Source: Roseivirga sp.
GTDB taxonomy: Bacteria; Bacteroidota; Bacteroidia; Cytophagales; Cyclobacteriaceae
Length of the DNA stretch: 64,000 bases
Assembly: GCA_021404565.1 (NCBI GenBank)
Contig: JAAWWF010000016.1
Location: 248,001-312,000, forward strand
Direction: 5' to 3'
Under the pieces are notes generated by a model. The model was not told the origin of the DNA. It was given only the letters and a program-made list of their open reading frames with translations, and did no database searches. Shown in pieces: positions 1 through 64,000 of this stretch. Position 1 is the first letter of the stretch, and each line of letters begins with the position of its first letter. Made by a program: the position numbers and the translations under genes.

Positions 1-409
1 TGGCGTCCACCTCCATCTTATGATTTTCTTTAAACCTTCGGGCTGTTTCTTTTACCACAGCAAAGGCCTCGGGCATTACCTTAAGCAATACCACTTCCAG
101 CTCTTCGTTGCGGGTTTCTTCCAGCTTATCTATCTGATCAAAAACACTCTCTTTATCGTGAAGATCCATGTCAGGATTATCTTCAACACTTTTATGTAGC
201 TCGGCCAGCTGATCATCCACTGCCTTAAGTTCTGTGGCTATCTGATCTCTGATTTCCTGTGTTTTTCCGCGTAGGGCATCATCGCTAATTCCTGCCAACC
301 CATCATAAACCTGATTGATTTGCTGTACATAAGGCATTACTTCCTTGATGTCGCGATCAGATTTGCTCCCGAATAGCCTTGATAAACCTTTAGTAAATAA
401 ATTCGACAT
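1..409 (-). CDS. secA: Preprotein translocase ATPase SecA, N-terminal part
   Basis: This is the first 136 residues of a gene that runs off the left edge of the window. It begins MSNLFTKGLSRLFGSKSDRD and continues through a helical stretch typical of the Bacteroidota SecA N-terminus (DIKEVMPYVQQIN, ALRGKTQEIRDQI, KVMPEAFAVVKETARR). SecA is the cytoplasmic ATPase that drives unfolded preproteins through SecYEG; the Walker motifs lie outside the window. The ATG at 409-407 is the only sensible start. A weak promoter-like TAACTTTA sits on the same strand at 437-430. The charged insert before the PEAFAVVKE motif is normal for this phylum as far as I recall. Identification rests on the N-terminus only. 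Confidence 0.9.
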   Translation of the reverse strand, partial: MSNLFTKGLSRLFGSKSDRDIKEVMPYVQQINQVYDGLAGISDDALRGKTQEIRDQIATELKAVDDQLAELHKSVEDNPDMDLHDKESVFDQIDKLEETRNEELEVVLLKVMPEAFAVVKETARRFKENHKMEVDA

Positions 410-513
410 ACTTTTTACTTAATATCGTCTAAAGTTAATTTCTTGACCTATAATAAAGAACCCGCAGGCTCAATAATCTTTCAAATAATAAAAAACCTCC
501 CTGTAACTGACAC

Positions 514-1287
514 TTAGACTGTTACTGTACCTTCAAAAACCATTTTTGCCGGCCCGATCAGGTATATATTTTTAAAGGTGTTCCCCTCTTGCTCGAATGC
601 CACTTGTAACCGCCCCCCCATAGCCTCCAGGGTTACAGGACTCGCAGCTCCTTTTAAGCCAAGAGACAGGGCTGCCGCAGCACAACCAGTACCACAGGAA
701 AGCGTCTCACCTTCCACACCTCTTTCATACGTTCTTATGGCTACATGATTATCATCAATCTGCTCCACAAAATTGACGTTGATTCCCTCTGCCTTGTAGG
801 TTTCTGAATACCGGATGCTACGCCCCGTTTCTATGGGATCTACCTCCTGAACGCTTGATACATACCTGATGTAATGTGGTGAACCTGTATCGATGACAAA
901 GTCCTTTTCGTATTCCTGAAAGTCATTCACATCATGCATCAACAGGTGTACCTGATCGTTTTTAATTTCTGCCTCATGGATACCATCAATGGCAAGAAAG
1001 CGGGTTTTCTCCGCTATAATGCCAAGGCTGTGGGCAAACATCACCGCACAACGACTACCATTACCACAAAGACTCTGACTACCATCAGGATTGAAATAGA
1101 CCATCTCAAAATCCGAGTCAGTATCATTTCCAATAAGAATCACCCCGTCCGCACCGATACCGAATTTGCGATCACAAAGCTTCTCCACGGTTTTCAGGTC
1201 GTTTCGGTCAAACACACTGTTACGATTGTCGATCATAACAAAGTCATTACCGGTACCCTGATATTTTTGAAATTGTATTTGAGGCAT
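514..1287 (-). CDS. dapF: Diaminopimelate epimerase
   Basis: DapF converts LL-diaminopimelate to the meso form in the cytoplasm, the last step before lysine and the peptidoglycan cross-link residue. From the ATG at 1287 it is 257 residues. The two catalytic cysteines of the epimerase are visible as C74 in SLCGNGSRC and C198 in SCGTGCAAAA, and the N-terminal motif KYQGTGNDFVMID is also present. The open frame extends to a TTG at 1332, but homologues begin close to the QFQKYQGTGNDF segment, so the internal ATG is preferred. It has the same orientation as secA but lies 104 bases from it with no clear coupling. The family assignment is secure. Confidence 0.95.
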   Translation of the reverse strand: MPQIQFQKYQGTGNDFVMIDNRNSVFDRNDLKTVEKLCDRKFGIGADGVILIGNDTDSDFEMVYFNPDGSQSLCGNGSRCAVMFAHSLGIIAEKTRFLAIDGIHEAEIKNDQVHLLMHDVNDFQEYEKDFVIDTGSPHYIRYVSSVQEVDPIETGRSIRYSETYKAEGINVNFVEQIDDNHVAIRTYERGVEGETLSCGTGCAAAALSLGLKGAASPVTLEAMGGRLQVAFEQEGNTFKNIYLIGPAKMVFEGTVTV

Positions 1288-1444
1288 TGTATAAATTTCA
1301 CTCTCCGATGCAATAAACGAGCCTTTTGCCAAAGTGTGACATATTGGCTCAATTATATCAAGTCAAACAGAATGAGACCCGACTGAATGACATTTCTTTT
1401 AATAAAGAAGGCTACCAAAAACTCGTGAATAACCTTAAGGGCAT

Positions 1445-1471
1445 AAAAAAACCTCCCGGAGGGAGGTTTTT
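1445..1471 (-). terminator. Rho-independent terminator after rplS
   Basis: ACCTCCC (1451-1457), a 3-base loop and GGGAGGT (1461-1467) form a perfect 7-bp stem. It is flanked by an A run and a T run, so read on the minus strand the stem is followed by seven T residues. It lies 23 bases beyond the rplS stop codon. Confidence 0.85.
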
Positions 1472-1493
1472 ACTAATGCTTTTTCGATTTGAC

Positions 1494-1853
1494 TTACTTA
1501 GTCAATCTTTCTTTGATTCTTGCAGCCTTACCTTGTCTTCCTCTCAGGTAGTAGAGTTTCGCTCTTCTTACCTTACCTCTTCTCAAGACTTCAATCTTAT
1601 CGAGATTAGGAGACAACAGCGGGAAGATTCTTTCTACTGCAATACCACCAGAAATTTTTCTAACGGTGAAAGTCTCTCCATTTGAACCAGAATTCTTTCT
1701 CTGAAGAACAGTACCCTGATATTGCTGGATTCTTTCTTTACTACCCTCTTTTATCTTCACGTGAACGTTCACGGTATCGCCTGGGCCGAACTCTGGAAGA
1801 GCCGCTCTTTTGGCATTATCTTCCGCTTCTATCAATTTGATTAAATCGCTCAT
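1494..1853 (-). CDS. rplS: 50S ribosomal protein L19
   Basis: L19 (119 residues) lies at the 30S-50S interface of the ribosome. Recognisable family segments are [50 protein letters not shown] and the basic C-terminus [20 protein letters not shown]. It is the last gene of the rpsP-rimM-trmD-rplS cluster, the order found in most bacteria. The 86-base gap after trmD contains its own good promoter match and a small hairpin, so it can probably be transcribed separately. A strong terminator follows. Length and sequence are ordinary for the family. Confidence 0.98.
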
Positions 1854-1870
1854 GATTCTAAATTAAATTC

Positions 1871-1921
1871 CCGTTCTTCAAAACGGACTGCAAATATAGG
1901 GATTATCTTTTTTAATAAAGC
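1871..1921 (-). promoter_or_regulatory. Candidate rplS promoter and short leader hairpin
   Basis: On the minus strand TATATTTG (1898-1891) fits the Bacteroidota -7 element TAnnTTTG. A CTTT at about 1920-1917 sits where the -33 TTTG is expected. The leader directly downstream can fold as CCGTT/AACGG (1886-1871). The site lies between the trmD stop and the rplS start, so rplS appears to have an internal promoter. Sequence match only. Confidence 0.5.
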
Positions 1922-1939
1922 CCCAAGCTGAAATATTTT

Positions 1940-2617
1940 TCACTCTTTCCAGAGGTTTGGTCTTCGGGCTTTGGTTCTCTCCACAGCCTGATCATATCGC
2001 CAGTCCTCAATCTTCTTTTGGTGACCCGACAAAAGCACCTCAGGAACTTCCATTCCCTTATAATTGGCCGGCCTGGTATAGACAGGTGGGGCCAAAAGAT
2101 CGTCCTGAAAAGAATCGGTAAGAGCCGAGGTCTCATCAGACAGTACACCCGGCACCAGTCGTATCACAGAATCTGCCAAAACAGCCGCTGCCAGCTCACC
2201 ACCGGAGAGCACATAATCCCCAACACTAATTTCCCTGGTAATCAAGGATTCCCTTACCCGCTCGTCAACACCTTTATAATGACCACAAAGAATGATGAGA
2301 TTTCCTTTAAGTGAAAGCTCATTGGAAACAGACTGATCCAGTCGCTCTCCATCTGGGGTCATATAAATCACCTCCTCATAAGCTCTTTGAGACTTGAGAT
2401 GAGAAACACAGGCATCAATAGGCTCAATGGTCATCACCATACCTGCCCCGCCACCAAAGGCATAATCATCCACCTGTCGGGATTTGCTCGTGGAGAAATC
2501 TCTGAGATCATGCACCACCACCTCAACAAGGCCTTTATCCTGTGCTCTTTGGAGAATAGAGTGAGAGAATGGACTCTCTAATAGTCTTGGCACACAGCTA
2601 ATGATATCTATTCTCAT
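1940..2617 (-). CDS. trmD: tRNA (guanine-N1)-methyltransferase
   Basis: TrmD uses S-adenosylmethionine to methylate G37 next to the anticodon, preventing +1 frameshifting. The 225-residue protein shows the knotted SPOUT-fold segments: [13 protein letters not shown] near residue 53, the SAM-binding [13 protein letters not shown], and [19 protein letters not shown]. The C-terminal part ([31 protein letters not shown]) is the usual small helical domain. It overlaps the end of rimM by four bases (ATGA), so translation is probably coupled. Length is slightly below the E. coli enzyme but complete. Confidence 0.97.
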
Positions 2618-3150
2618 GAATCTTCATTTAAATAAACATCAAGCAACCCATCGGGTATCTCCATCACCAACTCCTTATCCTCTTTATTGAGTGTATCAAT
2701 TAATTGATCTGTCAATGGGATTAGAATCTCTTTACCGCTGGAATGCTTCACAGCCAGCAACTCCTGAGCGCCTGCCTCCAGTACATTCATGATTTCCCCA
2801 ATTGGCTCTCCACTATTACTTCTTAAAGAAAAGCCGACCAGTTCATGGTAATAAAAATCATCAGCACCTAGCTCGGGCAGATTGTTAAGAGGTAGGTAGA
2901 GTTCACAGCCCTTCAGCGCCTTAGCATCCTCCACGGATTCCACTTCCTCAAAAGCCACAATGGCCTTACTTCCTCTTACCGCAATAGACTCAATAAAAAA
3001 AGGAACCAGTTGCTGCCCTTGCAGGACAAAAACTGATTCCAATTTTTCATATTCCTCAGGGGAGTCCACATCTAAAAAGATTTGAGCCTCTCCTTTTAAT
3101 CCATGCGGCTTGACTACGTACCCAAGCTGGTAACAATCATCGACCGTCAT
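2614..3150 (-). CDS. rimM: Ribosome maturation factor RimM
   Basis: RimM (178 residues) binds ribosomal protein S19 and helps assemble the 30S head. The N-terminal RimM barrel is seen in [20 protein letters not shown], and the C-terminal PRC-barrel in [12 protein letters not shown] to [11 protein letters not shown]. It lies between rpsP (9 bases upstream) and trmD (4-base overlap), the classical order. Its stop overlaps the trmD start. Nothing unusual is seen. Confidence 0.96.
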
Positions 3151-3159
3151 GGCTGGAAG

Positions 3160-3735
3160 TTATTCCTCTGTTTTCTCTTCTGATGCTTCAGCAGCAGGAG
3201 CTTCTTCGCCTTCAGCTACTTCAGTAGCCCCTTCTGCTTCTGCTTCTTCCTCAGCAGGAGCATTAGCAGCTTCTTCTTCGGCCAGTCTTGCAGCCAAAGC
3301 CTCAGCACGAGCTTCTTTCACTTTAGTCTCAGCATCAAGCTTAGCTTTCTTGGCATCAGCCTGAGCCTTAGACAGGCTTTCTACTTTACCAGAAATCTTA
3401 GCTTCTTTTGCAGCTACCCACTCAGCCAGTTTGGCATCGGCCTGCTCCTGAGTCAATGCTCCTTTGATCACACCAATTTGCAGGTGTTTTCTGAACATTA
3501 CGCCTCTATAAGAAAGCATTGCCTTTACAGTATCTGTAGGCTGCGCACCTTTCATGATCCAATCAAAAGCCTTGTCGTTGTCGATGTTAATCGCTGCAGG
3601 GTCAATGTTTGGGTTGTAGGTACCAATTTTTTCAATAAAGCGACCATCACGTGGTGCTCTTGCGTCAGCGATTACTACATCGTACATCGCTCTTTTCTTG
3701 CGGCCTCTTCGGGCCAATCTGATTTTTACTGCCAT
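3160..3735 (-). CDS. rpsP: 30S ribosomal protein S16 with long acidic tail
   Basis: Residues 1 to about 85 are a normal S16 ([55 protein letters not shown]). S16 is a small-subunit assembly protein binding 16S rRNA. The protein is 191 residues, about twice the bacterial core length. The extra part is first a Lys/Ala helix (about 110-160) and then a very acidic Ala/Glu tail ending EEKTEE. Similar but variable tails are known in Bacteroidota S16. First gene of the rpsP-rimM-trmD cluster; preceded by two tandem leader hairpins and a promoter match. The function of the tail is unknown. Confidence 0.97.
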
Positions 3736-3754
3736 TTAACTTTTAAAGTTTAGC

Positions 3755-3796
3755 GAGGAACTCGTCCTCAATTTTTCAGGAACCCGTCCTGAAAAA
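3755..3796 (-). ncRNA. Twin-hairpin leader of rpsP mRNA
   Basis: On the minus strand two perfect hairpins occur in tandem in the 5' leader. The first has a 10-bp stem TTTTTCAGGA/TCCTGAAAAA (3796-3772) with loop CGGGT. The second has a 5-bp stem GAGGA/TCCTC (3769-3755) with loop CGAGT. Both share the core GGACGRGTTCC. They lie 20 bases before the start codon and just after the predicted transcription start. This suggests a cis-acting RNA, plausibly a ribosomal-protein autoregulatory leader mimicking a rRNA site. The fold is seen; the function is inferred. Confidence 0.6.
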
Positions 3797-3802
3797 GGAC
3801 TG

Positions 3803-3833
3803 CAAAGGTAAATGAAATATCAATACTATAAAA
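3803..3833 (-). promoter_or_regulatory. Candidate rpsP operon promoter
   Basis: TACCTTTG (3810-3803 on the minus strand) matches the Bacteroidota -7 motif TAnnTTTG. A T-rich TTTT about 19-20 bases upstream takes the place of the -33 TTTG. Transcription would start near 3797, exactly where the twin-hairpin leader begins. The rest of the 336-base gap between rpsP and sucA (3834-4012) shows no gene or other signal to me. Confidence 0.5.
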
Positions 3834-4012
3834 GATGCACTGTGTTTTAAGCAGCCGAGGCATAGGAATAAGAGAACACCTTTAATATAACAGGCCCTGC
3901 ATTAAGAATTCAGGCACCTGAACACAAAGCCAGCACAACAAAAACGTATTGCCAGAGGTAAGCCTTTAATGTATTGCTTTGAAGTTTAAAATCTTATAAC
4001 CGCATAAGCAGT

Positions 4013-4043
4013 TATTTAAACTTGAAACATTCCTCTACATTTG
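4013..4043 (+). promoter_or_regulatory. Candidate sucA promoter
   Basis: TACATTTG at 4036-4043 matches the -7 element TAnnTTTG. The -33 box is weak (TATTT near 4013-4017). The position, about 28 bases before the sucA ATG, fits a short leader. Confidence 0.45.
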
Positions 4044-4071
4044 TTGTTGTATTGTCGTAACTGACTGAACA

Positions 4072-6813
4072 ATGGCCGATTACTCGTATTTAAGCAACGC
4101 TGACCCTAGTGCTCTTGAGGCACTATACCAGCAATTCAAACAAGATCCAGCCTCAATTGACGAAGGTTGGAAGAAATTTTTCGAAGGATTTGAGTTTGCG
4201 CAGCAGACTTTCCCTATGCTTCCGTCAGATAACGGACCCACCAAGGCTTCTGTAGCCGGTGGCCATGTTAACGAAAAAGAAATTCAGGTCCGAAAGCTTA
4301 TTCATGCTTACAGAACCAGGGCACACCTTAGATCAAAGACCAACCCGGTCAGAGAAAGAAAGGACAGAAAGCCTATTCTTGACCTGCACTACTTTAATCT
4401 TTCTGATGCCGATCTGAACACAGAATTTCAGGCCGGTGAGGAAATAGGCATAGGCAAGGCGACTCTTCAAAAAATTATCGATAGCCTTAAGCATATATAT
4501 GAAGGTACGGTAGGTATTGAATACATGTCGATTCGTGACCCTGAAAAGCTTCAGTGGATCAGGGACAAAATTGAAAAAGAAGCTTTGGCCTTTGCGCCTT
4601 CAGCAGAGAAGAAGCAACGCATTCTTAATAAGCTGAATGAGGCGGTTGTATTTGAAAACTTCCTTCATACTAAATACCTCGGTCAAAAGAGATTTTCACT
4701 GGAGGGGGGAGAAACGACTATTCCTGCCCTTGATGCGATCATTAATAAGGGGGCTGAGCTTGGAGCCGAGGAGGTTATGATTGGCATGGCCCACCGTGGA
4801 AGGCTGAACGTGCTGGCCAATATCATGGGCAAGACCTATGAGCAGATTTTCAACGAGTTTGAGGGAGGCGCTACACCCGACCTTACCATGGGTGATGGTG
4901 ATGTAAAATATCATCTCGGATTTTCGAGTCAGGTAGATACTGAAAGCGGCAAAAAAGTTGATCTGAAACTAGCACCAAACCCTTCTCACCTGGAAGCTGT
5001 CAATCCCGTAGTGGAGGGCTTTGTTCGTGCCAAGCTCGATGGCGAATACAACAAGGATCAGAAAAAGATAATCCCTATACTTATTCATGGTGATGCAGCC
5101 ATTGCCGCACAGGGCATAGTCTATGAAGTGGTGCAAATGGGTAAACTGGAAGGTTACAACACGGGAGGAACCATCCATTTTGTGATCAACAACCAGGTAG
5201 GCTTTACTACTGACTTTGATGATGCCCGTTCGAGTATTTACTCTACAGATGTGGCTAAACTGGTAGACGCACCCGTACTGCACGTAAACGGAGATGACCC
5301 TGAAGCTGTGGTATTCTGTGTGGAATTTGCTACTGAATACAGACAAAAATTCAATCGCGATATTTTTGTGGACATGGTATGCTACAGGAGGCACGGGCAT
5401 AATGAAAGTGACGAGCCTAAATTCACACAACCTTCTCTTTATAATAAGATATCAAAGCACCCTAATCCGAGGGAAGTATACAACAAGACCCTGATTCAGA
5501 GAGGGGATGTAGATGCTCAACTTGCCAAAGGCATGGATAAGCAATTCCGGTCTTTGCTTCAGGACAGATTAAATCTGGTAAAGCAAAAACCACTACCCTA
5601 TGTTTATCAGGCCCTTGAAGAAGACTGGAGAACCCTCCGAAGATCTACCCCTGTCGATTTTGAGAAGTCTCCCGAAACGGGAATTAGTCAGGAAACCATG
5701 GAAATCGTGGCAAAAGCCATCACCACAGTGCCTCAGGGTTTCAAGCCTATAAAACAAATTGAGAAGCAGCTGAAGCAGCGCAATGACATGTTCTTTAAGG
5801 ACAAGCAGCTCAATTGGGCGGCTGGTGAACTACTGGCTTATGGCTCATTGCTATTGGATGGAAAAAAGGTACGACTAACAGGTCAGGACGTGCAGAGAGG
5901 CACATTCTCGCACAGACATGCCGTGCTGCATGACGCCAACACGAACGATGCCTATAATAACCTAAATCATCTTGAAGGTGCCGAAAACAAATTTGAGATT
6001 CACAACTCACTGCTTTCGGAATTTGCCGTAATGGGTTTTGAGTTTGGCTATGCCATGGCAAACCCCAACGCTCTGACCATTTGGGAAGCACAGTTTGGTG
6101 ACTTTGCCAATGGCGCCCAGGTGATGGTGGATCAGTTTGTATCCTGCTCTGAGACCAAGTGGCAACGCATGAACGGCCTTGTGCTGCTCCTACCTCATGG
6201 CTATGAGGGCCAGGGACCTGAGCACTCCAATGCACGTCCTGAAAGATACCTGCAGCTTTCTGCCGATTACAATATGATTGTGGCCAATATCACCACCCCA
6301 TCCAACTTCTTCCATGCATTGAGAAGACAGCTGACCTGGGAGTTCAGAAAGCCACTGATTGTCATGTCACCTAAATCTTTATTGCGCCACCCGAAAGCGG
6401 TATCACCTGTTGGGGAGTTCACCGAGGGCGGTTTCAGAGAGGTTATTGCCGATACCTACGTATCTACACGATCAGTCAAAAAAGTAGTGCTTTGCTCTGG
6501 CAAAGTGTATTTTGACCTGCAGGAAAAACAGGAAAAGGATAAACGAAAGGACGTGGCACTCATCAGGGTGGAACAACTCCACCCCTTCCCGAAAAAGCAG
6601 ATAGACAAGCTGCTGGACAAATATAAAAATGCTGAGTTCTATTGGCTGCAGGAAGAGCCTGAAAACATGGGCTATTGGGGATTCATCCAAAGAGCCTATG
6701 CAGAAAGGGAGCTCACATTGATTTCGAGAAAGGCAAGCGCGTCACCGGCAACCGGTTACGCAAAACAGCATGCCCTTGAACAAAATGAATTAATAGAAAA
6801 AGCCTTCGCTTAA
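4072..6813 (+). CDS. sucA: 2-oxoglutarate dehydrogenase E1 component
   Basis: SucA is the thiamine-diphosphate-dependent subunit that decarboxylates 2-oxoglutarate in the TCA cycle and passes the succinyl group to lipoyl-E2. The 913-residue protein begins with the short E2-binding helix segment (ALYQQFKQDPASIDEGWKKF). It then shows VMIGMAHRGRLNVLANIMGK, the ThDP/metal region HGDAAIAAQGIVYEVVQM with downstream VINNQVGFTTD, and the transketolase-like domain FEFGYAMANPNALTIWEAQF. The C-terminal domain ends in the normal QEEPENMGYWGF region. It is 14 bases before sucB in a three-gene operon. Family assignment is secure. Confidence 0.97.
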   Translation: MADYSYLSNADPSALEALYQQFKQDPASIDEGWKKFFEGFEFAQQTFPMLPSDNGPTKASVAGGHVNEKEIQVRKLIHAYRTRAHLRSKTNPVRERKDRKPILDLHYFNLSDADLNTEFQAGEEIGIGKATLQKIIDSLKHIYEGTVGIEYMSIRDPEKLQWIRDKIEKEALAFAPSAEKKQRILNKLNEAVVFENFLHTKYLGQKRFSLEGGETTIPALDAIINKGAELGAEEVMIGMAHRGRLNVLANIMGKTYEQIFNEFEGGATPDLTMGDGDVKYHLGFSSQVDTESGKKVDLKLAPNPSHLEAVNPVVEGFVRAKLDGEYNKDQKKIIPILIHGDAAIAAQGIVYEVVQMGKLEGYNTGGTIHFVINNQVGFTTDFDDARSSIYSTDVAKLVDAPVLHVNGDDPEAVVFCVEFATEYRQKFNRDIFVDMVCYRRHGHNESDEPKFTQPSLYNKISKHPNPREVYNKTLIQRGDVDAQLAKGMDKQFRSLLQDRLNLVKQKPLPYVYQALEEDWRTLRRSTPVDFEKSPETGISQETMEIVAKAITTVPQGFKPIKQIEKQLKQRNDMFFKDKQLNWAAGELLAYGSLLLDGKKVRLTGQDVQRGTFSHRHAVLHDANTNDAYNNLNHLEGAENKFEIHNSLLSEFAVMGFEFGYAMANPNALTIWEAQFGDFANGAQVMVDQFVSCSETKWQRMNGLVLLLPHGYEGQGPEHSNARPERYLQLSADYNMIVANITTPSNFFHALRRQLTWEFRKPLIVMSPKSLLRHPKAVSPVGEFTEGGFREVIADTYVSTRSVKKVVLCSGKVYFDLQEKQEKDKRKDVALIRVEQLHPFPKKQIDKLLDKYKNAEFYWLQEEPENMGYWGFIQRAYAERELTLISRKASASPATGYAKQHALEQNELIEKAFA

Positions 6814-6827
6814 AACGATAAGAAATT

Positions 6828-8363
6828 ATGAGTTTGGAAATGAAAGTCCCAACCGTAGGTGAGTCCATCACCGAAGTAACCATCGCCCAATGGTTTAAAA
6901 AAGATGGGGATTCTGTTGAGCTGGACGAAATAGTCTGCGAACTGGAATCTGACAAGGCTACTTTCGAAGTACCGGCAGAAGCTGCAGGCACTCTTAAGAT
7001 TGTAGCTCAGGAGGGTGATACACTGGAAATCGGAGCAGTTATCTGCGAAATAGATGGTGATGCAGCTCCTCAAGCGAGTGATGAGCCTGCCCCGGTAGCC
7101 GCAGTCAGCACTGCCACACCTGCCAGCGAAGGGCCTAAGGCTACGGGAGAGGTGAAAGAAATGATTGTACCAGCTGTGGGAGAGTCCATCACAGAGGTAA
7201 CCATCTCCACCTGGCTCAAAGCTGATGGAGATTATGTGGAGCTGGATGAGATTATCGCAGAGGTAGATTCTGACAAGGCGACCTTTGAACTACCGGCAGA
7301 GGCCAGTGGCACGCTGACAGCAGTAGCCCAGGAAGGTGATACGATAGAAATTGGCGCCCTGATTTGTAAAATAGCCGTTATGGAAGGTGGTGCACCTGCC
7401 ACCAGCGAAACTGCTGCCACTGAAACCGCTGCCGCTGCTGCAACTCCATCTGGAGACAATACTTACGCCACAGGACACGCTTCTCCTGCAGCCGCCAAAA
7501 TCTTGGCAGAAAAGGGAGTAGACCCCAGCACAGTAAAAGGCAGCGGTGTTGATGGCCGCATCACCAAAGAGGATGCCATGAAGGCCCAAAAAGCCGCTCC
7601 AGCACCAGCACAACCTAAACCTGCCGCTGCAACAGCAGCACCTGCATCGGCTGTTCCAGGTAGCAGAGAGCAGCGCAGACAGAAAATGTCTGCCTTAAGG
7701 AAGACGGTGGCCAAGCGATTGGTATCTGTTAAAAACGAAACTGCCATGCTCACCACCTTCAATGAGGTGAACATGAAGCCGATTATGGACCTGCGCAAAA
7801 AATACAAAGAGCAGTTCAAAGAAAAGTATGAAATAGGCCTGGGTTTTATGTCCTTCTTTACCAAAGCGGTGACCATGGCAGCTCAGGAATGGCCTGCGGT
7901 CAATGCGCAGATTGAGGGCAATGAGATCGTCTATAATGACTTTGTTGATGTATCTATAGCCGTATCAGCCCCTAAGGGATTGATGGTACCGGTGATCAGA
8001 AATGCAGAAGGTATGTCTTTCGATCAGGTAGAAAAAGAGGTAAGAAGGCTCGCACTCAAAGCCAGAGATGGCAAGCTGACCATAGATGAAATGACCGGAG
8101 GTACTTTCACGATTACCAATGGCGGTATTTTCGGCTCCATGCTCTCTACCCCTATCATCAACTCACCCCAATCGGCCATTCTGGGCATGCACAATATTGT
8201 GGAACGCCCAATGGCAGTAAATGGCGAGGTGAAAATTCTACCGATAATGTATGTGGCACTTTCTTACGATCATAGAATTGTGGATGGTCGCGAATCGGTG
8301 AGCTTCCTGGTAAGGGTAAAAGAATTACTTGAAGATCCAACACGTTTACTGCTCGGCATCTGA
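6828..8363 (+). CDS. sucB: Dihydrolipoyl succinyltransferase E2 with two lipoyl domains
   Basis: E2 transfers the succinyl group from lipoate to CoA and forms the core of the 2-oxoglutarate dehydrogenase complex. Two lipoyl domains are present, with lipoyl lysines K43 ([11 protein letters not shown]) and K150 ([11 protein letters not shown]). They are followed by an Ala/Pro linker, the E1/E3-binding domain (about 217-250, [20 protein letters not shown]) and the catalytic domain with active-site [11 protein letters not shown] near the C-terminus. At 511 residues it is about 100 longer than E. coli SucB, which has one lipoyl domain. Its place between sucA and lpd supports succinyl rather than acetyl transfer. 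Confidence 0.94.
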
Positions 8364-8395
8364 TTTTCAAACCAACATCTAAAAAAGAACAACAC

Positions 8396-9796
8396 ATGAA
8401 ATATGATGTAACAGTGATTGGTTCAGGACCCGGAGGCTATATAGCAGCGATCCGTTGTTCTCAATTGGGAATGAAAGTGGCCATCATTGAAAAATATAAC
8501 ACCCTGGGCGGTACCTGCCTGAATGTAGGTTGTATTCCATCCAAGGCCCTGTTGGACTCTTCAGAACACTACCATAATGCGGCTCACACATTCGAAGAGC
8601 ATGGTATTGAGCTGAATGATCTGAAAGTGAACATTGAGCAAATGATCAATCGCAAATCCAAAGTGGTTGAACAAGTAACCGGTGGTGTTGATTTTCTGAT
8701 GAAGAAAAACAAGATCGCTGTCTATCATGGCATGGGTTCTTTTGTCAACAAAAACCAGATCAGGGTTACCGATTCTAAAGGAGAGGAAACCCAGATTGAA
8801 ACAGATAAAACCATCATTGCCACAGGCTCAAAACCTTCTACCCTTCCATTTATCAAATTGGACAAGAAGAGGGTCATCACCTCTACGGAAGCTTTGAACC
8901 TTAAGGAGGTACCTAAGCACATGATTGTAATTGGTGGTGGTGTGATAGGAATGGAATTAGGCTCTGTTTACAAACGTCTTGGTGCCGAGGTATCGGTTGT
9001 TGAATATATGGACAACCTGATCCCCAGTATGGATGGCACGATGGGAAAAGAACTTAAGAAGTCGCTTAAAAAGCTAGGCTTTAAGATGTATCTGGGCCAC
9101 AAAGTAACTGAGGTAAAGAGCACAGCCAAAACCGTAACCATCAGTGCGGAAAATAAAAAAGGCGAAAACGTAGTGCTCAAAGGAGATTACTGCCTGGTAT
9201 CGATTGGCCGCAGACCGTATACGGATAAGCTGGGCCTCGAAAATGCCGGTCTGACCACCAACGACCGTGGGCAAATCCAAGTGGACGATCACCTGCAAAC
9301 CGCAGTTCCTGGAATTTACGCCATTGGAGATGTAATTAAAGGCGCCATGCTGGCCCATAAGGCCGAAGAAGAAGGTGTTTTTGTAGCTGAAACCATTGCT
9401 GGTCAGAAACCTCATATCAACTACTTGCTGATACCTGGTGTAGTATATACCTGGCCGGAGGTAGCTGCCGTGGGCTATACGGAAGAACAGCTCAAAGAAA
9501 GTGGCCGAGCTTACAAATCGGGATCATTCCCTTACAGAGCCCTGGGTAGAGCAAGGGCCTCTATGGATATAGATGGCCTGGTGAAAGTGCTTGCTGATAA
9601 GGAAACTGATGAGATTTTGGGTGTGCATATGATTGGCGCCCGTACCGCAGACATGATAGCTGAGGCTGTAGTGGCAATGGAATTCAGAGCTTCTGCGGAA
9701 GATGTTTCCAGAATGTCGCACGCTCACCCCACGTATACCGAGGCATTTAAAGAAGCCTGCCTGGCAGCGACAGACAATCGTGCCCTTAATATTTAA
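8396..9796 (+). CDS. lpd: Dihydrolipoyl dehydrogenase E3
   Basis: This FAD enzyme reoxidises dihydrolipoamide with NAD+ for the 2-oxoglutarate dehydrogenase complex and possibly others. The FAD-binding GSGPGGY is at residues 9-15, and the redox disulfide is C41/C46 in GGTCLNVGCIPSK. The NAD-binding IGGGVIGMELGSVYKRLG, the second FAD motif YAIGDV and the catalytic pair HPTYTEAF at the dimer interface are all intact. Length 466 is normal. It is the last gene of sucA-sucB-lpd, 32 bases after sucB, and is followed by a strong terminator. Confidence 0.97.
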   Translation: MKYDVTVIGSGPGGYIAAIRCSQLGMKVAIIEKYNTLGGTCLNVGCIPSKALLDSSEHYHNAAHTFEEHGIELNDLKVNIEQMINRKSKVVEQVTGGVDFLMKKNKIAVYHGMGSFVNKNQIRVTDSKGEETQIETDKTIIATGSKPSTLPFIKLDKKRVITSTEALNLKEVPKHMIVIGGGVIGMELGSVYKRLGAEVSVVEYMDNLIPSMDGTMGKELKKSLKKLGFKMYLGHKVTEVKSTAKTVTISAENKKGENVVLKGDYCLVSIGRRPYTDKLGLENAGLTTNDRGQIQVDDHLQTAVPGIYAIGDVIKGAMLAHKAEEEGVFVAETIAGQKPHINYLLIPGVVYTWPEVAAVGYTEEQLKESGRAYKSGSFPYRALGRARASMDIDGLVKVLADKETDEILGVHMIGARTADMIAEAVVAMEFRASAEDVSRMSHAHPTYTEAFKEACLAATDNRALNI

Positions 9797-9819
9797 AGAG
9801 ATTCAGGTTTGTAAAATGA

Positions 9820-9847
9820 AAAAGGCGAGGAACCACCTCGCCTTTTT
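9820..9847 (+). terminator. Terminator of the sucA-sucB-lpd operon
   Basis: AAAAGGCGAGG (9820-9830) pairs with CCTCGCCTTTT (9836-9846) around a 5-base loop, and the 3' arm ends in a T run. It lies 23 bases beyond the lpd stop. The A run on the other side makes it potentially bidirectional. Confidence 0.88.
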
Positions 9848-9910
9848 CCCAACATAAACTTCAATCACAAACCAAATTCTCAATTAATAACTTCGCCCTT
9901 TAGATAGACC

Positions 9911-10357
9911 TTACTGAGTTTTTACGCCCTTCTCTCGCTTCACCATCGAAAGCGATTTTTGTAGTCCATCAGGTAATTCTTCCATGGCTAACAGTTCTTT
10001 TTTCTGATAAGACTTGAACTGACCCAGCACATAGATTTTTTTACCCTCCTCAATTTTATACTCAAAGCTGAAAGTAATTCCATCAGCAGAATCGAAACGC
10101 TCTATCTCTCTTTCTATCCCCAAGACTCTCAGTTTTACTTTTTTGTCATCTCTGTAAAACTCATATATCTCCTGGCCTTGTTCTCCATATTGTCTATCGA
10201 GTACCTGCCAGCTTCCTACCAGTGATTCCTTCAGCTCTTTATGATCCTTTTCAAAGAGTCCGTTTTGCGAAACATGCCCTCCGGCACAGCTCATTAATGC
10301 CATAGAGAATACCAGACTCAGGTAAATAAGGGTTGATATTTTTCTTTCTCTCTTCAT
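9911..10357 (-). CDS. Small lipoprotein of unknown function
   Basis: From the ATG at 10357 the protein is 148 residues; a GTG one codon earlier is an alternative. It has a basic N-terminus, a hydrophobic stretch and a lipobox ending in C24 (MALMSCAGG), so it should be a lipid-anchored envelope protein. The mature part starts with a LVGSWQVLDRQYG segment and alternates polar and hydrophobic residues (KVKLRVLGIEREIERF, ITFSFEYKIEEGK, KIYVLGQFKS). This recalls a small lipocalin-like beta-barrel. I do not recognise a named family. It is in tandem with another small lipoprotein but separated by a terminator, so it is probably transcribed separately. Confidence 0.75.
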   Translation of the reverse strand: MKRERKISTLIYLSLVFSMALMSCAGGHVSQNGLFEKDHKELKESLVGSWQVLDRQYGEQGQEIYEFYRDDKKVKLRVLGIEREIERFDSADGITFSFEYKIEEGKKIYVLGQFKSYQKKELLAMEELPDGLQKSLSMVKREKGVKTQ

Positions 10358-10484
10358 CACCGTTCGATTTGGCTTTTATACTTCAAAAGCAAAACCAAAC
10401 ACTCAAAAACAGCCATAAGAGCCTCAAAAGGCAATACACTCCCGGGATAAAGTTTCATTTTTAGATTTTTTCCCAAAAAGAGAC

Positions 10485-10510
10485 AACAAAAAGACCACCC
10501 TGAGGTGGTC
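10485..10510 (-). terminator. Terminator after the 10541-10993 lipoprotein gene
   Basis: GACCACC/GGTGGTC (10493-10510) forms a 7-bp stem with loop CTGA. On the minus strand it is followed directly by TTTTTG. It lies 31 bases past the stop codon. Confidence 0.8.
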
Positions 10511-10540
10511 AATAGTATCTTGCAATATGGAAATATAAGA

Positions 10541-10993
10541 TCAGCCCTTACTCGTTCGAACTGCCTCAAGCGGATATACCTCATCCCCCAGGATGACCGC
10601 ACCGGAGAAGCTATCTCCATCAAAATCACCTTCAACTTCAGCGGTTATTCCAGCCACATCCATCTTACCTATCATGCTTTCACCTGTCATTTCCAGGTCA
10701 TAGATTCTGATTTCACCAAACTGGTCAGTTCTAAGAGTTACCTCGTAAGTGCCAGGACCTCCTTCAATCGTCATTGTTCCTGAGCTTCCGCCATCTGGAG
10801 TCTCCACATCGTAAGCCCATTCTCCTGTGGGGCTATACACTTCTTTCTTTGCCCTTTTTCCTTTCTTAGACGAAGCCGTAGCAGACCCGTCCGCCTCGCC
10901 AGCACCTGAAGCATTGCTGGCAGCACAGCTTCCTAAAAAGCACATTACCGCCACCAATAAGGCAACCTTAGCGAATTGGTTGAAACATTTCAT
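10541..10993 (-). CDS. Small lipoprotein of unknown function
   Basis: The 150-residue protein starts at the ATG at 10993; the frame extends to a TTG nine bases further up. A signal sequence with lipobox ends at C23 (CFLGSCAASN). A low-complexity Ser/Ala/Gly/Lys stretch follows, ending in a basic KKGKRAKKE. The rest (about residues 50-150) begins SPTGEWAYDVETPDG and has repeated short strands such as GTMTIEGGPGTYEVTL and GITAEVEGDFDGDSFSG. This pattern fits a small beta-sandwich or barrel in the envelope. The GEW start of the mature domain is similar in style to the neighbouring lipoprotein at 9911-10357, but I cannot claim homology. Function unknown. Confidence 0.75.
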   Translation of the reverse strand: MKCFNQFAKVALLVAVMCFLGSCAASNASGAGEADGSATASSKKGKRAKKEVYSPTGEWAYDVETPDGGSSGTMTIEGGPGTYEVTLRTDQFGEIRIYDLEMTGESMIGKMDVAGITAEVEGDFDGDSFSGAVILGDEVYPLEAVRTSKG

Positions 10994-11082
10994 AATAGTC
11001 AATAGTTGTGTTCAAAATTGGATAATGAATTTAGTGTTTTTTTGCCTCTGTAAAAAGAGTCCCTCATTTCATGTCAGTGGAT

Positions 11083-11112
11083 TTTGATTATTAGCATTTC
11101 AGTCTAACTTTG
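11083..11112 (+). promoter_or_regulatory. carB promoter
   Basis: TTTG (11083-11086), an 18-base spacer and TAACTTTG (11105-11112) match the Bacteroidota consensus at both boxes. Transcription would start near 11117, giving a leader of about 39 bases before the carB ATG. Confidence 0.7.
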
Positions 11113-11155
11113 TGCCAATTTATACCTAAGTCAACTAAGCCGTTCTTTTATCTCC

Positions 11156-13969
11156 ATGCCAAGAGACAACAGCATCAAATCCATTCTGATTATCGGAAGT
11201 GGACCTATCATCATCGGACAAGCCTGTGAGTTTGATTATTCAGGATCACAAGCTGCCAGATCACTTAAGGAAGAAGGAATTGAGGTAACTCTCATCAACT
11301 CCAATCCTGCCACTATTATGACCGATCCCGTGACTGCAGATCATATTTATCTGAAGCCACTGACAAAAAAGTCGATCATTGAAATTTTGAAGGAAAACGA
11401 CATTGACGCAGTATTGCCGACCATGGGGGGCCAAACCGCCCTGAACCTGGCGATTGATTGCGACAAAGCCGGAATCTGGGAGCGATTCAATGTAAAGATC
11501 ATTGGAGTTGATATCAATGCCATTGAGACTACGGAAGATCGTGAGAAGTTCCGATTGAAAATGAAGGAACTCGATGTGAATGTCTGTAAAGGCGAAACAG
11601 CGACTTCATTTCTTAAAGGAAAAGAAATAGCTCAGGAAATAGGCTTTCCGCTCGTTATCAGACCTTCGTTTACCCTGGGTGGTTACGGTGGAGGTTTTGT
11701 AAACACTGCTGACGAATTCGACACTTTACTCGATCGAGGCCTGAATGCATCCCCTATACACGAAGTACTTTTGGAACAGAGTATCCTCGGCTGGAAAGAA
11801 TATGAGCTGGAGTTACTTAGAGACAACATTGGTAATGTCATCATTATCTGTTCTATTGAGAATTTTGACCCGATGGGTGTTCATACAGGTGACTCGATTA
11901 CAGTTGCCCCGGCTATGACCCTGCCAGACACAGTATATCAGGAAATGCGTGACCTTGCCATCAAAATGATGAATGGTATTGGCCAGTTTGCAGGAGGTTG
12001 TAATGTACAGTTTGCTGTAAATCCTGATGATGATATGATCGTAGGGATTGAGATCAACCCCCGGGTATCTCGTTCATCGGCCCTGGCCTCTAAAGCAACG
12101 GGTTATCCAATTGCCAAGATTGCTGCCAAGCTGGCGATTGGATACAACCTGGATGAATTGAACAACCAGATCACTAAAACCACATCGGCCTTTTTTGAGC
12201 CTGCGCTGGACTATGTGATTGTAAAAATACCTCGCTGGAATTTTGATAAGTTCAAAGGTTCTGACAGAAAACTCGGTCTGCAAATGAAATCTGTGGGTGA
12301 AACCATGGGTATCGGTCGCAATTTCCAGGAAGCACTTCAAAAGGCATGTCAGTCTTTAGAAATCAAGAGAAACGGACTAGGTGCTGATGGCAAAGAGCTT
12401 AGAGATCAGGCTGAAATACTTTACAGCCTTGAGAATCCAAGCTGGAACCGACTTTTCCATATCTATGATGCTCTGAAGCTGGGTATTCCTATGAAAACGG
12501 TCCAGAAGAAGACCAAAATAGACAAGTGGTTCCTGCAGCAAATAGAAGAGCTGATTCATGTTGAAAGTGAAATTGAGCAACACACTGTTGATTCACTTCC
12601 CACTGAGCTTTTAAGAACAGCTAAAGAAAAGGGTTATGCCGACAGACAGATAGCCCACCTGGTGAAATGCCTGGAAAGTGAGGTTTTCAATAAGAGACAA
12701 GACCTGGGCATCAAGCGTGTCTACAAGCTGGTAGATACCTGTGCAGCAGAGTTTGAAGCACAGACCCCCTACTACTACTCTGCCTTCGGTCAGGAAAACG
12801 AATCGGAAAGTACAGACAACAAAAAGATCATCGTACTCGGGTCAGGCCCCAACCGTATTGGTCAGGGCATTGAGTTTGATTACTCCTGCGTACATGGACT
12901 CATTGCCGCCAAAGAGTGTGGCTATGAAACCATTATGATCAACTGCAACCCTGAAACCGTTTCTACAGATTTTGATGTAGCTGACAAGCTTTACTTTGAG
13001 CCTGTTTTCTGGGAGCATATTTATGACATTATTCTACACGAAAAGCCTGTTGGGGTAATTGTACAGCTAGGTGGACAAACTGCCCTGAAGCTGGCGGAAA
13101 AACTGGACCGTTATGGTGTCAAAATTATCGGCACCAGCTCGCAGTCACTTGACCTGGCCGAGGATCGTGGTCGCTTTTCAGAGCTCTTGGCTGCAAATGA
13201 TATTCCTTATCCACAGTTTGGTGTAATCGAAGATGCAGAAGAGGCACTGGAGCTTTCCAAAGAGATCGGCTTCCCTCTGTTAGTAAGGCCTTCTTACGTA
13301 CTTGGTGGACAGGGTATGAAAATCGTGATCAACGAGCAGGAGCTTGAAGAACATGTGGTAAACTTGATGAAGAGCATTCCGGGCAACCGCGTATTGCTCG
13401 ATCATTTCCTCGAAGGTGCTATAGAGGCGGAAGCTGATGCAATTTGCGATGGCGAAGATGTCTACATTATCGGTATTATGGAACACGTAGAGCCTGCCGG
13501 TATCCACTCAGGCGATTCTTATGCTGTATTACCTCCCTATAACCTGGGTGATTTTGTGATGCACCAGATAGAGGCGCACACCAGAAAGATTGCACTGGCA
13601 CTGAATACCGTAGGCCTGATTAATATACAGTTTGCCATTAAGGATGATAAAGTTTATATCATTGAGGCCAACCCAAGGGCATCGAGAACCGTACCTTTCA
13701 TAGGTAAAGCTTACCAGGAGCCATATGTAAACTATGCTACCAAGGTGATGCTGGGCGAGAAAAAGCTCAAGGACTTTGAGTTCAATCCGGTAAAGAAGGG
13801 CTACGCGATTAAAGAACCCGTATTCTCTTTTAACAAATTTCCGAATGTAAATAAGGAATTGGGACCTGAAATGAAGTCTACTGGTGAGGCCATTTACTTT
13901 ATCGATGATCTGATGGATGACTACTTCCTTGAGATTTATGCTAAAAGGAATTTATATTTGAGTAGATAA
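11156..13969 (+). CDS. carB: Carbamoyl-phosphate synthase large subunit
   Basis: CarB makes carbamoyl phosphate from bicarbonate, ATP and ammonia supplied by CarA, for pyrimidine and arginine synthesis. Both halves of the duplicated synthetase are present: SGPIIIGQACEFDYSGSQA near residue 14, and SGPNRIGQGIEFDYSCVHG near residue 562. ATP-grasp motifs such as RPSFTLGGYGGG and RPSYVLGGQGMK occur in each half. At 937 residues it is over 100 shorter than E. coli CarB (1073): it ends at FLEIYAKRNLYLSR, so the C-terminal allosteric (MGS-like) domain is largely absent. That fits a form no longer tuned by UMP and ornithine. carA is not adjacent. The next gene starts one base after the stop. Confidence 0.95.
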   Translation: MPRDNSIKSILIIGSGPIIIGQACEFDYSGSQAARSLKEEGIEVTLINSNPATIMTDPVTADHIYLKPLTKKSIIEILKENDIDAVLPTMGGQTALNLAIDCDKAGIWERFNVKIIGVDINAIETTEDREKFRLKMKELDVNVCKGETATSFLKGKEIAQEIGFPLVIRPSFTLGGYGGGFVNTADEFDTLLDRGLNASPIHEVLLEQSILGWKEYELELLRDNIGNVIIICSIENFDPMGVHTGDSITVAPAMTLPDTVYQEMRDLAIKMMNGIGQFAGGCNVQFAVNPDDDMIVGIEINPRVSRSSALASKATGYPIAKIAAKLAIGYNLDELNNQITKTTSAFFEPALDYVIVKIPRWNFDKFKGSDRKLGLQMKSVGETMGIGRNFQEALQKACQSLEIKRNGLGADGKELRDQAEILYSLENPSWNRLFHIYDALKLGIPMKTVQKKTKIDKWFLQQIEELIHVESEIEQHTVDSLPTELLRTAKEKGYADRQIAHLVKCLESEVFNKRQDLGIKRVYKLVDTCAAEFEAQTPYYYSAFGQENESESTDNKKIIVLGSGPNRIGQGIEFDYSCVHGLIAAKECGYETIMINCNPETVSTDFDVADKLYFEPVFWEHIYDIILHEKPVGVIVQLGGQTALKLAEKLDRYGVKIIGTSSQSLDLAEDRGRFSELLAANDIPYPQFGVIEDAEEALELSKEIGFPLLVRPSYVLGGQGMKIVINEQELEEHVVNLMKSIPGNRVLLDHFLEGAIEAEADAICDGEDVYIIGIMEHVEPAGIHSGDSYAVLPPYNLGDFVMHQIEAHTRKIALALNTVGLINIQFAIKDDKVYIIEANPRASRTVPFIGKAYQEPYVNYATKVMLGEKKLKDFEFNPVKKGYAIKEPVFSFNKFPNVNKELGPEMKSTGEAIYFIDDLMDDYFLEIYAKRNLYLSR

Positions 13970-13970
13970 T

Positions 13971-14222
13971 ATGGTGCTGTTAAAATACTTGATGATTTTC
14001 TTTCTGGGCCTGTGGCTTGTGAAAAGTATACTGCGAGGTGTGCTGAGCAGCCTGTTTGGCTCTGTACAACAACGGAGTTTCAACCAGCAAAGACCAACCG
14101 GAGGGCAGCAAACGCGAAGCGGTAACGTTAATGTAAATCAGCCACCGAGACAATCGAGAAAAGATAAGACCTCTGATGACTACAAAGGAGGAGATTATAT
14201 AGAATACGAGGAGGTTGATTAA
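13971..14222 (+). CDS. Small single-pass membrane protein (DUF4834-like)
   Basis: The 83-residue protein has an N-terminal membrane helix (about 3-27, KYLMIFFLGLWLVKSILRG) and then a polar, disordered-looking tail rich in Gln, Arg and Asn. The tail ends in an acidic YIEYEEVD motif. This architecture resembles the short Bacteroidota DUF4834 proteins found in many genomes; that assignment is from memory. It starts one base after the carB stop, so it is co-transcribed with it, but no functional link to carbamoyl phosphate is evident. A terminator follows. Confidence 0.75.
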   Translation: MVLLKYLMIFFLGLWLVKSILRGVLSSLFGSVQQRSFNQQRPTGGQQTRSGNVNVNQPPRQSRKDKTSDDYKGGDYIEYEEVD

Positions 14223-14245
14223 AAACCTCTCAGACTGAGAAATTC

Positions 14246-14278
14246 AGGCTGTCGGATTAGTTTTCGGCAGCCTTTTTT
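14246..14278 (+). terminator. Terminator of carB operon, overlapping the chitinase 3' end
   Basis: AGGCTGTCGG (14246-14255) and the complementary TCGGCAGCCT (about 14264-14273), with a G-T pair, form a stem followed by TTTTTT. The hairpin includes the stop codon and last codons of the convergent chitinase gene, so one DNA segment serves as coding 3' end and terminator. Confidence 0.75.
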
Positions 14279-15381
14279 ATTGCGTTAAGCAAATCTCCCG
14301 ATGGTGTGTCCTGGGTAAGCTGCCAGAACATGATACCTCCGAGTTTATTCTCTTTCGCATATTTTGTTTTCAAGGCCACCGACTGAGGATCGTCATAGGT
14401 AATAAACAGACTGTCTTTAGCATTGTATAAGAAGGGAGCGAGAGCTGTTTCATCCCAGTAGCGCTTAAACCCATCTTTATTCAGATAAGACTCAGCTATT
14501 TCACTATAGATAATTGCGCTTTTCCAGGCGCCATTGGTGGCTTTGTCTAGCCCATTATCTTCTGGAGCCACACCTTTCCAGCTTCTTCCGTAAAAGGCAG
14601 CTCCAATAACTATTTGCCCGGGTGAAACACCCTGTTCGGTACAGAAGCGAATGATAGCGTCAGCAGATCTTTGAGAAGCATCGCTACTCTTTAGGTTTGT
14701 ATGATGACCCGTCACAGGTGATCCACCCCCTACCTGATCGTAGGTCATAACGTTCATGTAGTCGGCATACTTCATTACCTCATTCAGCTCAATATGATCG
14801 TAGTACCGCTCCCAGCCTGCAGAAGCAAATGAAAGGGTCAGTTCTTTGCCGGTAGCATCCATCGCCTCTCTCAGCTCTTGCATCAACGCGGTGAAGTTTT
14901 CTTTGTCTTCCGGCAGATGTGGGTTGTTGTTTCCCGGTAAGCCCGGATATTCCCAATCCATATCCAGCCCATCAAGGTCATAGCGATCAATAAAACTCAT
15001 AACACTGACAACAAAATTCTCTCGTTTTGTCGGGTCAGCCGCCATTTCAGAAAATCCGCCAGAACCTCCCCAACCTCCACAGGCCACCATTACTTTGAGC
15101 TGTGGATGGTTCTTCTTTTGTGCAGATAGCGCTTTCAACTTATCTACTGCAGTCGCATTTCTGAATTTCATCTGATCATCCACCACTTCCGTAAACGAGA
15201 AGATGATATGTGTGAGCTTATCAAGTGGCAAATCAGTGGGTGCCACCTCTCCGGGAACATAATAGGCCATAATGGCCATAGAAGGCTTCTCATTAGATGA
15301 GACACCACATGAGGTGAAACCACCAAAAGGAATGCAACAAAGAAGAAGATATTTTAGAAACCTTGCCTTGATTAAACTCAT
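14257..15381 (-). CDS. Secreted GH18 chitinase, lipoprotein
   Basis: The 374-residue protein is a family-18 glycoside hydrolase with the catalytic DGLDMDWEYPG at residues 137-147; E144 is the acid/base. Other GH18 segments are the substrate-side LKVMVACGGWGGSGGF (about 95-110), MNVMTYDQVGGG, and GGIMFWQLTQDTPSGDL at the C-terminus. It starts with a lipoprotein signal ending at C25 (GGFTSC), so it should be anchored at the cell surface and degrade chitin or related GlcNAc glycans. No carbohydrate-binding or T9SS domain is attached. It lies 43 bases downstream of the protease gene in the same orientation, so co-transcription is possible. Confidence 0.93.
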   Translation of the reverse strand: MSLIKARFLKYLLLCCIPFGGFTSCGVSSNEKPSMAIMAYYVPGEVAPTDLPLDKLTHIIFSFTEVVDDQMKFRNATAVDKLKALSAQKKNHPQLKVMVACGGWGGSGGFSEMAADPTKRENFVVSVMSFIDRYDLDGLDMDWEYPGLPGNNNPHLPEDKENFTALMQELREAMDATGKELTLSFASAGWERYYDHIELNEVMKYADYMNVMTYDQVGGGSPVTGHHTNLKSSDASQRSADAIIRFCTEQGVSPGQIVIGAAFYGRSWKGVAPEDNGLDKATNGAWKSAIIYSEIAESYLNKDGFKRYWDETALAPFLYNAKDSLFITYDDPQSVALKTKYAKENKLGGIMFWQLTQDTPSGDLLNAIKKAAEN

Positions 15382-15424
15382 TGCTGCTTATCAGTTTAAA
15401 ACTTATATACCCGTAAGGGATCGA

Positions 15425-17293
15425 CTACCTTTCAATGATCAATCGCTTCTGGAATGTCTGGCTACCGGCTTTTACAACCGTTATATAAATACCAGATTTC
15501 ATCCTTGAAGTATTGAGTGTCATTTCTTTCTCTTTGAACTTACCGCTATAAACCGTTCTGCCCTGTAGATCTACAATGGTGACCTGATATGACGGAGCAC
15601 TTATATTATCAGGAACAGATAATGTTAAGGTGCCATTTGATGGGTTTGGGTAGAGTGAAATCGTATTCAGAGAGGGTCTTTCTTCTACGGAAGTCACAAT
15701 TCTGACCTCTCCGGTGCTCATCACCATTGAGAAATCCTGCATACCATTGGTTAGCGTCTCTTTGTGAGTTACCGTAACCGTGTAGGTACCGGCAGGCAGC
15801 TGATCGATATCTATTCGTTCCACATTATCTCTGAAGTTGTCACCCTTTAAGGCAGCAGCTGTAAAGTTATCGGAAGTCGAGTTCGGTGTCAGCACCCAGG
15901 GTTCATAAGTTTCTCCATTCCCGGAAATCCTGACATCAAGATCGTTGACCAATACAGGAACCTGACTATCGGCACCTACTGAGATAGTACCAGCCGGATC
16001 TGTCCAGGCAATGGTTAAAGAAAAAGAGCTTGTTCCATCTGCCTGAATGGTAGTGGTGTAAGTATCATCCTGGACCAGGTTAAGCTCGCGAATGGCAGTA
16101 CCACTCGTATTGGCCATTATCACATTGGCTGCCTTCTCTGCATTCAGGAGTCCCCAGCCATTCTGAAAATCAGGGCCATCATGTTCACCTAGTTCACGTG
16201 TAGTATTGAGCAACAGGGCTTTCACAGTTGCGGCCTTCATATAAACACTGTTCTGGTTATGGTAGTACTCCTGTAATAGTGCTATAGCACCGGTCACCAC
16301 CGGAGTAGACATGGAAGTGCCTGACTTGGTATCGTACGCATCGTTAGCGGTATTATTGGCTGAGAACACCTCCACCGCATTGGCACTCAAATCGGGTTTG
16401 ATACGCCAGTCGTCCGTTGGACCCCATGAGCTGGATGCATAAAAGTGTACGTCTTCGGGCCCGGTGTAATTGGATACGTCATCTACACCTCCCACCACAA
16501 TCAGGTTCTTGGAAGTAGCTCGCGTGAATAGAATATCATAACCCTGGTCGTCCTCATTGACACCATCATCTCTTGTATTACTGGCAGACTTGCTCACGCT
16601 GAGGTAAGGCGCATTGAACAGGAGCTCATCAAGTTCTCTGGAGTCTGCATTGTACTGACCATATTCAGGGATGTTGCCATCCGGGTTTCCTCTGCTGTAT
16701 GAATGGCTGGACAGAATCCCTCCTTCTGCGGCAAAGAGCGACATTTCAGTAACGTCATTATTACTCCGCCTGGAGACAATGGTAGCACAGGGCGCCATAC
16801 CACGGGCTCCATTGCTTACGCCTTCTCCTATCATGGTACCTGCGGTGTGGGTAGCATGGCTGGTTACTTCAGCAGACTCGGCATGACTTACACGACCACC
16901 AAACTCTCTATGACCGGCCAGCGCAACACCACCAGCCTCCCAGTGACCAATTTGAATATCACAGCCGCTAAGGTCGAAAGTGCTACCCCTCCATATTTTA
17001 TCTATACCAGAGGTGATGGCCGCACTGAAATTATCGTCATGATCATAAACGGGGTTACCATTTTTATCTATTCCGGAAAGAAATGCCTTCTGCCCATTCT
17101 TATGAACGATGACCGAATCAAACTGTCTTAAAGTGACAGGAGATTGAGCCTCCTGCAATCTTTTGGCCATGGCTCTTAGCTGGCTGACGTTGGTGTTGGC
17201 TTTTATATAGGCTCTGTCAGCAGCAGTCTGTGCGAATGAGTCTTGTTGCCCCAAACAGACCAGGATGAGGGCAGCGATTAAAAAATTTCTCAT
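15425..17293 (-). CDS. Secreted subtilisin-family protease with type IX sorting domain
   Basis: Starting at the ATG at 17293, the protein is 622 residues with a signal peptide (MRNFLIAALILVCLG, cleavage near AQT). The S8 domain has the His motif SHATHTAGTMIG (H146) and the Ser motif SGTSMSTPVVTGA. In the usual Asp segment the sequence is IGHWEAGGV with E119, a possible Asp-to-Glu change. An all-beta domain follows (about 420-530). The last 75 residues are a T9SS type A sorting domain (SLYPNPSNGTLTLSV, MKSGIYITVV, FQKRLIIER). The protein is therefore predicted to be exported through the type IX system to the surface. An in-frame start 69 bases upstream is unlikely because it would precede the signal peptide. 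Confidence 0.92.
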   Translation of the reverse strand: MRNFLIAALILVCLGQQDSFAQTAADRAYIKANTNVSQLRAMAKRLQEAQSPVTLRQFDSVIVHKNGQKAFLSGIDKNGNPVYDHDDNFSAAITSGIDKIWRGSTFDLSGCDIQIGHWEAGGVALAGHREFGGRVSHAESAEVTSHATHTAGTMIGEGVSNGARGMAPCATIVSRRSNNDVTEMSLFAAEGGILSSHSYSRGNPDGNIPEYGQYNADSRELDELLFNAPYLSVSKSASNTRDDGVNEDDQGYDILFTRATSKNLIVVGGVDDVSNYTGPEDVHFYASSSWGPTDDWRIKPDLSANAVEVFSANNTANDAYDTKSGTSMSTPVVTGAIALLQEYYHNQNSVYMKAATVKALLLNTTRELGEHDGPDFQNGWGLLNAEKAANVIMANTSGTAIRELNLVQDDTYTTTIQADGTSSFSLTIAWTDPAGTISVGADSQVPVLVNDLDVRISGNGETYEPWVLTPNSTSDNFTAAALKGDNFRDNVERIDIDQLPAGTYTVTVTHKETLTNGMQDFSMVMSTGEVRIVTSVEERPSLNTISLYPNPSNGTLTLSVPDNISAPSYQVTIVDLQGRTVYSGKFKEKEMTLNTSRMKSGIYITVVKAGSQTFQKRLIIER

Positions 17294-17528
17294 AGTGACT
17301 ATTTCAATTCGAATCCAAAGTTTTGACCTGCCAGAAATTCTGGTTTTGGTACGTAGTATCACTTGCCGATAAACCTAACAGGATAAATCGTCAGAAAAAA
17401 GCTGTTCAGGCTCAATTAGGGCTATAATAACATCAACGGTAGTATGAAACCAAGACAATGAACAACCCTCAGGTAACACTAGCCTTTCATGTGGTTATAG
17501 CCAGTTCTATGCCAAAACGCTTAAACGC

Positions 17529-17568
17529 AAAAAAGCCACCCTATCAAACATGGATAGAGTGGCTTTTC
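17529..17568 (-). terminator. Terminator of the 17587-18039 gene
   Basis: A long stem, AAAAGCCACCCTATC against GATAGAGTGGCTTTT with one mismatch and a 7-base loop, lies 20 bases past the stop codon. A and T runs on the two sides make it usable in both directions. Confidence 0.8.
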
Positions 17569-17586
17569 AATAAGTATTATACAGAC

Positions 17587-18039
17587 TTAACTTCCTCCTT
17601 TTTTCTTTAATGGCCCTTGCCACAAAACCTGCTGGATCATCCATTTACCATCAACCTTTGCCAGAAGCATATAGTCAAAACCCCACCAGGCCGTAACCTT
17701 GGCAGCGGCAATATTATCATCTACATCATATATTTCTACCCCTCTTGGCGCATCCGCCTTAGGAAATCGCTGCTTTTCCTTTACATTTCTCGCATAACTG
17801 AGGGCTTCTTCATAGGTCATTTGACCAGCTGAAGCATACTCCTCAGTACCTCGCTTTTTCATATAACCAAATTTAAGCAGATCAGGAGAAAGACTTCTTT
17901 TGAGTTTTGCTTCATCTCCCTCATAAAAGCCTTCTATGTAATCCATACAAGCCCTTTTTACTTTTTCACTTTCTGAGTTTTGAGCATTGGCCTGGAATGC
18001 AAGTGCCAGTACCAATAAACATGTTAAGACCTTTTTCAT
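17587..18039 (-). CDS. Secreted SnoaL/NTF2-like lumazine-binding-type protein
   Basis: From the ATG at 18039 the protein is 150 residues with a signal peptide (MKKVLTCLLVLALAFQANAQ). The mature part starts with a helix (EKVKRACMDYIEGFYEGDEA), then SPDLLKFGYMKK, a second helical part, and the strands VEIYDVDDNIAAAKVTAWW, YMLLAKVDGKWMIQQVLWQ. This order is that of the NTF2-like fold, close to the Lumazine_bd_2 family. Such proteins are often annotated as putative lumazine-binding but their role is not known. It is followed by its own terminator. Family call moderate, function unknown. Confidence 0.78.
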   Translation of the reverse strand: MKKVLTCLLVLALAFQANAQNSESEKVKRACMDYIEGFYEGDEAKLKRSLSPDLLKFGYMKKRGTEEYASAGQMTYEEALSYARNVKEKQRFPKADAPRGVEIYDVDDNIAAAKVTAWWGFDYMLLAKVDGKWMIQQVLWQGPLKKKGGS

Positions 18040-18080
18040 ATTGTTGAGATATTTAATAAACTTTTGTATAACAAATAAAG

Positions 18081-18110
18081 CAAAAAAATACCGCAATACA
18101 ATCGCGGTAT
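18081..18110 (-). terminator. Terminator of the TetR-KASIII operon
   Basis: ATACCGC/GCGGTAT (18088-18110) forms a 7-bp stem with a 9-base loop. On the minus strand it is followed by seven T residues. It lies 37 bases past the KASIII stop codon. Confidence 0.85.
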
Positions 18111-18147
18111 GTTATTCTCAAAAGAATCGTAATTCAATGCAAACAGG

Positions 18148-19227
18148 CTAAGGCACCTTGTACACCATGGCATTGATGTGCATGCCTGCCCCTACTGAGG
18201 CAAACACCAAAGTATCGCCTGAGCTTATGAGATGATTTTCCAGCTTCTTTTCCTGAATCAGATCCAGCATGGTAGGAATGGTAGCCACTGAGCTATTTCC
18301 CAAAGTCTGAATCGTCATGGGCATCAGCTCTTCCATAGGCTTTTGCTCTTTGCATACCTTGAACAGTTTCTTCAGAATAGCCTCATCCATCTTCTCGTTG
18401 GCCTGATGGATCAGAATCTTGTCGACATCACTTAATGTAACACCGGCCTTGTCCATTGCGCACTTGATCGCATCAGCTACGTTGACGAGGGCATATTCAT
18501 AGATCTTACGCCCTTTCATTTTGATGTACTTCGCTCCATTCCTTTTCTCAGGATTATTGGAAGCTCCCATTGCGAGGTAATCTACCTCAGCATTGGCATC
18601 GGTTCGGGAAGACTGCGAAAGCACTCCCCCGTCAACATCTTCTGTAGTGGCCTGAAAGATAGTAGCTGCTGCTCCATCAGAAAAGATCATGGAATCTCTA
18701 TCGTGCTTGTCTACAATACGGCTGAGTGTTTCGGCACCGATAACCATTACATTATCAGCATCGCCCATGGCAATCATCTGGTAGGCCTGAATACTACCCT
18801 GCACCCAGCCCGGGCAACCAAAAATCACATCATAACAGGAAGTACCGGGATTCATAATGCCAAGCTTATGCTTCACTCTTGCTGCCAGGCTCGGCATCAT
18901 ATCTATGCGATTGGAGTCGGGACTGATGTCTCCGAAGTTATGTGCTACAATGATGTAGTCAAGATCTTCGCCATCGATGTTGCTGTTATTGAGTGCTCGC
19001 TGTGCAGCAATGGTCGCCAGATCTGAAGTGTTCTCATTGTCATTGGCATACCTTCTCTCTCTGATACCTGTGATCTTCTCAAACTTCTGAATGATTTCAA
19101 GATTATCGGCCGTAAACGGCTCTCCATTTTCCTGATAAAATTCTGAGTTCAGAAAATCCTCATTTTTCACAACACGGTCGGGAATACAGCTTCCCACCCC
19201 ATTGATAATGACTTTGCGCTTCATCAT
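18148..19227 (-). CDS. 3-oxoacyl-ACP synthase III-family protein
   Basis: The 359-residue protein has the thiolase fold of KASIII (FabH-like) enzymes, which condense an acyl-CoA with malonyl-ACP. The likely nucleophile is C138 in FGCPGWVQG; the His and Asn of the triad are in ILIHQANEKM and TLGNSSVATIPTM. The inserted N-terminal part (about 25-60) and substitutions around the Cys separate it from housekeeping FabH, so it may use an unusual primer or act in a special lipid or polyketide. Start: the ATG at 19227 is preceded by AAGGAG, which overlaps the TetR stop codon. The upstream gene is TetR, so it is probably the regulated target. Confidence 0.87.
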   Translation of the reverse strand: MMKRKVIINGVGSCIPDRVVKNEDFLNSEFYQENGEPFTADNLEIIQKFEKITGIRERRYANDNENTSDLATIAAQRALNNSNIDGEDLDYIIVAHNFGDISPDSNRIDMMPSLAARVKHKLGIMNPGTSCYDVIFGCPGWVQGSIQAYQMIAMGDADNVMVIGAETLSRIVDKHDRDSMIFSDGAAATIFQATTEDVDGGVLSQSSRTDANAEVDYLAMGASNNPEKRNGAKYIKMKGRKIYEYALVNVADAIKCAMDKAGVTLSDVDKILIHQANEKMDEAILKKLFKVCKEQKPMEELMPMTIQTLGNSSVATIPTMLDLIQEKKLENHLISSGDTLVFASVGAGMHINAMVYKVP

Positions 19228-19231
19228 AATA

Positions 19232-19813
19232 TTACTCCTTTTTATACCTGACAGCATCCCAACAGGCCTCAGCAGCCTGCTCAATCCTGTCATCTGAAAG
19301 ATTTTGATTGTTATCTATATGTTGTTTGAGTAATGACACAATTGGCCCGTAGAGGAGGGCAATAATGGTATATAGCGGCAAATCTTTCATTGCCTTTGCC
19401 CGCTTCGATTCTATAAAAAACATCATGATTGGCGAAAGGATCATAAAGGACTCTTCTCGCGTCAGATTGCTCATATAGGGTGCGTAACGATGCTGTTCAA
19501 TGAACTGAAAATCGCGCGGGTGCTCTATGTAGTAGTAGACCATGTTCTTCCACAGATGCTTAAACCTTTCTTTGAAGGTTCCTTCCTCACGGTAGTTATT
19601 TAGCATAGCACTGATAATCTTCCGCTTGATCTCTTTGAAGAGCTCGTTGATCAACTCTTCCTTGTTAGGAAAATACCGATATATCGTACCGGCACCGACT
19701 CCTGCCCGCTGTGCAATCAGCGAAATAGGAGTACCATGAAAACCAAACTCAGACAGAAGGTCGAGCGTAGTTTCGAGGATTAAAGTGCGCTTATCTAGCT
19801 TGTTTTCAATCAT
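19232..19813 (-). CDS. TetR-family transcriptional regulator
   Basis: The 193-residue protein has an N-terminal helix-turn-helix (LDLLSEFGFHGTPISLIAQRAGVGAGTIYRYFPNKEEL, about residues 15-55) and a C-terminal ligand-binding helical domain. The ATG at 19813 is chosen; the frame continues upstream for 63 bases, but that would include the operator. A perfect 20-bp palindrome (19821-19840) lies 7 bases before the start, which indicates autorepression of the TetR-KASIII pair. The KASIII start is 4 bases after the stop, with its ribosome-binding site inside the TetR end. A fatty-acyl or related ligand is likely but not shown. Confidence 0.9.
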   Translation of the reverse strand: MIENKLDKRTLILETTLDLLSEFGFHGTPISLIAQRAGVGAGTIYRYFPNKEELINELFKEIKRKIISAMLNNYREEGTFKERFKHLWKNMVYYYIEHPRDFQFIEQHRYAPYMSNLTREESFMILSPIMMFFIESKRAKAMKDLPLYTIIALLYGPIVSLLKQHIDNNQNLSDDRIEQAAEACWDAVRYKKE

Positions 19814-19820
19814 TTGTGCG

Positions 19821-19840
19821 CGGAATGAACGTTCATTCCG
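19821..19840. promoter_or_regulatory. TetR operator, perfect 20-bp palindrome
   Basis: CGGAATGAACGTTCATTCCG is identical to its reverse complement. It ends 7 bases upstream of the tetR-type start codon. The size and central AACGTT are typical of TetR-family operators. It lies more than 90 bases from the divergent accD promoter, so it should act mainly on the minus-strand operon. Confidence 0.85.
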
Positions 19841-19939
19841 TTTTACGAAGGAAAAAAGTTTTCCCCAAAAAACCAATCAGCTCAACGTTAATTTTTCAGA
19901 AATCAGGGCTGCTCAAAAGACAGGTTATTGAGAATAGTC

Positions 19940-19970
19940 TTTGGGCTCCGGCAGTTTTGACCTATTTTTG
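19940..19970 (+). promoter_or_regulatory. accD promoter
   Basis: TTTG (19940-19943), a spacer of exactly 19 bases and TATTTTTG (19963-19970) are a full match to the Bacteroidota consensus. The leader to the accD ATG is about 35 bases. Confidence 0.75.
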
Positions 19971-20009
19971 CCGACTGTTTAATTTACTATCAATCGCTAA
20001 ATAGATTCT

Positions 20010-20852
20010 ATGTCTTGGTTTCAGCGTAAAGTAAAGGGTATCACTACCCCCACTGAACAAAAAAAAGATGCTCCTGATGGACTATGGTTTAAGACCCCTA
20101 CGGGTAAAATCGTCCATACAAGGGAGTTAAAGAATAATGCTTATGTAAGCCCTGAAGATGGCTTTCATGTGAGAATCGGCTCTAAAGAATATTTCGAAAT
20201 TCTTTTTGACGATAACGCCTTCACTGAGCTGGATGAGAAAATGACCTCAGGAGATCCCCTGGAATTTGTGGATAGCAAGCCTTATCCAAAACGCATTGTT
20301 GCCACGCAAAAGAAAACTCAGCTTCAGGATGCCGTACGCTCTGCCTACGGCAAAATGAACGGGCAAGACCTGGTGGTTTCCTGTATGGATTTCTCCTTTA
20401 TTGGTGGCTCGATGGGCTCCGTAGTAGGCGAGAAAATAGCCAGAGCTATTGATCATGCTCTCAAGACGAAAACGCCTTTCCTTATGATTTCAAAATCAGG
20501 AGGTGCGCGTATGATGGAAGCAGGTTATTCGCTGATGCAAATGGCCAAAACTTCCGCCAAGCTGGCCAGACTTGCCGAGGCTAAGGTTCCTTATATCTCT
20601 TTGTTGACTGATCCTACTACTGGTGGAGTAACGGCTTCATATGCCATGCTGGGAGACTTCAATATTGCAGAACCCGGTGCCCTGATCGGTTTTGCAGGTC
20701 CTCGTGTCATCCGCGATACAGTAGGTAAAGACTTACCTAAGGGTTTTCAAAGTGCCGAGTTTGTTCTTGATCATGGTTTCCTTGATTTTATTGTAGACAG
20801 AAGGGACCTGAAAAAACAATTGACCACTTTGCTGAAAATGCTGCAAGACTGA
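20010..20852 (+). CDS. accD: Acetyl-CoA carboxylase carboxyltransferase beta subunit
   Basis: AccD with AccA transfers the carboxyl group from carboxybiotin to acetyl-CoA, giving malonyl-CoA for fatty acid synthesis. The 280-residue protein has the crotonase-like core: [14 protein letters not shown]-like [46 protein letters not shown] and [15 protein letters not shown]. The N-terminal four-cysteine zinc finger of the E. coli enzyme is missing: the equivalent stretch is [15 protein letters not shown] then [10 protein letters not shown], without any cysteine. I believe this is common in Bacteroidota, but I cannot verify that here. It lies divergently from the TetR-KASIII operon, another fatty-acid-type gene. 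Confidence 0.95.
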
Positions 20853-20892
20853 TCCGGTCTTCTCATAATTAGTTTTCAGACCATTATCTACA

Positions 20893-20916
20893 CCCGGGAA
20901 TCTTCCGGGCGTTTTT
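20893..20916 (+). terminator. Terminator after accD
   Basis: CCCGGGAA and TTCCGGG around a 2-base loop, with one bulged G, are followed by CGTTTTT. The structure lies 41 bases past the accD stop. Confidence 0.7.
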
Positions 20917-21032
20917 CCGTATACACCCCTTTCTGTTGACGATCATTGGAAACACTGAGCTATCAGGACAATCTTCCCTGAATTATTCGTTAAATTCAGT
21001 ACAAAGAAAGTCGATTAACAAACCCAGAAATC

Positions 21033-21908
21033 ATGCGTGGAATACTTACTTTTTTCGCTTTTTTGATCACCTCTCAGTCAGTATTGAGTCAAACTCAAAT
21101 AGAGGTGCCTTTGATCAAGGACCCTAATGCCAACGCCTATCATCTGATGGCCTCATTGAATGGCGAAGAGTATGATTTTATTTTCGATACCGGTGCTTCT
21201 GGTCTGTTGATTAATAAAGCGGTATTTGATGACCTTACCCGCAAAGGCAAGCTGACCCAGACTGACTTTCTTGGTACCTCAAAAGCAGTGATAGCCAATG
21301 GCAGTACCATCGATATCAATGTGGTGAACATCCGTAGTCTGGAAATTGGCGGGCAGGTATTGAATGATTTACGAGCCGGAGTGGTGGACAATAACAATGC
21401 GGCCTTACTCTTTGGTCAGGATGCTCTTTCAAAATTCGGATCGGTAACCATTGACTACAATCAGGGCAAGCTTATACTCACCACCAACCCTGCCGGGACC
21501 AACACGACTACTCCCCCTGCCCAAACAGCTCAAACCACCCTGCTGAACAGTCTTAAAGAAATTAAACTGATTCCCTGCAGTGCTGATGATCAGGGCACAT
21601 TAAATGACCTGAGGAGCATTCTGGAATCAGCCCCAGAGCTAAAGCAGGTGAAAATCTCTGAAGAGGCTCAGGTGCCTCCTCAACGGGCTGTGAACAGAAT
21701 TACTGAGGGCACAATTACCATTCGCTATTTCAGTCAAAAAGATCAGGCAGTAGCCGATTCTGGGGAGTTGGCGACTCTATTGGATGCCTTCCTCACGCAA
21801 CATGATACGGCTTTCAAACCCAGTGCCCTGGTAAGAGAGAACATGCTTTCTTCTTTCAACAACAGATCATTCCCTGATTACCTGGAGATCTGGGTAAGGA
21901 AACAGTAA
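21033..21908 (+). CDS. Secreted retropepsin-like aspartic protease
   Basis: The 291-residue protein has a signal peptide (MRGILTFFAFLITSQSVLS) and a single-domain aspartic protease of the gag-asp/pepsin-like type. The catalytic motif is DFIFDTGASGLLI at about residues 48-60, followed by a second half ending FGQDALSKFGSVTIDYNQGKLIL. Such single-domain enzymes act as dimers. The C-terminal third, after a Thr/Pro linker near residue 160, has no recognised family. It has charged segments and ends PDYLEIWVRKQ. It is convergent with the DUF2233-type operon, with 7 bases between the stop codons. No partner gene is evident. Confidence 0.83.
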   Translation: MRGILTFFAFLITSQSVLSQTQIEVPLIKDPNANAYHLMASLNGEEYDFIFDTGASGLLINKAVFDDLTRKGKLTQTDFLGTSKAVIANGSTIDINVVNIRSLEIGGQVLNDLRAGVVDNNNAALLFGQDALSKFGSVTIDYNQGKLILTTNPAGTNTTTPPAQTAQTTLLNSLKEIKLIPCSADDQGTLNDLRSILESAPELKQVKISEEAQVPPQRAVNRITEGTITIRYFSQKDQAVADSGELATLLDAFLTQHDTAFKPSALVRENMLSSFNNRSFPDYLEIWVRKQ

Positions 21909-21915
21909 ACCAAGC

Positions 21916-23112
21916 TTAATTCTTCTTAGATACTCCAATCATCACTCCAAATCCCCCTCCGGGCTCGGTACGTTCAATTTCCGGCAGGTAGGTCTGGCTG
22001 ATCGCGCCATCGAGGTAGAGGGCATTTTTACAACCCATTTTTTCAAATGCTTTGGCAAGTTCATAAAAGCGCACCCGGGTTTCTGAAATGATAAAAACGA
22101 GTTCCTGATTCTCGTTCACTCCCACACCACTACGGATATGGAAATTGGGGGAGTCTTTCATAAACTTAGAGTTCATTTTCCCATTGGTCAAAAGCATAGG
22201 GCCGGACTGGGTCGCATAGCGGATTCCGCGTCTTTCATAGCCTTTCAGGTCCTGTGTCCTGATTACATGCGGCTCTCCCTTGTCGGTTATCAAAAAGATA
22301 CCGTTGGGCTGCATATAAAAGTTTCCATAGCCTTCTCTTCGGGTATCGGCCTTTTGTAAAACCTTACCCTTTTCGATATACAGGCCCTGGGGACTTTTAT
22401 CGGGCTGATACATTCCTCCATTGGTCGCGAAAACTAGCAGTTCACCGCTCCTGGCAATGTCCTGGCCATAACTGACAAAATTATCATAAAGCTCATTCCC
22501 GCCATCGCGCCAAAACAAACGCACCTCACTTTTATTAGGATCCACCTTATACACCACAAAGCCACGCCCTTCCTCACTTTGAAGTCGGCTGACGGCATTC
22601 CCTGCTACTTTGAATTTATCCAGGTCTTTAACGACCGTGGCAGGTGCTTTCTCAGCTGCTTTCAGTTTATCGTTCTCCGCCTTCAGCCTGTTCACTTCTG
22701 ATTCCAGTGAGCTGACCTGATCTGCAAACTGATCTCGCTCTCTGACCAGTTCCAGATTTTTCTCATTCAGGCTACTAATTATATTGTTGAGTGAGTCCCT
22801 GGAAGTATCATCGGCTGAAAGATTTCCGACCAGCTTATTAAGCTCTTTGATGGAGTCCTGGGCTTGTTTGATTCTATTCTGATATACCTTGAGAGCAGGC
22901 GTCTTGGTGGCCAGCATCTGATTTAAAGAGTCAATTTCCGCAGTCAGCAGTTGCTCTTTGGCAGCATACTCAGCCTGGTAAATCGCACTTACAGAATCAG
23001 CTATCTGCTGTCGATTGGGACCTTGCTGTTGCTCTGTGGTATCTTCCACTTGCTTTTTACCACCACAGCCGAAGAGGCTGCAAACGACTAATAATATGAT
23101 GACCTTTTTCAT
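21916..23112 (-). CDS. Coiled-coil lipoprotein with phosphodiester-glycosidase-like domain
   Basis: The 398-residue protein has a lipoprotein signal ending at C16 (SLFGCGGKK). A long coiled coil (about 30-165) precedes a NAGPA/DUF2233-type domain (about 175-397). Family signatures are ATNGGMYQPDKSPQGLYIEKGK (NGG 231-233, shown in two parts), MQPNGIFLI, RYATQSGPMLL and LYLDGAISQTY (LDGA 367-370). In characterised relatives this domain cleaves GlcNAc-1-phosphodiesters; the substrate here is unknown. It is the last gene of a six-gene operon and starts 5 bases after its closest relative. All signature residues seem kept, so it is one of the two copies most likely to be active. The coiled coil may hold the domain away from the membrane or make oligomers. 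Confidence 0.85.
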   Translation of the reverse strand: MKKVIILLVVCSLFGCGGKKQVEDTTEQQQGPNRQQIADSVSAIYQAEYAAKEQLLTAEIDSLNQMLATKTPALKVYQNRIKQAQDSIKELNKLVGNLSADDTSRDSLNNIISSLNEKNLELVRERDQFADQVSSLESEVNRLKAENDKLKAAEKAPATVVKDLDKFKVAGNAVSRLQSEEGRGFVVYKVDPNKSEVRLFWRDGGNELYDNFVSYGQDIARSGELLVFATNGGMYQPDKSPQGLYIEKGKVLQKADTRREGYGNFYMQPNGIFLITDKGEPHVIRTQDLKGYERRGIRYATQSGPMLLTNGKMNSKFMKDSPNFHIRSGVGVNENQELVFIISETRVRFYELAKAFEKMGCKNALYLDGAISQTYLPEIERTEPGGGFGVMIGVSKKN

Positions 23113-23117
23113 AGTTA

Positions 23118-24551
23118 TTATTTTTTATAAGCAGATAATAGAATGGGTATGTCTGCATTAACCTTTTGATTCAGGTCTGATTTTACTCCTCTGATCAACA
23201 TCAAAGCGTTTGACCCTGAATTAAGCAGCATTGCCTCATCACAGCCGTGCACTTCAAAGAGTTTGGCAAAAGCCTGCAATGTCATTTGTCCCTGACCACC
23301 GGTAGAAATGAATATCAGACTGTTTTCCTCAGATGAATAGCCCATCCCTGTAAACTGCGAGCTCATGTTGCCCTGGTAAACAACTTTGCCTTCTGAAACC
23401 AACATACTGCCTGACTGAAATGCATGCTTGATCAGAGAAATATCGGTGAATACCGATTTGTATTTCGCTTGTGGCAGCAAGCCCACCTTATTATCTTTTG
23501 TAATATAAAATACTCCTTCGGCAATTACTCCATTTTCCGACATAGGGCTTTTCAGCTCTCCATTCAAAACAACCAGGCCTTTGTTCGTTCCGGTACCTCC
23601 ACCAGTACAAGCCAGCTTCAGCGTTCTATCAGGCTGTCGAAACAGACTCCAGAATCGTTCAGGGCCTTTCACTTCTTTGGTCACATTCAAATCCAGCCAG
23701 TAATCATTCATGGGCAATCTGGCCGAATAGATTTCAGGGGAACCAACAATGGGTTGGTCATCTTTTACAATAGCGCTCACAATACTGGTCGGATTTGTGC
23801 TCAATGCCTCAGTGTCCACAATCATCGCACTGAATCTATTGTTGAAAGTCCGACCCTTATCTTGCTTTCCATAAATTTCTGAGATGGCTCCATCGAGGTA
23901 GAGTGCATTTTTACAACCATATTTATCCTTGAACATGGAGGCAAATTCGTGCAGGTTTACACGGGTTTGGCTAATGGCAAACACTACGGTATTTTCATCG
24001 ATAATCCCCACTCCGTTTCTCACCGTCTGATTGACTGAACCTTCGGTAAAAGCGCTATGGATTTTACCATCGATCAAAAGCTGTGGGCCTGATTGCTGAG
24101 CATATCGGATTTCTTTTCCGGCCACGGCCTGTTCAAATTTATCAGCGGTAATGATCCCGGCTTTGTCATCATCATCGATGTAAAAAACACCGTTGGGTTT
24201 CAGAAAGAAATTACCGGCAGCGTTATTCAGATTTAATGGCCTCATCTGCTTCCCTTTCTCAATATACAGCCCTACGGGCTCCAGTCCGGGGTTAAAAATA
24301 CCTCCGTTCATCGCAAAGATCATCTCTCTCTTTTGCTTGTGCAGATGACCCTTAAGTCTGCTAAAATTGCTCAAAGGTTCTCCTTCGCTATCCTTCCAAA
24401 CCATCTGGATATTGGATTCACGCAGTTTCACTACATACACTTTATATAGCTTGCCTCTGTAGCGGATTTCCTCTACTTCACCGGCCTGCAGCACAGTGAG
24501 ACTGATGAAGAAAAAGACTATTGCCCAAACAAGCTGATACTGCTTAATCAT
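23118..24551 (-). CDS. Tandem phosphodiester-glycosidase-like protein, second copy degenerate
   Basis: From the ATG at 24551 the protein is 477 residues with an N-terminal signal/anchor helix. Domain 1 (about 30-248) has the full NAGPA/DUF2233 signature: FAMNGGIFNPG (NGG 82-84), LKPNGVFYI, RYAQQSGPQLLIDGK, ALYLDGAISEIY (LDGA 219-222). Domain 2 (about 280-475) follows the same plan but has lost it: CTGGGTGTNKG (315-325), FQSGSMLVSEGKVVY (378-392), AMLLNSGSNAL (440-450). So the protein is an internal duplication in which the second half is probably non-catalytic. It overlaps the preceding gene by 8 bases, and the next gene starts 5 bases after its stop. Confidence 0.85.
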   Translation of the reverse strand: MIKQYQLVWAIVFFFISLTVLQAGEVEEIRYRGKLYKVYVVKLRESNIQMVWKDSEGEPLSNFSRLKGHLHKQKREMIFAMNGGIFNPGLEPVGLYIEKGKQMRPLNLNNAAGNFFLKPNGVFYIDDDDKAGIITADKFEQAVAGKEIRYAQQSGPQLLIDGKIHSAFTEGSVNQTVRNGVGIIDENTVVFAISQTRVNLHEFASMFKDKYGCKNALYLDGAISEIYGKQDKGRTFNNRFSAMIVDTEALSTNPTSIVSAIVKDDQPIVGSPEIYSARLPMNDYWLDLNVTKEVKGPERFWSLFRQPDRTLKLACTGGGTGTNKGLVVLNGELKSPMSENGVIAEGVFYITKDNKVGLLPQAKYKSVFTDISLIKHAFQSGSMLVSEGKVVYQGNMSSQFTGMGYSSEENSLIFISTGGQGQMTLQAFAKLFEVHGCDEAMLLNSGSNALMLIRGVKSDLNQKVNADIPILLSAYKK

Positions 24552-25419
24552 AGTAATAGACCAATAGATTAGTGGCATCTCGGGGTTCTGCTTCGCCCAT
24601 CATATAACGGAGTTTAGACTTATCATCGTCATATACCTCGTAGATGTCATTTCCTCCTGTATCCAGGTTTACAATAGAGATAACGTCCATTTTCGACATG
24701 GCCTGTAACGCATTATCCGCAGCTTCATACAGGGTCATTTCCTTATCTACATTAAAGATGGCGTGAAAGAGGTCTCCATTGCGAAAACCCAGCACCAAAA
24801 ACCTACGGGTTGTGCTCTTTTGACTGCTGCGGGTCGGGTTGATCTTCAGCTCATTTTTGAATGCCAGCAAGTGACTTTGAAAAACAGTGGCATTCTCGTT
24901 TACCCCCCAATTCAGCAGCCTGGTTTTATCGTCCCGGGGGCAAATGGTTTTACCGATACTTGCCAGCGTGAGGTTGCACTCATCAATATCGGATACTCTG
25001 ACACCACCGGCTGCTTCTACGATTACCAGGGCATCCTTATCGCTTTCGATTTTACGATTTACGATCTTACCATTGTCTACACAGATACCCACTGGCTCAC
25101 TTTTATGAGAGAACCCTGTGCTGTAGCCTCCACTGGAAATAAGCACGATGTCTTTACCTTTCCGCCAGCTTTTAAATGTCTTGTAGGTATTGCCCGAGGC
25201 AAAATACTTCGCCTTGAGCTTTCCCTTGCTCCGGCCTCTCCACAGGAAAGTCGCATAGCCGTAGTTTCTTCTGCCCTTCTTCAGTTTGTAAACACCCACC
25301 TCTGCCTTGCGCAAAGCCTGGTGTTTTTCGAAAGAAAACTGTGCCTGAGCATTATGCCCAAAACAGGTAAGCGCCAATAAAACCAGGCTTACACAGGTGC
25401 TTATGCTCCTTCTACTCAT
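24544..25419 (-). CDS. Secreted divergent phosphodiester-glycosidase-like paralogue
   Basis: The 291-residue protein has a signal peptide (cleavage near AQAQ, residue 27). It follows the DUF2233 layout in altered form: IVLISSGGYSTGF (SSGGYS 95-100) at the NGG position, EPVGICVDNGKIVNR, and SIVNLDTGGNDIYEVY (NLDTGG 251-256) at the LDGA position. An Arg/Lys-rich KKGRRNYGYATFLWRGRSKG segment lies near residue 50. It is about half identical by eye to the next gene upstream, its tandem duplicate. Both neighbours overlap it by 8 bases. Whether it is an enzyme or a binding protein cannot be told from sequence. Confidence 0.78.
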   Translation of the reverse strand: MSRRSISTCVSLVLLALTCFGHNAQAQFSFEKHQALRKAEVGVYKLKKGRRNYGYATFLWRGRSKGKLKAKYFASGNTYKTFKSWRKGKDIVLISSGGYSTGFSHKSEPVGICVDNGKIVNRKIESDKDALVIVEAAGGVRVSDIDECNLTLASIGKTICPRDDKTRLLNWGVNENATVFQSHLLAFKNELKINPTRSSQKSTTRRFLVLGFRNGDLFHAIFNVDKEMTLYEAADNALQAMSKMDVISIVNLDTGGNDIYEVYDDDKSKLRYMMGEAEPRDATNLLVYYYD

Positions 25420-26281
25420 AGTAATACACTAACAAATTTGTGGCGCTGGAAACCGGCACAGATCCATTGAGAAAAGACATGGCCCTGTTATCGTCATTGT
25501 AGGCTTCCATAATGTCATAGGCTCCCCTGTCAAGATTCATAATGCCTACCACATCCAGCTTTCTCTTGGTGAGCGTGCTCAATACATCTTTGGCTGCACT
25601 GTACAGGGATACTTCCCGGTCTATTTCGAAGAGGATGTGCATCACGTTATTGTCTTTATCGGTAACCAGTGCCAGCATACCCCGCGATGCACGCTTAGAG
25701 TTACCATTGGAGTAGGTTCTGAGCTTATTGTCATAAGCCAGTAGATGGGTTTGAAAAATGGTAGCGGACTCCTGCCTGCCCCAGTTCAAAAGCATGATCT
25801 TATCCTTGATAGGGTTGACCCTTTTGCCAAGGCTACCAAGGTACAGATTACCTTTTTCAACATCTGATACGCGTACACCACCAACAGCTTCTACGATCAC
25901 GAGACCGTCCATTTTCTGATCAATGGCGCGGTTTACGATCTCGCCATTGTCTACACAAATGCCAATGGGAATACTGTTATTGCTATAGCCAGAGCTATAG
26001 GCGCCACTGGAGACCAGCACAATGTTTTTGTTGCCTTTCCAGCTCATGAATTTCTGAAAGGTGTTACCTGAGGCAAAATATTTGGCCTTGATGCGCTTAC
26101 CACTTTTAGTACGGTCCATCCATATGGCATTGCCATATCTTGTACCCCCTTTAGATAGTTCGAATACATTCACATTGCCATCGCGAAGTGTCGCTTTGCT
26201 CGAGAGGCTATACTGTGCCTTAAGCTCAGAGCAGAGCAACAGAGGCCATAGGCTAAGCAGGACTAAATAACGGTTGTACAT
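25412..26281 (-). CDS. Secreted divergent phosphodiester-glycosidase-like paralogue
   Basis: From the ATG at 26281 the protein is 289 residues; the frame continues 141 bases upstream, but the ATG directly precedes a signal peptide (MYNRYLVLLSLWPLLLCSE). It is the closest relative of the following gene: KRIKAKYFASGNTFQKF and GICVDNGEIVNRAID occur in near-identical form in both, and both end TNLLVYYY plus an acidic residue. At the key positions it has VLVSSGAYSSGYS (91-98) and GIMNLDRGAYDI (248-256), so it differs further from the NGG and LDGA signatures. An 8-base overlap couples it to the next gene. Function unknown. Confidence 0.78.
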   Translation of the reverse strand: MYNRYLVLLSLWPLLLCSELKAQYSLSSKATLRDGNVNVFELSKGGTRYGNAIWMDRTKSGKRIKAKYFASGNTFQKFMSWKGNKNIVLVSSGAYSSGYSNNSIPIGICVDNGEIVNRAIDQKMDGLVIVEAVGGVRVSDVEKGNLYLGSLGKRVNPIKDKIMLLNWGRQESATIFQTHLLAYDNKLRTYSNGNSKRASRGMLALVTDKDNNVMHILFEIDREVSLYSAAKDVLSTLTKRKLDVVGIMNLDRGAYDIMEAYNDDNRAMSFLNGSVPVSSATNLLVYYYE

Positions 26282-26307
26282 ATTAGTAAGCGTTTTTGGT
26301 TTCAGAT

Positions 26308-26994
26308 TTATGTTTTTCGAAGTTGCCTGAGTCTGGAGAAAAGGCGAATTCGTTTGCGGTAAATGAATAAGAGTACAAGTAAGGGTAAACCGATAAAGGT
26401 GAGTGCCCAGAACCACCTGCACATCGGATCACACAAGCCATTGGAACAGTCAAGAATACAACGCGTTTTGAAGCGCGTGAAAACGTAGTCGAAGTTGCCC
26501 TGCTTGATATTCATGATGAATTTTTCCTTGTCAGAAACAGGAATACTGATGCTATACTGAGCCGTCTTGAGTTTGTCGATCAGGGCCAGCAGTTCCGGAT
26601 CTTCCTTGTCGAGAGATTCATTATTCAGTCCGTTTTGAACTGAATCACTCAGAGCCTGGAGCAGTACATCGCCAAGAATCTGAAAGTTCATATCCTCAGC
26701 GTTCATCAGCGCTATGCCCAGAGACACCTCCTTGTCCAGCTTTTTGGTGTCTTTATTATCTATAGGGGCAGCTTCAAAGTGGATACCGTAGAGCGTTTCA
26801 AGATGCACCCTCGTATCCATTGACTGGCTATCGAGCCAAACTACCAATTTCCGCAAGGAGTCCAGGTCATACAATCCCGGACTTGAGGCATACCGCTGAT
26901 AGTCGATACCATCCTGAACCGAAGCACTTTGCCTGGCGGTGATACTAAAGGGAATAAGGAATGTGAGGAGTAAATAGATTCTTATTCGGGTCAT
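26308..26994 (-). CDS. Membrane-anchored secreted protein of unknown function
   Basis: The 228-residue protein has an N-terminal signal peptide (MTRIRIYLLLTFLIPFSITA) and a C-terminal membrane helix (about 192-212, FWALTFIGLPLLVLLFIY) with a basic cytosolic tail RKRIRLFSRLRQLRK. The outer part is helical and contains a DSLRKLVVWLDSQSMD segment. Just before the membrane there is a cysteine-rich CILDCSNGLCDPMC (residues about 178-191) that may form disulfides or bind a metal. The N-in/C-in-like topology with one anchor helix fits a periplasmic component fixed in the inner membrane. Start and stop overlaps with the LamG-OmpA gene (4 bases) show the same operon. No family recognised. Confidence 0.75.
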   Translation of the reverse strand: MTRIRIYLLLTFLIPFSITARQSASVQDGIDYQRYASSPGLYDLDSLRKLVVWLDSQSMDTRVHLETLYGIHFEAAPIDNKDTKKLDKEVSLGIALMNAEDMNFQILGDVLLQALSDSVQNGLNNESLDKEDPELLALIDKLKTAQYSISIPVSDKEKFIMNIKQGNFDYVFTRFKTRCILDCSNGLCDPMCRWFWALTFIGLPLLVLLFIYRKRIRLFSRLRQLRKT

Positions 26995-28580
26995 TTGAGT
27001 TTGAGAATAGTTACTTCGACTCTCCTGTTCTCTGCCTTCTTCTTATTTGTCGAGTTATCATTACGCGGATCGGACCCTCCGAACCCCTTGGTTTTTATTC
27101 TGTTTTCCTCTATCCCATTAGCGACTAAAATGCGCTTTACTGCATCAGCACGTTCCAGAGATAGCTTTAAGAGCATGTCTTTGCCTCCGAAATTATCAGT
27201 ATGACCATCCAGTCTGATTAAAGCTCCCGGATAGGTCTTCATCCAACCGACCAGCTTGACAAGCGTAGGTTCATAGCCGGGCTTGAGGTCTGAGGTGCCT
27301 TTTGTAAACTCAAGATAACGAAGAACGAGCCTATCACCCACTGATACTGAGCTGGTTTCGAAAGGGGAATAATCGGGTACAATAATACCTTCAACCCCGG
27401 AAGCTTCCCTTGTTACAAAAACGGTATCACGTTCTACAATCCTCACCGTATCCGGAGGTACTCTTATACGCACGGTATCCCGAATCTGGTCATTTCTGGT
27501 TATATAAACCGTATCTGTTCTGAACACCTCAAGGGTATCATATTTTACCACTTCTCTGAAGACCGTATCATATTTGATTACTTCTTGTATCCGCTCTATC
27601 GTATCTCGCTGGTATACGTACAAGGTATCGGTTTTAGGTACTTCCAATCGCAGGGTATCCGTTTTATAAACCGTGAGCGTATCGGTATTGAATACTTGTA
27701 CTGTGTCACGCTCGACAACAGTGACCGTATCGGTTTGGTAAATCGTTTTTTCCACCTCAACAGTATCTCTTACATAGACCATAACAGTATCCGGTAAAGC
27801 AGGGGTCGAAGGCGCAGTAACCGGAATAGAAGGGTTATTGGAAGCCACAACGGTACAGTTCCCTACTGTACCCTGTTCGGGTTGTCGGTACAGCCGGCCC
27901 ACTTCAGAGGTGCTCAGTGCGCGGTTATAAATTCTTAAATCGTCAATAAGCCCATGGTGCATCTCCAGATTACCGGGAATATCTCTGCCAATCTCCAGAG
28001 GTTGGTTATTAGGCATTAATGTTTCGGTAAAAGGAAAATTCTGGATCAACTCATCATTGATGTAGGTCTTTACACTTTTACCGTCATAGACCATCACGGT
28101 ATGATACCATACGTTGGCAAGTATGGGCACATCCACATTTTCTGTAAATGCCGTGTTGATAGATACAGTTTTGGAGGTTACCTGAAAGCGATAATGGGGT
28201 GAGTTGGCAGCCTCCGTGGGCCTATTTCCTTTTACGCAAACAGTAAACCACATCAGGCCGTAGGTATTCATTTTTCCTCGCTTGGGCTTAATCCAAGCCG
28301 AAATGGTCAGCTCATTTGTCGGGCTGTTAAGGCTGCTGGATGAGGGCACACTTACAAAGGAATCCGACCCATCTAAGGCCACAGCACTACAGGCATTGCC
28401 AAATCTATCTGCTTCGTAAAGTGTATTACCGATGATATTTCCATCATTCCCAAATTTGCTTTCATCCTTGGTGGAATTGTTAAAAGTAAGGTTGAGCACC
28501 AGTCCTTTTTTTAAGGACTGTGCCTGGGATGACCAGGGAAACAGGAAGCACAACGCAAACAAAAAACAAGCTCTCACCAT
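26991..28580 (-). CDS. LamG-like/OmpA surface protein with DTV-repeat stalk
   Basis: The 529-residue protein starts with a signal peptide (cleavage near SQAQ, residue 21). Residues about 25-235 are a LamG/concanavalin-like domain (GLVLNLTFNNSTKDESKFG, LTISAWIKPKRG, LIDDLRIYNRALSTSEV). Residues about 264-389 contain fourteen DT[V/L/I] repeats at 8-11-residue spacing, a probable beta stalk. Residues about 405-529 are an OmpA C-terminal domain that should bind peptidoglycan (LIRLDGHTDNFGGKDMLL, LSLERADAVKRILVANGI, NRRVEVTI). It is the first gene of the six-gene operon and probably links a glycan-binding head to the cell wall. Confidence 0.88.
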   Translation of the reverse strand: MVRACFLFALCFLFPWSSQAQSLKKGLVLNLTFNNSTKDESKFGNDGNIIGNTLYEADRFGNACSAVALDGSDSFVSVPSSSSLNSPTNELTISAWIKPKRGKMNTYGLMWFTVCVKGNRPTEAANSPHYRFQVTSKTVSINTAFTENVDVPILANVWYHTVMVYDGKSVKTYINDELIQNFPFTETLMPNNQPLEIGRDIPGNLEMHHGLIDDLRIYNRALSTSEVGRLYRQPEQGTVGNCTVVASNNPSIPVTAPSTPALPDTVMVYVRDTVEVEKTIYQTDTVTVVERDTVQVFNTDTLTVYKTDTLRLEVPKTDTLYVYQRDTIERIQEVIKYDTVFREVVKYDTLEVFRTDTVYITRNDQIRDTVRIRVPPDTVRIVERDTVFVTREASGVEGIIVPDYSPFETSSVSVGDRLVLRYLEFTKGTSDLKPGYEPTLVKLVGWMKTYPGALIRLDGHTDNFGGKDMLLKLSLERADAVKRILVANGIEENRIKTKGFGGSDPRNDNSTNKKKAENRRVEVTILKLK

Positions 28581-28944
28581 TACAAAAATTATTTTAAATG
28601 TAAAAATTCCAACTTCTCAATACAAGTATCAAGACAATTAAAGCATTTAGTATACAATCGTCTTAAAAAGAAAAAAATCCGTTAACACATCGGTTCTGAT
28701 GAAATGTCTAATCCGCCCTTGAATGGAGGATTTCAATCAGATTTGACGATAAAGTCTTTTATCGCCCAATTTGTGTAACGCTTGCCCAGCCTATCGCAGT
28801 AACGCTTGATCCGGCTTTTTATGATACAGCGCAGGGGTCGCTTATCAATATTAATTTTTCAAGGGCTCGAAAAACCCCGGGAAAGAGGATAAAAGAAGAG
28901 GGCTTAATCAAGAGGAAAATCTTGCCTCAAGATGGCAGATTGTC
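28581..28944. other. Intergenic region between OmpA operon and yeiH
   Basis: This 364-base gap should contain the promoter of the six-gene operon, but I find no good TTTG/TAnnTTTG pair. A hairpin CGATAAA/TTTATCG occurs at 28747-28764, and the 10-base word GTAACGCTTG occurs twice (28775-28784 and 28799-28808, period 24). No credible gene is seen. The function of the repeats is unknown. Confidence 0.5.
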
Positions 28945-29868
28945 TCAAAAGAAACTGATAATAAGGAAGGCCGATGAGCTGGCCACCAAAACCCATAGCA
29001 CCGTACCAAACAGCAAGGGTTTATAGCCAATGGTTCTAAGCTTAGTCAGCCCCAGGGTGGTGCCAATCAGAAAAAGCACGATGGTCATAAGGGTTTTGGA
29101 AAGCTGGAAAATAGCCGTACCCAACCAATCGGGAATAGACAGCCAGTAGTTAATAACTACGGCCAAAACGAAAAAGAGTACAAACCAGGGGAATTTCATG
29201 TGCTTGCCACGCTTATTCAGCAATGAAAGAATCAGCATTACTGGAATGATCCAAAGTACACGGGCGAGTTTAGCCGTAGTGGCCAGTTCCAATGCCTGCT
29301 GACCATAGACGGATGCAGCACCCACCACAGAGCTGGTATCATGAATGGCCACGGCACACCAAAGGCCAAATTGTGACTGCGTCATATCTAAAGCAGCGCC
29401 CAGACCTGGAAAAATAAAGATGGCCGCAGCATTCAGAATGAATACCACACTTAGGGCCACCGAAATATCTTTGACAGGCACATTCATGACGGGAGCCACC
29501 GAGGCAATCGCGCTCCCCCCACAAATGGCAGTACCCGAAGAGATAAGGAAGGACAGATTACGCTCCAGACCGATCCATCTGGCCAGTAGCAAGCCAAGTC
29601 CTAAAACCATTATGACTGAGCACATGATAAGCAGGAGACTATTAGTACCGGAAGCGGCCGCTTGTTCGACATCTATACAAAAACCCAGCCCGATTACCGC
29701 GACCTGCAACAGTCGTTTTGTAATGACGGAAGTATCTTTGAAACCGGATTCGCCAAAGAGATTTCTATGTCCAAAGCCTATCAGCAATGCCAGAGGTGGG
29801 CTGATTACAGGCAGCGCGCAAAGTGCAGCTCCCACAAAAAACAGGACTTTCCTAGCTGGAATACTCAT
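28945..29868 (-). CDS. YeiH/UPF0324-family anion exporter
   Basis: The 307-residue membrane protein has about ten hydrophobic helices and the family signature SSGTAICGGSAIASVAPV (about residues 110-127). Other conserved segments are GLGFCIDVEQA and AIHDTSSVVGAASVYG. The family is usually annotated as putative sulfate exporter (YeiH, PSE family) and has been linked to export of sulfite or sulfate in sulfonate degradation. It overlaps the preceding PLP-enzyme gene by 4 bases and is third in a LysR-enzyme-transporter series. The substrate is not shown; a sulfur oxyanion is the favoured inference. Confidence 0.88.
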   Translation of the reverse strand: MSIPARKVLFFVGAALCALPVISPPLALLIGFGHRNLFGESGFKDTSVITKRLLQVAVIGLGFCIDVEQAAASGTNSLLLIMCSVIMVLGLGLLLARWIGLERNLSFLISSGTAICGGSAIASVAPVMNVPVKDISVALSVVFILNAAAIFIFPGLGAALDMTQSQFGLWCAVAIHDTSSVVGAASVYGQQALELATTAKLARVLWIIPVMLILSLLNKRGKHMKFPWFVLFFVLAVVINYWLSIPDWLGTAIFQLSKTLMTIVLFLIGTTLGLTKLRTIGYKPLLFGTVLWVLVASSSAFLIISFF

Positions 29869-31061
29869 TCCTGAACGTTTTCCAGATACTTATAACCGTT
29901 TCCGGTATTGATCATCATGATTTTCTCAGCTCCGGACAAATGTCCCTCATTTTTAAGCTTGAGCAAGGCCTTCCAAAGAGCAGCTCCCTCAGGGGCCATG
30001 AGTATGCCTTCGTTGCTCGAAACCTCTTGCATGCCTTCAATCATTTCCTGCTCGGTAACCGTTAAAGCCATTCCTCCGGATTCCCTGACTACATTCCTGA
30101 TCATATCCTTTCCGAAAGCCACTGGCACGGCCAGCCCATTGGCAATAGATTCGCGATAGGCAGAGCTATCTCTTTCTACTCCCTTGATAAAGTCAACCAT
30201 GGGTGCGCAGTTCTCAGCCTGCACCACGATCATTTTGGGTAGTTTAATGTCTGAAGGGAGCCAGCCCAGCCCGATCATTTCATAAAAAGCCTTCCAGATG
30301 CCGATGAGTCCGGTTCCTCCACCGGTCGGATACAAGATCACATCCGGTAGTTCCCAGTTAAGCTGCTCTGCTATTTCATAGCCCATGGTCTTTTTACCTT
30401 CCAGCCTGTAGGGCTCTTTCAAGGTGGCCATGTTAAAGGCACCGGTTTTTCTTTCGATTTCGCTTGCTTTTGCTGCACAGTTGTTAATCAGTCCATCGAT
30501 TAAAATCACCTCCGCGCCATAGTAAACACATTCCTGCTGAAATATTTTTGGCGTATGGCCTGGCATCACCACGGTGGCTTTGATTCCTGCAGCGGCACAG
30601 TAAGCACTCATGGCGCCACCGGCATTCCCTGCAGTTGGTATCACGGCATGATTTACCCCTAGTTCTTTTGCTTTGGAGACAGCCATACTCAGCCCACGGG
30701 CCTTAAAGGATCCGGTTGGATTTAGTCCCTCGTCCTTCACCATCAGCTTGTCAAAACCATGCTGATGAGCGAGCCTGGTCAGGTCAAAAACCGGGGTCAT
30801 GCCCTCGCCCAGACTTACAATATTCTCAGGATTCAGCACTGGCAGTACCTCCGCATAACGCCACATGTTAGCGGGTCTTTCTTTGAGCTGAGTTTTTTTA
30901 AAAGTGTCATCCAGCTTATAGGAAGCGACCAGTGGTTTTTCGCAGCAAGTGGCGAAAGTCTGGAGGCTCTCTAAAGCATAAGGACTGTGACAGTTGGAGC
31001 AAACCAACTGGTGGACAAGCGAAGTTTGAGACTGGAGTATATTCACCCTCCAATATTCCAC
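29865..31061 (-). CDS. Threonine-synthase-family PLP enzyme, possible cysteate synthase
   Basis: The 398-residue protein belongs to the Zn-ribbon class of threonine synthases (fold type II PLP enzymes). It has an N-terminal LVCSNCHSPY ... CC motif (about 20-42), the PLP lysine in NPTGSFKARGLSMAV (K about 118), and the phosphate loop YPTGGGTGLIG. Standard annotation would be threonine synthase (O-phosphohomoserine to threonine), which fits the nearby hom gene. Yet it is translationally coupled to a YeiH-type exporter and follows a LysR gene; cysteate synthase (phosphoserine plus sulfite), used for sulfonolipids in Bacteroidota, is related to threonine synthase. No ATG fits, so the GTG at 31061 is used as start. 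The two functions cannot be separated here. Confidence 0.85.
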   Translation of the reverse strand: MEYWRVNILQSQTSLVHQLVCSNCHSPYALESLQTFATCCEKPLVASYKLDDTFKKTQLKERPANMWRYAEVLPVLNPENIVSLGEGMTPVFDLTRLAHQHGFDKLMVKDEGLNPTGSFKARGLSMAVSKAKELGVNHAVIPTAGNAGGAMSAYCAAAGIKATVVMPGHTPKIFQQECVYYGAEVILIDGLINNCAAKASEIERKTGAFNMATLKEPYRLEGKKTMGYEIAEQLNWELPDVILYPTGGGTGLIGIWKAFYEMIGLGWLPSDIKLPKMIVVQAENCAPMVDFIKGVERDSSAYRESIANGLAVPVAFGKDMIRNVVRESGGMALTVTEQEMIEGMQEVSSNEGILMAPEGAALWKALLKLKNEGHLSGAEKIMMINTGNGYKYLENVQE

Positions 31062-31105
31062 ATATCATTATAACTAGTCAAGTGAAAAAAAGTAACAAAC
31101 TATAA

Positions 31106-32005
31106 CTATTGGTTATAACACTGTTTTACTTCCTTGATGAAATCATGGGCCACTCCGGACAGTGTTTCTCCCGTTCTGGTGACAAAACTGAGGTCACGTT
31201 CTGCAATAAGCTCGGGCATATCCACTTCGCTGAGCAAACCCAGTTCCATTTCACGTTTAATGGCCAATGGAGAGAGGAAGCCCACCGCGGTGTCTTCTAT
31301 TAAAAAATTCTTTAAGGCTTCTGTACCGCCAAGGCGGGCCTTAATGTTGAGATCACCCGCCCTGATCTTCAACTCATCCAGCTTTCGGGACCAGGCCGAA
31401 AGTGTTCCTGAACCCAACTCTCGCATGACCAGTGGAACATTAACAAACTCGTTGAGTGACACAGATTTTCCGGCATAAGGACTATGACTGGAGCAAACAG
31501 GAATAATCTTGTCCTTCATAAAAAAATCGTAGCGGATTCCGCTTCCATCCTGCCTGTCTTCTACCACTGCCAGATCCAGGTCTCCCTGAACCAGGGCATT
31601 GAGTATGTTTTCAGTATTTCGATTGATCAGGGTGATCTTGACTTGCGGCCATTTTTTCTGAAAGTTGGAGAGCGCCCGAGGCAATACATATAGTGAGAGT
31701 GTAGTACTGGCTCCTATCCTTAATTCTCCTTTACCTCTCAATTCAGTTTTGATAATGTCGAGATCAGAGTCGATCTGTTTTTGGATCTGCTTTGCCTGCT
31801 TCAGGTACATTAGCAACTTCTCCCCTGATATCGTCAGTAATATAGAACTCCCCTTTCGTTCAAACAGGGGTACACCCAACTCTCCTTCCAGTTTTTTGAC
31901 CTGCTTGCTTACAGCCGGCTGCGAAATATAGAGTGCTTCAGCAGCTTTGGAAAAGCTTTGGTGGCTGGCTACTTCATAAAATGCTTCGTAGGCGATGGAT
32001 AGCAT
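31106..32005 (-). CDS. LysR-family transcriptional regulator
   Basis: From the ATG at 32005 the protein is 299 residues. The N-terminal winged helix-turn-helix is clear (YEAFYEVASHQSFSKAAEALYISQPAVSKQVKKLEGELGV, residues about 4-43, shown in one motif region). The rest is the substrate-binding-like effector domain, containing RIGASTTLSLYVLPRALSNF and LVMRELGSGTLSAW. These resemble the CysB/CysL/YeiE subgroup. The frame extends 57 bases further, but LysR proteins start just before the first helix. It is 44 bases before the PLP-enzyme gene, with the YeiH exporter next, so it probably controls both. In E. coli YeiE is the neighbour of YeiH. Confidence 0.9.
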   Translation of the reverse strand: MLSIAYEAFYEVASHQSFSKAAEALYISQPAVSKQVKKLEGELGVPLFERKGSSILLTISGEKLLMYLKQAKQIQKQIDSDLDIIKTELRGKGELRIGASTTLSLYVLPRALSNFQKKWPQVKITLINRNTENILNALVQGDLDLAVVEDRQDGSGIRYDFFMKDKIIPVCSSHSPYAGKSVSLNEFVNVPLVMRELGSGTLSAWSRKLDELKIRAGDLNIKARLGGTEALKNFLIEDTAVGFLSPLAIKREMELGLLSEVDMPELIAERDLSFVTRTGETLSGVAHDFIKEVKQCYNQ

Positions 32006-32091
32006 GATAAAGGCTTGGTTGCCGTAAATATACTGTTTCGGTCTGCCAAACCGGATATACATGCCTATATCTGATTCTTTTCAAATTTTTC

Positions 32092-32122
32092 TTTGAAACC
32101 TCAATTCGAGCCACTACGTTTG
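32092..32122 (+). promoter_or_regulatory. metX-hom promoter
   Basis: TTTG (32092-32095), a 19-base spacer and TACGTTTG (32115-32122) match both boxes of the Bacteroidota promoter exactly. Transcription would start near 32127, about 31 bases before the first base of the SAM-I aptamer. Confidence 0.8.
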
Positions 32123-32157
32123 CCTTCACAAGTCGAATACCCTCATTCTGAGGTTCG

Positions 32158-32273
32158 ATTTATACAGAAGCGTGGAGAGACAGGCTCTTTGAAGCGCTAG
32201 CAACCATCCGCATAGGAAAGGTGCTAATTCCTGATCCCAAAGGGTGCCAGGTGGCATTCGGGAGAATATAAAT
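32158..32273 (+). ncRNA. SAM-I riboswitch (S box)
   Basis: The S-box core is recognisable: GTGGAGAGACAGGCTCTTTG, AAGCGCTAGCAACC, GGAAAGGTGCTAATTCCTG. P1 is a perfect 7-bp helix, ATTTATA (32158-32164) with TATAAAT (32267-32273). P2 pairs AGCG with CGCT. P3 pairs TCC with GGA around CAACCATCCGCATAGGAAAGG. P4 lies in the 32230-32265 segment. The aptamer binds S-adenosylmethionine and would turn down metX-hom when SAM is high. Downstream of it, 32274-32473 contains a GTCGATTG/CAATCGAC hairpin at 32318-32338 without a T run. The mode of control (transcription or translation) is therefore not clear. Confidence 0.92.
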
Positions 32274-32473
32274 TGTACGAAAATGACAATACGGAAAGCA
32301 CAGACGGGCGTGAGCCAGTCGATTGAAGATCAATCGACACAGACTTCTATTATCTCCATTTTTATTGCCTGCGGGCGAATGTTCAGGCGGGCTTAACATA
32401 GCCCCGGCATCGCTCAATTTCTCATCAGGCCGCAGCCTGAAGGGCTCATTACATTCATTCTAAGCCAATTTTT

Positions 32474-33535
32474 ATGACTCAAGCAGTGAAATCGACCAAT
32501 CAGGAACATATAAATAACCCAGATACCCTACAGACTTACTACCATCCATTGCCTTTTGTGCTGGAGTCGGGAGAAAGTCTGCCAGAACTCAGAATTACCT
32601 ATCACACTTTTGGCAAGCTGAATGCCAAGGCTGATAACATAGTCTGGGTAACCCATGCCCTCACCGCCAACTCCGATCCTACCCAATGGTGGCCTGGCTT
32701 AGTCGGTGACAATGAGCTGGTTAATCCGGAAGACCATTTTATTATTTGTGCCAATATTCTGGGCTCTTGTTATGGCACTACCGGACCGCGGGATTTCAAC
32801 CCTGAGAACGGAGAGCGGTACCTTACCAACTTCCCGGATTTCACCATACGCGACATTGTAAGGGCTCATGAGCTATTGCGCAGACATCTCGGAATCGAGA
32901 AAATCTACCTTGGTCTGGGTGGTTCTATGGGAGGTCAGCAGCTCATGGAATGGGCCATAGAATCGCCTGAGCTATTCGAAAACCTGTGTATACTGGCTAC
33001 CGGAGCTCAAAGCACTCCCTGGGGTATTGCCTTCAGGGCAGCACAGCGCATGGCCATGGAGGCAGATCCCTCTTTCTTTTCTTCCTCCCCCAATGGTGGT
33101 AAAAAGGGAGCCGAGGCTGCCAGAGCCATGGCCATGATCTCATATCGGACCCGAGAGGCCTTTAACAGCAGCCAACAAGACGACAATGAGACAAAAGACA
33201 ATTTCAGAGCAGACAGCTACCAACGCTATCAGGGCTTAAAGCTAAGCCAGCGCTTTGATGCCCGCACTTATTATATCCTCAGCAAAGCCATGGATACGCA
33301 TAATGTAGGCAGAGGCAGAGGCTCTGTTGCAAAAGCACTTTCGCTGGTAAAAGCACGCACACTGGTACTTGGCATCCAGGGAGATCTGCTTTTTGCCAAT
33401 GAGGAGCAAGAGCATTTAGCCAGCCATATTCCCGGGGCGCAGCTCGAGATCATTCCATCCCACTACGGACATGATGGTTTCCTGATAGAGGCGCCTGCCA
33501 TTTCAAAATCACTTGACCAATTTCTTAAGCAATAA
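32474..33535 (+). CDS. metX: Homoserine O-acetyltransferase
   Basis: MetX acetylates L-homoserine with acetyl-CoA, the first committed step of methionine synthesis. The 353-residue alpha/beta hydrolase shows the conserved WVTHALTANSDPTQWWPGLVG, the nucleophile elbow GLGGSMGGQQ, the acid IQGDLLF and the base SHYGHDGFLIE. GTTGPRDF near residue 100 is a family signature. Substrate could be acetyl or succinyl donor; I call it acetyltransferase by similarity. It is preceded by a SAM-I riboswitch and a 200-base leader, and hom begins 4 bases after its stop. Confidence 0.94.
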   Translation: MTQAVKSTNQEHINNPDTLQTYYHPLPFVLESGESLPELRITYHTFGKLNAKADNIVWVTHALTANSDPTQWWPGLVGDNELVNPEDHFIICANILGSCYGTTGPRDFNPENGERYLTNFPDFTIRDIVRAHELLRRHLGIEKIYLGLGGSMGGQQLMEWAIESPELFENLCILATGAQSTPWGIAFRAAQRMAMEADPSFFSSSPNGGKKGAEAARAMAMISYRTREAFNSSQQDDNETKDNFRADSYQRYQGLKLSQRFDARTYYILSKAMDTHNVGRGRGSVAKALSLVKARTLVLGIQGDLLFANEEQEHLASHIPGAQLEIIPSHYGHDGFLIEAPAISKSLDQFLKQ

Positions 33536-33539
33536 GAGT

Positions 33540-34817
33540 ATGAAACATATTAAAATCGGACTTTTTGGATTTGGCTGTGTTGGCCAGGGCCTCTACGAAA
33601 CACTCAATACCTCTCAGAATTTTGCAGGTGAGATTACCCGCATCTGTGTGAAAAATAAGAAAAAGGAAAGAGCCCTACCTCCCTCGCTTTTCACCTATCA
33701 AAAAGAGCAAATCCTCAGTGACCCTACCATCGATATAGTGGTAGAATTGATTGATGACGCCACCGCGGCTCTGGAGATAGTAACTGCAGCACTGAAAAAT
33801 GGTAAATCTGTAGTGACTGCCAATAAGAAAATGATTGCCGAACACCTGGAATACCTGGTGGAGCTTCAAAAAGAAACAGGACAGGCTGTTTTGTACGAAG
33901 GGGCAGTCTGCGGCAGTATTCCTATTATCCGTACACTGGAGGAATATTTTGGCCATGAGCCTCTCAAAGAAGTAAGAGGCATCTTTAACGGATCAACCAA
34001 TTACATTCTCACCAAAATATTCGAAGAACGACTGGATTATACCAAGGCACTCCATCAGGCGCAGGAGCAAGGTTTTGCAGAAACAGACCCCACATTGGAC
34101 GTACAGGGTTTTGACCCTAAGTTTAAACTCAGCATACTGCTTACCCATGCTTTCGGTATTCATGTAGCCCCCGATAGCATCGTAAACCTCGGGATTAACC
34201 GACTCAAACCGGCAGATCTGGAATTTGCCCGTGACCGGGATTTACAGATCAAGCTGCTGGCCCATGCCGAGCGCATCGATGATCAGGTATACGCATATGT
34301 GCTACCACAGTTTGTAAATAGCACCAATAACCTCAGCGCTATTCAGAATGAGTTCAATGCGGTTACACTGAACGGTGATTTCTGTGATGACCAGCTTTTT
34401 ATTGGAAAAGGAGCAGGCAGTTTACCCACCGGAGCTGCTGTATTATCAGATATCTCAGCCCTGAGTTACGACTACCGCTACGAGTACAAAAAGCACTATA
34501 ATCTGGGCCAACTCCACTTCAGCAATGACCGGTTGATTGACCTATATGTAAGCTTCGATAGCCCGAATGATCTGAATCTTGAGGATTTCGAGTCCATCTC
34601 TGCTAATTATTTTTGCTTTGACCGCTGCTATGTTCAGGGCAAGATCAGCCTGAAAAAACTCTTGAGTACCTCATGGCAGGACAACGACAAAATCAGCCTC
34701 ATACAGCTTTCAGAGGAAGATTTTGACACTACGCAAAGCCTCTCACTTAAGGCTTTAGAACAGGAAATAAGAGAGCTTAAAAAGGGACAGAAAATCAGAG
34801 AAAAGATCAGTGTTTGA
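33540..34817 (+). CDS. hom: Homoserine dehydrogenase
   Basis: Hom reduces aspartate semialdehyde to homoserine with NAD(P)H, feeding both methionine (metX next door) and threonine. From the ATG at 33540 it is 425 residues. It has the Rossmann motif GLFGFGCVGQG, the region SVVTANKKMIAEH, and the catalytic-domain segments YEGAVCGSIPIIRTL, GIFNGSTNYILTKI and ETDPTLDVQGFD. It is monofunctional, without a fused aspartokinase. It follows metX by 4 bases and shares the SAM-I control, so it seems devoted to the methionine branch. The frame begins 27 bases earlier but inside the metX end. Confidence 0.95.
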   Translation: MKHIKIGLFGFGCVGQGLYETLNTSQNFAGEITRICVKNKKKERALPPSLFTYQKEQILSDPTIDIVVELIDDATAALEIVTAALKNGKSVVTANKKMIAEHLEYLVELQKETGQAVLYEGAVCGSIPIIRTLEEYFGHEPLKEVRGIFNGSTNYILTKIFEERLDYTKALHQAQEQGFAETDPTLDVQGFDPKFKLSILLTHAFGIHVAPDSIVNLGINRLKPADLEFARDRDLQIKLLAHAERIDDQVYAYVLPQFVNSTNNLSAIQNEFNAVTLNGDFCDDQLFIGKGAGSLPTGAAVLSDISALSYDYRYEYKKHYNLGQLHFSNDRLIDLYVSFDSPNDLNLEDFESISANYFCFDRCYVQGKISLKKLLSTSWQDNDKISLIQLSEEDFDTTQSLSLKALEQEIRELKKGQKIREKISV

Positions 34818-34853
34818 GGCATGTCAAAAAGGGTGGCATTTTTTAGGCTTTCC

Positions 34854-34885
34854 CTTACGCTTTTAACCTTTAGTGAATATATTTG
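34854..34885 (+). promoter_or_regulatory. Candidate nqrF promoter
   Basis: TATATTTG (34878-34885) fits the -7 motif TAnnTTTG. The -33 box is only CTTA near 34854-34857. The position, about 60 bases before nqrF, is plausible. Confidence 0.4.
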
Positions 34886-34945
34886 TAGCCCTTACCCAAA
34901 CAATACCGGGTAACACTAAATTATTGACTAAAAAGCGATTAATAG

Positions 34946-36250
34946 ATGTCATCTGTCATTATCACTTCTGTTGTAGCCTTCTCGGTGGTTATTCTTTTAC
35001 TCGTACTGATTTTGCTTTATGCCCAGTCTAAACTGGTTCAGTCGGGAGATGTAAAAATCATTGTGAATGGCGATGAGGCTAATCCCATCGTAACTGCAGC
35101 CGGATCTACTTTATTGAACACCCTGTCTGGACAGAAGGTGTTCTTGCCATCAGCCTGCGGAGGCGGTGGAACCTGTGCCATGTGCAAATGTACCGTTGCA
35201 GAAGGAGGAGGAGACGTACTACCTACAGAGGTAGGACACCTGAGCCGCTCTGAGCAAAAAGAAGGTGTGAGACTTTCTTGCCAGGTAAAGGTTAAAAGCG
35301 ACATGCGCATTGAGATTCCTGAAGAAATCTTCGGTATCAAAAAATGGGAATGCGAAGTGGTTTCTAACTGGAACGTGGCATCCTTTATCAAGGAATTTGT
35401 AGTAAAGCTGCCTGAAGGCGAAATATTGGATTTTGAAGCGGGTGGATATATTCAGGTAGATGTACCACCTGTTGTTTGTGATTTCAAAGACATGAACATC
35501 GAGCCACATCCAAGTGATCCGGAAGGGCCAGACAAATTCAAAGGGGACTGGGACAAGTTCAACCTTTGGGATTTGAAAATGGTGAACAACGAGGAAATCT
35601 TCCGTGCGTACTCCATGGCCAACCACCCTGCTGAGGGTAATATTGTGATGTTGAACATCCGTATTGCTACCCCACCATGGGACAGAGCCAATAACAAATG
35701 GATGGATGTAAATCCTGGTATCTGCTCTTCTTATGTGTTTACCAGAAAGCCGGGTGACAAAGTAACTATTTCAGGACCTTACGGTGAATTCTTCATCAAG
35801 CCTACCGAGGCAGAAATGCTCTACATTGGTGGTGGTGCAGGAATGGCCCCTATGAGATCTCACCTTTTCCACCTTTTCCACACCCTGAAAACGGGTAGAA
35901 AAGTGACCTATTGGTACGGTGGACGTTCAAAGCGTGAGCTTTTCTACCTTGATGATTTCCAGAAGATTGAAAAGGAGTTTCCAAACTTCCAGTTCCATCT
36001 TGTACTTTCCGAGCCAGCTCCGGACGACAACTGGGTTGAGAAGAAAGACATGGATGATAAAGAAGGAGACGGTTTCTTAGGCTTCGTTCACCAGGCGGTG
36101 ATCGATCAGTACCTTAGCAAGCACGATGCTCCTGAAGAAATTGAATTCTACTTCTGCGGCCCTCCTATGATGAACGCAGCGGTAATTAAAATGTGCGATG
36201 ATTGGGGTGTACCTGATGAGAACGTAGCATTTGATGATTTCGGAGGTTAG
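34946..36250 (+). CDS. nqrF: Na+-translocating NADH:quinone reductase subunit F
   Basis: NqrF is the NADH-oxidising subunit of the sodium-pumping Na+-NQR complex. The 434-residue protein has an N-terminal membrane helix (about 4-26), a 2Fe-2S ferredoxin-like domain with ligands C71, C77, C80 and C112 ([12 protein letters not shown] and RLSCQV), an FAD domain ([26 protein letters not shown]) and an NADH-binding domain ([15 protein letters not shown]). All cofactor motifs are intact. The other nqr genes are not in the flanking 64 kb region shown, so nqrF appears unlinked or at least separate here. A terminator follows at 36273. Confidence 0.95.
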
Positions 36251-36272
36251 TCCGAGATTTAGCTAAGATATT

Positions 36273-36299
36273 AAGGCCGCTCAGTGAGTGGCCTTTTTT
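36273..36299 (+). terminator. Terminator after nqrF
   Basis: AAGGCCGCTC and GAGTGGCCTT, with one G-T pair and a small loop, form an about 10-bp stem followed by a T run (TTTTTT). It lies 23 bases past the stop codon. Confidence 0.8.
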
Positions 36300-36443
36300 A
36301 TGCCCAAAAGGCTTTTGTACCTGGCTTTTGCGGGTCTTCTTGACCAACAAAGTATATGGCCATAATCACAACTCGGAATTCTTATTGTTAAGGAGTACCA
36401 ACCAGGCTTACAGCTTTCTTCACTTGTCCTGGCGACTTAAGAG

Positions 36444-36475
36444 TTTGATCATAATACCAATTTTTGGTACATTTA
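36444..36475 (+). promoter_or_regulatory. parDE promoter with embedded operator-like inverted repeat
   Basis: TTTG (36444-36447), a 20-base spacer and TACATTTA (36468-36475) form a near-consensus promoter. The inverted repeat TACCAAtttTTGGTA (36455-36469) lies between the two boxes and touches the -7 element. Binding of the antitoxin there would block transcription, as expected for an autoregulated toxin-antitoxin operon. Confidence 0.6.
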
Positions 36476-36491
36476 ATAAAATAGCCTATCA

Positions 36492-36743
36492 ATGAGTAAA
36501 AACACATCCATATCACTCGGAAACTATTTTGATGAATTCGTTCAGGGCCAGTTAAAGGAAGGCCGATTCAAAAATGTCAGCGAAGTTATACGCGCTGGAT
36601 TAAGACTTTTGGAAGAGGAAGAAGGGAGAGCTGCTGTGTTAAGAAGTGCTATACAAGAAGGAATTGATAGCGGCATTGCACATGATTTTGAGCCTGAAAA
36701 TCATCTTGAATCGCTCAAAGCGAAAAAGCGCTTAAATGGCTGA
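36492..36743 (+). CDS. parD: ParD-family antitoxin
   Basis: The 83-residue protein has a ribbon-helix-helix N-terminus (MSKNTSISLGNYFDEFVQGQ, FKNVSEVIRAGLRLLEEEEG) typical of ParD antitoxins. The C-terminal part is acidic and flexible and should bind the toxin. It overlaps the toxin gene by 8 bases, so translation is coupled. It probably represses its own operon at the inverted repeat in the promoter. Genes of this type often act in plasmid or island maintenance. Here it lies between nqrF and an AraC gene with no visible mobile element. Confidence 0.9.
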   Translation: MSKNTSISLGNYFDEFVQGQLKEGRFKNVSEVIRAGLRLLEEEEGRAAVLRSAIQEGIDSGIAHDFEPENHLESLKAKKRLNG

Positions 36744-37035
36744 GTTCAAACTAACCAACAAAGCAGTTGACGACTTATCTCAGATCTGGGATTATACTTT
36801 TGAGGTTTGGTCGGAAAATCAAGCTGACAAATATTATAAAATGCTGATTTTAAACTGCCAGGAAATTGCAAACAACCCCCATCTAGGCAAAAGGTATAAC
36901 GGCATCACTCCAGATTTACTCGGTATGAAAGTCAATCGACACATCATTTTCTATCGAACGCTCAATGAGGACTATGTTGAAATTACCAGGATTTTACATG
37001 AGCGAATGGACCTTAAAAAGAGAATCACGGAATAG
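36736..37035 (+). CDS. parE: ParE/RelE-superfamily toxin
   Basis: The 99-residue protein matches ParE toxins: FKLTNKAVDDLSQIWDYTFEVW, ENQADKYYKMLILNC, a conserved IANNPHLGKRYNGI segment, and the C-terminal VNRHIIFYRTLNEDYVEITRILHERMD. ParE proteins poison DNA gyrase, but individual members differ. The H/R-x-M-D ending is normal for the family. It starts inside the end of parD. The 241 bases after it (37036-37276) contain nothing I can identify. Confidence 0.9.
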   Translation: MAEFKLTNKAVDDLSQIWDYTFEVWSENQADKYYKMLILNCQEIANNPHLGKRYNGITPDLLGMKVNRHIIFYRTLNEDYVEITRILHERMDLKKRITE

Positions 37036-37276
37036 AGGTTAATCGGAGAGGAAGAAGAGCCAAAGAACTAACCTCTGGGAAATTTCCATTGTCTCTGTGA
37101 GTCTGTATCAGGCTTATAAAATCAGACAGCCATATATATACTTGTGATGGTGGCCTTGCTCAGCTATCTTCGTTTTTATAAAAGCTTCGTTCAAAACTAT
37201 CGCTTAGTAGCAAGCTATGTACAATGAGGCGAGGCACAGACACTCATCATACTAATCTATCAATGCCACTCTATAA

Positions 37277-38404
37277 ATGATGCGTGACTCTTTCAATATA
37301 CTTATCATTTTAGGAGCCATTCAAGGCATCATTAGCTCGGTTTTACTTTTCTCATACAAGCCAAAAAAGCAGGCCAACACTCTTTTAGCCTGGTTGATCC
37401 TTATCATTTCACTGGCCTGCCTCAACCTTTATTTTCTCGAAACAGTAGAAAGTCCTTCGCCCACCTGGAGGGTGATTGCAGAGGTTACCCCTCTCATTGT
37501 CTTGATGCCCCTGGGGCCTCTGGTCTATTTTTATGTGAAGGCCATGTTGTTTCCTGAATTCAGACTGGGCAAGAAGGCACGCCCTCACTTTTATAGTATC
37601 ACCATTGATCTCTTTCCTTACCTGGCAGCCAGTACTCTACTCTTAGGCAGTTATTGGGGCTCAATTGATATAGAGCGGGTGCAAGACTGGCAACAGTTCA
37701 TCGACATATACTTTGTCTATTCAGACATCCCCCGCTGGCTTTCCCTTGCCATTTACCTATGGTTTACGCGAAAACTCATCAACTCCTATAGTAACAACAA
37801 TTCACAGAACCCCACACTCAGATGGACCAGACATTTCACCCGGGGGTTTACCATTTTTGCCATCATCTGGCTGTTGCATCTGGTACCGTACATTATCCCC
37901 TCCCTTTCAGACCAACTCCTGACAGCAGTCGGTTGGTACCCAATTTACATGCCCATGATTGTCTTGATCTATTGGTTGGGCATAAGCGGTTTTATGGTGA
38001 GCATAAAACCCCATCGGGTTAGCTCTAGAAACTCGATATTGCCTCAGGAAACCATCGAACAGACCTCTGTAGCCTTACAGCAGGCCATGGAAGAAGCGCA
38101 GTTGTACTTAAAACCCACCCTGAAACTTGATGATGTAGTTGCGCAATTAGATATACCACAAAAAACCATCTCCGCAGTATTAAATCAACACCTCAATAAG
38201 TCGTTCAATGAGTTCGTCAATGGATACAGAATTGAAGCCTGCAAGGCAAGATTGCTCAGTGACAGCAGCAATTTGACGATTACTGGTATTGCTTATGAAT
38301 GTGGGTTTAACTCTCAGGCTACCTTTCAACGAGCTTTTAAAACAGCGACAGGCCTTACACCTAAAGAATACAAACAGGAACAGCTTAAAAACAGCTTGAA
38401 TTAG
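37277..38404 (+). CDS. AraC-family regulator with membrane-spanning sensor
   Basis: The 375-residue protein has about seven membrane helices in its first 240 residues (for example FNILIILGAIQGIISSVLL and WLILIISLACLNLYFLE). A C-terminal AraC DNA-binding domain follows (about 265-370), with two helix-turn-helix units (LDDVVAQLDIPQKTISAVLNQ and TITGIAYECGFNSQATFQRAF). It ends in a typical GLTPKEYK. This membrane-sensor AraC type is common in Bacteroidota. It lies 65 bases upstream of a serine hydrolase on the same strand, with a perfect 16-bp palindrome in between (38408-38423), so it may control that gene. The signal is unknown. Confidence 0.88.
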   Translation: MMRDSFNILIILGAIQGIISSVLLFSYKPKKQANTLLAWLILIISLACLNLYFLETVESPSPTWRVIAEVTPLIVLMPLGPLVYFYVKAMLFPEFRLGKKARPHFYSITIDLFPYLAASTLLLGSYWGSIDIERVQDWQQFIDIYFVYSDIPRWLSLAIYLWFTRKLINSYSNNNSQNPTLRWTRHFTRGFTIFAIIWLLHLVPYIIPSLSDQLLTAVGWYPIYMPMIVLIYWLGISGFMVSIKPHRVSSRNSILPQETIEQTSVALQQAMEEAQLYLKPTLKLDDVVAQLDIPQKTISAVLNQHLNKSFNEFVNGYRIEACKARLLSDSSNLTITGIAYECGFNSQATFQRAFKTATGLTPKEYKQEQLKNSLN

Positions 38405-38407
38405 CAC

Positions 38408-38423
38408 TCAATTCTAGAATTGA
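38408..38423. promoter_or_regulatory. Perfect 16-bp palindrome upstream of the serine hydrolase
   Basis: TCAATTCTAGAATTGA equals its reverse complement. It lies between the AraC stop codon (38402-38404) and the hydrolase start (38470). It is a candidate operator. AraC-type proteins mostly use direct repeats, so the binding factor is unclear. Confidence 0.45.
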
Positions 38424-38469
38424 ATAGAATTTTCAGTGGTCTGTTGATTCATTTGCAAAAAACGAATGG

Positions 38470-39930
38470 ATGAGAACAGCATATTGCTTTGCGCTATTAA
38501 TAATCTCCCACCTGACCTGGGCACAAACAGTAGAAAGCAGAATACTACAGGTAGAACAAGGCTTGACTATGCCGGGTATTACACCCTTTGGACAGGAAAC
38601 CAAAACAGGCAATACCCTAGACCGGCTCAAAGCTTACCGTGTACACGGTGCTAGTGTAGCGGTAATACACCAGGGTAAATTGGACTGGTCGAAAGCCTAT
38701 GGTATTACCGATGCTGCTAATCCAGAAAAAGTCACAACCGAAACTCTTTTTCAATGCGCCTCAATTGGTAAAGTCATTACCGCATTGGCCGCCTTAAAAC
38801 TGGTAGAAAAGGGCAAAATCAGCTTGGATGAAAGTGTGAATAACAAACTGAAACGCTGGCAAATCCCTGAAAACGAATACACAAAATCTCAACCGGTAAC
38901 CCTGCGGCATCTCTTATCTCATTCGGCCGGATTCACAGATGAGTACGGATTCTTAGGTTATATACCAGATGAAGCCCCCCCCTCCCTACTGCAAATTTTA
39001 AAAGATGAGCCTCCTTCAAATGCTAAAAAGCCATTGGTAGTCAGCAGGCTGCCGGGCACGATGGAGCAATACTCTGGCGGAGGATATTTGATTGTTCAAT
39101 TGCTGATTGAAGATCTGAGTGAGTTAAGTTTTACAGAGTTTGTTCAGCAGCAACTTTTTAACCCGCTAGGGCTGTCCCACACAACCTATGATTTTCAACC
39201 AGACAGATATCAAGTCTCCCCGGTAGCCAGAGGGCATCGTTCAAATGGTAAGGTGTACAAGAAGAAAAAATACCACTTATATCCGGAGCACGCGGCAGCC
39301 GGTCCCTGGACCACGGCAGAAGACCTGGCCAAATTGGTCATAGCCATTCAAAAAGCGCTTAATCAGTCGGACAATTCTCTTTTAGCAGAGGACTTAATTC
39401 TGGAATTTATTAGCCCCCAAATGAATTTGAGGGGGCTCGGGGCTAACTTGCGAGGCATTGAAAAAACACAGGCCTACTGGCATTCTGGTCAGAACCTGGG
39501 CTATACAGGCTTGCTCTACGGGCTTACCTCGAGTGGAGATGGTGCGGTGATATTGCTGAATTCCGAGGGTGGAGAAATGCTTCTGCAGGAGTTTATCTCC
39601 AGTGTTGCCTCAGTTTACAATTGGCCCGTGATGAATTCGTACCAGGCCATGGAAATACTCCAAAGTGAAATGCGCCAATTGACAGGAACCTATGAAAGTG
39701 CTGACCGGTCCAAAAAGCTAGCCATTGAGGAAGAGAAAGGTGCTCTGGTAGTGAAAACTATCAACACCAAGCAAGGCGCTGAGTTGTTCAAAATAGCTGA
39801 AAACCACTACACTTTTCAAAACGCACAAGACTATTTCAAGTTGAGCTTTCAATACAAAGACACCAAGGTTATAAGCCTGCTATATGAAGAAAGCATTGGG
39901 AAGTTAGTTGAACTAAAAAAGCTAGAGTAG
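38470..39930 (+). CDS. Secreted serine hydrolase of the beta-lactamase/PBP4* type
   Basis: The 486-residue protein has a signal peptide (MRTAYCFALLIISHLTWAQ) and the class-C-like fold. The nucleophile tetrad is SIGK (S98-K101), and the third box is WHSGQNLGYTG. The middle Tyr motif is QYSGGGY, so the usual Y-x-N has Gly at the third place. Such proteins are often D-aminopeptidases, esterases or carboxypeptidases rather than true beta-lactamases. The C-terminal 110 residues form a lipocalin-like DUF3471-type domain (MRQLTGTYESADRS). It lies convergent with the BlaI/BlaR1-type pair but is not obviously its target. Confidence 0.85.
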   Translation: MRTAYCFALLIISHLTWAQTVESRILQVEQGLTMPGITPFGQETKTGNTLDRLKAYRVHGASVAVIHQGKLDWSKAYGITDAANPEKVTTETLFQCASIGKVITALAALKLVEKGKISLDESVNNKLKRWQIPENEYTKSQPVTLRHLLSHSAGFTDEYGFLGYIPDEAPPSLLQILKDEPPSNAKKPLVVSRLPGTMEQYSGGGYLIVQLLIEDLSELSFTEFVQQQLFNPLGLSHTTYDFQPDRYQVSPVARGHRSNGKVYKKKKYHLYPEHAAAGPWTTAEDLAKLVIAIQKALNQSDNSLLAEDLILEFISPQMNLRGLGANLRGIEKTQAYWHSGQNLGYTGLLYGLTSSGDGAVILLNSEGGEMLLQEFISSVASVYNWPVMNSYQAMEILQSEMRQLTGTYESADRSKKLAIEEEKGALVVKTINTKQGAELFKIAENHYTFQNAQDYFKLSFQYKDTKVISLLYEESIGKLVELKKLE

Positions 39931-39977
39931 TGGGGAATGACAAGGCACGAACTGCCAGCGCCCAAAAATCGATAAAA

Positions 39978-40013
39978 GAAGGACTCCCTATTCAGAGTCC
40001 TTCCAGATTTTTT
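39978..40013. terminator. Bidirectional terminator between hydrolase and BlaR1-type genes
   Basis: GAAGGACTC (39978-39986) pairs with GAGTCCTTC (39995-40003) around an 8-base loop. TTTTTT follows on the plus strand (40008-40013), and CTTTTATC follows on the minus strand. It separates two convergent genes. Confidence 0.8.
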
Positions 40014-41693
40014 CTATTTGATCAAAAACACAGAGCCAAATCTCAATCCTTTGGGATCACCAAATTGAACCATAATAGAATCACCGCTTTTTGCGGCCTC
40101 CAACAACTCATTCAGTCTAATGGTAGCTTCACGCTTCACCCCCTTACTTGTAATACTCATTACAGTCTCTCCTTCCCTTATCAAAGAAGTGGTCACATCT
40201 CCGGCCTGTTTGGAAAGTACTTCGAAATCCACAAATTCAGAAAGGATGTATTTAAGTTCTGCCTTGAGTTCATCATCTTTCAACGCAGAAAACGACACAG
40301 CCTTTTCCGGACTCACAGAGGTGCCATTGACAAACAACACCACCGGAGGAGGTGGTAGGTCCATTACCTCATTCTTTTTCCAGTTCTCACTATCCTTAAA
40401 AAGCGGGAAGTTGTACAGCTTAGCCGCCTCATCCGGCCCCTCAACGATATCAATGGTAAGGTAATCTTCTACCTGGGCCTTACTCAGTAAGTCTTTAATT
40501 TCAAATGTTGAGCCCTCTTTGAGCTTCTTACTCACCTGAGCTACTTTCTTGCCTTTTCTAATTAATTCTAAATTCAGGTGAATGAAATCTTCCCGGTTAT
40601 TATCAAATTCAAACCTGAACTCCCCTTTGTAACGTTTAAGCTCTGAAAACTTCAGACCTTCACTGATTAAAAGCCTGTCGATATAGAATTTGATCTCACG
40701 TTTATCAATTGAGGGTGCCTCTGTTGATTCTAAAGCCGGGACGTCTGATACCGTATTGCTTTGGGCCGTCATCATGCCCGTCAACAGGGCTATGGACAAT
40801 GCCACTATCGCTTTGAACTTCCCTGTCCAACCTGATTTTTTTATGCTCATCATAGTTATTCTCTTTTTAATGAATGATAAATTGAAATAGTGTACCAACC
40901 CGTATGAGTTGTTGCTGATCAATTGTCTCAAAAGCAAGGACTGGTACTCAACTAAGGAGAAACCCTGTTTAAGCATGTTTTTATCTGCTATATATTCATG
41001 TGTTTGTTTTAATGATTTAATGAGCCGCCAGACTACAGGATTGAACCACATAAGAGCCGCTACGAGTTGAACAAATATTAAGTCTATAGAATGTCTTTGC
41101 CGAATGTGCGTTTTTTCATGCGCAAGGATCTGATTGAATTCATTTTGATCGCTGATATGATCTGGCATAAAAACTGTATTCAGAAATGAAAAAGGAGCTA
41201 CATCTGACGGTACTTTTGCCACTTTCAGTCCGCTTAAATGGGTGGGTGATAGCTTCTTTCTGAGCCCATAAATCTTGAGATACCCCAACAAAAGTCGAAC
41301 AATAAGAAAGGTAAACCCAATAAGATATACCACTACGGCACTGGCCATAATGACCCTGGCCAGGCTCCAGTCCTCAAACCAAAACTGCTGCCACCAGGAT
41401 TTTGCATGTACTGATGATACTGCAGTCTGATCAGTCCAGTTCTCAACGGTTGCATGGTAGGTAATACGCGCTTTACCTAACTCTGAAAGTTGCTGATTGA
41501 TTACAGTGTTCCCGGTCGTTGAAACATCAAAGGTCAACAATGGAAACAGGCAGGCAAACACCAAAATAGCCATCAAAAAGAAGCGATTAAAGTTGAAAAA
41601 GGTCTCTTTTCTTAGCAGCACAAGATATAATCCATACAGAATTACCAATAGCACACTGGACTCCAGTAAGTACAAAAGCAAGCTATTCATCAT
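40014..41693 (-). CDS. BlaR1/MecR1-type M56 membrane metalloprotease
   Basis: The 559-residue protein has N-terminal membrane helices (about 2-25, 35-55, 110-140) and the zinc protease motif HEKTH at 192-196. A downstream EYIADK near 233 supplies the third ligand. A further helix lies near 292. The long C-terminal part (about 310-559) is predicted to be outside the cytoplasm. It has no penicillin-binding domain, so the signal is not obviously a beta-lactam. By analogy the protease cleaves BlaI on stimulation. It overlaps the BlaI gene by 11 bases, and both are preceded by three operators. Confidence 0.9.
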   Translation of the reverse strand: MMNSLLLYLLESSVLLVILYGLYLVLLRKETFFNFNRFFLMAILVFACLFPLLTFDVSTTGNTVINQQLSELGKARITYHATVENWTDQTAVSSVHAKSWWQQFWFEDWSLARVIMASAVVVYLIGFTFLIVRLLLGYLKIYGLRKKLSPTHLSGLKVAKVPSDVAPFSFLNTVFMPDHISDQNEFNQILAHEKTHIRQRHSIDLIFVQLVAALMWFNPVVWRLIKSLKQTHEYIADKNMLKQGFSLVEYQSLLLRQLISNNSYGLVHYFNLSFIKKRITMMSIKKSGWTGKFKAIVALSIALLTGMMTAQSNTVSDVPALESTEAPSIDKREIKFYIDRLLISEGLKFSELKRYKGEFRFEFDNNREDFIHLNLELIRKGKKVAQVSKKLKEGSTFEIKDLLSKAQVEDYLTIDIVEGPDEAAKLYNFPLFKDSENWKKNEVMDLPPPPVVLFVNGTSVSPEKAVSFSALKDDELKAELKYILSEFVDFEVLSKQAGDVTTSLIREGETVMSITSKGVKREATIRLNELLEAAKSGDSIMVQFGDPKGLRFGSVFLIK

Positions 41694-42057
41694 CTTGCGA
41701 TTTTAGTGACTTCAGCAATTTTATAGCTTCATCAAGCTCCTTCTCATTCAATTGCTTGCTCTCAGAAAAAAAGTTGACTACCTGCCTGAACGAATTGTTG
41801 TAGTAGTCCGAAACAAGTCGAGACAGCTGGCCTTTGCGATACTCCTCCTTGGATATTTTGGGATAGTACTGATGTGTATTCCCATATGCTTTATATCCGA
41901 CAATGTCCTTCTGAACAAGTACCCTGACTATAGTAGATACAGAATTATAAGGAGGTTTTGGGTCAGGGTATTGCTCGATAATATCCTTGATAAAACCTTT
42001 TCCAATACCCCAGAGAATCTTCATGATCTTCTCCTCTGCCTTAGTTAAAGTTGTCAT
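41683..42057 (-). CDS. BlaI/MecI-family repressor
   Basis: The 124-residue protein is a winged-helix repressor with the family segments LTKAEEKIMKILWGIGKGFI, YNSVSTIVRVLVQKDIVGY and KAYGNTHQYYPKISKEEY. The C-terminal half (about 75-124) carries the dimerisation helices. Homologues bind paired palindromes and are released when the M56 protease cuts them. Here three 16-bp palindromes lie 40-95 bases upstream of the start, indicating autorepression of the BlaI-BlaR1 pair. The target genes elsewhere are unknown; the nearest candidate is the convergent serine hydrolase. Confidence 0.93.
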   Translation of the reverse strand: MTTLTKAEEKIMKILWGIGKGFIKDIIEQYPDPKPPYNSVSTIVRVLVQKDIVGYKAYGNTHQYYPKISKEEYRKGQLSRLVSDYYNNSFRQVVNFFSESKQLNEKELDEAIKLLKSLKSQDDE

Positions 42058-42096
42058 TGCTTTCTGTATTTAATCAATCAGCCTGCACAATAGTAT

Positions 42097-42152
42097 AACT
42101 TAATTTTAAGTTTTCCAACTTATAAATAAGTTTAACAACTTACGAATAAGTT
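42097..42152. promoter_or_regulatory. Three evenly spaced BlaI-type operators
   Basis: Three perfect inverted repeats of the form AACTTA-N4-TAAGTT lie at 42097-42112 (N4 ATTT), 42117-42132 (TAAA) and 42137-42152 (CGAA). Their starts are exactly 20 bases apart, near two helical turns, so three dimers could bind on one face of the DNA. They lie upstream of the BlaI-type gene and downstream of nothing else on the plus strand until the Crp-like gene at 42315. Confidence 0.85.
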
Positions 42153-42314
42153 AAATCAACTCCTGTCTGCATGAACAAACAAGTAATCAAGGTACCATAA
42201 AGTCATTCAGCCCGTGCTCATAGTTTTCAAGTCTGCCAGGCCTCAGCTGTTGTTCGAAAACACTCTTTTGTAACTACCACGTATATTGGTGTACTCATTG
42301 TGAATAGAATCCAA

Positions 42315-42854
42315 ATGCACACAAAAAGCACAAATGAATCTCTGCACAGCCTTAAGAAACTGAAAAGCGGAGATATGTTTCTAAAGCATGGAAAACCCTG
42401 TCGGGAAATCGGCATGTTGAATAAAGGAATTATGCGGGGTTTTGTATATGACAATGAGGGAAATGAAATCACAACACACTTCTATCAGGAGGGTGATATG
42501 ATCATCGGAAGCTTTATTCCCAATACCAATGTTGCCATGACCGTTGAGGCTTTAGAAAACTGTGAAATTTCTGTAGCAAACTATTCGGAGGTAATGGACA
42601 ATGTAAATAAGGATAAAGACATCACAGAGGTTATCACAAGACAGTTTCAAAAGCTCAATAATCAGCTTCAATCGAGATTGGTGGCCTTGTTGAACTTAAA
42701 TTCGCTGGAAAAATATGAGCTGTTTCTCAAAGAGTATTCAAGCCTAATCAACCGTATTCCACACTATTACATTGCCAATTATCTGGGCATAACGCCCACA
42801 CAACTAAGCCGTGCCAGAAGGCAGCTCGTTGTGAAAGAGCAAAATAAACGCTAA
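42315..42854 (+). CDS. Crp/Fnr-family transcriptional regulator
   Basis: From the ATG at 42315 the protein is 179 residues; a GTG 15 bases upstream is also possible. Residues about 15-110 are a cyclic-nucleotide-binding-like barrel (LKSGDMFLKHGKPCREIGML, FYQEGDMIIGSF), and the C-terminus has a helix-turn-helix (HYYIANYLGITPTQLSRARR). The barrel lacks the RSGxSFGE-type cAMP-binding segment, so cAMP is unlikely as the ligand. It resembles many short Bacteroidota regulators of this family. No adjacent target is clear: the 220 bases after it are empty. Confidence 0.87.
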   Translation: MHTKSTNESLHSLKKLKSGDMFLKHGKPCREIGMLNKGIMRGFVYDNEGNEITTHFYQEGDMIIGSFIPNTNVAMTVEALENCEISVANYSEVMDNVNKDKDITEVITRQFQKLNNQLQSRLVALLNLNSLEKYELFLKEYSSLINRIPHYYIANYLGITPTQLSRARRQLVVKEQNKR

Positions 42855-43074
42855 CAGTGAAGTACCAATTGCTCATGTGCTGGCACTAACATAAACTCAT
42901 CCGCTCCCCATAGGAGGATATCTTGTAAAAGTAGTAGAGCGATATGTTAATAATATCGAAAGGGAGTTGAGTCACGGAAAATGACTGGTTTCGGAGGTTA
43001 ACCAGAAGCTCATTGAAAGAATTGAAGTCCCTTACAGCGATAGGAGGGGGTTTTTATGTTCGTCTAAATCCACT

Positions 43075-43731
43075 TCAATAGTCCTTTACACACCTAACGG
43101 AGTTATAAAATTTCTTTCCTCCTTTCCATCGCTGAAGCTTGACCCAACGAGAATTCACTTTCCAATCCATTGCAGCATCTGTACCCAATTCGTTTGATGA
43201 CCAAAATATAGAGGGCTTTTTGACATTGAATAGACTACTATCAGTTCCATTTAACTCAGTGCTCTTTAAATGTTCACCGGCCGAAGAGACCCCACCATAG
43301 AGGTAAGCCAATAAATACCACTCATCATCTGAAGGGAGATGCCAGCCACTTGGACATGCATTTTGGGAAGCATACCAGGTATATAATCTTCCATACACTT
43401 TACAGTTCTCATCGGAATCATATTTACATCTCGATTCCTCTATTTCAAAGCTCAAGTTCTGAGTCATCCAGGTCATAGATGAAGGCATACTGTCTGTCAA
43501 TAATAACTCATAGTTCACCGGCTCATTCCTGAAGTAGGTTCCATATTCATCAAGATCGGTAATGATTGTTTTAGAGACCGTAATAGCATACGTAATTGTT
43601 TCATAGGTCTGACCATCTCGCACATCAACAAAGGAGCCTTTTACCTGCGCCTCGATCGGGTAGCAAACGGTTAGAAGTAAAATACATAAGCCTATCGTTT
43701 TACTAGCTAAGGGTAACTTAAATGCCATCAT
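43075..43731 (-). CDS. Secreted FISUMP-domain protein
   Basis: The 218-residue protein has a signal peptide (LASKTIGLCILLLTVCY). Its main part (about 70-218) matches the Fibrobacter succinogenes major paralogous domain: MTWMTQNLSF, YGRLYTWYASQNACPSGWHLPSDDEW, LKSTELNGTDSS, FWSSNE, and NSVRCVKD at the end. These extracellular domains are common in Bacteroidota and Fibrobacteres and have no established function. Cys pairs (around residues 105, 131 and 215) suggest disulfides. It stands alone, with 223 empty bases upstream. Confidence 0.88.
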   Translation of the reverse strand: MMAFKLPLASKTIGLCILLLTVCYPIEAQVKGSFVDVRDGQTYETITYAITVSKTIITDLDEYGTYFRNEPVNYELLLTDSMPSSMTWMTQNLSFEIEESRCKYDSDENCKVYGRLYTWYASQNACPSGWHLPSDDEWYLLAYLYGGVSSAGEHLKSTELNGTDSSLFNVKKPSIFWSSNELGTDAAMDWKVNSRWVKLQRWKGGKKFYNSVRCVKDY

Positions 43732-43955
43732 TTATAGGTTTTGCTGCTATGACTAATCATAATACCAGGCAAAAACTCAATAGAGACAGCAGTCGAGGGG
43801 TGAATCTTAACAATTATTAAGACAAAATATCATTCTGCCCTTTGTTGTCCCTGGTCAACAAATCAACTAATGAATAAAGTGTCGTGCCTGAATGCTTGTT
43901 GGTGAATAACTCAAACAAGAGTGTGCAAAGAAAAATCAATCACCAAAGTTAACCC

Positions 43956-44867
43956 CTACTTCCCGGGCTCTTTACAGCCTTCCGGCAACTCTGTACGTGG
44001 CAAGGAAAACAAAGGGATACTCTTTGTATTACCGTATTGCTTATAAAACTCTGTCAGGTTAAGTTTTTTTACAAGACTGTCGTTGTGCACAAAAAACACC
44101 TCATGGTCGATCAGAATATCGTCTAAAATGGTAATCTCACATTCCAGGCAATCTTCTCCATTAGGCTTGTAGCTGGGTAGAAACACTTTGCTGTCTTGTT
44201 CATTGTTGCGTAGCCGGGCAATACCCGAAGCACCTCTGCCATCGCGCAATGCATAGGTAGGCCCCTGGTTGAGCCAGCGAAAGTCTTTGCATTGAATATT
44301 CAGCGGGACCAGATCAACCCCCAGATCATGTGCCGAAAGCCTGCCTTCCAGGTCTACATATTCATAGTCCACATCGATAAAATTGAGGTATACAGGTTCC
44401 AGAATCTCGTAGTCGAGGTAGACCTTTTGAACGGGTCTTTCACCAAAAAAGGAAAACTGATCGGGTATCACCAGCCCTATAATGGCTACCGAATCTGCCA
44501 CCGTACCACCTTCATTAAATACATCAAATGCAGGCGGAGAGGCCATGTAGTATTTGGAAACATAGTAGTCCTTACCATCTCTCCTTTGGGGGCCATAAGG
44601 CAAACCGGAAAGCACCTGATTACTGACACCCCACTCCAGGTTTTTCTCGTTATTCCAGCTCACATCCCTGGTACTCACTTCAGTATTACAACCATAAAAT
44701 GACACTTCATGTCTTTTGGGATTGGCAACCGGTGATGCACCCAGATTGAAGTTGACATACGCGGGCCCCTGGTTATTCAGGTGCTTTTGTTGCTGGGCCT
44801 CAACATGCATTGAGAACAGAAAAAGACATAGGCATAATGGCATTAAGAACTTGACAGGTGATTTCAT
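43956..44867 (-). CDS. Secreted protein of unknown function
   Basis: The 303-residue protein has a signal peptide (PVKFLMPLCLCLFLFSMHVEAQ). The mature sequence is rich in aromatic and acidic residues. The motif NNQGPAYVNF near residue 30 is echoed as LNQGPTYAL near 205, possibly a weak internal repeat. Beta-strand-like stretches (YLDYEILEPVYLNFIDVDYEY, IGLVIPDQFSFFG) suggest an all-beta protein. Four cysteines (CNTEVS, CKDFRW, DCLECEI) may form disulfides. The C-terminus is EGCKEPGK, with no sorting domain. I do not recognise a family. It lies 226 bases downstream of the thioredoxin pair, probably separately transcribed. Confidence 0.7.
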   Translation of the reverse strand: MKSPVKFLMPLCLCLFLFSMHVEAQQQKHLNNQGPAYVNFNLGASPVANPKRHEVSFYGCNTEVSTRDVSWNNEKNLEWGVSNQVLSGLPYGPQRRDGKDYYVSKYYMASPPAFDVFNEGGTVADSVAIIGLVIPDQFSFFGERPVQKVYLDYEILEPVYLNFIDVDYEYVDLEGRLSAHDLGVDLVPLNIQCKDFRWLNQGPTYALRDGRGASGIARLRNNEQDSKVFLPSYKPNGEDCLECEITILDDILIDHEVFFVHNDSLVKKLNLTEFYKQYGNTKSIPLFSLPRTELPEGCKEPGK

Positions 44868-45093
44868 TTTGGCTGATTTTTAATAAAGAAAAATAGGGTT
44901 TTTTCATACTATTTACCAACTGCCGAGGAGTCGTCCGACTGAATACCAATAGTTTTATTCATCCAAAAAGGCCATAATACTCGATTTAGTAAACCCTGTG
45001 AGTTCGTACTTATCGGTGTTTTTACAAAACCCGATTTCGATTTGAGTAGTCTTATCTACTAACAAACCTTTATCCCAATCCAGACATCCGGGG

Positions 45094-45861
45094 TCATTCG
45101 TTCAGGTTAAACTTTCTTAACACCTCTCCGATTCTCGCTTTCAGTACTTCGCTCGATTTCAGGTTATTCTTCCCGGTAGTATTTCCCGACCAGAGGTATT
45201 CAATCACACCATCGGGGTTGATGATGATATGTCCCGGCCAGCCAGTTAACACATAGTTATCCCCAAAATCGTATATGGCCTTGGTCGGCCTGATCAAGCT
45301 GTATTTGAACTCCATATTACGCTTCTTCAAAAAGGCATGAATGCGCCCGAGCTTATCTCTGCCCAGCGCCAGAAACTCTACGGGTTTTCCTTCAAAGCTT
45401 TCTACCACCTCATTCAGTTCGGGAATTTCAAACAGGCACCAGGAACAGCCCATATACCACAGGTTGATCACTACTACCTTGCCTTTCAGCTTATCAGCAT
45501 TATAGATATTACCATACTCGTCTTCTGCATCAAAATAGGGTAGTCGTGTACCCTCCCACTGGTTTACGTATTCATAATAAGCTGTCAACCTACCGAGTAA
45601 ACTCACCTTCGTATCTACCAACTTAAGCTGGCCCAATAGTTTCAGGCTATCAGCTTCTTTGGCAGTGAAGCGTTCGCCATTCAGCCCTCTATGATTCATT
45701 CTGGCATTTTTCAGGTCATTCATAGTGCCATTCTCCAGTTTCATATCGTACTCACGCCCCAGCAGCTCATAGTATTGATCCTGACTCATAACACCCTTCT
45801 TCTGGGCAAAGGCACCATCTAGTACACACAGCGCAAGCACTATCATAAGGCTAGTCTTCAT
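45094..45861 (-). CDS. Secreted TlpA-like thioredoxin-fold protein (CSWC)
   Basis: The 255-residue protein has a signal peptide (MKTSLMIVLALCVLDGAFA). The C-terminal half is a TlpA/ResA-like thioredoxin fold: KGKVVVINLWYMGCSWCLFEIPELNEV with the redox pair C-S-W-C (about residues 143-146), followed by WPGHIIINPDGVIEYLW with the cis-proline-like turn. The N-terminal 100 residues (MSQDQYYELLGREYDMK, LNGERFTAKEADSLKLLG) are a helical domain of no known family. It overlaps the upstream gene by 11 bases, also a thioredoxin-fold protein, so both are made together. Role: probably envelope disulfide reduction. Confidence 0.85.
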   Translation of the reverse strand: MKTSLMIVLALCVLDGAFAQKKGVMSQDQYYELLGREYDMKLENGTMNDLKNARMNHRGLNGERFTAKEADSLKLLGQLKLVDTKVSLLGRLTAYYEYVNQWEGTRLPYFDAEDEYGNIYNADKLKGKVVVINLWYMGCSWCLFEIPELNEVVESFEGKPVEFLALGRDKLGRIHAFLKKRNMEFKYSLIRPTKAIYDFGDNYVLTGWPGHIIINPDGVIEYLWSGNTTGKNNLKSSEVLKARIGEVLRKFNLNE

Positions 45862-47119
45862 GGTAGTACGACTTAAGGGTGGAATTCAGTTCTGTCATAC
45901 TCATCATACCCAGATTCAGTACTTTTCCCTGATCATTTAAGATCAAAAAGTAAGGATAGCCCTCCACCATCAGCTCGCTGATAATCTCTTTGGTAAACAT
46001 GCCATTGACCCATTTGATGTCGTGTTTAGCAATGAATTTTTCTACGGCCGGTTTGTTATCGTAGGCAATCGCCACCATGTTCATCATATCAGCATTCTGT
46101 TCGTAAATGGTTTTGAGTTCAGGCAGTTTTGAGACACAAGGTTTACACCAGGTGCCCCAAACGTCAATCAGTGTAACTTTTCCCTTTTTCAGAAATTGAT
46201 GAATGGACGTGGTGTCACCATTTATCAATTTGAATTTCAAATCGGCTACGATATCACCAGGCTTGAGTATTGCCTTTTTCCGCTTGTCAGTCACTTTCAT
46301 TTCCAGAAAATCTCCTTCCGGGTCTACATGTACTACTTCATAGGTTTTATTACCGATTTCATACAGAGGCTCTTCACCCAACGACACAGCTCCATCACGT
46401 TCATTAAACGAGAGGTAGGGGCTCTCATATTCTCCCATCAGGAGTCTGTCTTCAGAGTCATTATACAGACCATTGCAATCCCAGTCCATTATACCTAATT
46501 GTATTTTTTGGCCATTCACCTCTACCGAATGAGAAACCATATTTTGTCTTTTAGCTCCAAACCAAAGTTCTATGGGTAAAATTTCTGCATCACCATGAAT
46601 TGGATTTTGTGTGATGATTTTCATCCATTTTGCATCCATTTCGACAGACCTTGACACTCTGAGAAAGTTCTTAGTGACCTTAAAGGTGTAAGTAGCTTGT
46701 TGGTTATCCGACCGATATAAATGTATGTACTCAATCTTATCATCAGGCAGATTTACAGGCGCCCCATCGTCTGTCAGGTCCAGGTTTTGGTTATAATCTA
46801 TATATAGCTGTGGCTCGGAACCGGTATAATTTGTAATCAATAATAAAACGCTGGCATCTAAGGCCCCATCCTCCCAACCAGTGAAGAACTCCGTGGTGAA
46901 AGCCACATCTCCTGAAATATCTGTCGGAATTTTAATCTCATACTCCTTATCAGAGCCAGAATACGTAATTCTGTTATTCTCAGGAAGCTTGTAAAGGGGC
47001 AAGGGGTTATAGATATCATTGGGAGCCCTGTACTCATTTCGAAGATCAACCCTTATCTTCCCTTGTGCCTGCACCATTTGGGCAGTGCACATGATCAGTA
47101 TACATAATAGTCTTTTCAT
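45851..47119 (-). CDS. Secreted thioredoxin-fold protein with large N-terminal domain (CKPC)
   Basis: The 422-residue protein has a signal peptide (MKRLLCILIMCTAQMVQAQ). The thioredoxin fold is at the C-terminus (about 285-422): VTLIDVWGTWCKPCVSKLPEL with the pair C-K-P-C, then GYPYFLILNDQGKVLNLG. The first 270 residues are predicted all-beta. They contain aspartate-rich turns, LYIDYNQNLDLTDDGAP and DWDCNGLYNDSEDRLL, which look like calcium-binding loops (two copies of a D-x-N/D-x-D pattern). It is the first gene of a two-gene unit with the TlpA-like protein; the overlap is 11 bases. Probably an envelope thiol-disulfide protein. Confidence 0.85.
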   Translation of the reverse strand: MKRLLCILIMCTAQMVQAQGKIRVDLRNEYRAPNDIYNPLPLYKLPENNRITYSGSDKEYEIKIPTDISGDVAFTTEFFTGWEDGALDASVLLLITNYTGSEPQLYIDYNQNLDLTDDGAPVNLPDDKIEYIHLYRSDNQQATYTFKVTKNFLRVSRSVEMDAKWMKIITQNPIHGDAEILPIELWFGAKRQNMVSHSVEVNGQKIQLGIMDWDCNGLYNDSEDRLLMGEYESPYLSFNERDGAVSLGEEPLYEIGNKTYEVVHVDPEGDFLEMKVTDKRKKAILKPGDIVADLKFKLINGDTTSIHQFLKKGKVTLIDVWGTWCKPCVSKLPELKTIYEQNADMMNMVAIAYDNKPAVEKFIAKHDIKWVNGMFTKEIISELMVEGYPYFLILNDQGKVLNLGMMSMTELNSTLKSYYHED

Positions 47120-47305
47120 CGCTTTTTTATTTTTTGAGCAAGCTAAACCATCTCCTTCCGGCTGAAAAAAGACCGGGACAATCAGGCATATATTTGATCT
47201 GAAGGCTCTGGATAGGGGTTATCCCGTTTATCTTATTTTTCAAATCAAATTTCACCCTGTTCAGAGCAGGCATTGATTATGGCGGACATAACTGTCTAAC
47301 TTACC

Positions 47306-48364
47306 GTGGTGAAAACAAATAGCAGGCTCACATTTTTATATCATCTTCTGTTTTGTACAGTAGTCGTGCTGACTGACCTCTTTTACTTTAACAATCGTAC
47401 GGATATAGGTTTTTCACTTGACTGGGCACTACTACCCATTACCATCGCTCAGCTTCTGATTTTCTATATCAACAGCTATTGGCTTTTCCCCCGTTTTTTT
47501 TCTTCCCGAAAATATGTGGTCTATGGTGTGAGCATCTCCCTTTTTATCATGGTGTTCAGTTTACTTTCAGGCTATATCACCAATCAGCTCTACCCCATTG
47601 ACCAAATGTCCCAGCTGTTTGATGAAGAATACAGATACCTGAGCCACCGGCTTACGGTATTCATCAAGCGCTCATTCATGGATAACAGCATCATGGCGAT
47701 TTTTTCTTTTGCCTTCAGCTATTACTTCATATGGAAGAAGAATGAACAAGAGAGAATTCAACTGAAAGAAGAGAACCTTAAAAGTGAATTGTCTTACCTG
47801 AGCGCCCAGCTTGATCCGCACTTTTTGTTCAACACCCTGAATACCCTTTATTCTCTGGCACTGAAAGGGAAAAAGAAAGATATAGGTCAGGGTATTGATC
47901 AACTCACCTTATTTATCGACCAGATGTCCGGAGATGAGGGACGGTATATGACCACGGTGAGAGAGGAGTTAGATAAGATTGAGAATTATATCCGGCTACA
48001 AAAACTGAGGTTTTCAAAAGATGACCCGATTGATATTGGTATCCTCCATCAGATCGACCAGCCCGATACACCTTTGGCTTCAAGAATACTGATTCCATTG
48101 GTAGAGAACTCCTTTAAGCACGGGATTAGCCTGAGAGAGCCCTCCTTTATTCACATCAATGTATATCAGAAGCAATCTGATTTCAGCTTTACCATCAGCA
48201 ACAGTGATCATGCAAAGACTAACAACGAGCAGGGTACGGGTATAGGCCTTGAGAATATTAAAAAGCGTCTGGAATTGCTATACAGAGATAATTTCTCCTT
48301 AGAGATTAGTGATGATTCCCGGGTTTTCAAAGTATCGCTTACCATCAAAACGGAAAAGCCATGA
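47306..48364 (+). CDS. LytS/YehU-family sensor histidine kinase
   Basis: The 352-residue protein has four predicted membrane helices (about 8-28, 42-60, 68-92, 127-143) followed by a coiled stretch. The His_kinase-type domain follows, with the phospho-acceptor H172 in LDPHFLFNTLNTLYSLA. The ATPase part has the N box PLVENSFKHGI and the G box GTGIGLENIKKRL. All catalytic motifs are present. The start is one of two adjacent GTG codons (47306 or 47309). It overlaps the next gene by 4 bases, which encodes a degenerate relative, and is followed by a LytTR regulator. Confidence 0.9.
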   Translation: MVKTNSRLTFLYHLLFCTVVVLTDLFYFNNRTDIGFSLDWALLPITIAQLLIFYINSYWLFPRFFSSRKYVVYGVSISLFIMVFSLLSGYITNQLYPIDQMSQLFDEEYRYLSHRLTVFIKRSFMDNSIMAIFSFAFSYYFIWKKNEQERIQLKEENLKSELSYLSAQLDPHFLFNTLNTLYSLALKGKKKDIGQGIDQLTLFIDQMSGDEGRYMTTVREELDKIENYIRLQKLRFSKDDPIDIGILHQIDQPDTPLASRILIPLVENSFKHGISLREPSFIHINVYQKQSDFSFTISNSDHAKTNNEQGTGIGLENIKKRLELLYRDNFSLEISDDSRVFKVSLTIKTEKP

Positions 48365-49371
48365 ACTTACGACCCAAACAGGTTCAGACTATTTTGCTCC
48401 ACCTGAGTATTTGGGTGCTACTTCTGATCATAAGGTTTTTTGTGCTGGATCTCAGGTTTGCTGACAGACTTCTCTTGCTGGACTTCTCATTATACGCTGC
48501 CTATTTCTATATCAATGCCTACTTGCTGGCTCCCAGGCTTTTTTCTACAAAGAAGATTCAATTTGTGCTGATCAATCTTCTGTTCATAGCACTTCTTGCC
48601 TCGATTGAAGCCTATGCTACCGTAGTGGTATTCGGAGAGACCATCACAGTTGCTGCACCGGGTGAAAGGGCAATCTCTTATACCGTCAGAAACAGCTTTA
48701 GCCTACAGTTTACGGCAGCCCTATATCTCAATTGCTACGTTTTTCTGGCCTCCTTTGCCTATGGAGCCCACCGATCCTCCATGAAACATGAAGAAGAAAA
48801 AGAAGAGGTGATGACCCGAAAGCTATCCAATAAGTTGTCCCGTCTGCGCTCACAGGTAAACCCTCAATTACTCTCTTTCCTCCTAAAAAAAATCAACCAG
48901 AGTCTGGCAGATAGCCCACAGGAAAAAGCAGCCGAAACGATCGAGGACCTTTCAGGGCTTATGCGTTATATGATTTACAGAAAAGGGGATAAGAAATCCA
49001 GCCTGGTGCAGGAACTCGAAAAGACCTACTGCCTGATTCAACTACTTAGTAATGGTCAATCCATGACCAGAATATTGCTTCCACCAATCAATCAGATGAG
49101 AGAACTTCTGATAGAGCCTACCATACTCATCTCCATGGTAGAAACTGCCCATATGATCAATCAGGACGGTTATGCCACTGAAATTTCAAAAATCACTCTG
49201 AATGAAAAGAAATTGCATATTTCTATGCCGATCAAAGAAAGGCTTGCCGGAGGTAATGATAATATGTTTGCAAAACTGAATGAAAGACTTGAAGTTGCCT
49301 ATCCTCAGGCCCATAATCTGAGTATTGATGCTGAAAAGAGAGAAATGAAACTCATATTACAACTGATATGA
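48361..49371 (+). CDS. Degenerate LytS-like pseudokinase
   Basis: The 336-residue protein has the same layout as its neighbour: four membrane helices and a LytS-type domain. However, the acceptor position reads QVNPQLLSFLL with Q169 instead of His. The N box is ISMVETAHMIN, without the ENSFKHG asparagine. No GxGIGL box is present; AGGNDNMFAKLNERLEVAY stands there. It therefore cannot act as a kinase by the normal route. It may heterodimerise with the active kinase or act as a signal adaptor. It overlaps both neighbours by 4 bases, so the three genes are co-translated. The membrane part is kept, which argues for a retained sensory role. Confidence 0.85.
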   Translation: MNLRPKQVQTILLHLSIWVLLLIIRFFVLDLRFADRLLLLDFSLYAAYFYINAYLLAPRLFSTKKIQFVLINLLFIALLASIEAYATVVVFGETITVAAPGERAISYTVRNSFSLQFTAALYLNCYVFLASFAYGAHRSSMKHEEEKEEVMTRKLSNKLSRLRSQVNPQLLSFLLKKINQSLADSPQEKAAETIEDLSGLMRYMIYRKGDKKSSLVQELEKTYCLIQLLSNGQSMTRILLPPINQMRELLIEPTILISMVETAHMINQDGYATEISKITLNEKKLHISMPIKERLAGGNDNMFAKLNERLEVAYPQAHNLSIDAEKREMKLILQLI

Positions 49372-50078
49372 TCCGTTGCATTGCCATTGATGACGAGCCT
49401 CAGGCGCTGGATGTGTTAAGCATACACACGGCAAAAATTCCGTTTGTGAATCTGGTAGCTGTATTCCGAGATGCTATGAAAGCCTTTAAATTTATGGAAG
49501 CCGAGCAGGTAGATGTTATTTTTCTTGATATCAATATGCCCGATATCTCCGGGGTGGAGTTTGCCAGATTGCTGGCGGATGGACCACTTATCATCTTCAC
49601 TACGGCCTATTCTGAATACGCACTGGAGAGCTACGAGGTGGAAGCCCTTGATTATTTGCTTAAGCCCATCAGCTTCAGTCGTTTGATGAAATCTCTGAAC
49701 AAAGCGCAAGAGCGTCTGGCACTAAATGAACCTCCTGCATCAACCACTCCCAAAACTTCCACGGAGCGCGACTACCTCTTTATCAGAAGCGGAACACAAG
49801 ATCAGAAAGTCTTTTTTCAGGATATACTCTACATAGAAAGTGATGGCAATTATCTTACCTATATGACCGTGGAGAAAAAAATCATCAGCCGGATAAATAT
49901 GACCAACGCTATAGCACAACTCCCGCAAGATGTTTTTATCAGGATACATAAGTCCTTTATTATCTCTTTCAGCCATCTCAGCTTTGTAGATGCTTATCAG
50001 GTGGGTATCGGTGAAAAACACATCCCCATAGGAAGCTCTTATCGCGAGGCTTTCCAGACATTTCTGGCCGGGAAGTAA
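49368..50078 (+). CDS. LytTR-family response regulator
   Basis: The 236-residue protein has a receiver domain (about 1-120) with phospho-acceptor D54 in VIFLDINMPD, acidic pair IDDEPQA, and a conserved Lys in YLLKPISF. A LytTR DNA-binding domain (about 140-236) follows: DYLFIRSGTQDQKVFFQDIL, YIESDGNYLTYM, RIHKSFIISFSHL. It is the output of the adjacent kinase/pseudokinase pair. Overlap with the pseudokinase is 4 bases. The next gene on the same strand (arginase-fold) has its own promoter-like sequence. Confidence 0.94.
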   Translation: MIRCIAIDDEPQALDVLSIHTAKIPFVNLVAVFRDAMKAFKFMEAEQVDVIFLDINMPDISGVEFARLLADGPLIIFTTAYSEYALESYEVEALDYLLKPISFSRLMKSLNKAQERLALNEPPASTTPKTSTERDYLFIRSGTQDQKVFFQDILYIESDGNYLTYMTVEKKIISRINMTNAIAQLPQDVFIRIHKSFIISFSHLSFVDAYQVGIGEKHIPIGSSYREAFQTFLAGK

Positions 50079-50104
50079 TACCGGTGTCTTCATCGCTACG
50101 GAAA

Positions 50105-50136
50105 TTTGCTGCTCATAAGACAATAGTCTATCTTTA
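50105..50136 (+). promoter_or_regulatory. Candidate promoter of the arginase-fold gene
   Basis: TTTG (50105-50108), a 20-base spacer and TATCTTTA (50129-50136) resemble the Bacteroidota consensus with one change in the -7 box. It lies 19 bases before the start codon at 50155. Confidence 0.45.
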
Positions 50137-50154
50137 TTTCAACCCCGACACCTT

Positions 50155-51288
50155 ATGAATCTGAAACTGTTCTTCAGTCCCTACGCGGTACCAAAAACCT
50201 ACCCAGCCAATAGCCTTGGAGGCAACATCACCTCTCAAACCAGCGACAACTTCGACATCGCCAAAATGGATATGGCCATTGTGGGCATTACCGAAAACAG
50301 GGGTACAAGCGCAGAGGGTGTGAATATGGCGGCCAATAAGGTCCGTGAGAAGTTATATGCACTTAAAAGAGGAAGTGCCGGCTATCGCATTACTGATTTG
50401 GGTAACCTGAATAATGGCCCTGAGTTGGAAGAAAGCCAGGCAAGACTCCGGGAAGTATGCGAGTTTCTGATGGCATACAATGTTATTCCTCTTATCATAG
50501 GTGGTAGTCAGGAGATGGCACTGGGACAATACAGGGCTTACGAATCGCATGACCGACTGGTGTCGGTTATGAATGTAGATGCCAAACTGGATATGGAAGA
50601 AGAGGGCGAAACCAGCAAGGCTTTCCTCACTGGCTTGCTTACCCATCAACCCAATTATCTCTTTAGCTACAATCACCTCGCCTATCAAAGCTACCTGGTA
50701 GATGCACAGGCTTTAGGGGCCATAGACAAACTCTATTTTGAATCGAAACGGCTGGGTGAGCTCAGAGATGATATTCAGGAGGCAGAACCATTGATCAGGC
50801 TGGCAGATATGCTGAGCTTTGATGTAAGTGCCATTCGCAGTGCCGATGCACCAGGAGCTGCTGACCCCCAGGCCTTTGGACTGACTGCTGAGGAAGCCTG
50901 TCAGATTACCTGGTATGCGGGTATGAATGATAAACTGAGCTCAATAAGCATCAGTGAATTCAGCGGTACAAAAGATGATGATTACGGTAAAACTGCCTCG
51001 GTAGTAGCCACCATGGTTTGGTACTTTATTGAGGGCTTTTACAACCGGAAAGACAACGGCCATTTCGACTCAGATAACTACCTGAAATACGTAGTATCGA
51101 TGGAAGGAACGGACGATACCTTAGAGTTTTATAAAAGTAAGCTCAGCGATAAGTGGTGGATGGTGGTAACCTATGGTCAGGGCCATGCAGAAAGGGCCTT
51201 TATTCCCTGTAGTTACAATGATTATACAGGGGCCACGCACGGAGATTTTCCTGAAAGATGGATTCAGGCACAGGGTAAACTTGTTTAG
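50155..51288 (+). CDS. Arginase-fold protein lacking the metal-binding histidines
   Basis: The 377-residue protein has the ureohydrolase layout (arginase, agmatinase, formimidoylglutamase). The three metal motifs are altered. GG(D/N)HS reads GGSQEM (116-121, Q119 for His). DAHxD reads VDAKLD (141-146, K144 for His). SFDxDxxDP reads SFDVSAIRSADAPG (221-234, S225 for Asp). Three aspartates remain, but both histidines and one aspartate are gone, so the binuclear manganese site cannot form normally. The 110-residue C-terminal extension (about 265-377) is beyond the core family. Such degenerate proteins seem widespread in Bacteroidota as far as I recall. Possible role: ligand-binding or structural. 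No catalytic function should be assumed. Confidence 0.82.
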   Translation: MNLKLFFSPYAVPKTYPANSLGGNITSQTSDNFDIAKMDMAIVGITENRGTSAEGVNMAANKVREKLYALKRGSAGYRITDLGNLNNGPELEESQARLREVCEFLMAYNVIPLIIGGSQEMALGQYRAYESHDRLVSVMNVDAKLDMEEEGETSKAFLTGLLTHQPNYLFSYNHLAYQSYLVDAQALGAIDKLYFESKRLGELRDDIQEAEPLIRLADMLSFDVSAIRSADAPGAADPQAFGLTAEEACQITWYAGMNDKLSSISISEFSGTKDDDYGKTASVVATMVWYFIEGFYNRKDNGHFDSDNYLKYVVSMEGTDDTLEFYKSKLSDKWWMVVTYGQGHAERAFIPCSYNDYTGATHGDFPERWIQAQGKLV

Positions 51289-51294
51289 GGATTA

Positions 51295-51343
51295 GTTAAT
51301 GGTTAATGGTTAATGGTTAATGGTTAATGGTTAATGGTTAATG
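51295..51343 (+). repeat. Heptamer tandem repeat, 7 copies
   Basis: Seven perfect copies of GTTAATG run from 51295 to 51343 (49 bases). They lie 6 bases past the arginase-fold stop and about 98 bases before the PHP-lipoprotein start. The repeat could vary in copy number by slippage. The 98 bases after it hold a TAACTTTA at 51383-51390, a possible -7 element. Confidence 0.9.
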
Positions 51344-51441
51344 GAGAATACTATCTTAAGTACTGAATATCAATAAGTTAAATAACTTTAATTGCGAATT
51401 TTCAGCAATCAATATAGTGGTGCCCCTTTAAAAAAGACAAT

Positions 51442-52626
51442 ATGAAAACGTTCAAAACTATGTTGTCCGCTCTTCTTTTATTCTTGTTTATAGCAAGCTG
51501 TACTCCGGAACAGGAAAGTAATTGGTATAAGGGAAATCTGCATACACATACCTATTGGAGTGATGGAGATGCCTTTCCGGAAATGGTACTGGACTGGTAC
51601 AAAACCAACGACTATCAATTCATAAGCCTCTCCGACCACAATACCCTGCAAACGGGAGAAAAGTGGAAAAAACTACCAAAAAGCCATATCTATGAACAGG
51701 CCTTCGATGACTACCTGGCCAAATACGGAGCCGACTGGGTAGAGTACAAAAAGGACACTGCCGGCATAAGTGTAAAGCTCAAAACGGAAGCAGAATATGC
51801 TCCCCGCTTTCAGGATGAAAGTTTTCTGATTCTAAGAGCGGAAGAGATTACCGATAGCTTTGAAGGCAAACCGCTGCATATGAATGCCACAAATATTCAA
51901 AGCCTGATAAAGCCAGGTCATGGCAGTAGCGTGGCGGAAACTCTGCAAAATAACATTGATGCGGTAAACGCTCAGCGAGAGAAAACAGGGCAGCCTATGA
52001 TTCCCCATATCAATCATCCGAATTTTGGATGGGCCATATCGGTAGAAGATATGAAAGCACTGAGGGGCGAACGTTTCTTCGAGGTGTTTAACGGACATCC
52101 CATGGTACGTAATTATGGCGATTCCGCTCGCCTGGGTACCGAAGACATGTGGGACCAAATCAATATCGCTTACCTGAAAAGGGACCAATCCTTGATGTAT
52201 GGACTGGCTACTGACGATAGTCATCATTATCACAGATTCGGAGGGCAGTTTAGTAACAGCGGCAGGGGCTGGATTATGGTTGAGGCCAAATCACTCAGCC
52301 CTGAGGCTCTGATTGAAGCCATGGAGGAAGGTGATTTCTATGCCTCTACAGGAGTAACGCTGAGGACATTGGAGCAAGAAGATGGCGAAATTGAGCTAAA
52401 CATTGAAGCTGAGAGCGGAATTCAATACACCACTCATTTTGTGGGTGTAAGAAAGGGCGGCAGCTCTACCGAGGTATTTGCCTCAGTTAAGGGAACCACA
52501 GCCAGCTTTGAAATGACTGACGATATACTCTTTGTAAGAGCCAGAATTGAATCCACCCGACTCCAGGAAAACCCATTTCGAGAAGGAGATTTTGAAATGG
52601 CCTGGACTCAGCCGATTGTCCGTTGA
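51442..52626 (+). CDS. PHP-domain lipoprotein, putative metallophosphoesterase
   Basis: The 394-residue protein has a lipoprotein signal with lipobox cysteine C20 (FLFIASCTPE). A PHP-type metal-binding domain follows: GNLHTHTYWSDGDAFPEM (about 33-50), QFISLSDHNTL, HINHPNFGWA, and YGLATDDSHHYH. These are the usual His/Asp clusters for two or three divalent metals. PHP enzymes hydrolyse phosphate mono- or diesters. Here the location at the envelope suggests a scavenging or glycan-processing role. The last 80 residues form a beta domain. It is preceded by a heptamer repeat and lies opposite to two paralogous lipoproteins. Confidence 0.87.
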   Translation: MKTFKTMLSALLLFLFIASCTPEQESNWYKGNLHTHTYWSDGDAFPEMVLDWYKTNDYQFISLSDHNTLQTGEKWKKLPKSHIYEQAFDDYLAKYGADWVEYKKDTAGISVKLKTEAEYAPRFQDESFLILRAEEITDSFEGKPLHMNATNIQSLIKPGHGSSVAETLQNNIDAVNAQREKTGQPMIPHINHPNFGWAISVEDMKALRGERFFEVFNGHPMVRNYGDSARLGTEDMWDQINIAYLKRDQSLMYGLATDDSHHYHRFGGQFSNSGRGWIMVEAKSLSPEALIEAMEEGDFYASTGVTLRTLEQEDGEIELNIEAESGIQYTTHFVGVRKGGSSTEVFASVKGTTASFEMTDDILFVRARIESTRLQENPFREGDFEMAWTQPIVR

Positions 52627-52650
52627 ACCTTTGTTCTGGTATAGAGTAAA

Positions 52651-52676
52651 AGGGAAGCTTCAGTTGAAACTTCCCT
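52651..52676 (-). terminator. Terminator of the 52698-53846 gene
   Basis: AGGGAAG (52651-52657) pairs with CTTCCCT (52670-52676); inner TTCA and TGAA can extend the stem. On the minus strand it is followed by TTTTAC. It lies 21 bases past the stop codon and 24 bases from the convergent PHP gene. Confidence 0.65.
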
Positions 52677-52697
52677 GATAACATTTGCGGGAAGAGT

Positions 52698-53846
52698 TTA
52701 CTTCTTGTCCCAATAAGCCTTAACATCAGTAGTATTTCCTCCCTGCAGAAAATCTGCAAATACCCCTGAAAAAACATGACTGGGATAGGTCTTTTCCAGC
52801 TCATTCAGCTGCTCAAATATGTCATTGAGTACTCCCTGCTGATAGGCAGCAAAGTCTCCTGACTCGCATCCGCTCATGACCGGCTGGTACAGTGCCAGTT
52901 GTGATACCCCCCATCTCATATTCGGGTGTTTTGCCAGTACCTCTGTTATATTGGCGAACTGATCTTCCAGATACCCTTCAGGGCTTACTCCTGATTCACA
53001 CTTTGGTACCAGAGAGAAATGGATTTCATCATACTCAGAAAAATCGAGCTTATGCCAGATATCGCTGGAAGACTCATACTCGGCATGAGAAGGCGCCACC
53101 AAAATTCCGGTAAAGATATTCCCAAGGCGGTCGCGTATTTCGTCCAATACAAACTGAGCCAGCTCCACTTTCTTTTCTTTGGGCCAGGCATTGGTAAAGC
53201 CTTGTCGCTCTATATAGCTTTCGATAGGCTCAGGAAATGGCAAATAATACTCTACCTGCATATTCTCTGCCATAGTGGCTTCTTTGGCCTTTTCTACTCC
53301 AAAAATCTCTTTGATGTATTCCTTAAACTCTCCTTCGTTGGGAAAACCCAGGTCTACCGCTCCATCCGGATAATGATGCTGAAATAAGGTTCTCCGTCCT
53401 TTTGCCTTTTCATGCAAGAGTATCGTTCCGATAAACCGGAGCTTTTTATCCAGTACATCCAGGTTATAAATCGGATAATCGGCACCGTTGGGAACCGCTC
53501 CATATTCAAGACCGATTTTGTAGCTATTCGCAGCAGAGACCGTAGCATCTCCATCACTCATATAGTGATTCCAGATATCAATATTTGCTTTTAGATCATC
53601 GGGTGCATCACCCCAGAACTGGACCCATTGCGTGGCATACTGAGCCGGCTCACCTCTTTCTACATGTTCAGCCAACTCGTATAATTTCTCCCAGGTGGGC
53701 ACTTCGCTGTCCAGTTTTTCTACCAGCGCATTCAACCTTACCTCTGCTGAGGCATTCTCAGGAATTTCATCAGGATTGAGGTCATCGCAACTTCCCAGGG
53801 CAACTATTGCCAACAGGGACCAAATAAAGTATCTCGCATTTTTCAT
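52698..53846 (-). CDS. Lipoprotein of unknown function, paralogue A
   Basis: From the ATG at 53846 the protein is 382 residues with lipobox cysteine C20 (IVALGSCDD). The mature part begins with a helical region (VRLNALVEKLDSEVPTWEKLYEL). The C-terminal half looks like alternating helices and strands of a TIM-barrel hydrolase: FTGILVAPSHAEYESS, FSEYDEIHFSLVPKC, MRWGVSQLALYQPVMSG. It is related to the next gene upstream, sharing PTWEKLYELAEH-like PTWEELERFTAD, IYNLDVLDKKLRFIG-like IQPDILDAKLRATTV and the YDEIHFSL/FDEIHFAF segment. I do not recognise a named family; a glycoside-hydrolase-like function is speculative. A terminator follows. Confidence 0.73.
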   Translation of the reverse strand: MKNARYFIWSLLAIVALGSCDDLNPDEIPENASAEVRLNALVEKLDSEVPTWEKLYELAEHVERGEPAQYATQWVQFWGDAPDDLKANIDIWNHYMSDGDATVSAANSYKIGLEYGAVPNGADYPIYNLDVLDKKLRFIGTILLHEKAKGRRTLFQHHYPDGAVDLGFPNEGEFKEYIKEIFGVEKAKEATMAENMQVEYYLPFPEPIESYIERQGFTNAWPKEKKVELAQFVLDEIRDRLGNIFTGILVAPSHAEYESSSDIWHKLDFSEYDEIHFSLVPKCESGVSPEGYLEDQFANITEVLAKHPNMRWGVSQLALYQPVMSGCESGDFAAYQQGVLNDIFEQLNELEKTYPSHVFSGVFADFLQGGNTTDVKAYWDKK

Positions 53847-54028
53847 AAGCTTATTCTTTGATTTCAAATTGTTGATCTGGCGGCTGTTTACTGCCGTTCT
53901 CAGGTAATTGGTGGAGGTAATCTGCAGCCGAAGAGGCCCGGTCAGGTCCCCTCACCATCCACAAGGGGACCTTTTCAATCACCAAAGTGATCGTCTACCT
54001 CAACCGTAAATTTTTTAATGTTCCGGGT

Positions 54029-55225
54029 TTAATGACTTGCGAAATAGTTCTTTACAAATTCGCGGGCCTCCTGAGTTTTCATATAACCTCCTGCCGGTGA
54101 AATACCTTTTGGAGGGATGGGGGCGTTTTCCAGCTTCTCAAAAGTGGCCTTATACATGTCTTTCTCGTACTCTTCCATTTTTCCATCCTGTACGTACCAT
54201 TCAAATACACTGATCTCCGAGGCTACCCAGGGGATGTTTCCACTGTTTTCGATGATTTTGGTATAGTGAGTCAACTGGGCATCCATATAAATTTCAGTAC
54301 CCTCGACATCAAAAGGCGGGAAAAAGGCGAAGTGAATTTCGTCAAAGCCGCTATAGCTCATCTGGTTCCAGTATTCATAGTCCGGGCGTAAGAAATAGTT
54401 GTTGTACAGATGTGCTACTACCATGCCGTGGTAGTGAGCTTTTACAGCGTTTAGAACCTTTATCTTCACATCTTCGGCAAAGGCAAGAATTTCTTCATTG
54501 CTGCTTTGGCTTAAAAATCCATCATCAAATATGCCTCCGAAATCGTTGATCAGTAATTCAAATTCCAGCGGCCAGGGCATGTACTTTTCGGCTTTCATGA
54601 TTTCAGCAGCCTTGGCTTCGGCTACTTTTTCGGGCAAAAACCTGTTCTCAAACCATTGGTAAAAGGCCTCTTTGGTGGCAAATTTTTCTGAGTCTACATG
54701 GGGAGGATAGAAGTTGACAAAGGTGACAGGCAGACCCAGTGACTTTTCGTAGAGGAATGAAACAGTCGTAGCTCTCAATTTAGCATCGAGTATATCGGGT
54801 TGGATAGGGTAAGTGATTTCTTCACCATTCGGCCCTGAAAATGGCGGCATCGGAGCCATCAGCGCACTGGACATATTGCCCTCAAACTCTTCAATCAACT
54901 CATTATTGAAGGCCAAAACAGCTTTCATATAGTCACCTGAAAATGTACCTCCTTCACCGCCCATTCCCAGCCAGGCCAGAGCTCTTTTTTCAAAGGCTGG
55001 TACCGGAAGGCGCTCGGCATCAGCGGTAAACCGCTCCAGCTCTTCCCAGGTAGGGATATAATCAACAAGGTTGAGCACCACTGACTTGAGAGAAGCAGTA
55101 TCCATAAAGGCAACGGGTTCTTCAGGTTCCATGGGTTCCTGCGGAGTTTCATCGGGGTCTTCCGTGCAAGCAATGGCCAAAAACCAAAAGGCAAGCATGA
55201 GATAGGTTACGAACTTCTTTTTCAT
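54029..55225 (-). CDS. Lipoprotein of unknown function, paralogue B
   Basis: From the ATG at 55225 the protein is 398 residues with lipobox cysteine C20 (LAIACTEDP), then an acidic linker rich in Pro and Glu (PQEPMEPEEPV). The rest parallels paralogue A in order: PTWEELERFTADAERL, LDAKLRATTVSFLYEKS, YMPWPLEFELLIND, FDEIHFAFFPPF and WVASEISVFEWYV. The ASEISVFEW segment is a possible active-site-like motif. Sequence identity between the two is low but collinear, so they are old duplicates. The 182 bases between them hold no gene. A two-component system of the TPR/LytTR type lies just upstream, separately. Confidence 0.73.
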   Translation of the reverse strand: MKKKFVTYLMLAFWFLAIACTEDPDETPQEPMEPEEPVAFMDTASLKSVVLNLVDYIPTWEELERFTADAERLPVPAFEKRALAWLGMGGEGGTFSGDYMKAVLAFNNELIEEFEGNMSSALMAPMPPFSGPNGEEITYPIQPDILDAKLRATTVSFLYEKSLGLPVTFVNFYPPHVDSEKFATKEAFYQWFENRFLPEKVAEAKAAEIMKAEKYMPWPLEFELLINDFGGIFDDGFLSQSSNEEILAFAEDVKIKVLNAVKAHYHGMVVAHLYNNYFLRPDYEYWNQMSYSGFDEIHFAFFPPFDVEGTEIYMDAQLTHYTKIIENSGNIPWVASEISVFEWYVQDGKMEEYEKDMYKATFEKLENAPIPPKGISPAGGYMKTQEAREFVKNYFASH

Positions 55226-55342
55226 TTTGGATGGGTTTTTAGTTCCCTCCAAAATTGTAGCCTATAAGATCATGGGGCTGTGGTTTGTCAGCGATTGTTG
55301 CCGATTTGTAAGTCAGCGTATCGATCGTGTAAGCGAAAATCG

Positions 55343-56068
55343 CTACAGTCTTCTCAACTGCTCGTAAAGTCTTTCTTTGAAGGTGCGGCCTATGGGTATT
55401 TCCTTCTCGCCCATCACGATCACTTGCTCCTTTTCGTGTATACTTTCGATTTTATGGCGATTTACTGCATAGGCCCGGTGAGTCTGAACAAAAGCATCGC
55501 TATCGAGCTTTGCCAGCATGGCTTTCAGGGTATGTCTTGATACCAGCTGATGATTCGGGGTCACCAGCTTACAATAGTTATCTCCGGCTGCCTCAATCCA
55601 CACAATATCAGCGATCTGAATTTTCTGAAGGTTATTTCCCGACCGGATAAAAACAGCATCATCCTCCAGCTTAACGTCATCAGTAATATTCTCCAGTGGT
55701 TTTGTGGCCAGTGCCAGTGTTACCGCTGCTTTCAGGTTATCGGTTGAAACGGGTTTGATAAGATAAGAAACCGGGCTGGTTGCGGCAGCTTCTTTGATCG
55801 TCTCGTCATCTTTGAAAGTAGTGGTGAATATCACAGGGAGATTTACCTCTGCTTTGAGGGCTTTGGCCAGTGTGATTCCATTGTGCTTCCCCGGCAGGGA
55901 AATATCCATAAGCACTACATCGGGTTTTGCGGACAGGATTTCATCAAATGCCTTGTCTGCGTGATCACATTCGCCAGCCAATAGAAACCCGGCTTCTTCG
56001 ATACTCAGCTTGGTGTTTTCAGCATGAAGCAGCTCATCTTCTACCAAAAAAACACGAATCTCAGACAT
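55343..56068 (-). CDS. LytTR-family response regulator
   Basis: The 241-residue protein has a receiver domain with D55 in VVLMDISLPG, acidic pair VEDELL and a conserved Lys in YLIKPVS. A LytTR DNA-binding domain (about 140-241) follows: AVFIRSGNNLQKIQIADIVWI, EAAGDNYCKLVTPNHQLVS, VQTHRAYAVNRHKIESI. It overlaps the upstream histidine kinase gene by 8 bases and is its likely partner. The kinase is of the HisKA type rather than LytS, a less usual pairing for a LytTR regulator but common in Bacteroidota. Confidence 0.93.
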   Translation of the reverse strand: MSEIRVFLVEDELLHAENTKLSIEEAGFLLAGECDHADKAFDEILSAKPDVVLMDISLPGKHNGITLAKALKAEVNLPVIFTTTFKDDETIKEAAATSPVSYLIKPVSTDNLKAAVTLALATKPLENITDDVKLEDDAVFIRSGNNLQKIQIADIVWIEAAGDNYCKLVTPNHQLVSRHTLKAMLAKLDSDAFVQTHRAYAVNRHKIESIHEKEQVIVMGEKEIPIGRTFKERLYEQLRRL

Positions 56069-58085
56069 GGGGTAAAGTTACATAAAAGCAGGTACCCTGA
56101 CCCTCTGTGCTTTCACACTCAAGGATTCCCTCATTCATACGACTAAATTCAAATGCCAGGTTGAGCCCCAGCCCAGTACCTTTCTCGTTTGCAGTTCCTC
56201 GTCTGATCTTCTCTTCGCCAATAGCAAATAGCTTGGCTTGTAAAATTTCAGGAATACCTATGCCGGTATCACATACTGCTATTCTCCATTGCTTTTCTGT
56301 TCTTTCCCCGGTGATGATCACTTCTCCGTCTTCTGTAAACTTCAGGGCATTGGCAATCAGGTTGCGAAAAATTAAAAAGAGGCTGTCTCTGTCTGCCACA
56401 ACAAGTACATCTTCGGTCAATTCTGAGCGTAATGTCAGTCCTTTCACCTTGGCCAAAGGAAGATAGATACTGATCAGCTCGTCAATCACCTCTGCAACAT
56501 TCACCCGCTCAGGCTTGGGCTTGTACCCATGCAGTTGCTCCATCGACCAGTGCAGCAGGTTGTCCAGCAAATGGCTCAGATTACCGGCATTGTTGTCAAT
56601 TTCACTGGTGATTTTTTCAATCTTCTCCTGGTCATTTTTGGCAGAAAAGTGCTTCAATAACCGGCCCGTTCCCTGAAAGGCAGCGATATGCCCTCTCAGG
56701 TCATGCGCCACAATAGCGAAAAAGCGATCCTTGGTTTTGTTCAGTGATTCCAGCTCATCATTCTTAGCCCCCAACAATCTCTTGTTCAATACTATTTTTC
56801 GATAGAGGTACATCAACAAGGAGAGAATGATCAGGACACTTAGCAGCAGGGTTAACAATAACTTTCTTTCTGAATTTGCCTTACTCAGCTCCAGGCTTTG
56901 CAATTCAGCTTCCTTGTTGAGGTTATCAATCTCGATTTCTCTTTTATCTGCTTCATAGGCTGCACTGAGGCGCTCTATCTGCTCCGCTCTTTCTTCTGCA
57001 AAAATCAGCTCATCTACCTCCTTAAATCTCAAGCTGAAATCAAAGGCCTTTTTATAATCGCCAAGGGCCTCATATGCCTCATACAGATTTTTCAGAGCTC
57101 CCAGCCTGATATCATTGGCTTCATTTTCTTCTCCATAGATCAAGGCTTTGTTACTCTCCCTGATAGCCTGCCTGTACTGCCTTGTTTTGATATAACCCAG
57201 CCCCAGGTAAACGAAGCCCAAAGCCTCGGAGTACTGGTTCCCAATCTGCCTGTTGGTTTCTATCGCCAGGTTGGCATACCGAACTACCTCCCTGCCCTGT
57301 TCAAGGCCTGCATAGGCCAGCGTGATGTTATTATAAAGCTTGCCCAATGAAAACAGATCTCCGGAAGTTTTGAATACCGCCTCGGCAGACAGCATCATTT
57401 TAAGGGCTTCTGAAGACTCTCCCTGCTCTATGAGTATGTTACCCAGGCTAAGTTGAGACTGAGCTCCTACCCGATCATTTCCTGCTTTCGCAGCCTCCTC
57501 TATGGCCTGTTCGAAATATGCCTTGGCCTGTGCAGTGTCCAGTTGGTTCTGATAGACAACTCCAAGGTTCATGATAGTCGAGGCGAGATCTGCGTCAGCG
57601 GATGATGTTCCATTGCGGACGAGGGCCTCTTTAATGCGTGCAGCAGCAATCAGGTTTTCACTGGCCTTCAGGTAATCTCCCGCATAGGTATAGTTCAGGC
57701 CCAGGTTGTTGTAGGTATAGGCCATATTGATGGAATCACCAGCTTCAGTATGGAGCCGGAGTGTTTCCTCTGCATAGACTGCCGCTTTTTCATAATCCCC
57801 TTTGATCGACAGGGCAACGCTCAGGTAGTTGTTGCCATTGAGCATTTCCTTCTTTGATTTGAGTTTTTCTGCCAGTGCTACCACTTGTTCTGCAAAATAA
57901 ATGGCTGAATCTACCTGGGTATATACATACTGTCCGAAAAGCTGCTTGGCGGTATTGAGCCTTAGGGTATCGTTGGAAGCGGCAGAAAACTGATCGCGGA
58001 GCTTGGGAATAACGTCCTCTTGTGCATCGGTCAGGAAGGGCAGCCACAAGTTGAATAGTAAGATGAGTCCGTATTTAAAACGCAA
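56061..58085 (-). CDS. TPR-containing sensor histidine kinase
   Basis: The 674-residue protein has a signal-like N-terminal helix (about 5-21) and then TPR repeats (about 80-350, for example AAVYAEETLRLHTEAGDSIN, AKAYFEQAIEEAAKAGN). A coiled coil (about 360-405) leads to a membrane helix (about 409-428). The kinase core has H461 in AIVAHDLRGHIA, an N box LIANALKFTEDG, and G boxes CDTGIGIPEIL and GTGLGLNLAFEF. All are intact. The TPR part is predicted to be periplasmic, so it may sense a protein or peptide. It overlaps the LytTR regulator by 8 bases. Confidence 0.93.
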   Translation of the reverse strand: MRFKYGLILLFNLWLPFLTDAQEDVIPKLRDQFSAASNDTLRLNTAKQLFGQYVYTQVDSAIYFAEQVVALAEKLKSKKEMLNGNNYLSVALSIKGDYEKAAVYAEETLRLHTEAGDSINMAYTYNNLGLNYTYAGDYLKASENLIAAARIKEALVRNGTSSADADLASTIMNLGVVYQNQLDTAQAKAYFEQAIEEAAKAGNDRVGAQSQLSLGNILIEQGESSEALKMMLSAEAVFKTSGDLFSLGKLYNNITLAYAGLEQGREVVRYANLAIETNRQIGNQYSEALGFVYLGLGYIKTRQYRQAIRESNKALIYGEENEANDIRLGALKNLYEAYEALGDYKKAFDFSLRFKEVDELIFAEERAEQIERLSAAYEADKREIEIDNLNKEAELQSLELSKANSERKLLLTLLLSVLIILSLLMYLYRKIVLNKRLLGAKNDELESLNKTKDRFFAIVAHDLRGHIAAFQGTGRLLKHFSAKNDQEKIEKITSEIDNNAGNLSHLLDNLLHWSMEQLHGYKPKPERVNVAEVIDELISIYLPLAKVKGLTLRSELTEDVLVVADRDSLFLIFRNLIANALKFTEDGEVIITGERTEKQWRIAVCDTGIGIPEILQAKLFAIGEEKIRRGTANEKGTGLGLNLAFEFSRMNEGILECESTEGQGTCFYVTLPHV

Positions 58086-58413
58086 TGGTAATCAGGCTTT
58101 CATTCAAATTACCTAATTAGATTTATTTATTTGACAGGCATAAAAAATAAAATCCCCTTATTCCGTATGAACGAGGGGATTTTGCTGGGTCATTAAAATA
58201 AAAATGGTGTTCTCTTAAAAGTTTTTACCAGACTACTAACTATCTAATTTCTTTTCTAAAACGACTTTTTCGACTGCGTTTGGTATTGATACTCCTTTGG
58301 TAAAGGGAACCCTACTTCTTTTTGAAAAAAAATTAAAAATATTTTCTAACACCGATTATCGGCTGTAATCAAGAAGGGAAAAACAAGGAAAACTGGATGT
58401 CAAAAGCGGGGGG
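58086..58413. other. Intergenic leader before the TPR kinase, with hairpin
   Basis: This 328-base gap lies between the end of the DUF58-type operon and the kinase start. On the minus strand AAAATCCCCT and AGGGGATTTT form a long hairpin (58149-58183), followed by ATTTTTTATG, a probable terminator of the upstream operon about 230 bases from its stop. A palindrome CCGATTATCGG occurs at 58352-58362. A GTG-started frame of 38 residues (58352-58236, minus) exists but has no other support. No clear promoter was found. Confidence 0.5.
58149..58183 (-). terminator. Probable terminator of the DUF58-type operon
   Basis: AAAATCCCCT (58149-58158) and AGGGGATTTT (58174-58183) form a 10-bp stem with a 15-base loop. 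The 3' side on the minus strand continues with ATTTTTTATG. It lies about 230 bases past the stop of the 58414-58836 gene. Confidence 0.6.
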
Positions 58414-58836
58414 CTATCGGGGTACTGCCACTACCTTTGCCCGATTGGTAAGAGGGTATTTCGTCAGGGTAACGATCCCCATATTGCTCTTTTCATATTT
58501 GGCCAGTACCGACATATTATCAGCTATGTCAAGCTTGCCCTTGTTGAATTCTTTGGGCATAGGGTCACCTTTCATGAAAAACCAAACCGTAGTGGTACCC
58601 AGTTTCGCGTAAGGCATATAGTTGCCATAGACCCGCAAATCTTGCCAGATAGAATCGCTGACAGCCACAAGGTAGTTTCGCCTTACGGGACCAGTATTGT
58701 TCTCATTCTGATGCACGGCCTTTTCTTCAAATTTCACTGAGAGGTCATTGATCCCCTTGTCACTGAGTGAGCTCCAGATAACTGCCACCATCACCACCAG
58801 CACTATCAGAAAAATGTATTTGAACTTTACTGTCAT
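58414..58836 (-). CDS. Membrane-anchored small protein of unknown function
   Basis: The 140-residue protein has an N-terminal membrane helix (about 5-23, YIFLIVLVVMVAVIWSS) and a polar outer domain. The segment VRRNYLVAVSDSIWQDLRVYGNYMPYAKLG is followed by WFFMKGDPMPKEFNKGKLDIAD and MGIVTLTKYPLTNRAKVVAV, suggesting alternating strands and helices. No family recognised. It is the last gene of the MoxR/DUF58 operon, 11 bases after the DUF58 gene, and may be a small accessory protein of that complex. Confidence 0.75.
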   Translation of the reverse strand: MTVKFKYIFLIVLVVMVAVIWSSLSDKGINDLSVKFEEKAVHQNENNTGPVRRNYLVAVSDSIWQDLRVYGNYMPYAKLGTTTVWFFMKGDPMPKEFNKGKLDIADNMSVLAKYEKSNMGIVTLTKYPLTNRAKVVAVPR

Positions 58837-58847
58837 ACAGCAAGCCT

Positions 58848-60179
58848 TTAGATAAGCCCCCGGGATTTTAGCTCCAGGTATTTATTGATGGTGTCAATCG
58901 TCAGGTTTTGAGGAGATGTGAGCACACTATAAATACCATATTTTCTAAGCTCCTTTACGATAAGCCTCTTTTCATAGTCGAATTTTTCGGCTATGGTCTT
59001 ATGATAAATCTGCTTGGTGGTTTGTGGTGTGCTGTCGAGTAAGGCTTTGAGCTCAGTATTGCGGAAAAACACGACTACCAATACATGCCTTTTGGACAAG
59101 GCCTGCAGAAATGGCAGCTGTCGCTCCAGGGCCGCCATGGATTCAAAATTAGTGTAAAGCAAAATGAGGCTCCGCTGACTCAGTCGTTTCTGAACATTTA
59201 CGTAAAGTCTTGAAAAATCAGACTCCTGATAGGCCGTCTTCTGATTATAGAGTGTTTCCATAATCAGCTCCATCTGCTTGTTTCTTTTGCTGGCGGGTAA
59301 GACCGTGCCCAACTTGTGCTGGAAGGTAATCAGGCCTGCCTTATCCCCTTTTTTCATGGCAATATTGGAGATAGCCAGGGAAGCATTGATGGCATAGTCA
59401 AGCAGGCTCATTCCCTCAAAGGGCATCTGCATCACACGTCCTTTGTCAATAACGGAGTATACCGCCTGCGACTTTTCATCCTGATAGTTATTCACCATCA
59501 GCTGAGCTTTTCGGGCTGTTGCTTTCCAGTTGATGGTCCTGAAATCATCTCCGGGTACGTATTCCTTGATCTGCTCAAATTCCATGTTATGGCCGAGTCT
59601 TCTGATCTTTTTAATGCCCTGCATGGTGAGGTTATTGGAGATGGCCAGCAACTCGTACTTCCTCATTTGGATAAAGGAAGGGTACACCGGAACCATCACA
59701 GGTTCGGCAAACTGAAAGCGCCTGGAGACTAGTCCGATGGGCCCTTTTACAAAAATATTCAGCTTTCCGAAATGATACTCTCCTCGCTTTACCGGACGCA
59801 GGTTATAGTTGATGGTTTTGGTTTCTCCGCCATCAAGTTTGAGCCAAAACTCCGCCTCACGCATTTGAAACTGCTTCGGCACTTCATCAATCACCCTCAT
59901 TTGAACGGCAAACCGGTAAAAGCTTTGAACGAAAATCCGGATGGGATTCTCATCTCCGTTAGAGAACTTGTCTGGGGTAAACCTCTGGCCCTGGGCTCCC
60001 TTTCTAGCCTTGAAGATCATGGCCATATCCACAATCAACAGTACCAATAGCAGCAGCAGTAAAAACCTGGCAACCGTTTCAAAAAAGGGCACAGCATAGC
60101 CTAAGCAGGCTATCAGTACAATGATGCCCGCGGCTTGAAAACTTCGGTTATTAAGATATAGTGGTTTGATCCCTTTCAC
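58848..60179 (-). CDS. DUF58-domain protein
   Basis: The 443-residue protein has two membrane helices near the N-terminus (about 15-50) and a vWA-like DUF58 domain. Its signature is VPGDDFRTINWKATARKAQLM, with downstream AVYSVIDKGRVM. The first beta domain (about 90-160) is the usual extracytoplasmic part. Function is unknown, but DUF58 proteins form conserved operons with MoxR AAA+ ATPases and may be chaperoned or assembled by them. Start is GTG: the TAGTG overlap couples it to moxR by one base. It is one of the five core genes of the Bacteroidota MoxR operon. Confidence 0.9.
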   Translation of the reverse strand: MKGIKPLYLNNRSFQAAGIIVLIACLGYAVPFFETVARFLLLLLLVLLIVDMAMIFKARKGAQGQRFTPDKFSNGDENPIRIFVQSFYRFAVQMRVIDEVPKQFQMREAEFWLKLDGGETKTINYNLRPVKRGEYHFGKLNIFVKGPIGLVSRRFQFAEPVMVPVYPSFIQMRKYELLAISNNLTMQGIKKIRRLGHNMEFEQIKEYVPGDDFRTINWKATARKAQLMVNNYQDEKSQAVYSVIDKGRVMQMPFEGMSLLDYAINASLAISNIAMKKGDKAGLITFQHKLGTVLPASKRNKQMELIMETLYNQKTAYQESDFSRLYVNVQKRLSQRSLILLYTNFESMAALERQLPFLQALSKRHVLVVVFFRNTELKALLDSTPQTTKQIYHKTIAEKFDYEKRLIVKELRKYGIYSVLTSPQNLTIDTINKYLELKSRGLI

Positions 60180-61174
60180 TAACGGGGCACCTCTACCTTA
60201 TCTACAATCTCCTTGATTACCTCATCGGCTGAGGTACCCTCCATTTCACTTTCAGGGGTAAGAATTACCCTGTGGCGCATTACGGGGCTTGCCATAAATT
60301 TAATGTCTTCCGGTGTAACAAAGTCCCGGCCATTGATGGCTGCAAATGCCTTGGCCGTAGCCAATATTGCCACGGAAGCCCTGGGAGAAGCACCCAGGTA
60401 TAATGATGGATGCTCACGGGTTTGAGTCACAACACGGGCGATATACTGAAGCAATTCCTTTTCTACATGTACCTGGCTTACCAGCTCTTTATATTTCTTA
60501 ATGGCCTTAGGAGTTAGTACCGATTTTACCTGGTTCAGGTCCATCACATCCTGATTGTCGTTGTAATTGGTCAGGATAGCCACTTCATCATCCAGGCTGG
60601 GGTAGTCCACCGAAAGCTTGAACAGAAAACGGTCGAGTTGTGCTTCAGGCAGCCTGTAGGTACCCTCCTGCTCTACCGGGTTCTGTGTTGCCAGCACCAG
60701 ATAAGGGTCTTTCATCTTACGGGTCTCTCCGTCTACTGTCACCTGCCGCTCTTCCATCACTTCAAAAAGAGCCGCCTGCGTTTTGGCCGGTGCCCGGTTG
60801 ATCTCATCGATGAGAATCACATTAGAAAAAACCGGTCCTGCCTTGAACTCGAAATCATTCTCTTTCATATTATAGACCGAAGTACCCAATACATCAGAAG
60901 GCATCAGGTCAGGCGTAAACTGAACACGGGAAAAGCCTACTTTCAGCACCTTCGCAAAGAGCTTTGCAGTCAGGGTTTTTGCCACTCCCGGTACACCCTC
61001 CAAAAGAATGTGCCCGTTGGCGAGAATTCCGGTAATCAGCATATCTACCACAGCATGCTGACCTACCAGCACTTTTCCAATCTCCGCCTTCATGGCAGTT
61101 ACCGACTCGCTGAGCTCCGTCAGGTCAATGCGGCTCTCAAATGAGGCCTCGTTTTCAATATTATTATCTTCCAT
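60179..61174 (-). CDS. MoxR-family AAA+ ATPase
   Basis: The 331-residue protein has the AAA+ core. Walker A is GVPGVAKTLTAKL, Walker B is VILIDEINRAPAKTQAAL, sensor 1 is VLATQNPVEQEGTY, and the arginine-finger region is PEAQLDRFLFKL. The C-terminal lid has a SPRASVAILATAKAFA motif. MoxR ATPases are chaperone-like factors that help assemble proteins with vWA or DUF58 domains. Here the partner DUF58 gene follows by a one-base overlap, and DUF4350 precedes it with an 11-base overlap. Complete. Confidence 0.95.
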   Translation of the reverse strand: MEDNNIENEASFESRIDLTELSESVTAMKAEIGKVLVGQHAVVDMLITGILANGHILLEGVPGVAKTLTAKLFAKVLKVGFSRVQFTPDLMPSDVLGTSVYNMKENDFEFKAGPVFSNVILIDEINRAPAKTQAALFEVMEERQVTVDGETRKMKDPYLVLATQNPVEQEGTYRLPEAQLDRFLFKLSVDYPSLDDEVAILTNYNDNQDVMDLNQVKSVLTPKAIKKYKELVSQVHVEKELLQYIARVVTQTREHPSLYLGASPRASVAILATAKAFAAINGRDFVTPEDIKFMASPVMRHRVILTPESEMEGTSADEVIKEIVDKVEVPR

Positions 61175-62339
61175 AAAATGCTTCGATTTTATCGCTTAAT
61201 GATTTCAATTCGCTTTCATTGACGGTTTGTTTCTCCTTGATTTGTTGGATTAAATCAAAAAGCTTCTTCACCTCTATCACGTCATTACCAGACTTTGCAG
61301 CCAGCTTTTCAAAAAATGCGTGATCAAATTTTTTGAAGCTCATGAAGTATCGATTGTGTATGTACTCCTGAAAATACTGGATTCGTTTCTGTGCTATATC
61401 CCAGTGATCTTTTTTCCTCAAATACAAGTTGGCAATGGTTCCTATAAACTGCAGGGTGGTATTGGCCAGAGGCTTCACTATAGGGATAATCCTTTGCTTT
61501 CGTTTGGCTTCAAACACCATAAAAAGAATCAGTGCCACAATAGTAACCAGGTAAGCCAGCTTAAGGCTGGGTGATGTAAGCACTACCCGTAAGGGGGTTG
61601 CAACCTCCATTCTGCCCAGCTGATAGTATTCCGACCAGATCATGTCTCTCCTGGGTAGAAAGCTCAGGATGGTTGAGGCATATTCGTGGTTGTTTTCAAA
61701 AAACAGGTATTCATTGGTGAATGCCAGAGGAGTGGTACAAAAATAAAAGTTGCCTTTACCGTAAGATACCTTCATGGCCACCGGGCGATCGGTCAGGTTT
61801 GTAGCGATCGTACCATATTCAAGGCTGTCGAGATCGTCAAAATAGTAGCTGATAGCATCACGCTTATATTTAAAGTCACCCTCAGGCAAACGGTCATTGA
61901 TGAACGTCACCATGGAACTGTCCTGATTGGCATTCAATAAATAATTGAACTCATTGGTGCTGGTACTAAAACCCAGCGTATCGGTAAGCGAGTAAGCTCC
62001 CTGGGTGATAATCATGGCATTCATCCCAGCATCTACCGCCTCGAGTAACACTTCTACATCCTCACCGCCCATATTCATTCGATCTGCGATCACCAACAGG
62101 TTTTTATCCGGAGTAAGCTGATCCTGAATTTCGTAAAGTGTCCTGTTCAGGTTTTCAACCTTCTTGTCTCCAAATAAATCGGGCATAAGTTGTTTCAACA
62201 CATAACCACCGTAAGGGTTTTTGTCAAGATGTGAGAAGGTATGGTTGTAGTTGGTAGGTTCCTCCCTGAAATAGCTGGCCAGAAACAAGATCAGGAAGAC
62301 CCCGATAATCATTATGTAATATTTTCTATCTCCTTTCAT
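61164..62339 (-). CDS. DUF4350-domain membrane protein
   Basis: The 391-residue protein begins with a membrane helix (about 7-22, IMIIGVFLILFLASYF), then a soluble alpha/beta domain (about 40-240) of the DUF4350 type. It contains NYNHTFSHLDKNPYGGYVLK and NLLVIADRMNMGGEDVEVLLEAVD. A second membrane helix (about 257-275, LAYLVTIVALILFMVFE) leads to a helical tail. Such proteins occur in MoxR operons; their role is unknown. The 4-base overlap with the preceding DUF4129 gene and 11-base overlap with moxR show tight coupling. Confidence 0.88.
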   Translation of the reverse strand: MKGDRKYYIMIIGVFLILFLASYFREEPTNYNHTFSHLDKNPYGGYVLKQLMPDLFGDKKVENLNRTLYEIQDQLTPDKNLLVIADRMNMGGEDVEVLLEAVDAGMNAMIITQGAYSLTDTLGFSTSTNEFNYLLNANQDSSMVTFINDRLPEGDFKYKRDAISYYFDDLDSLEYGTIATNLTDRPVAMKVSYGKGNFYFCTTPLAFTNEYLFFENNHEYASTILSFLPRRDMIWSEYYQLGRMEVATPLRVVLTSPSLKLAYLVTIVALILFMVFEAKRKQRIIPIVKPLANTTLQFIGTIANLYLRKKDHWDIAQKRIQYFQEYIHNRYFMSFKKFDHAFFEKLAAKSGNDVIEVKKLFDLIQQIKEKQTVNESELKSLSDKIEAFYGR

Positions 62340-63031
62340 ACTGTCTCAGGTAAAGGTTGATAGGTATTAGACATGATGACGGCTGATTGCTCTTTGGCTC
62401 TTATAAAGATTGGTTCATCTACTTCAAAATCGCCATACCAGGCGTAATCAAAAAAGTAGGAAAGATCACGGAAAGAGTATCTCAGTTTATCGTCCTGAAT
62501 TTCATAGAGGTATTCATAATTGGTTTTTCCGGCCTCCCAATCCACCATATGATTATCGCTCATATGCTTTAGGGTACGCAGGTAGGTCAGCCTGATGGCC
62601 AGCCTGAAATCCTCCTTCTCCAGGGCTTCAGCCAGCAGTTTATCAAAGTCCAGGTCGTGGATATTTTCTTCCAGAAATTCAAAATCGGTGCTTCCTTTGT
62701 CTGAGGAGCTATAGAAAACGTCCTTGACGTTCATTCCCAATAGCTTAATAATTGCAACCAGGAGCAGAAAGAACCCTCCGATATACAAGAGCGCTTTCCC
62801 AAAAGGTGTTCCTGTAGCTGCTCTGAAGATGGATTCGATAAAACCCATGATATAGTCTATCACTCTCTGAAAAAAGGAGGGAGTTTCGGTAGGTGGAGCA
62901 ATATAATCGAAGTCACCACTTTCTATGAATTCCTTGATTTTCTCAGCGTCATACTCACGTAATTCCTGAGGAACGGCTCCCTCCTGCTGATTGCTCTGAG
63001 CAACCGCCTGACCCATGAGGCCCAGCAGCAT
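62336..63031 (-). CDS. DUF4129-domain membrane protein
   Basis: The protein has a short N-terminal hydrophobic stretch, a helix (about 80-98, LYIGGFFLLLVAIIKLLGM) and a C-terminal DUF4129 domain (about 140-230, LDFDKLLAEALEKEDFRLAIR, YLRTLKHMSDNHMVDWEAGKTNYEY). With the ATG at 63031 it is 231 residues and the signal peptide is cut short (MLLGLMGQAVAQ). In the same frame an ATT at 63055, nine bases after AGGAGG (63070-63065), would give a complete signal peptide starting IKAWYIILMLLGL. A TTG at 63034 is another option. The start is therefore uncertain. It overlaps the DUF4350 gene by 4 bases. Confidence 0.85.
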   Translation of the reverse strand: MLLGLMGQAVAQSNQQEGAVPQELREYDAEKIKEFIESGDFDYIAPPTETPSFFQRVIDYIMGFIESIFRAATGTPFGKALLYIGGFFLLLVAIIKLLGMNVKDVFYSSSDKGSTDFEFLEENIHDLDFDKLLAEALEKEDFRLAIRLTYLRTLKHMSDNHMVDWEAGKTNYEYLYEIQDDKLRYSFRDLSYFFDYAWYGDFEVDEPIFIRAKEQSAVIMSNTYQPLPETV

Positions 63032-63050
63032 CAATATGATATACCAGGCT

Positions 63051-64000
63051 TTAATAGTCTTCTTCCTCCTCTTCGTTTTTTACGCCTAGTTGATCAATTC
63101 TTTGAATCAGTGATTTGGCATCGGATACTTCTGACATATGGAAATACTGGAGGTTCATACCCACTAAAGGTACTGAGTAGCTAAAAAATGTACCGAGTAA
63201 AAGGATGGCGGACAGCACATAAGATAGCAATTGCTGGAAAAGCGATGGTTCTGCCATAAAGTCAACTTCGACCCTGTTTAATGTTTGCAGGAAGAAATTA
63301 ACGTAAAAGGGAGCACTGAAAATCAGGGTTATGGCATTATAAATCAACATGAGCACAATGAACAAACCTATAGAGGGCCACCAGTTACGTCTTAAAAGCT
63401 TAAAGGCCCGGCTCAAGGCTTTCCCTATAGACTTACGCTCAAAAATCTGAGCTCCTACGGCAGTAAACATGATAATCATGAAAAAGCCAACGACCATATA
63501 CACGATAGGCAAGGCTAAAAAAGACAAGACTGCCAATACCAGGGTCAGCGGAATAAGAATGATCAGATAAACAACAAAAAAGACAATCCCATAGAGAAAC
63601 AGGGTACCTAAGAGTGGCCAATAGATTTTCTTCAGCTTGGCCCAAACCTCCTTGTGGGTAAAGTCACCATCACCTTTTTCTTCATATACTCTTATGACTG
63701 AATAGACCACTGCCATGATCATGGTACCTGCAAATACCATTAGAAACATAAAACCGAAAAGCGACAGGCCAAGCATTAAAAGATCCTCATCGTCAGGCAA
63801 AACCCCGGAATTGGAGTTGATTCCGAAAGAGATCAAAGCATTTAGCAGGTAAGACACCAGGAACATTCCTACAAGCACAAAGGGGCTGGTATAAAAAAGC
63901 AGGCTCTTAAAAAGAGGTTTCAGGGTAAGACGAATGAACTCAAAGGTACCTTCTATCTTCTGGCCAAAGGTCCTCTCTTTACGTAGTATGAATGGTCTTC
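63051..64000 (-). CDS. Multi-pass membrane protein, 5' end outside the window
   Basis: The open frame runs without a stop to the right edge, so the visible 315 residues are a C-terminal part of a longer gene. The first visible segment is a basic, soluble one (RKERTFGQKIEGTFEFIRLT), typical of the N-terminus of this Bacteroidota group. It is followed by about six membrane helices (for example FLMVFAGTMIMAVVYSVI, IFFVVYLIILIPLTLVLAV). A GTG at 63878 is internal and not the start. The C-terminus is very acidic (NEEEEEDY). Its place as upstream member of the MoxR/DUF58 operon is common in the phylum. Function unknown. Confidence 0.82.
   Translation of the reverse strand, partial: RPFILRKERTFGQKIEGTFEFIRLTLKPLFKSLLFYTSPFVLVGMFLVSYLLNALISFGINSNSGVLPDDEDLLMLGLSLFGFMFLMVFAGTMIMAVVYSVIRVYEEKGDGDFTHKEVWAKLKKIYWPLLGTLFLYGIVFFVVYLIILIPLTLVLAVLSFLALPIVYMVVGFFMIIMFTAVGAQIFERKSIGKALSRAFKLLRRNWWPSIGLFIVLMLIYNAITLIFSAPFYVNFFLQTLNRVEVDFMAEPSLFQQLLSYVLSAILLLGTFFSYSVPLVGMNLQYFHMSEVSDAKSLIQRIDQLGVKNEEEEEDY

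Follow-up and report, generated by a model that had tools for sequence, protein, structure and literature searches.

An accessory seven-gene module of predicted envelope proteins, with ordinary and divergent NAGPA-type domains, in Roseivirga sp., recurring in part in scattered relatives

A block of seven genes, inserted between accD and a permease gene in Roseivirga sp., encodes a set of related envelope proteins, probably enzymes that act on phosphate-linked sugars. Much of this unusual set is found together again in scattered distant relatives, which suggests an envelope system of several parts that has yet to be characterised. The block lies in the window, the stretch of 64,000 nucleotides that was analysed here, and its features are listed in Table 1. 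That these genes form a coherent set is well supported; the substrate and purpose of the module we infer. Our best explanation, which we put forward tentatively, is that an accessory seven-gene envelope module gives rise to an envelope-spanning complex that would recognise and cleave sugar-1-phosphodiesters. As part of this explanation, and with the same reserve, the core across Bacteroidota would be a pair made up of a divergent protein of the A/B type and a helical protein of the periplasm, which in most cases has an inner-membrane anchor, together with at least one ordinary NAGPA protein (D and C1 in this block). Around half of the loci add a LamG protein. We start from what was observed, namely the order and conservation of the genes, natural fusions, the predicted NAGPA fold of B and the conserved motif residues; assembly into a complex we infer from gene order and topology.

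Table 1. Features of the accessory insert (positions in the window)
Feature	Position	Strand	Basis
Gene 1, LamG-OmpA	26991..28580	-	Pfam Laminin_G_3 1.1e-24, OmpA 3.3e-19
Gene 2, helical periplasmic, membrane-anchored	26308..26994	-	Hydropathy; homology to fusion N-terminal domain
Gene 3 (A), divergent, predicted NAGPA fold	25412..26281	-	Family of modelled B
Gene 4 (B), divergent, predicted NAGPA fold	24544..25419	-	AlphaFold2, Foldseek
Gene 5 (C), secreted, modules C1 and C2	23118..24551	-	PF09992, motif table
Gene 6 (D), lipoprotein with NAGPA module	21916..23112	-	PF09992 8.2e-27
Gene 7, aspartic protease, convergent	21033..21908	+	PF13975 6.5e-14
Whole accessory insert	20853..28944	.	Empty site in two sister genomes

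The seven genes occupy positions 21033-28580, and the insert is flanked by accD (20010-20852) and the permease gene (28945-29868). The six minus-strand reading frames described in the initial annotation were all recovered at the same positions, tightly packed, with the spacing read from the sequence: genes 1 and 2 overlap by 4 bases (26991-26994), a 26-base gap separates gene 2 from A, both A and B and B and C overlap by 8 bases, and C and D lie 5 bases apart. The start of A is the ATG at 26281, the mechanical open reading frame to 26422 being overlong, and that of C is the ATG at 24551, the frame to 24578 being overlong as well; in several analyses C was taken from 24548, one codon short. A unit of six genes, as originally proposed, is nevertheless ruled out. 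The convergent protease gene belongs to the unit, because its homologue is the first gene of the Flammeovirga cluster and because the empty site in two sister genomes, where accD and the permease gene are about 80-90 bp apart, lacks all seven genes. Within the genus the protease gene comes and goes with the operon, being present in 2 of 19 genomes, which are both of the operon carriers. Its product is a secreted, retropepsin-like (clan AA) aspartic protease with FDTGAS in its sequence, which also matches TIGR02281 (5.6e-9, under the cut-off of that model). Chance clustering of the genes is ruled out as well, the same set having been found again at other loci (29 loci). Scans for promoters and terminators gave no clear excess over shuffled sequences (16 vs 14.2 ± 3.7 and 9 vs 7.6 ± 3.0, respectively), and the composition across the insert had no clear anomaly. 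The description of the location as established surface was set aside for want of sorting or shaving support.

In the whole genome PF09992 has three matches, all of them within the operon. D is matched at 94.9 bits over residues 227-376 and C at a total of 125.7 bits over two stretches, one in each half, both above the cut-off of 25. A lipobox (LFGC) is visible by eye in D, followed by a long coiled-coil-like region; residues ~23-170 match many coiled-coil families weakly, all under the cut-off. The count of five modules of the NAGPA/DUF2233 type was borne out, with D, C1 and C2 assigned by Pfam, B by its model and Foldseek, and A as a member of the family of B. Their signatures are likewise as first reported, NGG and LDGA being found in D and C1 and altered in C2 (TGG/LNSG), B (SSGG/LDTG) and A (SSGA/LDRG). 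In alignments, the motif residues N.GF/M, GP, R and LDG, whose roles we take to be catalytic, are intact in D and C1, and C2 lacks the R and the D. Judged from these residues, C2 appears to be the clearly degenerate module of the block. Elsewhere, a motif-altered NAGPA copy in which LES replaces LDG occurs in seven sequences that form one clade (support 100/99), three of which (L050, L052 and L054) are near copies, and the pairing of an intact with an altered NAGPA module does recur.

The secreted proteins A (289 aa, with the variant LDRG) and B (291 aa, with NLDTG) are 47% identical to each other and stay below the PF09992 cut-off of 25 bits, B reaching 15.3 bits and A giving no match. Taken by itself, profile-profile comparison related A/B weakly to classical NAGPA (probability 8.6%); for the local intact copies the probability was 63-84%. 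A sequence search of the PDB gave no significant relative, the matches of one search being coiled coils and the sole family hint being 5h3k from Synechocystis, with a weak sequence alignment to the NAGPA profile (E 0.49). The AlphaFold2 model of B (pLDDT 91.2, pTM 0.87) supports the proposed NAGPA fold: its best Foldseek match is 3ohg (7.8e-12), and each of the 12 matches with E ≤ 0.001 is either a DUF2233/NAGPA entry or the NAGPA-like 5h3k. The superpositions are loose, with TM-scores of 0.46-0.62 for the NAGPA/DUF2233 entries, 5h3k apart, and rmsd of 7.9-10.8. All 40 A/B sequences compared, among them near copies and the two from the window, have G117, Q181, R205, N251, D253 and G255, and the profile alignment with classical NAGPA places these invariants close to HPRT and over NLDGGGS; A/B retain R and N-L-D-x-G, and N-G-G and G-P are missing. 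Between the two sister species, A and B are 92% and 90% identical, the highest values in the block, compared with 79% for both D and C1, and dN/dS of A is about 0.03, in a calculation (NG86) where dS is saturated or undefined for most genes. The invariant motif and the high identities rule out A and B as decaying copies; they are best described as a NAGPA-fold subfamily without annotation, the fold being modelled for B. The suggestion that the block combines active with binding-only copies, which did not specify the copies meant, survives in part: a degenerate copy exists in C2, but A and B, as a conserved subfamily with an R and an N-x-D-x-G motif in 40 of 40 sequences, do not fit it.

Gene 2 encodes an N-terminal signal (seen by eye), a helical periplasmic domain, a C-terminal transmembrane (TM) helix at residues 194-212 (by hydropathy) and a basic tail, and has no family in Pfam, NCBIfam or PADLOC. 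It had been called a membrane-anchored, Cys-rich protein; the TM helix agrees with the anchor, but the Cys-rich stretch, directly before that helix, was not seen in the relatives that were aligned. Natural A/B fusions, among which are versions with two TM helices, begin with a domain homologous to this protein. Its family lies next to A/B in 20 loci and is fused to it in 6, and the fused domains, though outside the training set of the profile, still score 8e-34 to 5e-15. A natural fusion of the helical domain with A/B was modelled as one confident unit (pLDDT 92.8, pTM 0.89). No clear structural relative of the helical domain was found, as the fusion's matches after the NAGPA entries are 6ozd (E 0.012) and then entries at 0.12 or above, with helical-repeat proteins at E 0.3 or worse only. 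Distances within the gene-2 family correlate with those within A/B (r 0.52, 26 loci), to which shared species history contributes; the correlation between A/B and ordinary NAGPA is weaker (r 0.27, 23 loci). L050, L052, L035 and L029, which are truncated or near copies, had been left out beforehand.

The secreted product of gene 1 (529 aa) consists of Laminin_G_3, a stalk of DT[VLIF] repeats (14 motifs, with starts at residues 264-385) and an OmpA peptidoglycan-binding domain (PF00691). Fixing to peptidoglycan, as the initial annotation had it, fits the window, L029 and L030. It is not a general trait, because OmpA follows LamG in only these 3 of the 16 LamG proteins scanned, the other 13 having no OmpA match.

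When named genomes were scanned for the divergent A/B modules, 29 loci were obtained. Their parts were counted with profiles built from the loci themselves, and the counts confirmed that the gene set is kept together in relatives: the gene-2 family is present in 26, ordinary NAGPA in 25 and LamG in 15. LamG was not found in 14, some of them at contig ends; a short reverse-strand LamG match (L042), and in L047 a LamG match 7.6 kb off and the NAGPA match of its own fusion, were not counted. L034 has A/B without the rest, and another contig of the same genome has LamG and intact and altered NAGPA. The other ordinary parts are missing at L042 and L056, and the genome of L056 has no PF09992 match. 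Within the order, A/B has a patchy distribution and occurs in few genomes (9 of 390, that of the window included), and PF09992 is present in 109. Seven of the nine A/B carriers have PF09992, with 12 of their 14 matches inside the A/B cluster, and two (G121 and G187) have A/B without it. In a phylum-wide sample A/B was found in the window's own genome only (1/395). The Neomegalonema locus is single in its class (1/240, itself), and this locus and those from Verrucomicrobia and Campylobacteraceae are MAG contigs that may be misbinned. Carriage by phages or plasmids is unsupported, as no relatives of the queries used were found in viral contigs (A5), plasmids (P0003) or phages (P0008).

According to the explanation that we prefer, one complex would start at the inner membrane with gene 2 and A/B, cross the wall by way of the OmpA domain of gene 1 and reach the outer membrane with D, a lipoprotein that has a coiled coil. 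LamG would bind a glycan, and D and C1 would hydrolyse a sugar-1-phosphodiester bond in the manner of animal NAGPA. A/B would probably hydrolyse such a bond in a different substrate, C2 would be a non-catalytic copy for binding or dimerisation, and the gene 7 protease may mature or turn over one component. The gain for the cell may be the tailoring of its own phosphoglycans or the stripping of those of others.

The first of these gains can also stand as an explanation of its own, somewhat unlikely in our judgement, in which the targets are the cell's own wall or capsule polymers, whose phosphodiester-linked sugars the module would trim or recycle, and A/B acts on exported intermediates at the inner membrane. 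The position of A/B next to a membrane-anchored partner in most loci, the two-TM fusions, the secreted or lipoprotein NAGPA modules and the OmpA wall domain are consistent with it. However, a rare and patchy module is unlike core wall biogenesis, no recurrent neighbour family other than CL9 and the module parts stood out in the maps examined, and a Stealth_CR2 search for a substrate-making gene gave no match, the control being likewise silent. An unlikely proposal is that the inner-membrane helical scaffold carries a working and previously unrecognised second NAGPA branch with a phosphodiester substrate of its own, for example lipid-linked sugar phosphates, in what would be a new kind of envelope machine. 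Across the wall and the outer membrane this branch would connect with the ordinary and altered NAGPA modules and the LamG receptor, and both branches would process one glycan in turn across the envelope. Foraging or predation, in which phosphate-linked sugars are removed from foreign polymers caught by LamG (e.g., teichoic-type or algal phosphoglycans), we consider distinctly unlikely. The carriers include Flammeovirga, Aureispira, Phaeodactylibacter and Saprospiraceae, groups of polymer degraders or predators, and LamG and HYR are surface-type domains. Nevertheless, the Pfam matches listed for the seven genes include neither the SusC/SusD pair of a polysaccharide utilisation locus nor a glycoside hydrolase family, and the tie of A/B to an inner-membrane protein would be odd for foraging. 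It is improbable that the patchy island, with its NAGPA enzymes, lectin domain and protease, serves in conflict or defence at the envelope, directed at phages, toxins or competitors: the empty site, the different insert that two sisters have at this position, the presence of a protease partner (an aspartic one here and in L030, a trypsin-like one upstream in L026) and the assignment of NAGPA to a predicted conflict system with TelC in the available part of PMC12419801 favour it, but the PADLOC component models for anti-phage defence yielded coiled-coil and MotB/OmpA look-alikes only, and the viral, plasmid and phage searches found no relative.

Searches of the open-access literature found no description of a system of several genes centred on NAGPA. 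The multidomain TelC-NAGPA proteins of spore-forming Bacillota, a predicted conflict system according to the available part of the source (PMC12419801), likewise join NAGPA to diversifying surface-binding domains; in contrast to the present set, each of them is one large protein that includes a lipocone enzyme, and that part of the source describes no A/B-like branch or inner-membrane helical partner for them (PMC12419801). Cell-surface calcineurin-like enzymes of the ShfP type occur as fusions with laminin G, Ig or NAGPA domains (PMC11488536, as far as its available text goes). Both cases share the habit of combining enzymes of this sort with cell-surface laminin G/Ig domains, whereas here the matches listed include no calcineurin-like domain and the parts are separate operon genes. 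NAGPA-family genes are common in the order (109/390 genomes sampled), and the conserved set, in which two fold branches occur with natural fusions and a dedicated membrane partner, offers a tractable entry to their role, with specific interactions predicted. With the NAGPA/DUF2233 family itself, the module shares D, C1 and C2 as members by Pfam and A/B through the fold predicted from the model of B, the R and the N-L-D-x-G motif. It differs from that family in that A/B fall under the Pfam cut-off and lack the N-G-G and S-G-P motifs, in that A/B are paired with a helical membrane protein, and in the presence of several modules per gene set.

The unit comprises seven genes: the six minus-strand genes of the initial annotation, whose positions, overlaps and gaps agree with our ORFs and sequence reading, and a convergent protease gene (gene 7). 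Genes A and C start at 26281 and 24551, as the mechanical ORF starts were too long for both. In the Flammeovirga cluster the protease homologue is the first gene, immediately ahead of LamG-OmpA, and within the genus 2 of 19 genomes carry the protease; these are also the two with A/B, the divergent NAGPA-fold family of genes A and B. A trypsin-like protease gene heads another A/B cluster (L026), and the Flammeovirga counterpart is an aspartic protease; different proteases may therefore fill one role.

Features of the unit and of related loci
Feature	Locus	Coordinates	Orientation	Content or basis
Gene 7, secreted retropepsin-like protease	window	21033-21908	convergent to the six	Pfam
Gene 1, LamG-OmpA	window	26991-28580	minus	fourteen DT[VLIF] repeats in stalk, residues 264-385
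Trypsin-like protease gene	L026	4039-4920		
CL9 protein	L039	6626-9004		
Lone A/B gene and kinase gene	L034	7950-9752		HisKA, HATPase_c (Pfam)
Alternative insert	L060	8988-11226		radical SAM gene and small 81-aa membrane-like protein
Alternative insert	L061	6536-8136		radical SAM gene and small 81-aa membrane-like protein

Five modules had been assigned to the NAGPA (DUF2233) plan. With the Pfam model PF09992, this held for lipoprotein D and both halves of the two-module protein C, the only matches in the 8.57-Mb genome, but B, at 15.3 bits, fell short of the 25-bit threshold and A was missed altogether. Among the NCBIfam matches listed for the seven proteins (for gene 1, 25 of 43), none reached its own cut-off, and PADLOC returned only coiled-coil and MotB-like matches for the block. 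The fold proposed for the divergent modules was nevertheless supported for B by structure prediction. The AlphaFold2 model (31-row alignment; pLDDT 91.2, pTM 0.87) gave 12 Foldseek matches at E≤0.001, all 12 being DUF2233/NAGPA entries or 5h3k, with 3ohg the best (7.8e-12), albeit with loose superposition on NAGPA/DUF2233 entries (TM-score 0.46-0.62). This predicted structure makes A/B an unannotated NAGPA-fold branch.

In NAGPA, catalysis involves the R and D positions. Across 40 A/B sequences, G117, Q181, R205, N251, D253 and G255 are invariant. Alignment with a classical NAGPA profile (10 sequences fetched from the order) placed R205 near HPRT and N251-L-D253-T-G255 on NLDGGGS with a profile probability of just 8.6%, compared with 63-84% when the local intact copies served as the reference. 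Compared with Roseivirga sp. UBA6061, the nearest named relative found, A (92%) and B (90%) show the highest identities of the block, followed by the protease (87%), LamG-OmpA (82%), D and the intact module C1 (79% each), gene 2 (72%) and the degenerate module C2 (64%). The host is accordingly Roseivirga-like, within Cytophagales on its NCBI lineage. Given the invariant residues, these identities and a dN/dS of 0.03 for A, a binding-only role is not supported for A and B, which are conserved and possibly catalytic proteins. C2, present in the window and UBA6061, lacks R and D, and the corresponding half of Flammeovirga C has none of the motifs. A separate altered NAGPA, with LES instead of LDG, occurs in 7 loci, and these copies form one clade (support 100/99). 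The pairing of intact with altered copies is thus recurrent, though not universal.

That the set stays together in relatives was confirmed by one scan of named genomes, which yielded 29 A/B loci, partly non-independent (L050, L052 and L054 are near copies; L037 and L042 share one assembly). Hosts include Flammeovirga, Aureispira, Phaeodactylibacter, Adhaeribacter, Dokdonia, Hymenobacter, Chitinophaga and Saprospiraceae; the loci labelled Verrucomicrobia, Neomegalonema and Campylobacteraceae each lie on a single MAG contig. A/B is present in 4 of 99 sampled relatives and in 9 of 390 genomes of the order, that of the window included. By profiles built from the 29 loci themselves, the gene-2 family adjoins A/B in 20 and is fused with it in 6 (L055 matched weakly, 8e-7, over the C-terminal part only); it was missed in L034, L042 and L052, the last close to a contig end. 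BLAST with gene 2 alone found 14 of the 29. Ordinary NAGPA is found in 25, LamG in 15 and CL9, an Ig-type family not always on the same strand, in 9. The CL9 proteins are long and secreted, some with Ig_7 domains and a C-terminal end that looks barrel-like by eye; no Pfam match spans their length, and they accompany one branch of the module.

To gauge chance clustering, PF09992 was counted across the order and occurred in 109 of the 390 genomes. Seven of the nine A/B genomes (3.9-8.6 Mb; all except G121 and G187) have it, and 12 of their 14 matches fall within the A/B cluster. Ordinary NAGPA is absent from four loci; it lies elsewhere in the genomes of L034, L042 and L047, in the last apart from other module parts, and is missing from that of L056. 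Another contig of the L034 genome carries LamG, an intact NAGPA (LDGAIS) and a motif-altered one (LES), so the module halves co-occur even when unlinked. The lone A/B gene of L034 begins about 60 bases past a TPR-histidine kinase gene, and a signalling link is possible there.

The peptidoglycan-fixed system envisaged initially fits the window, L029 and L030, where OmpA follows LamG, but not the other 13 of 16 LamG proteins scanned (L035, with a broken frame, was left out), which makes attachment to peptidoglycan a local trait. HYR repeats replace OmpA in L039, L041, L044, L053 and L075. No C-terminal family was detected at E≤0.001 in L031, L032, L033, L036, L038 and L057, and none convincingly in L043 or in L037, where a separate gene encodes OmpA. 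DT[VLIF] repeats number 13 in the sister species' LamG-OmpA and 0-3 in the other LamG proteins counted.

The N-terminus of the window's gene-2 protein resembles a signal, and hydropathy places a single TM helix at its C-terminus; in several relatives helices lie at both ends, and the fusions have two central TM helices or none. Every topology is consistent with the helical and A/B domains lying together in the periplasm, and the model of the natural fusion L047 (pLDDT 92.8, pTM 0.89) would be compatible with a fixed geometry between these domains. Across 26 loci, distances for gene 2 track those for A/B (r 0.52, permutation p 0.0005), and A/B and ordinary NAGPA distances correlate more weakly (r 0.27, 23 loci, p 0.016), in part because of common ancestry.

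The block lies between accD and a permease gene carried by 8 sisters besides UBA6061. Of the five sister regions fetched around the permease, two (L062, L063) have an empty site of about 80-90 bp, two hold another insert instead (L060, about 2.2 kb, its radical SAM gene matching PF04055 at 2.5e-25; L061, about 1.6 kb), and L064 covers the permease side alone, without accD. The interval is a possible insertion hot spot. Since the base composition of the seven-gene insert resembles that of its surroundings, recent arrival is not indicated; the sisters may have lost the block. The two carriers in the genus sample (G000, G009) have genomes of 8.2-8.6 Mb, the other 17 of 2.1-5.8 Mb.

Taken with the gene set, predicted fold, motifs, fusions and hydropathy topology, the best-supported reading is an envelope-spanning complex that recognises and cleaves sugar-1-phosphodiesters. 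All parts would belong to one complex, with A/B and gene 2 at the inner membrane and lipoprotein D and LamG-OmpA bridging outward; LamG would bind glycan, and the protease would have a role in the system. Such a complex may tailor the cell's own envelope, forage or act in conflict. Searches of open-access literature turned up no description of the gene set. In two published reports, NAGPA stands beside surface-binding domains in other architectures (PMC12419801, PMC11488536).
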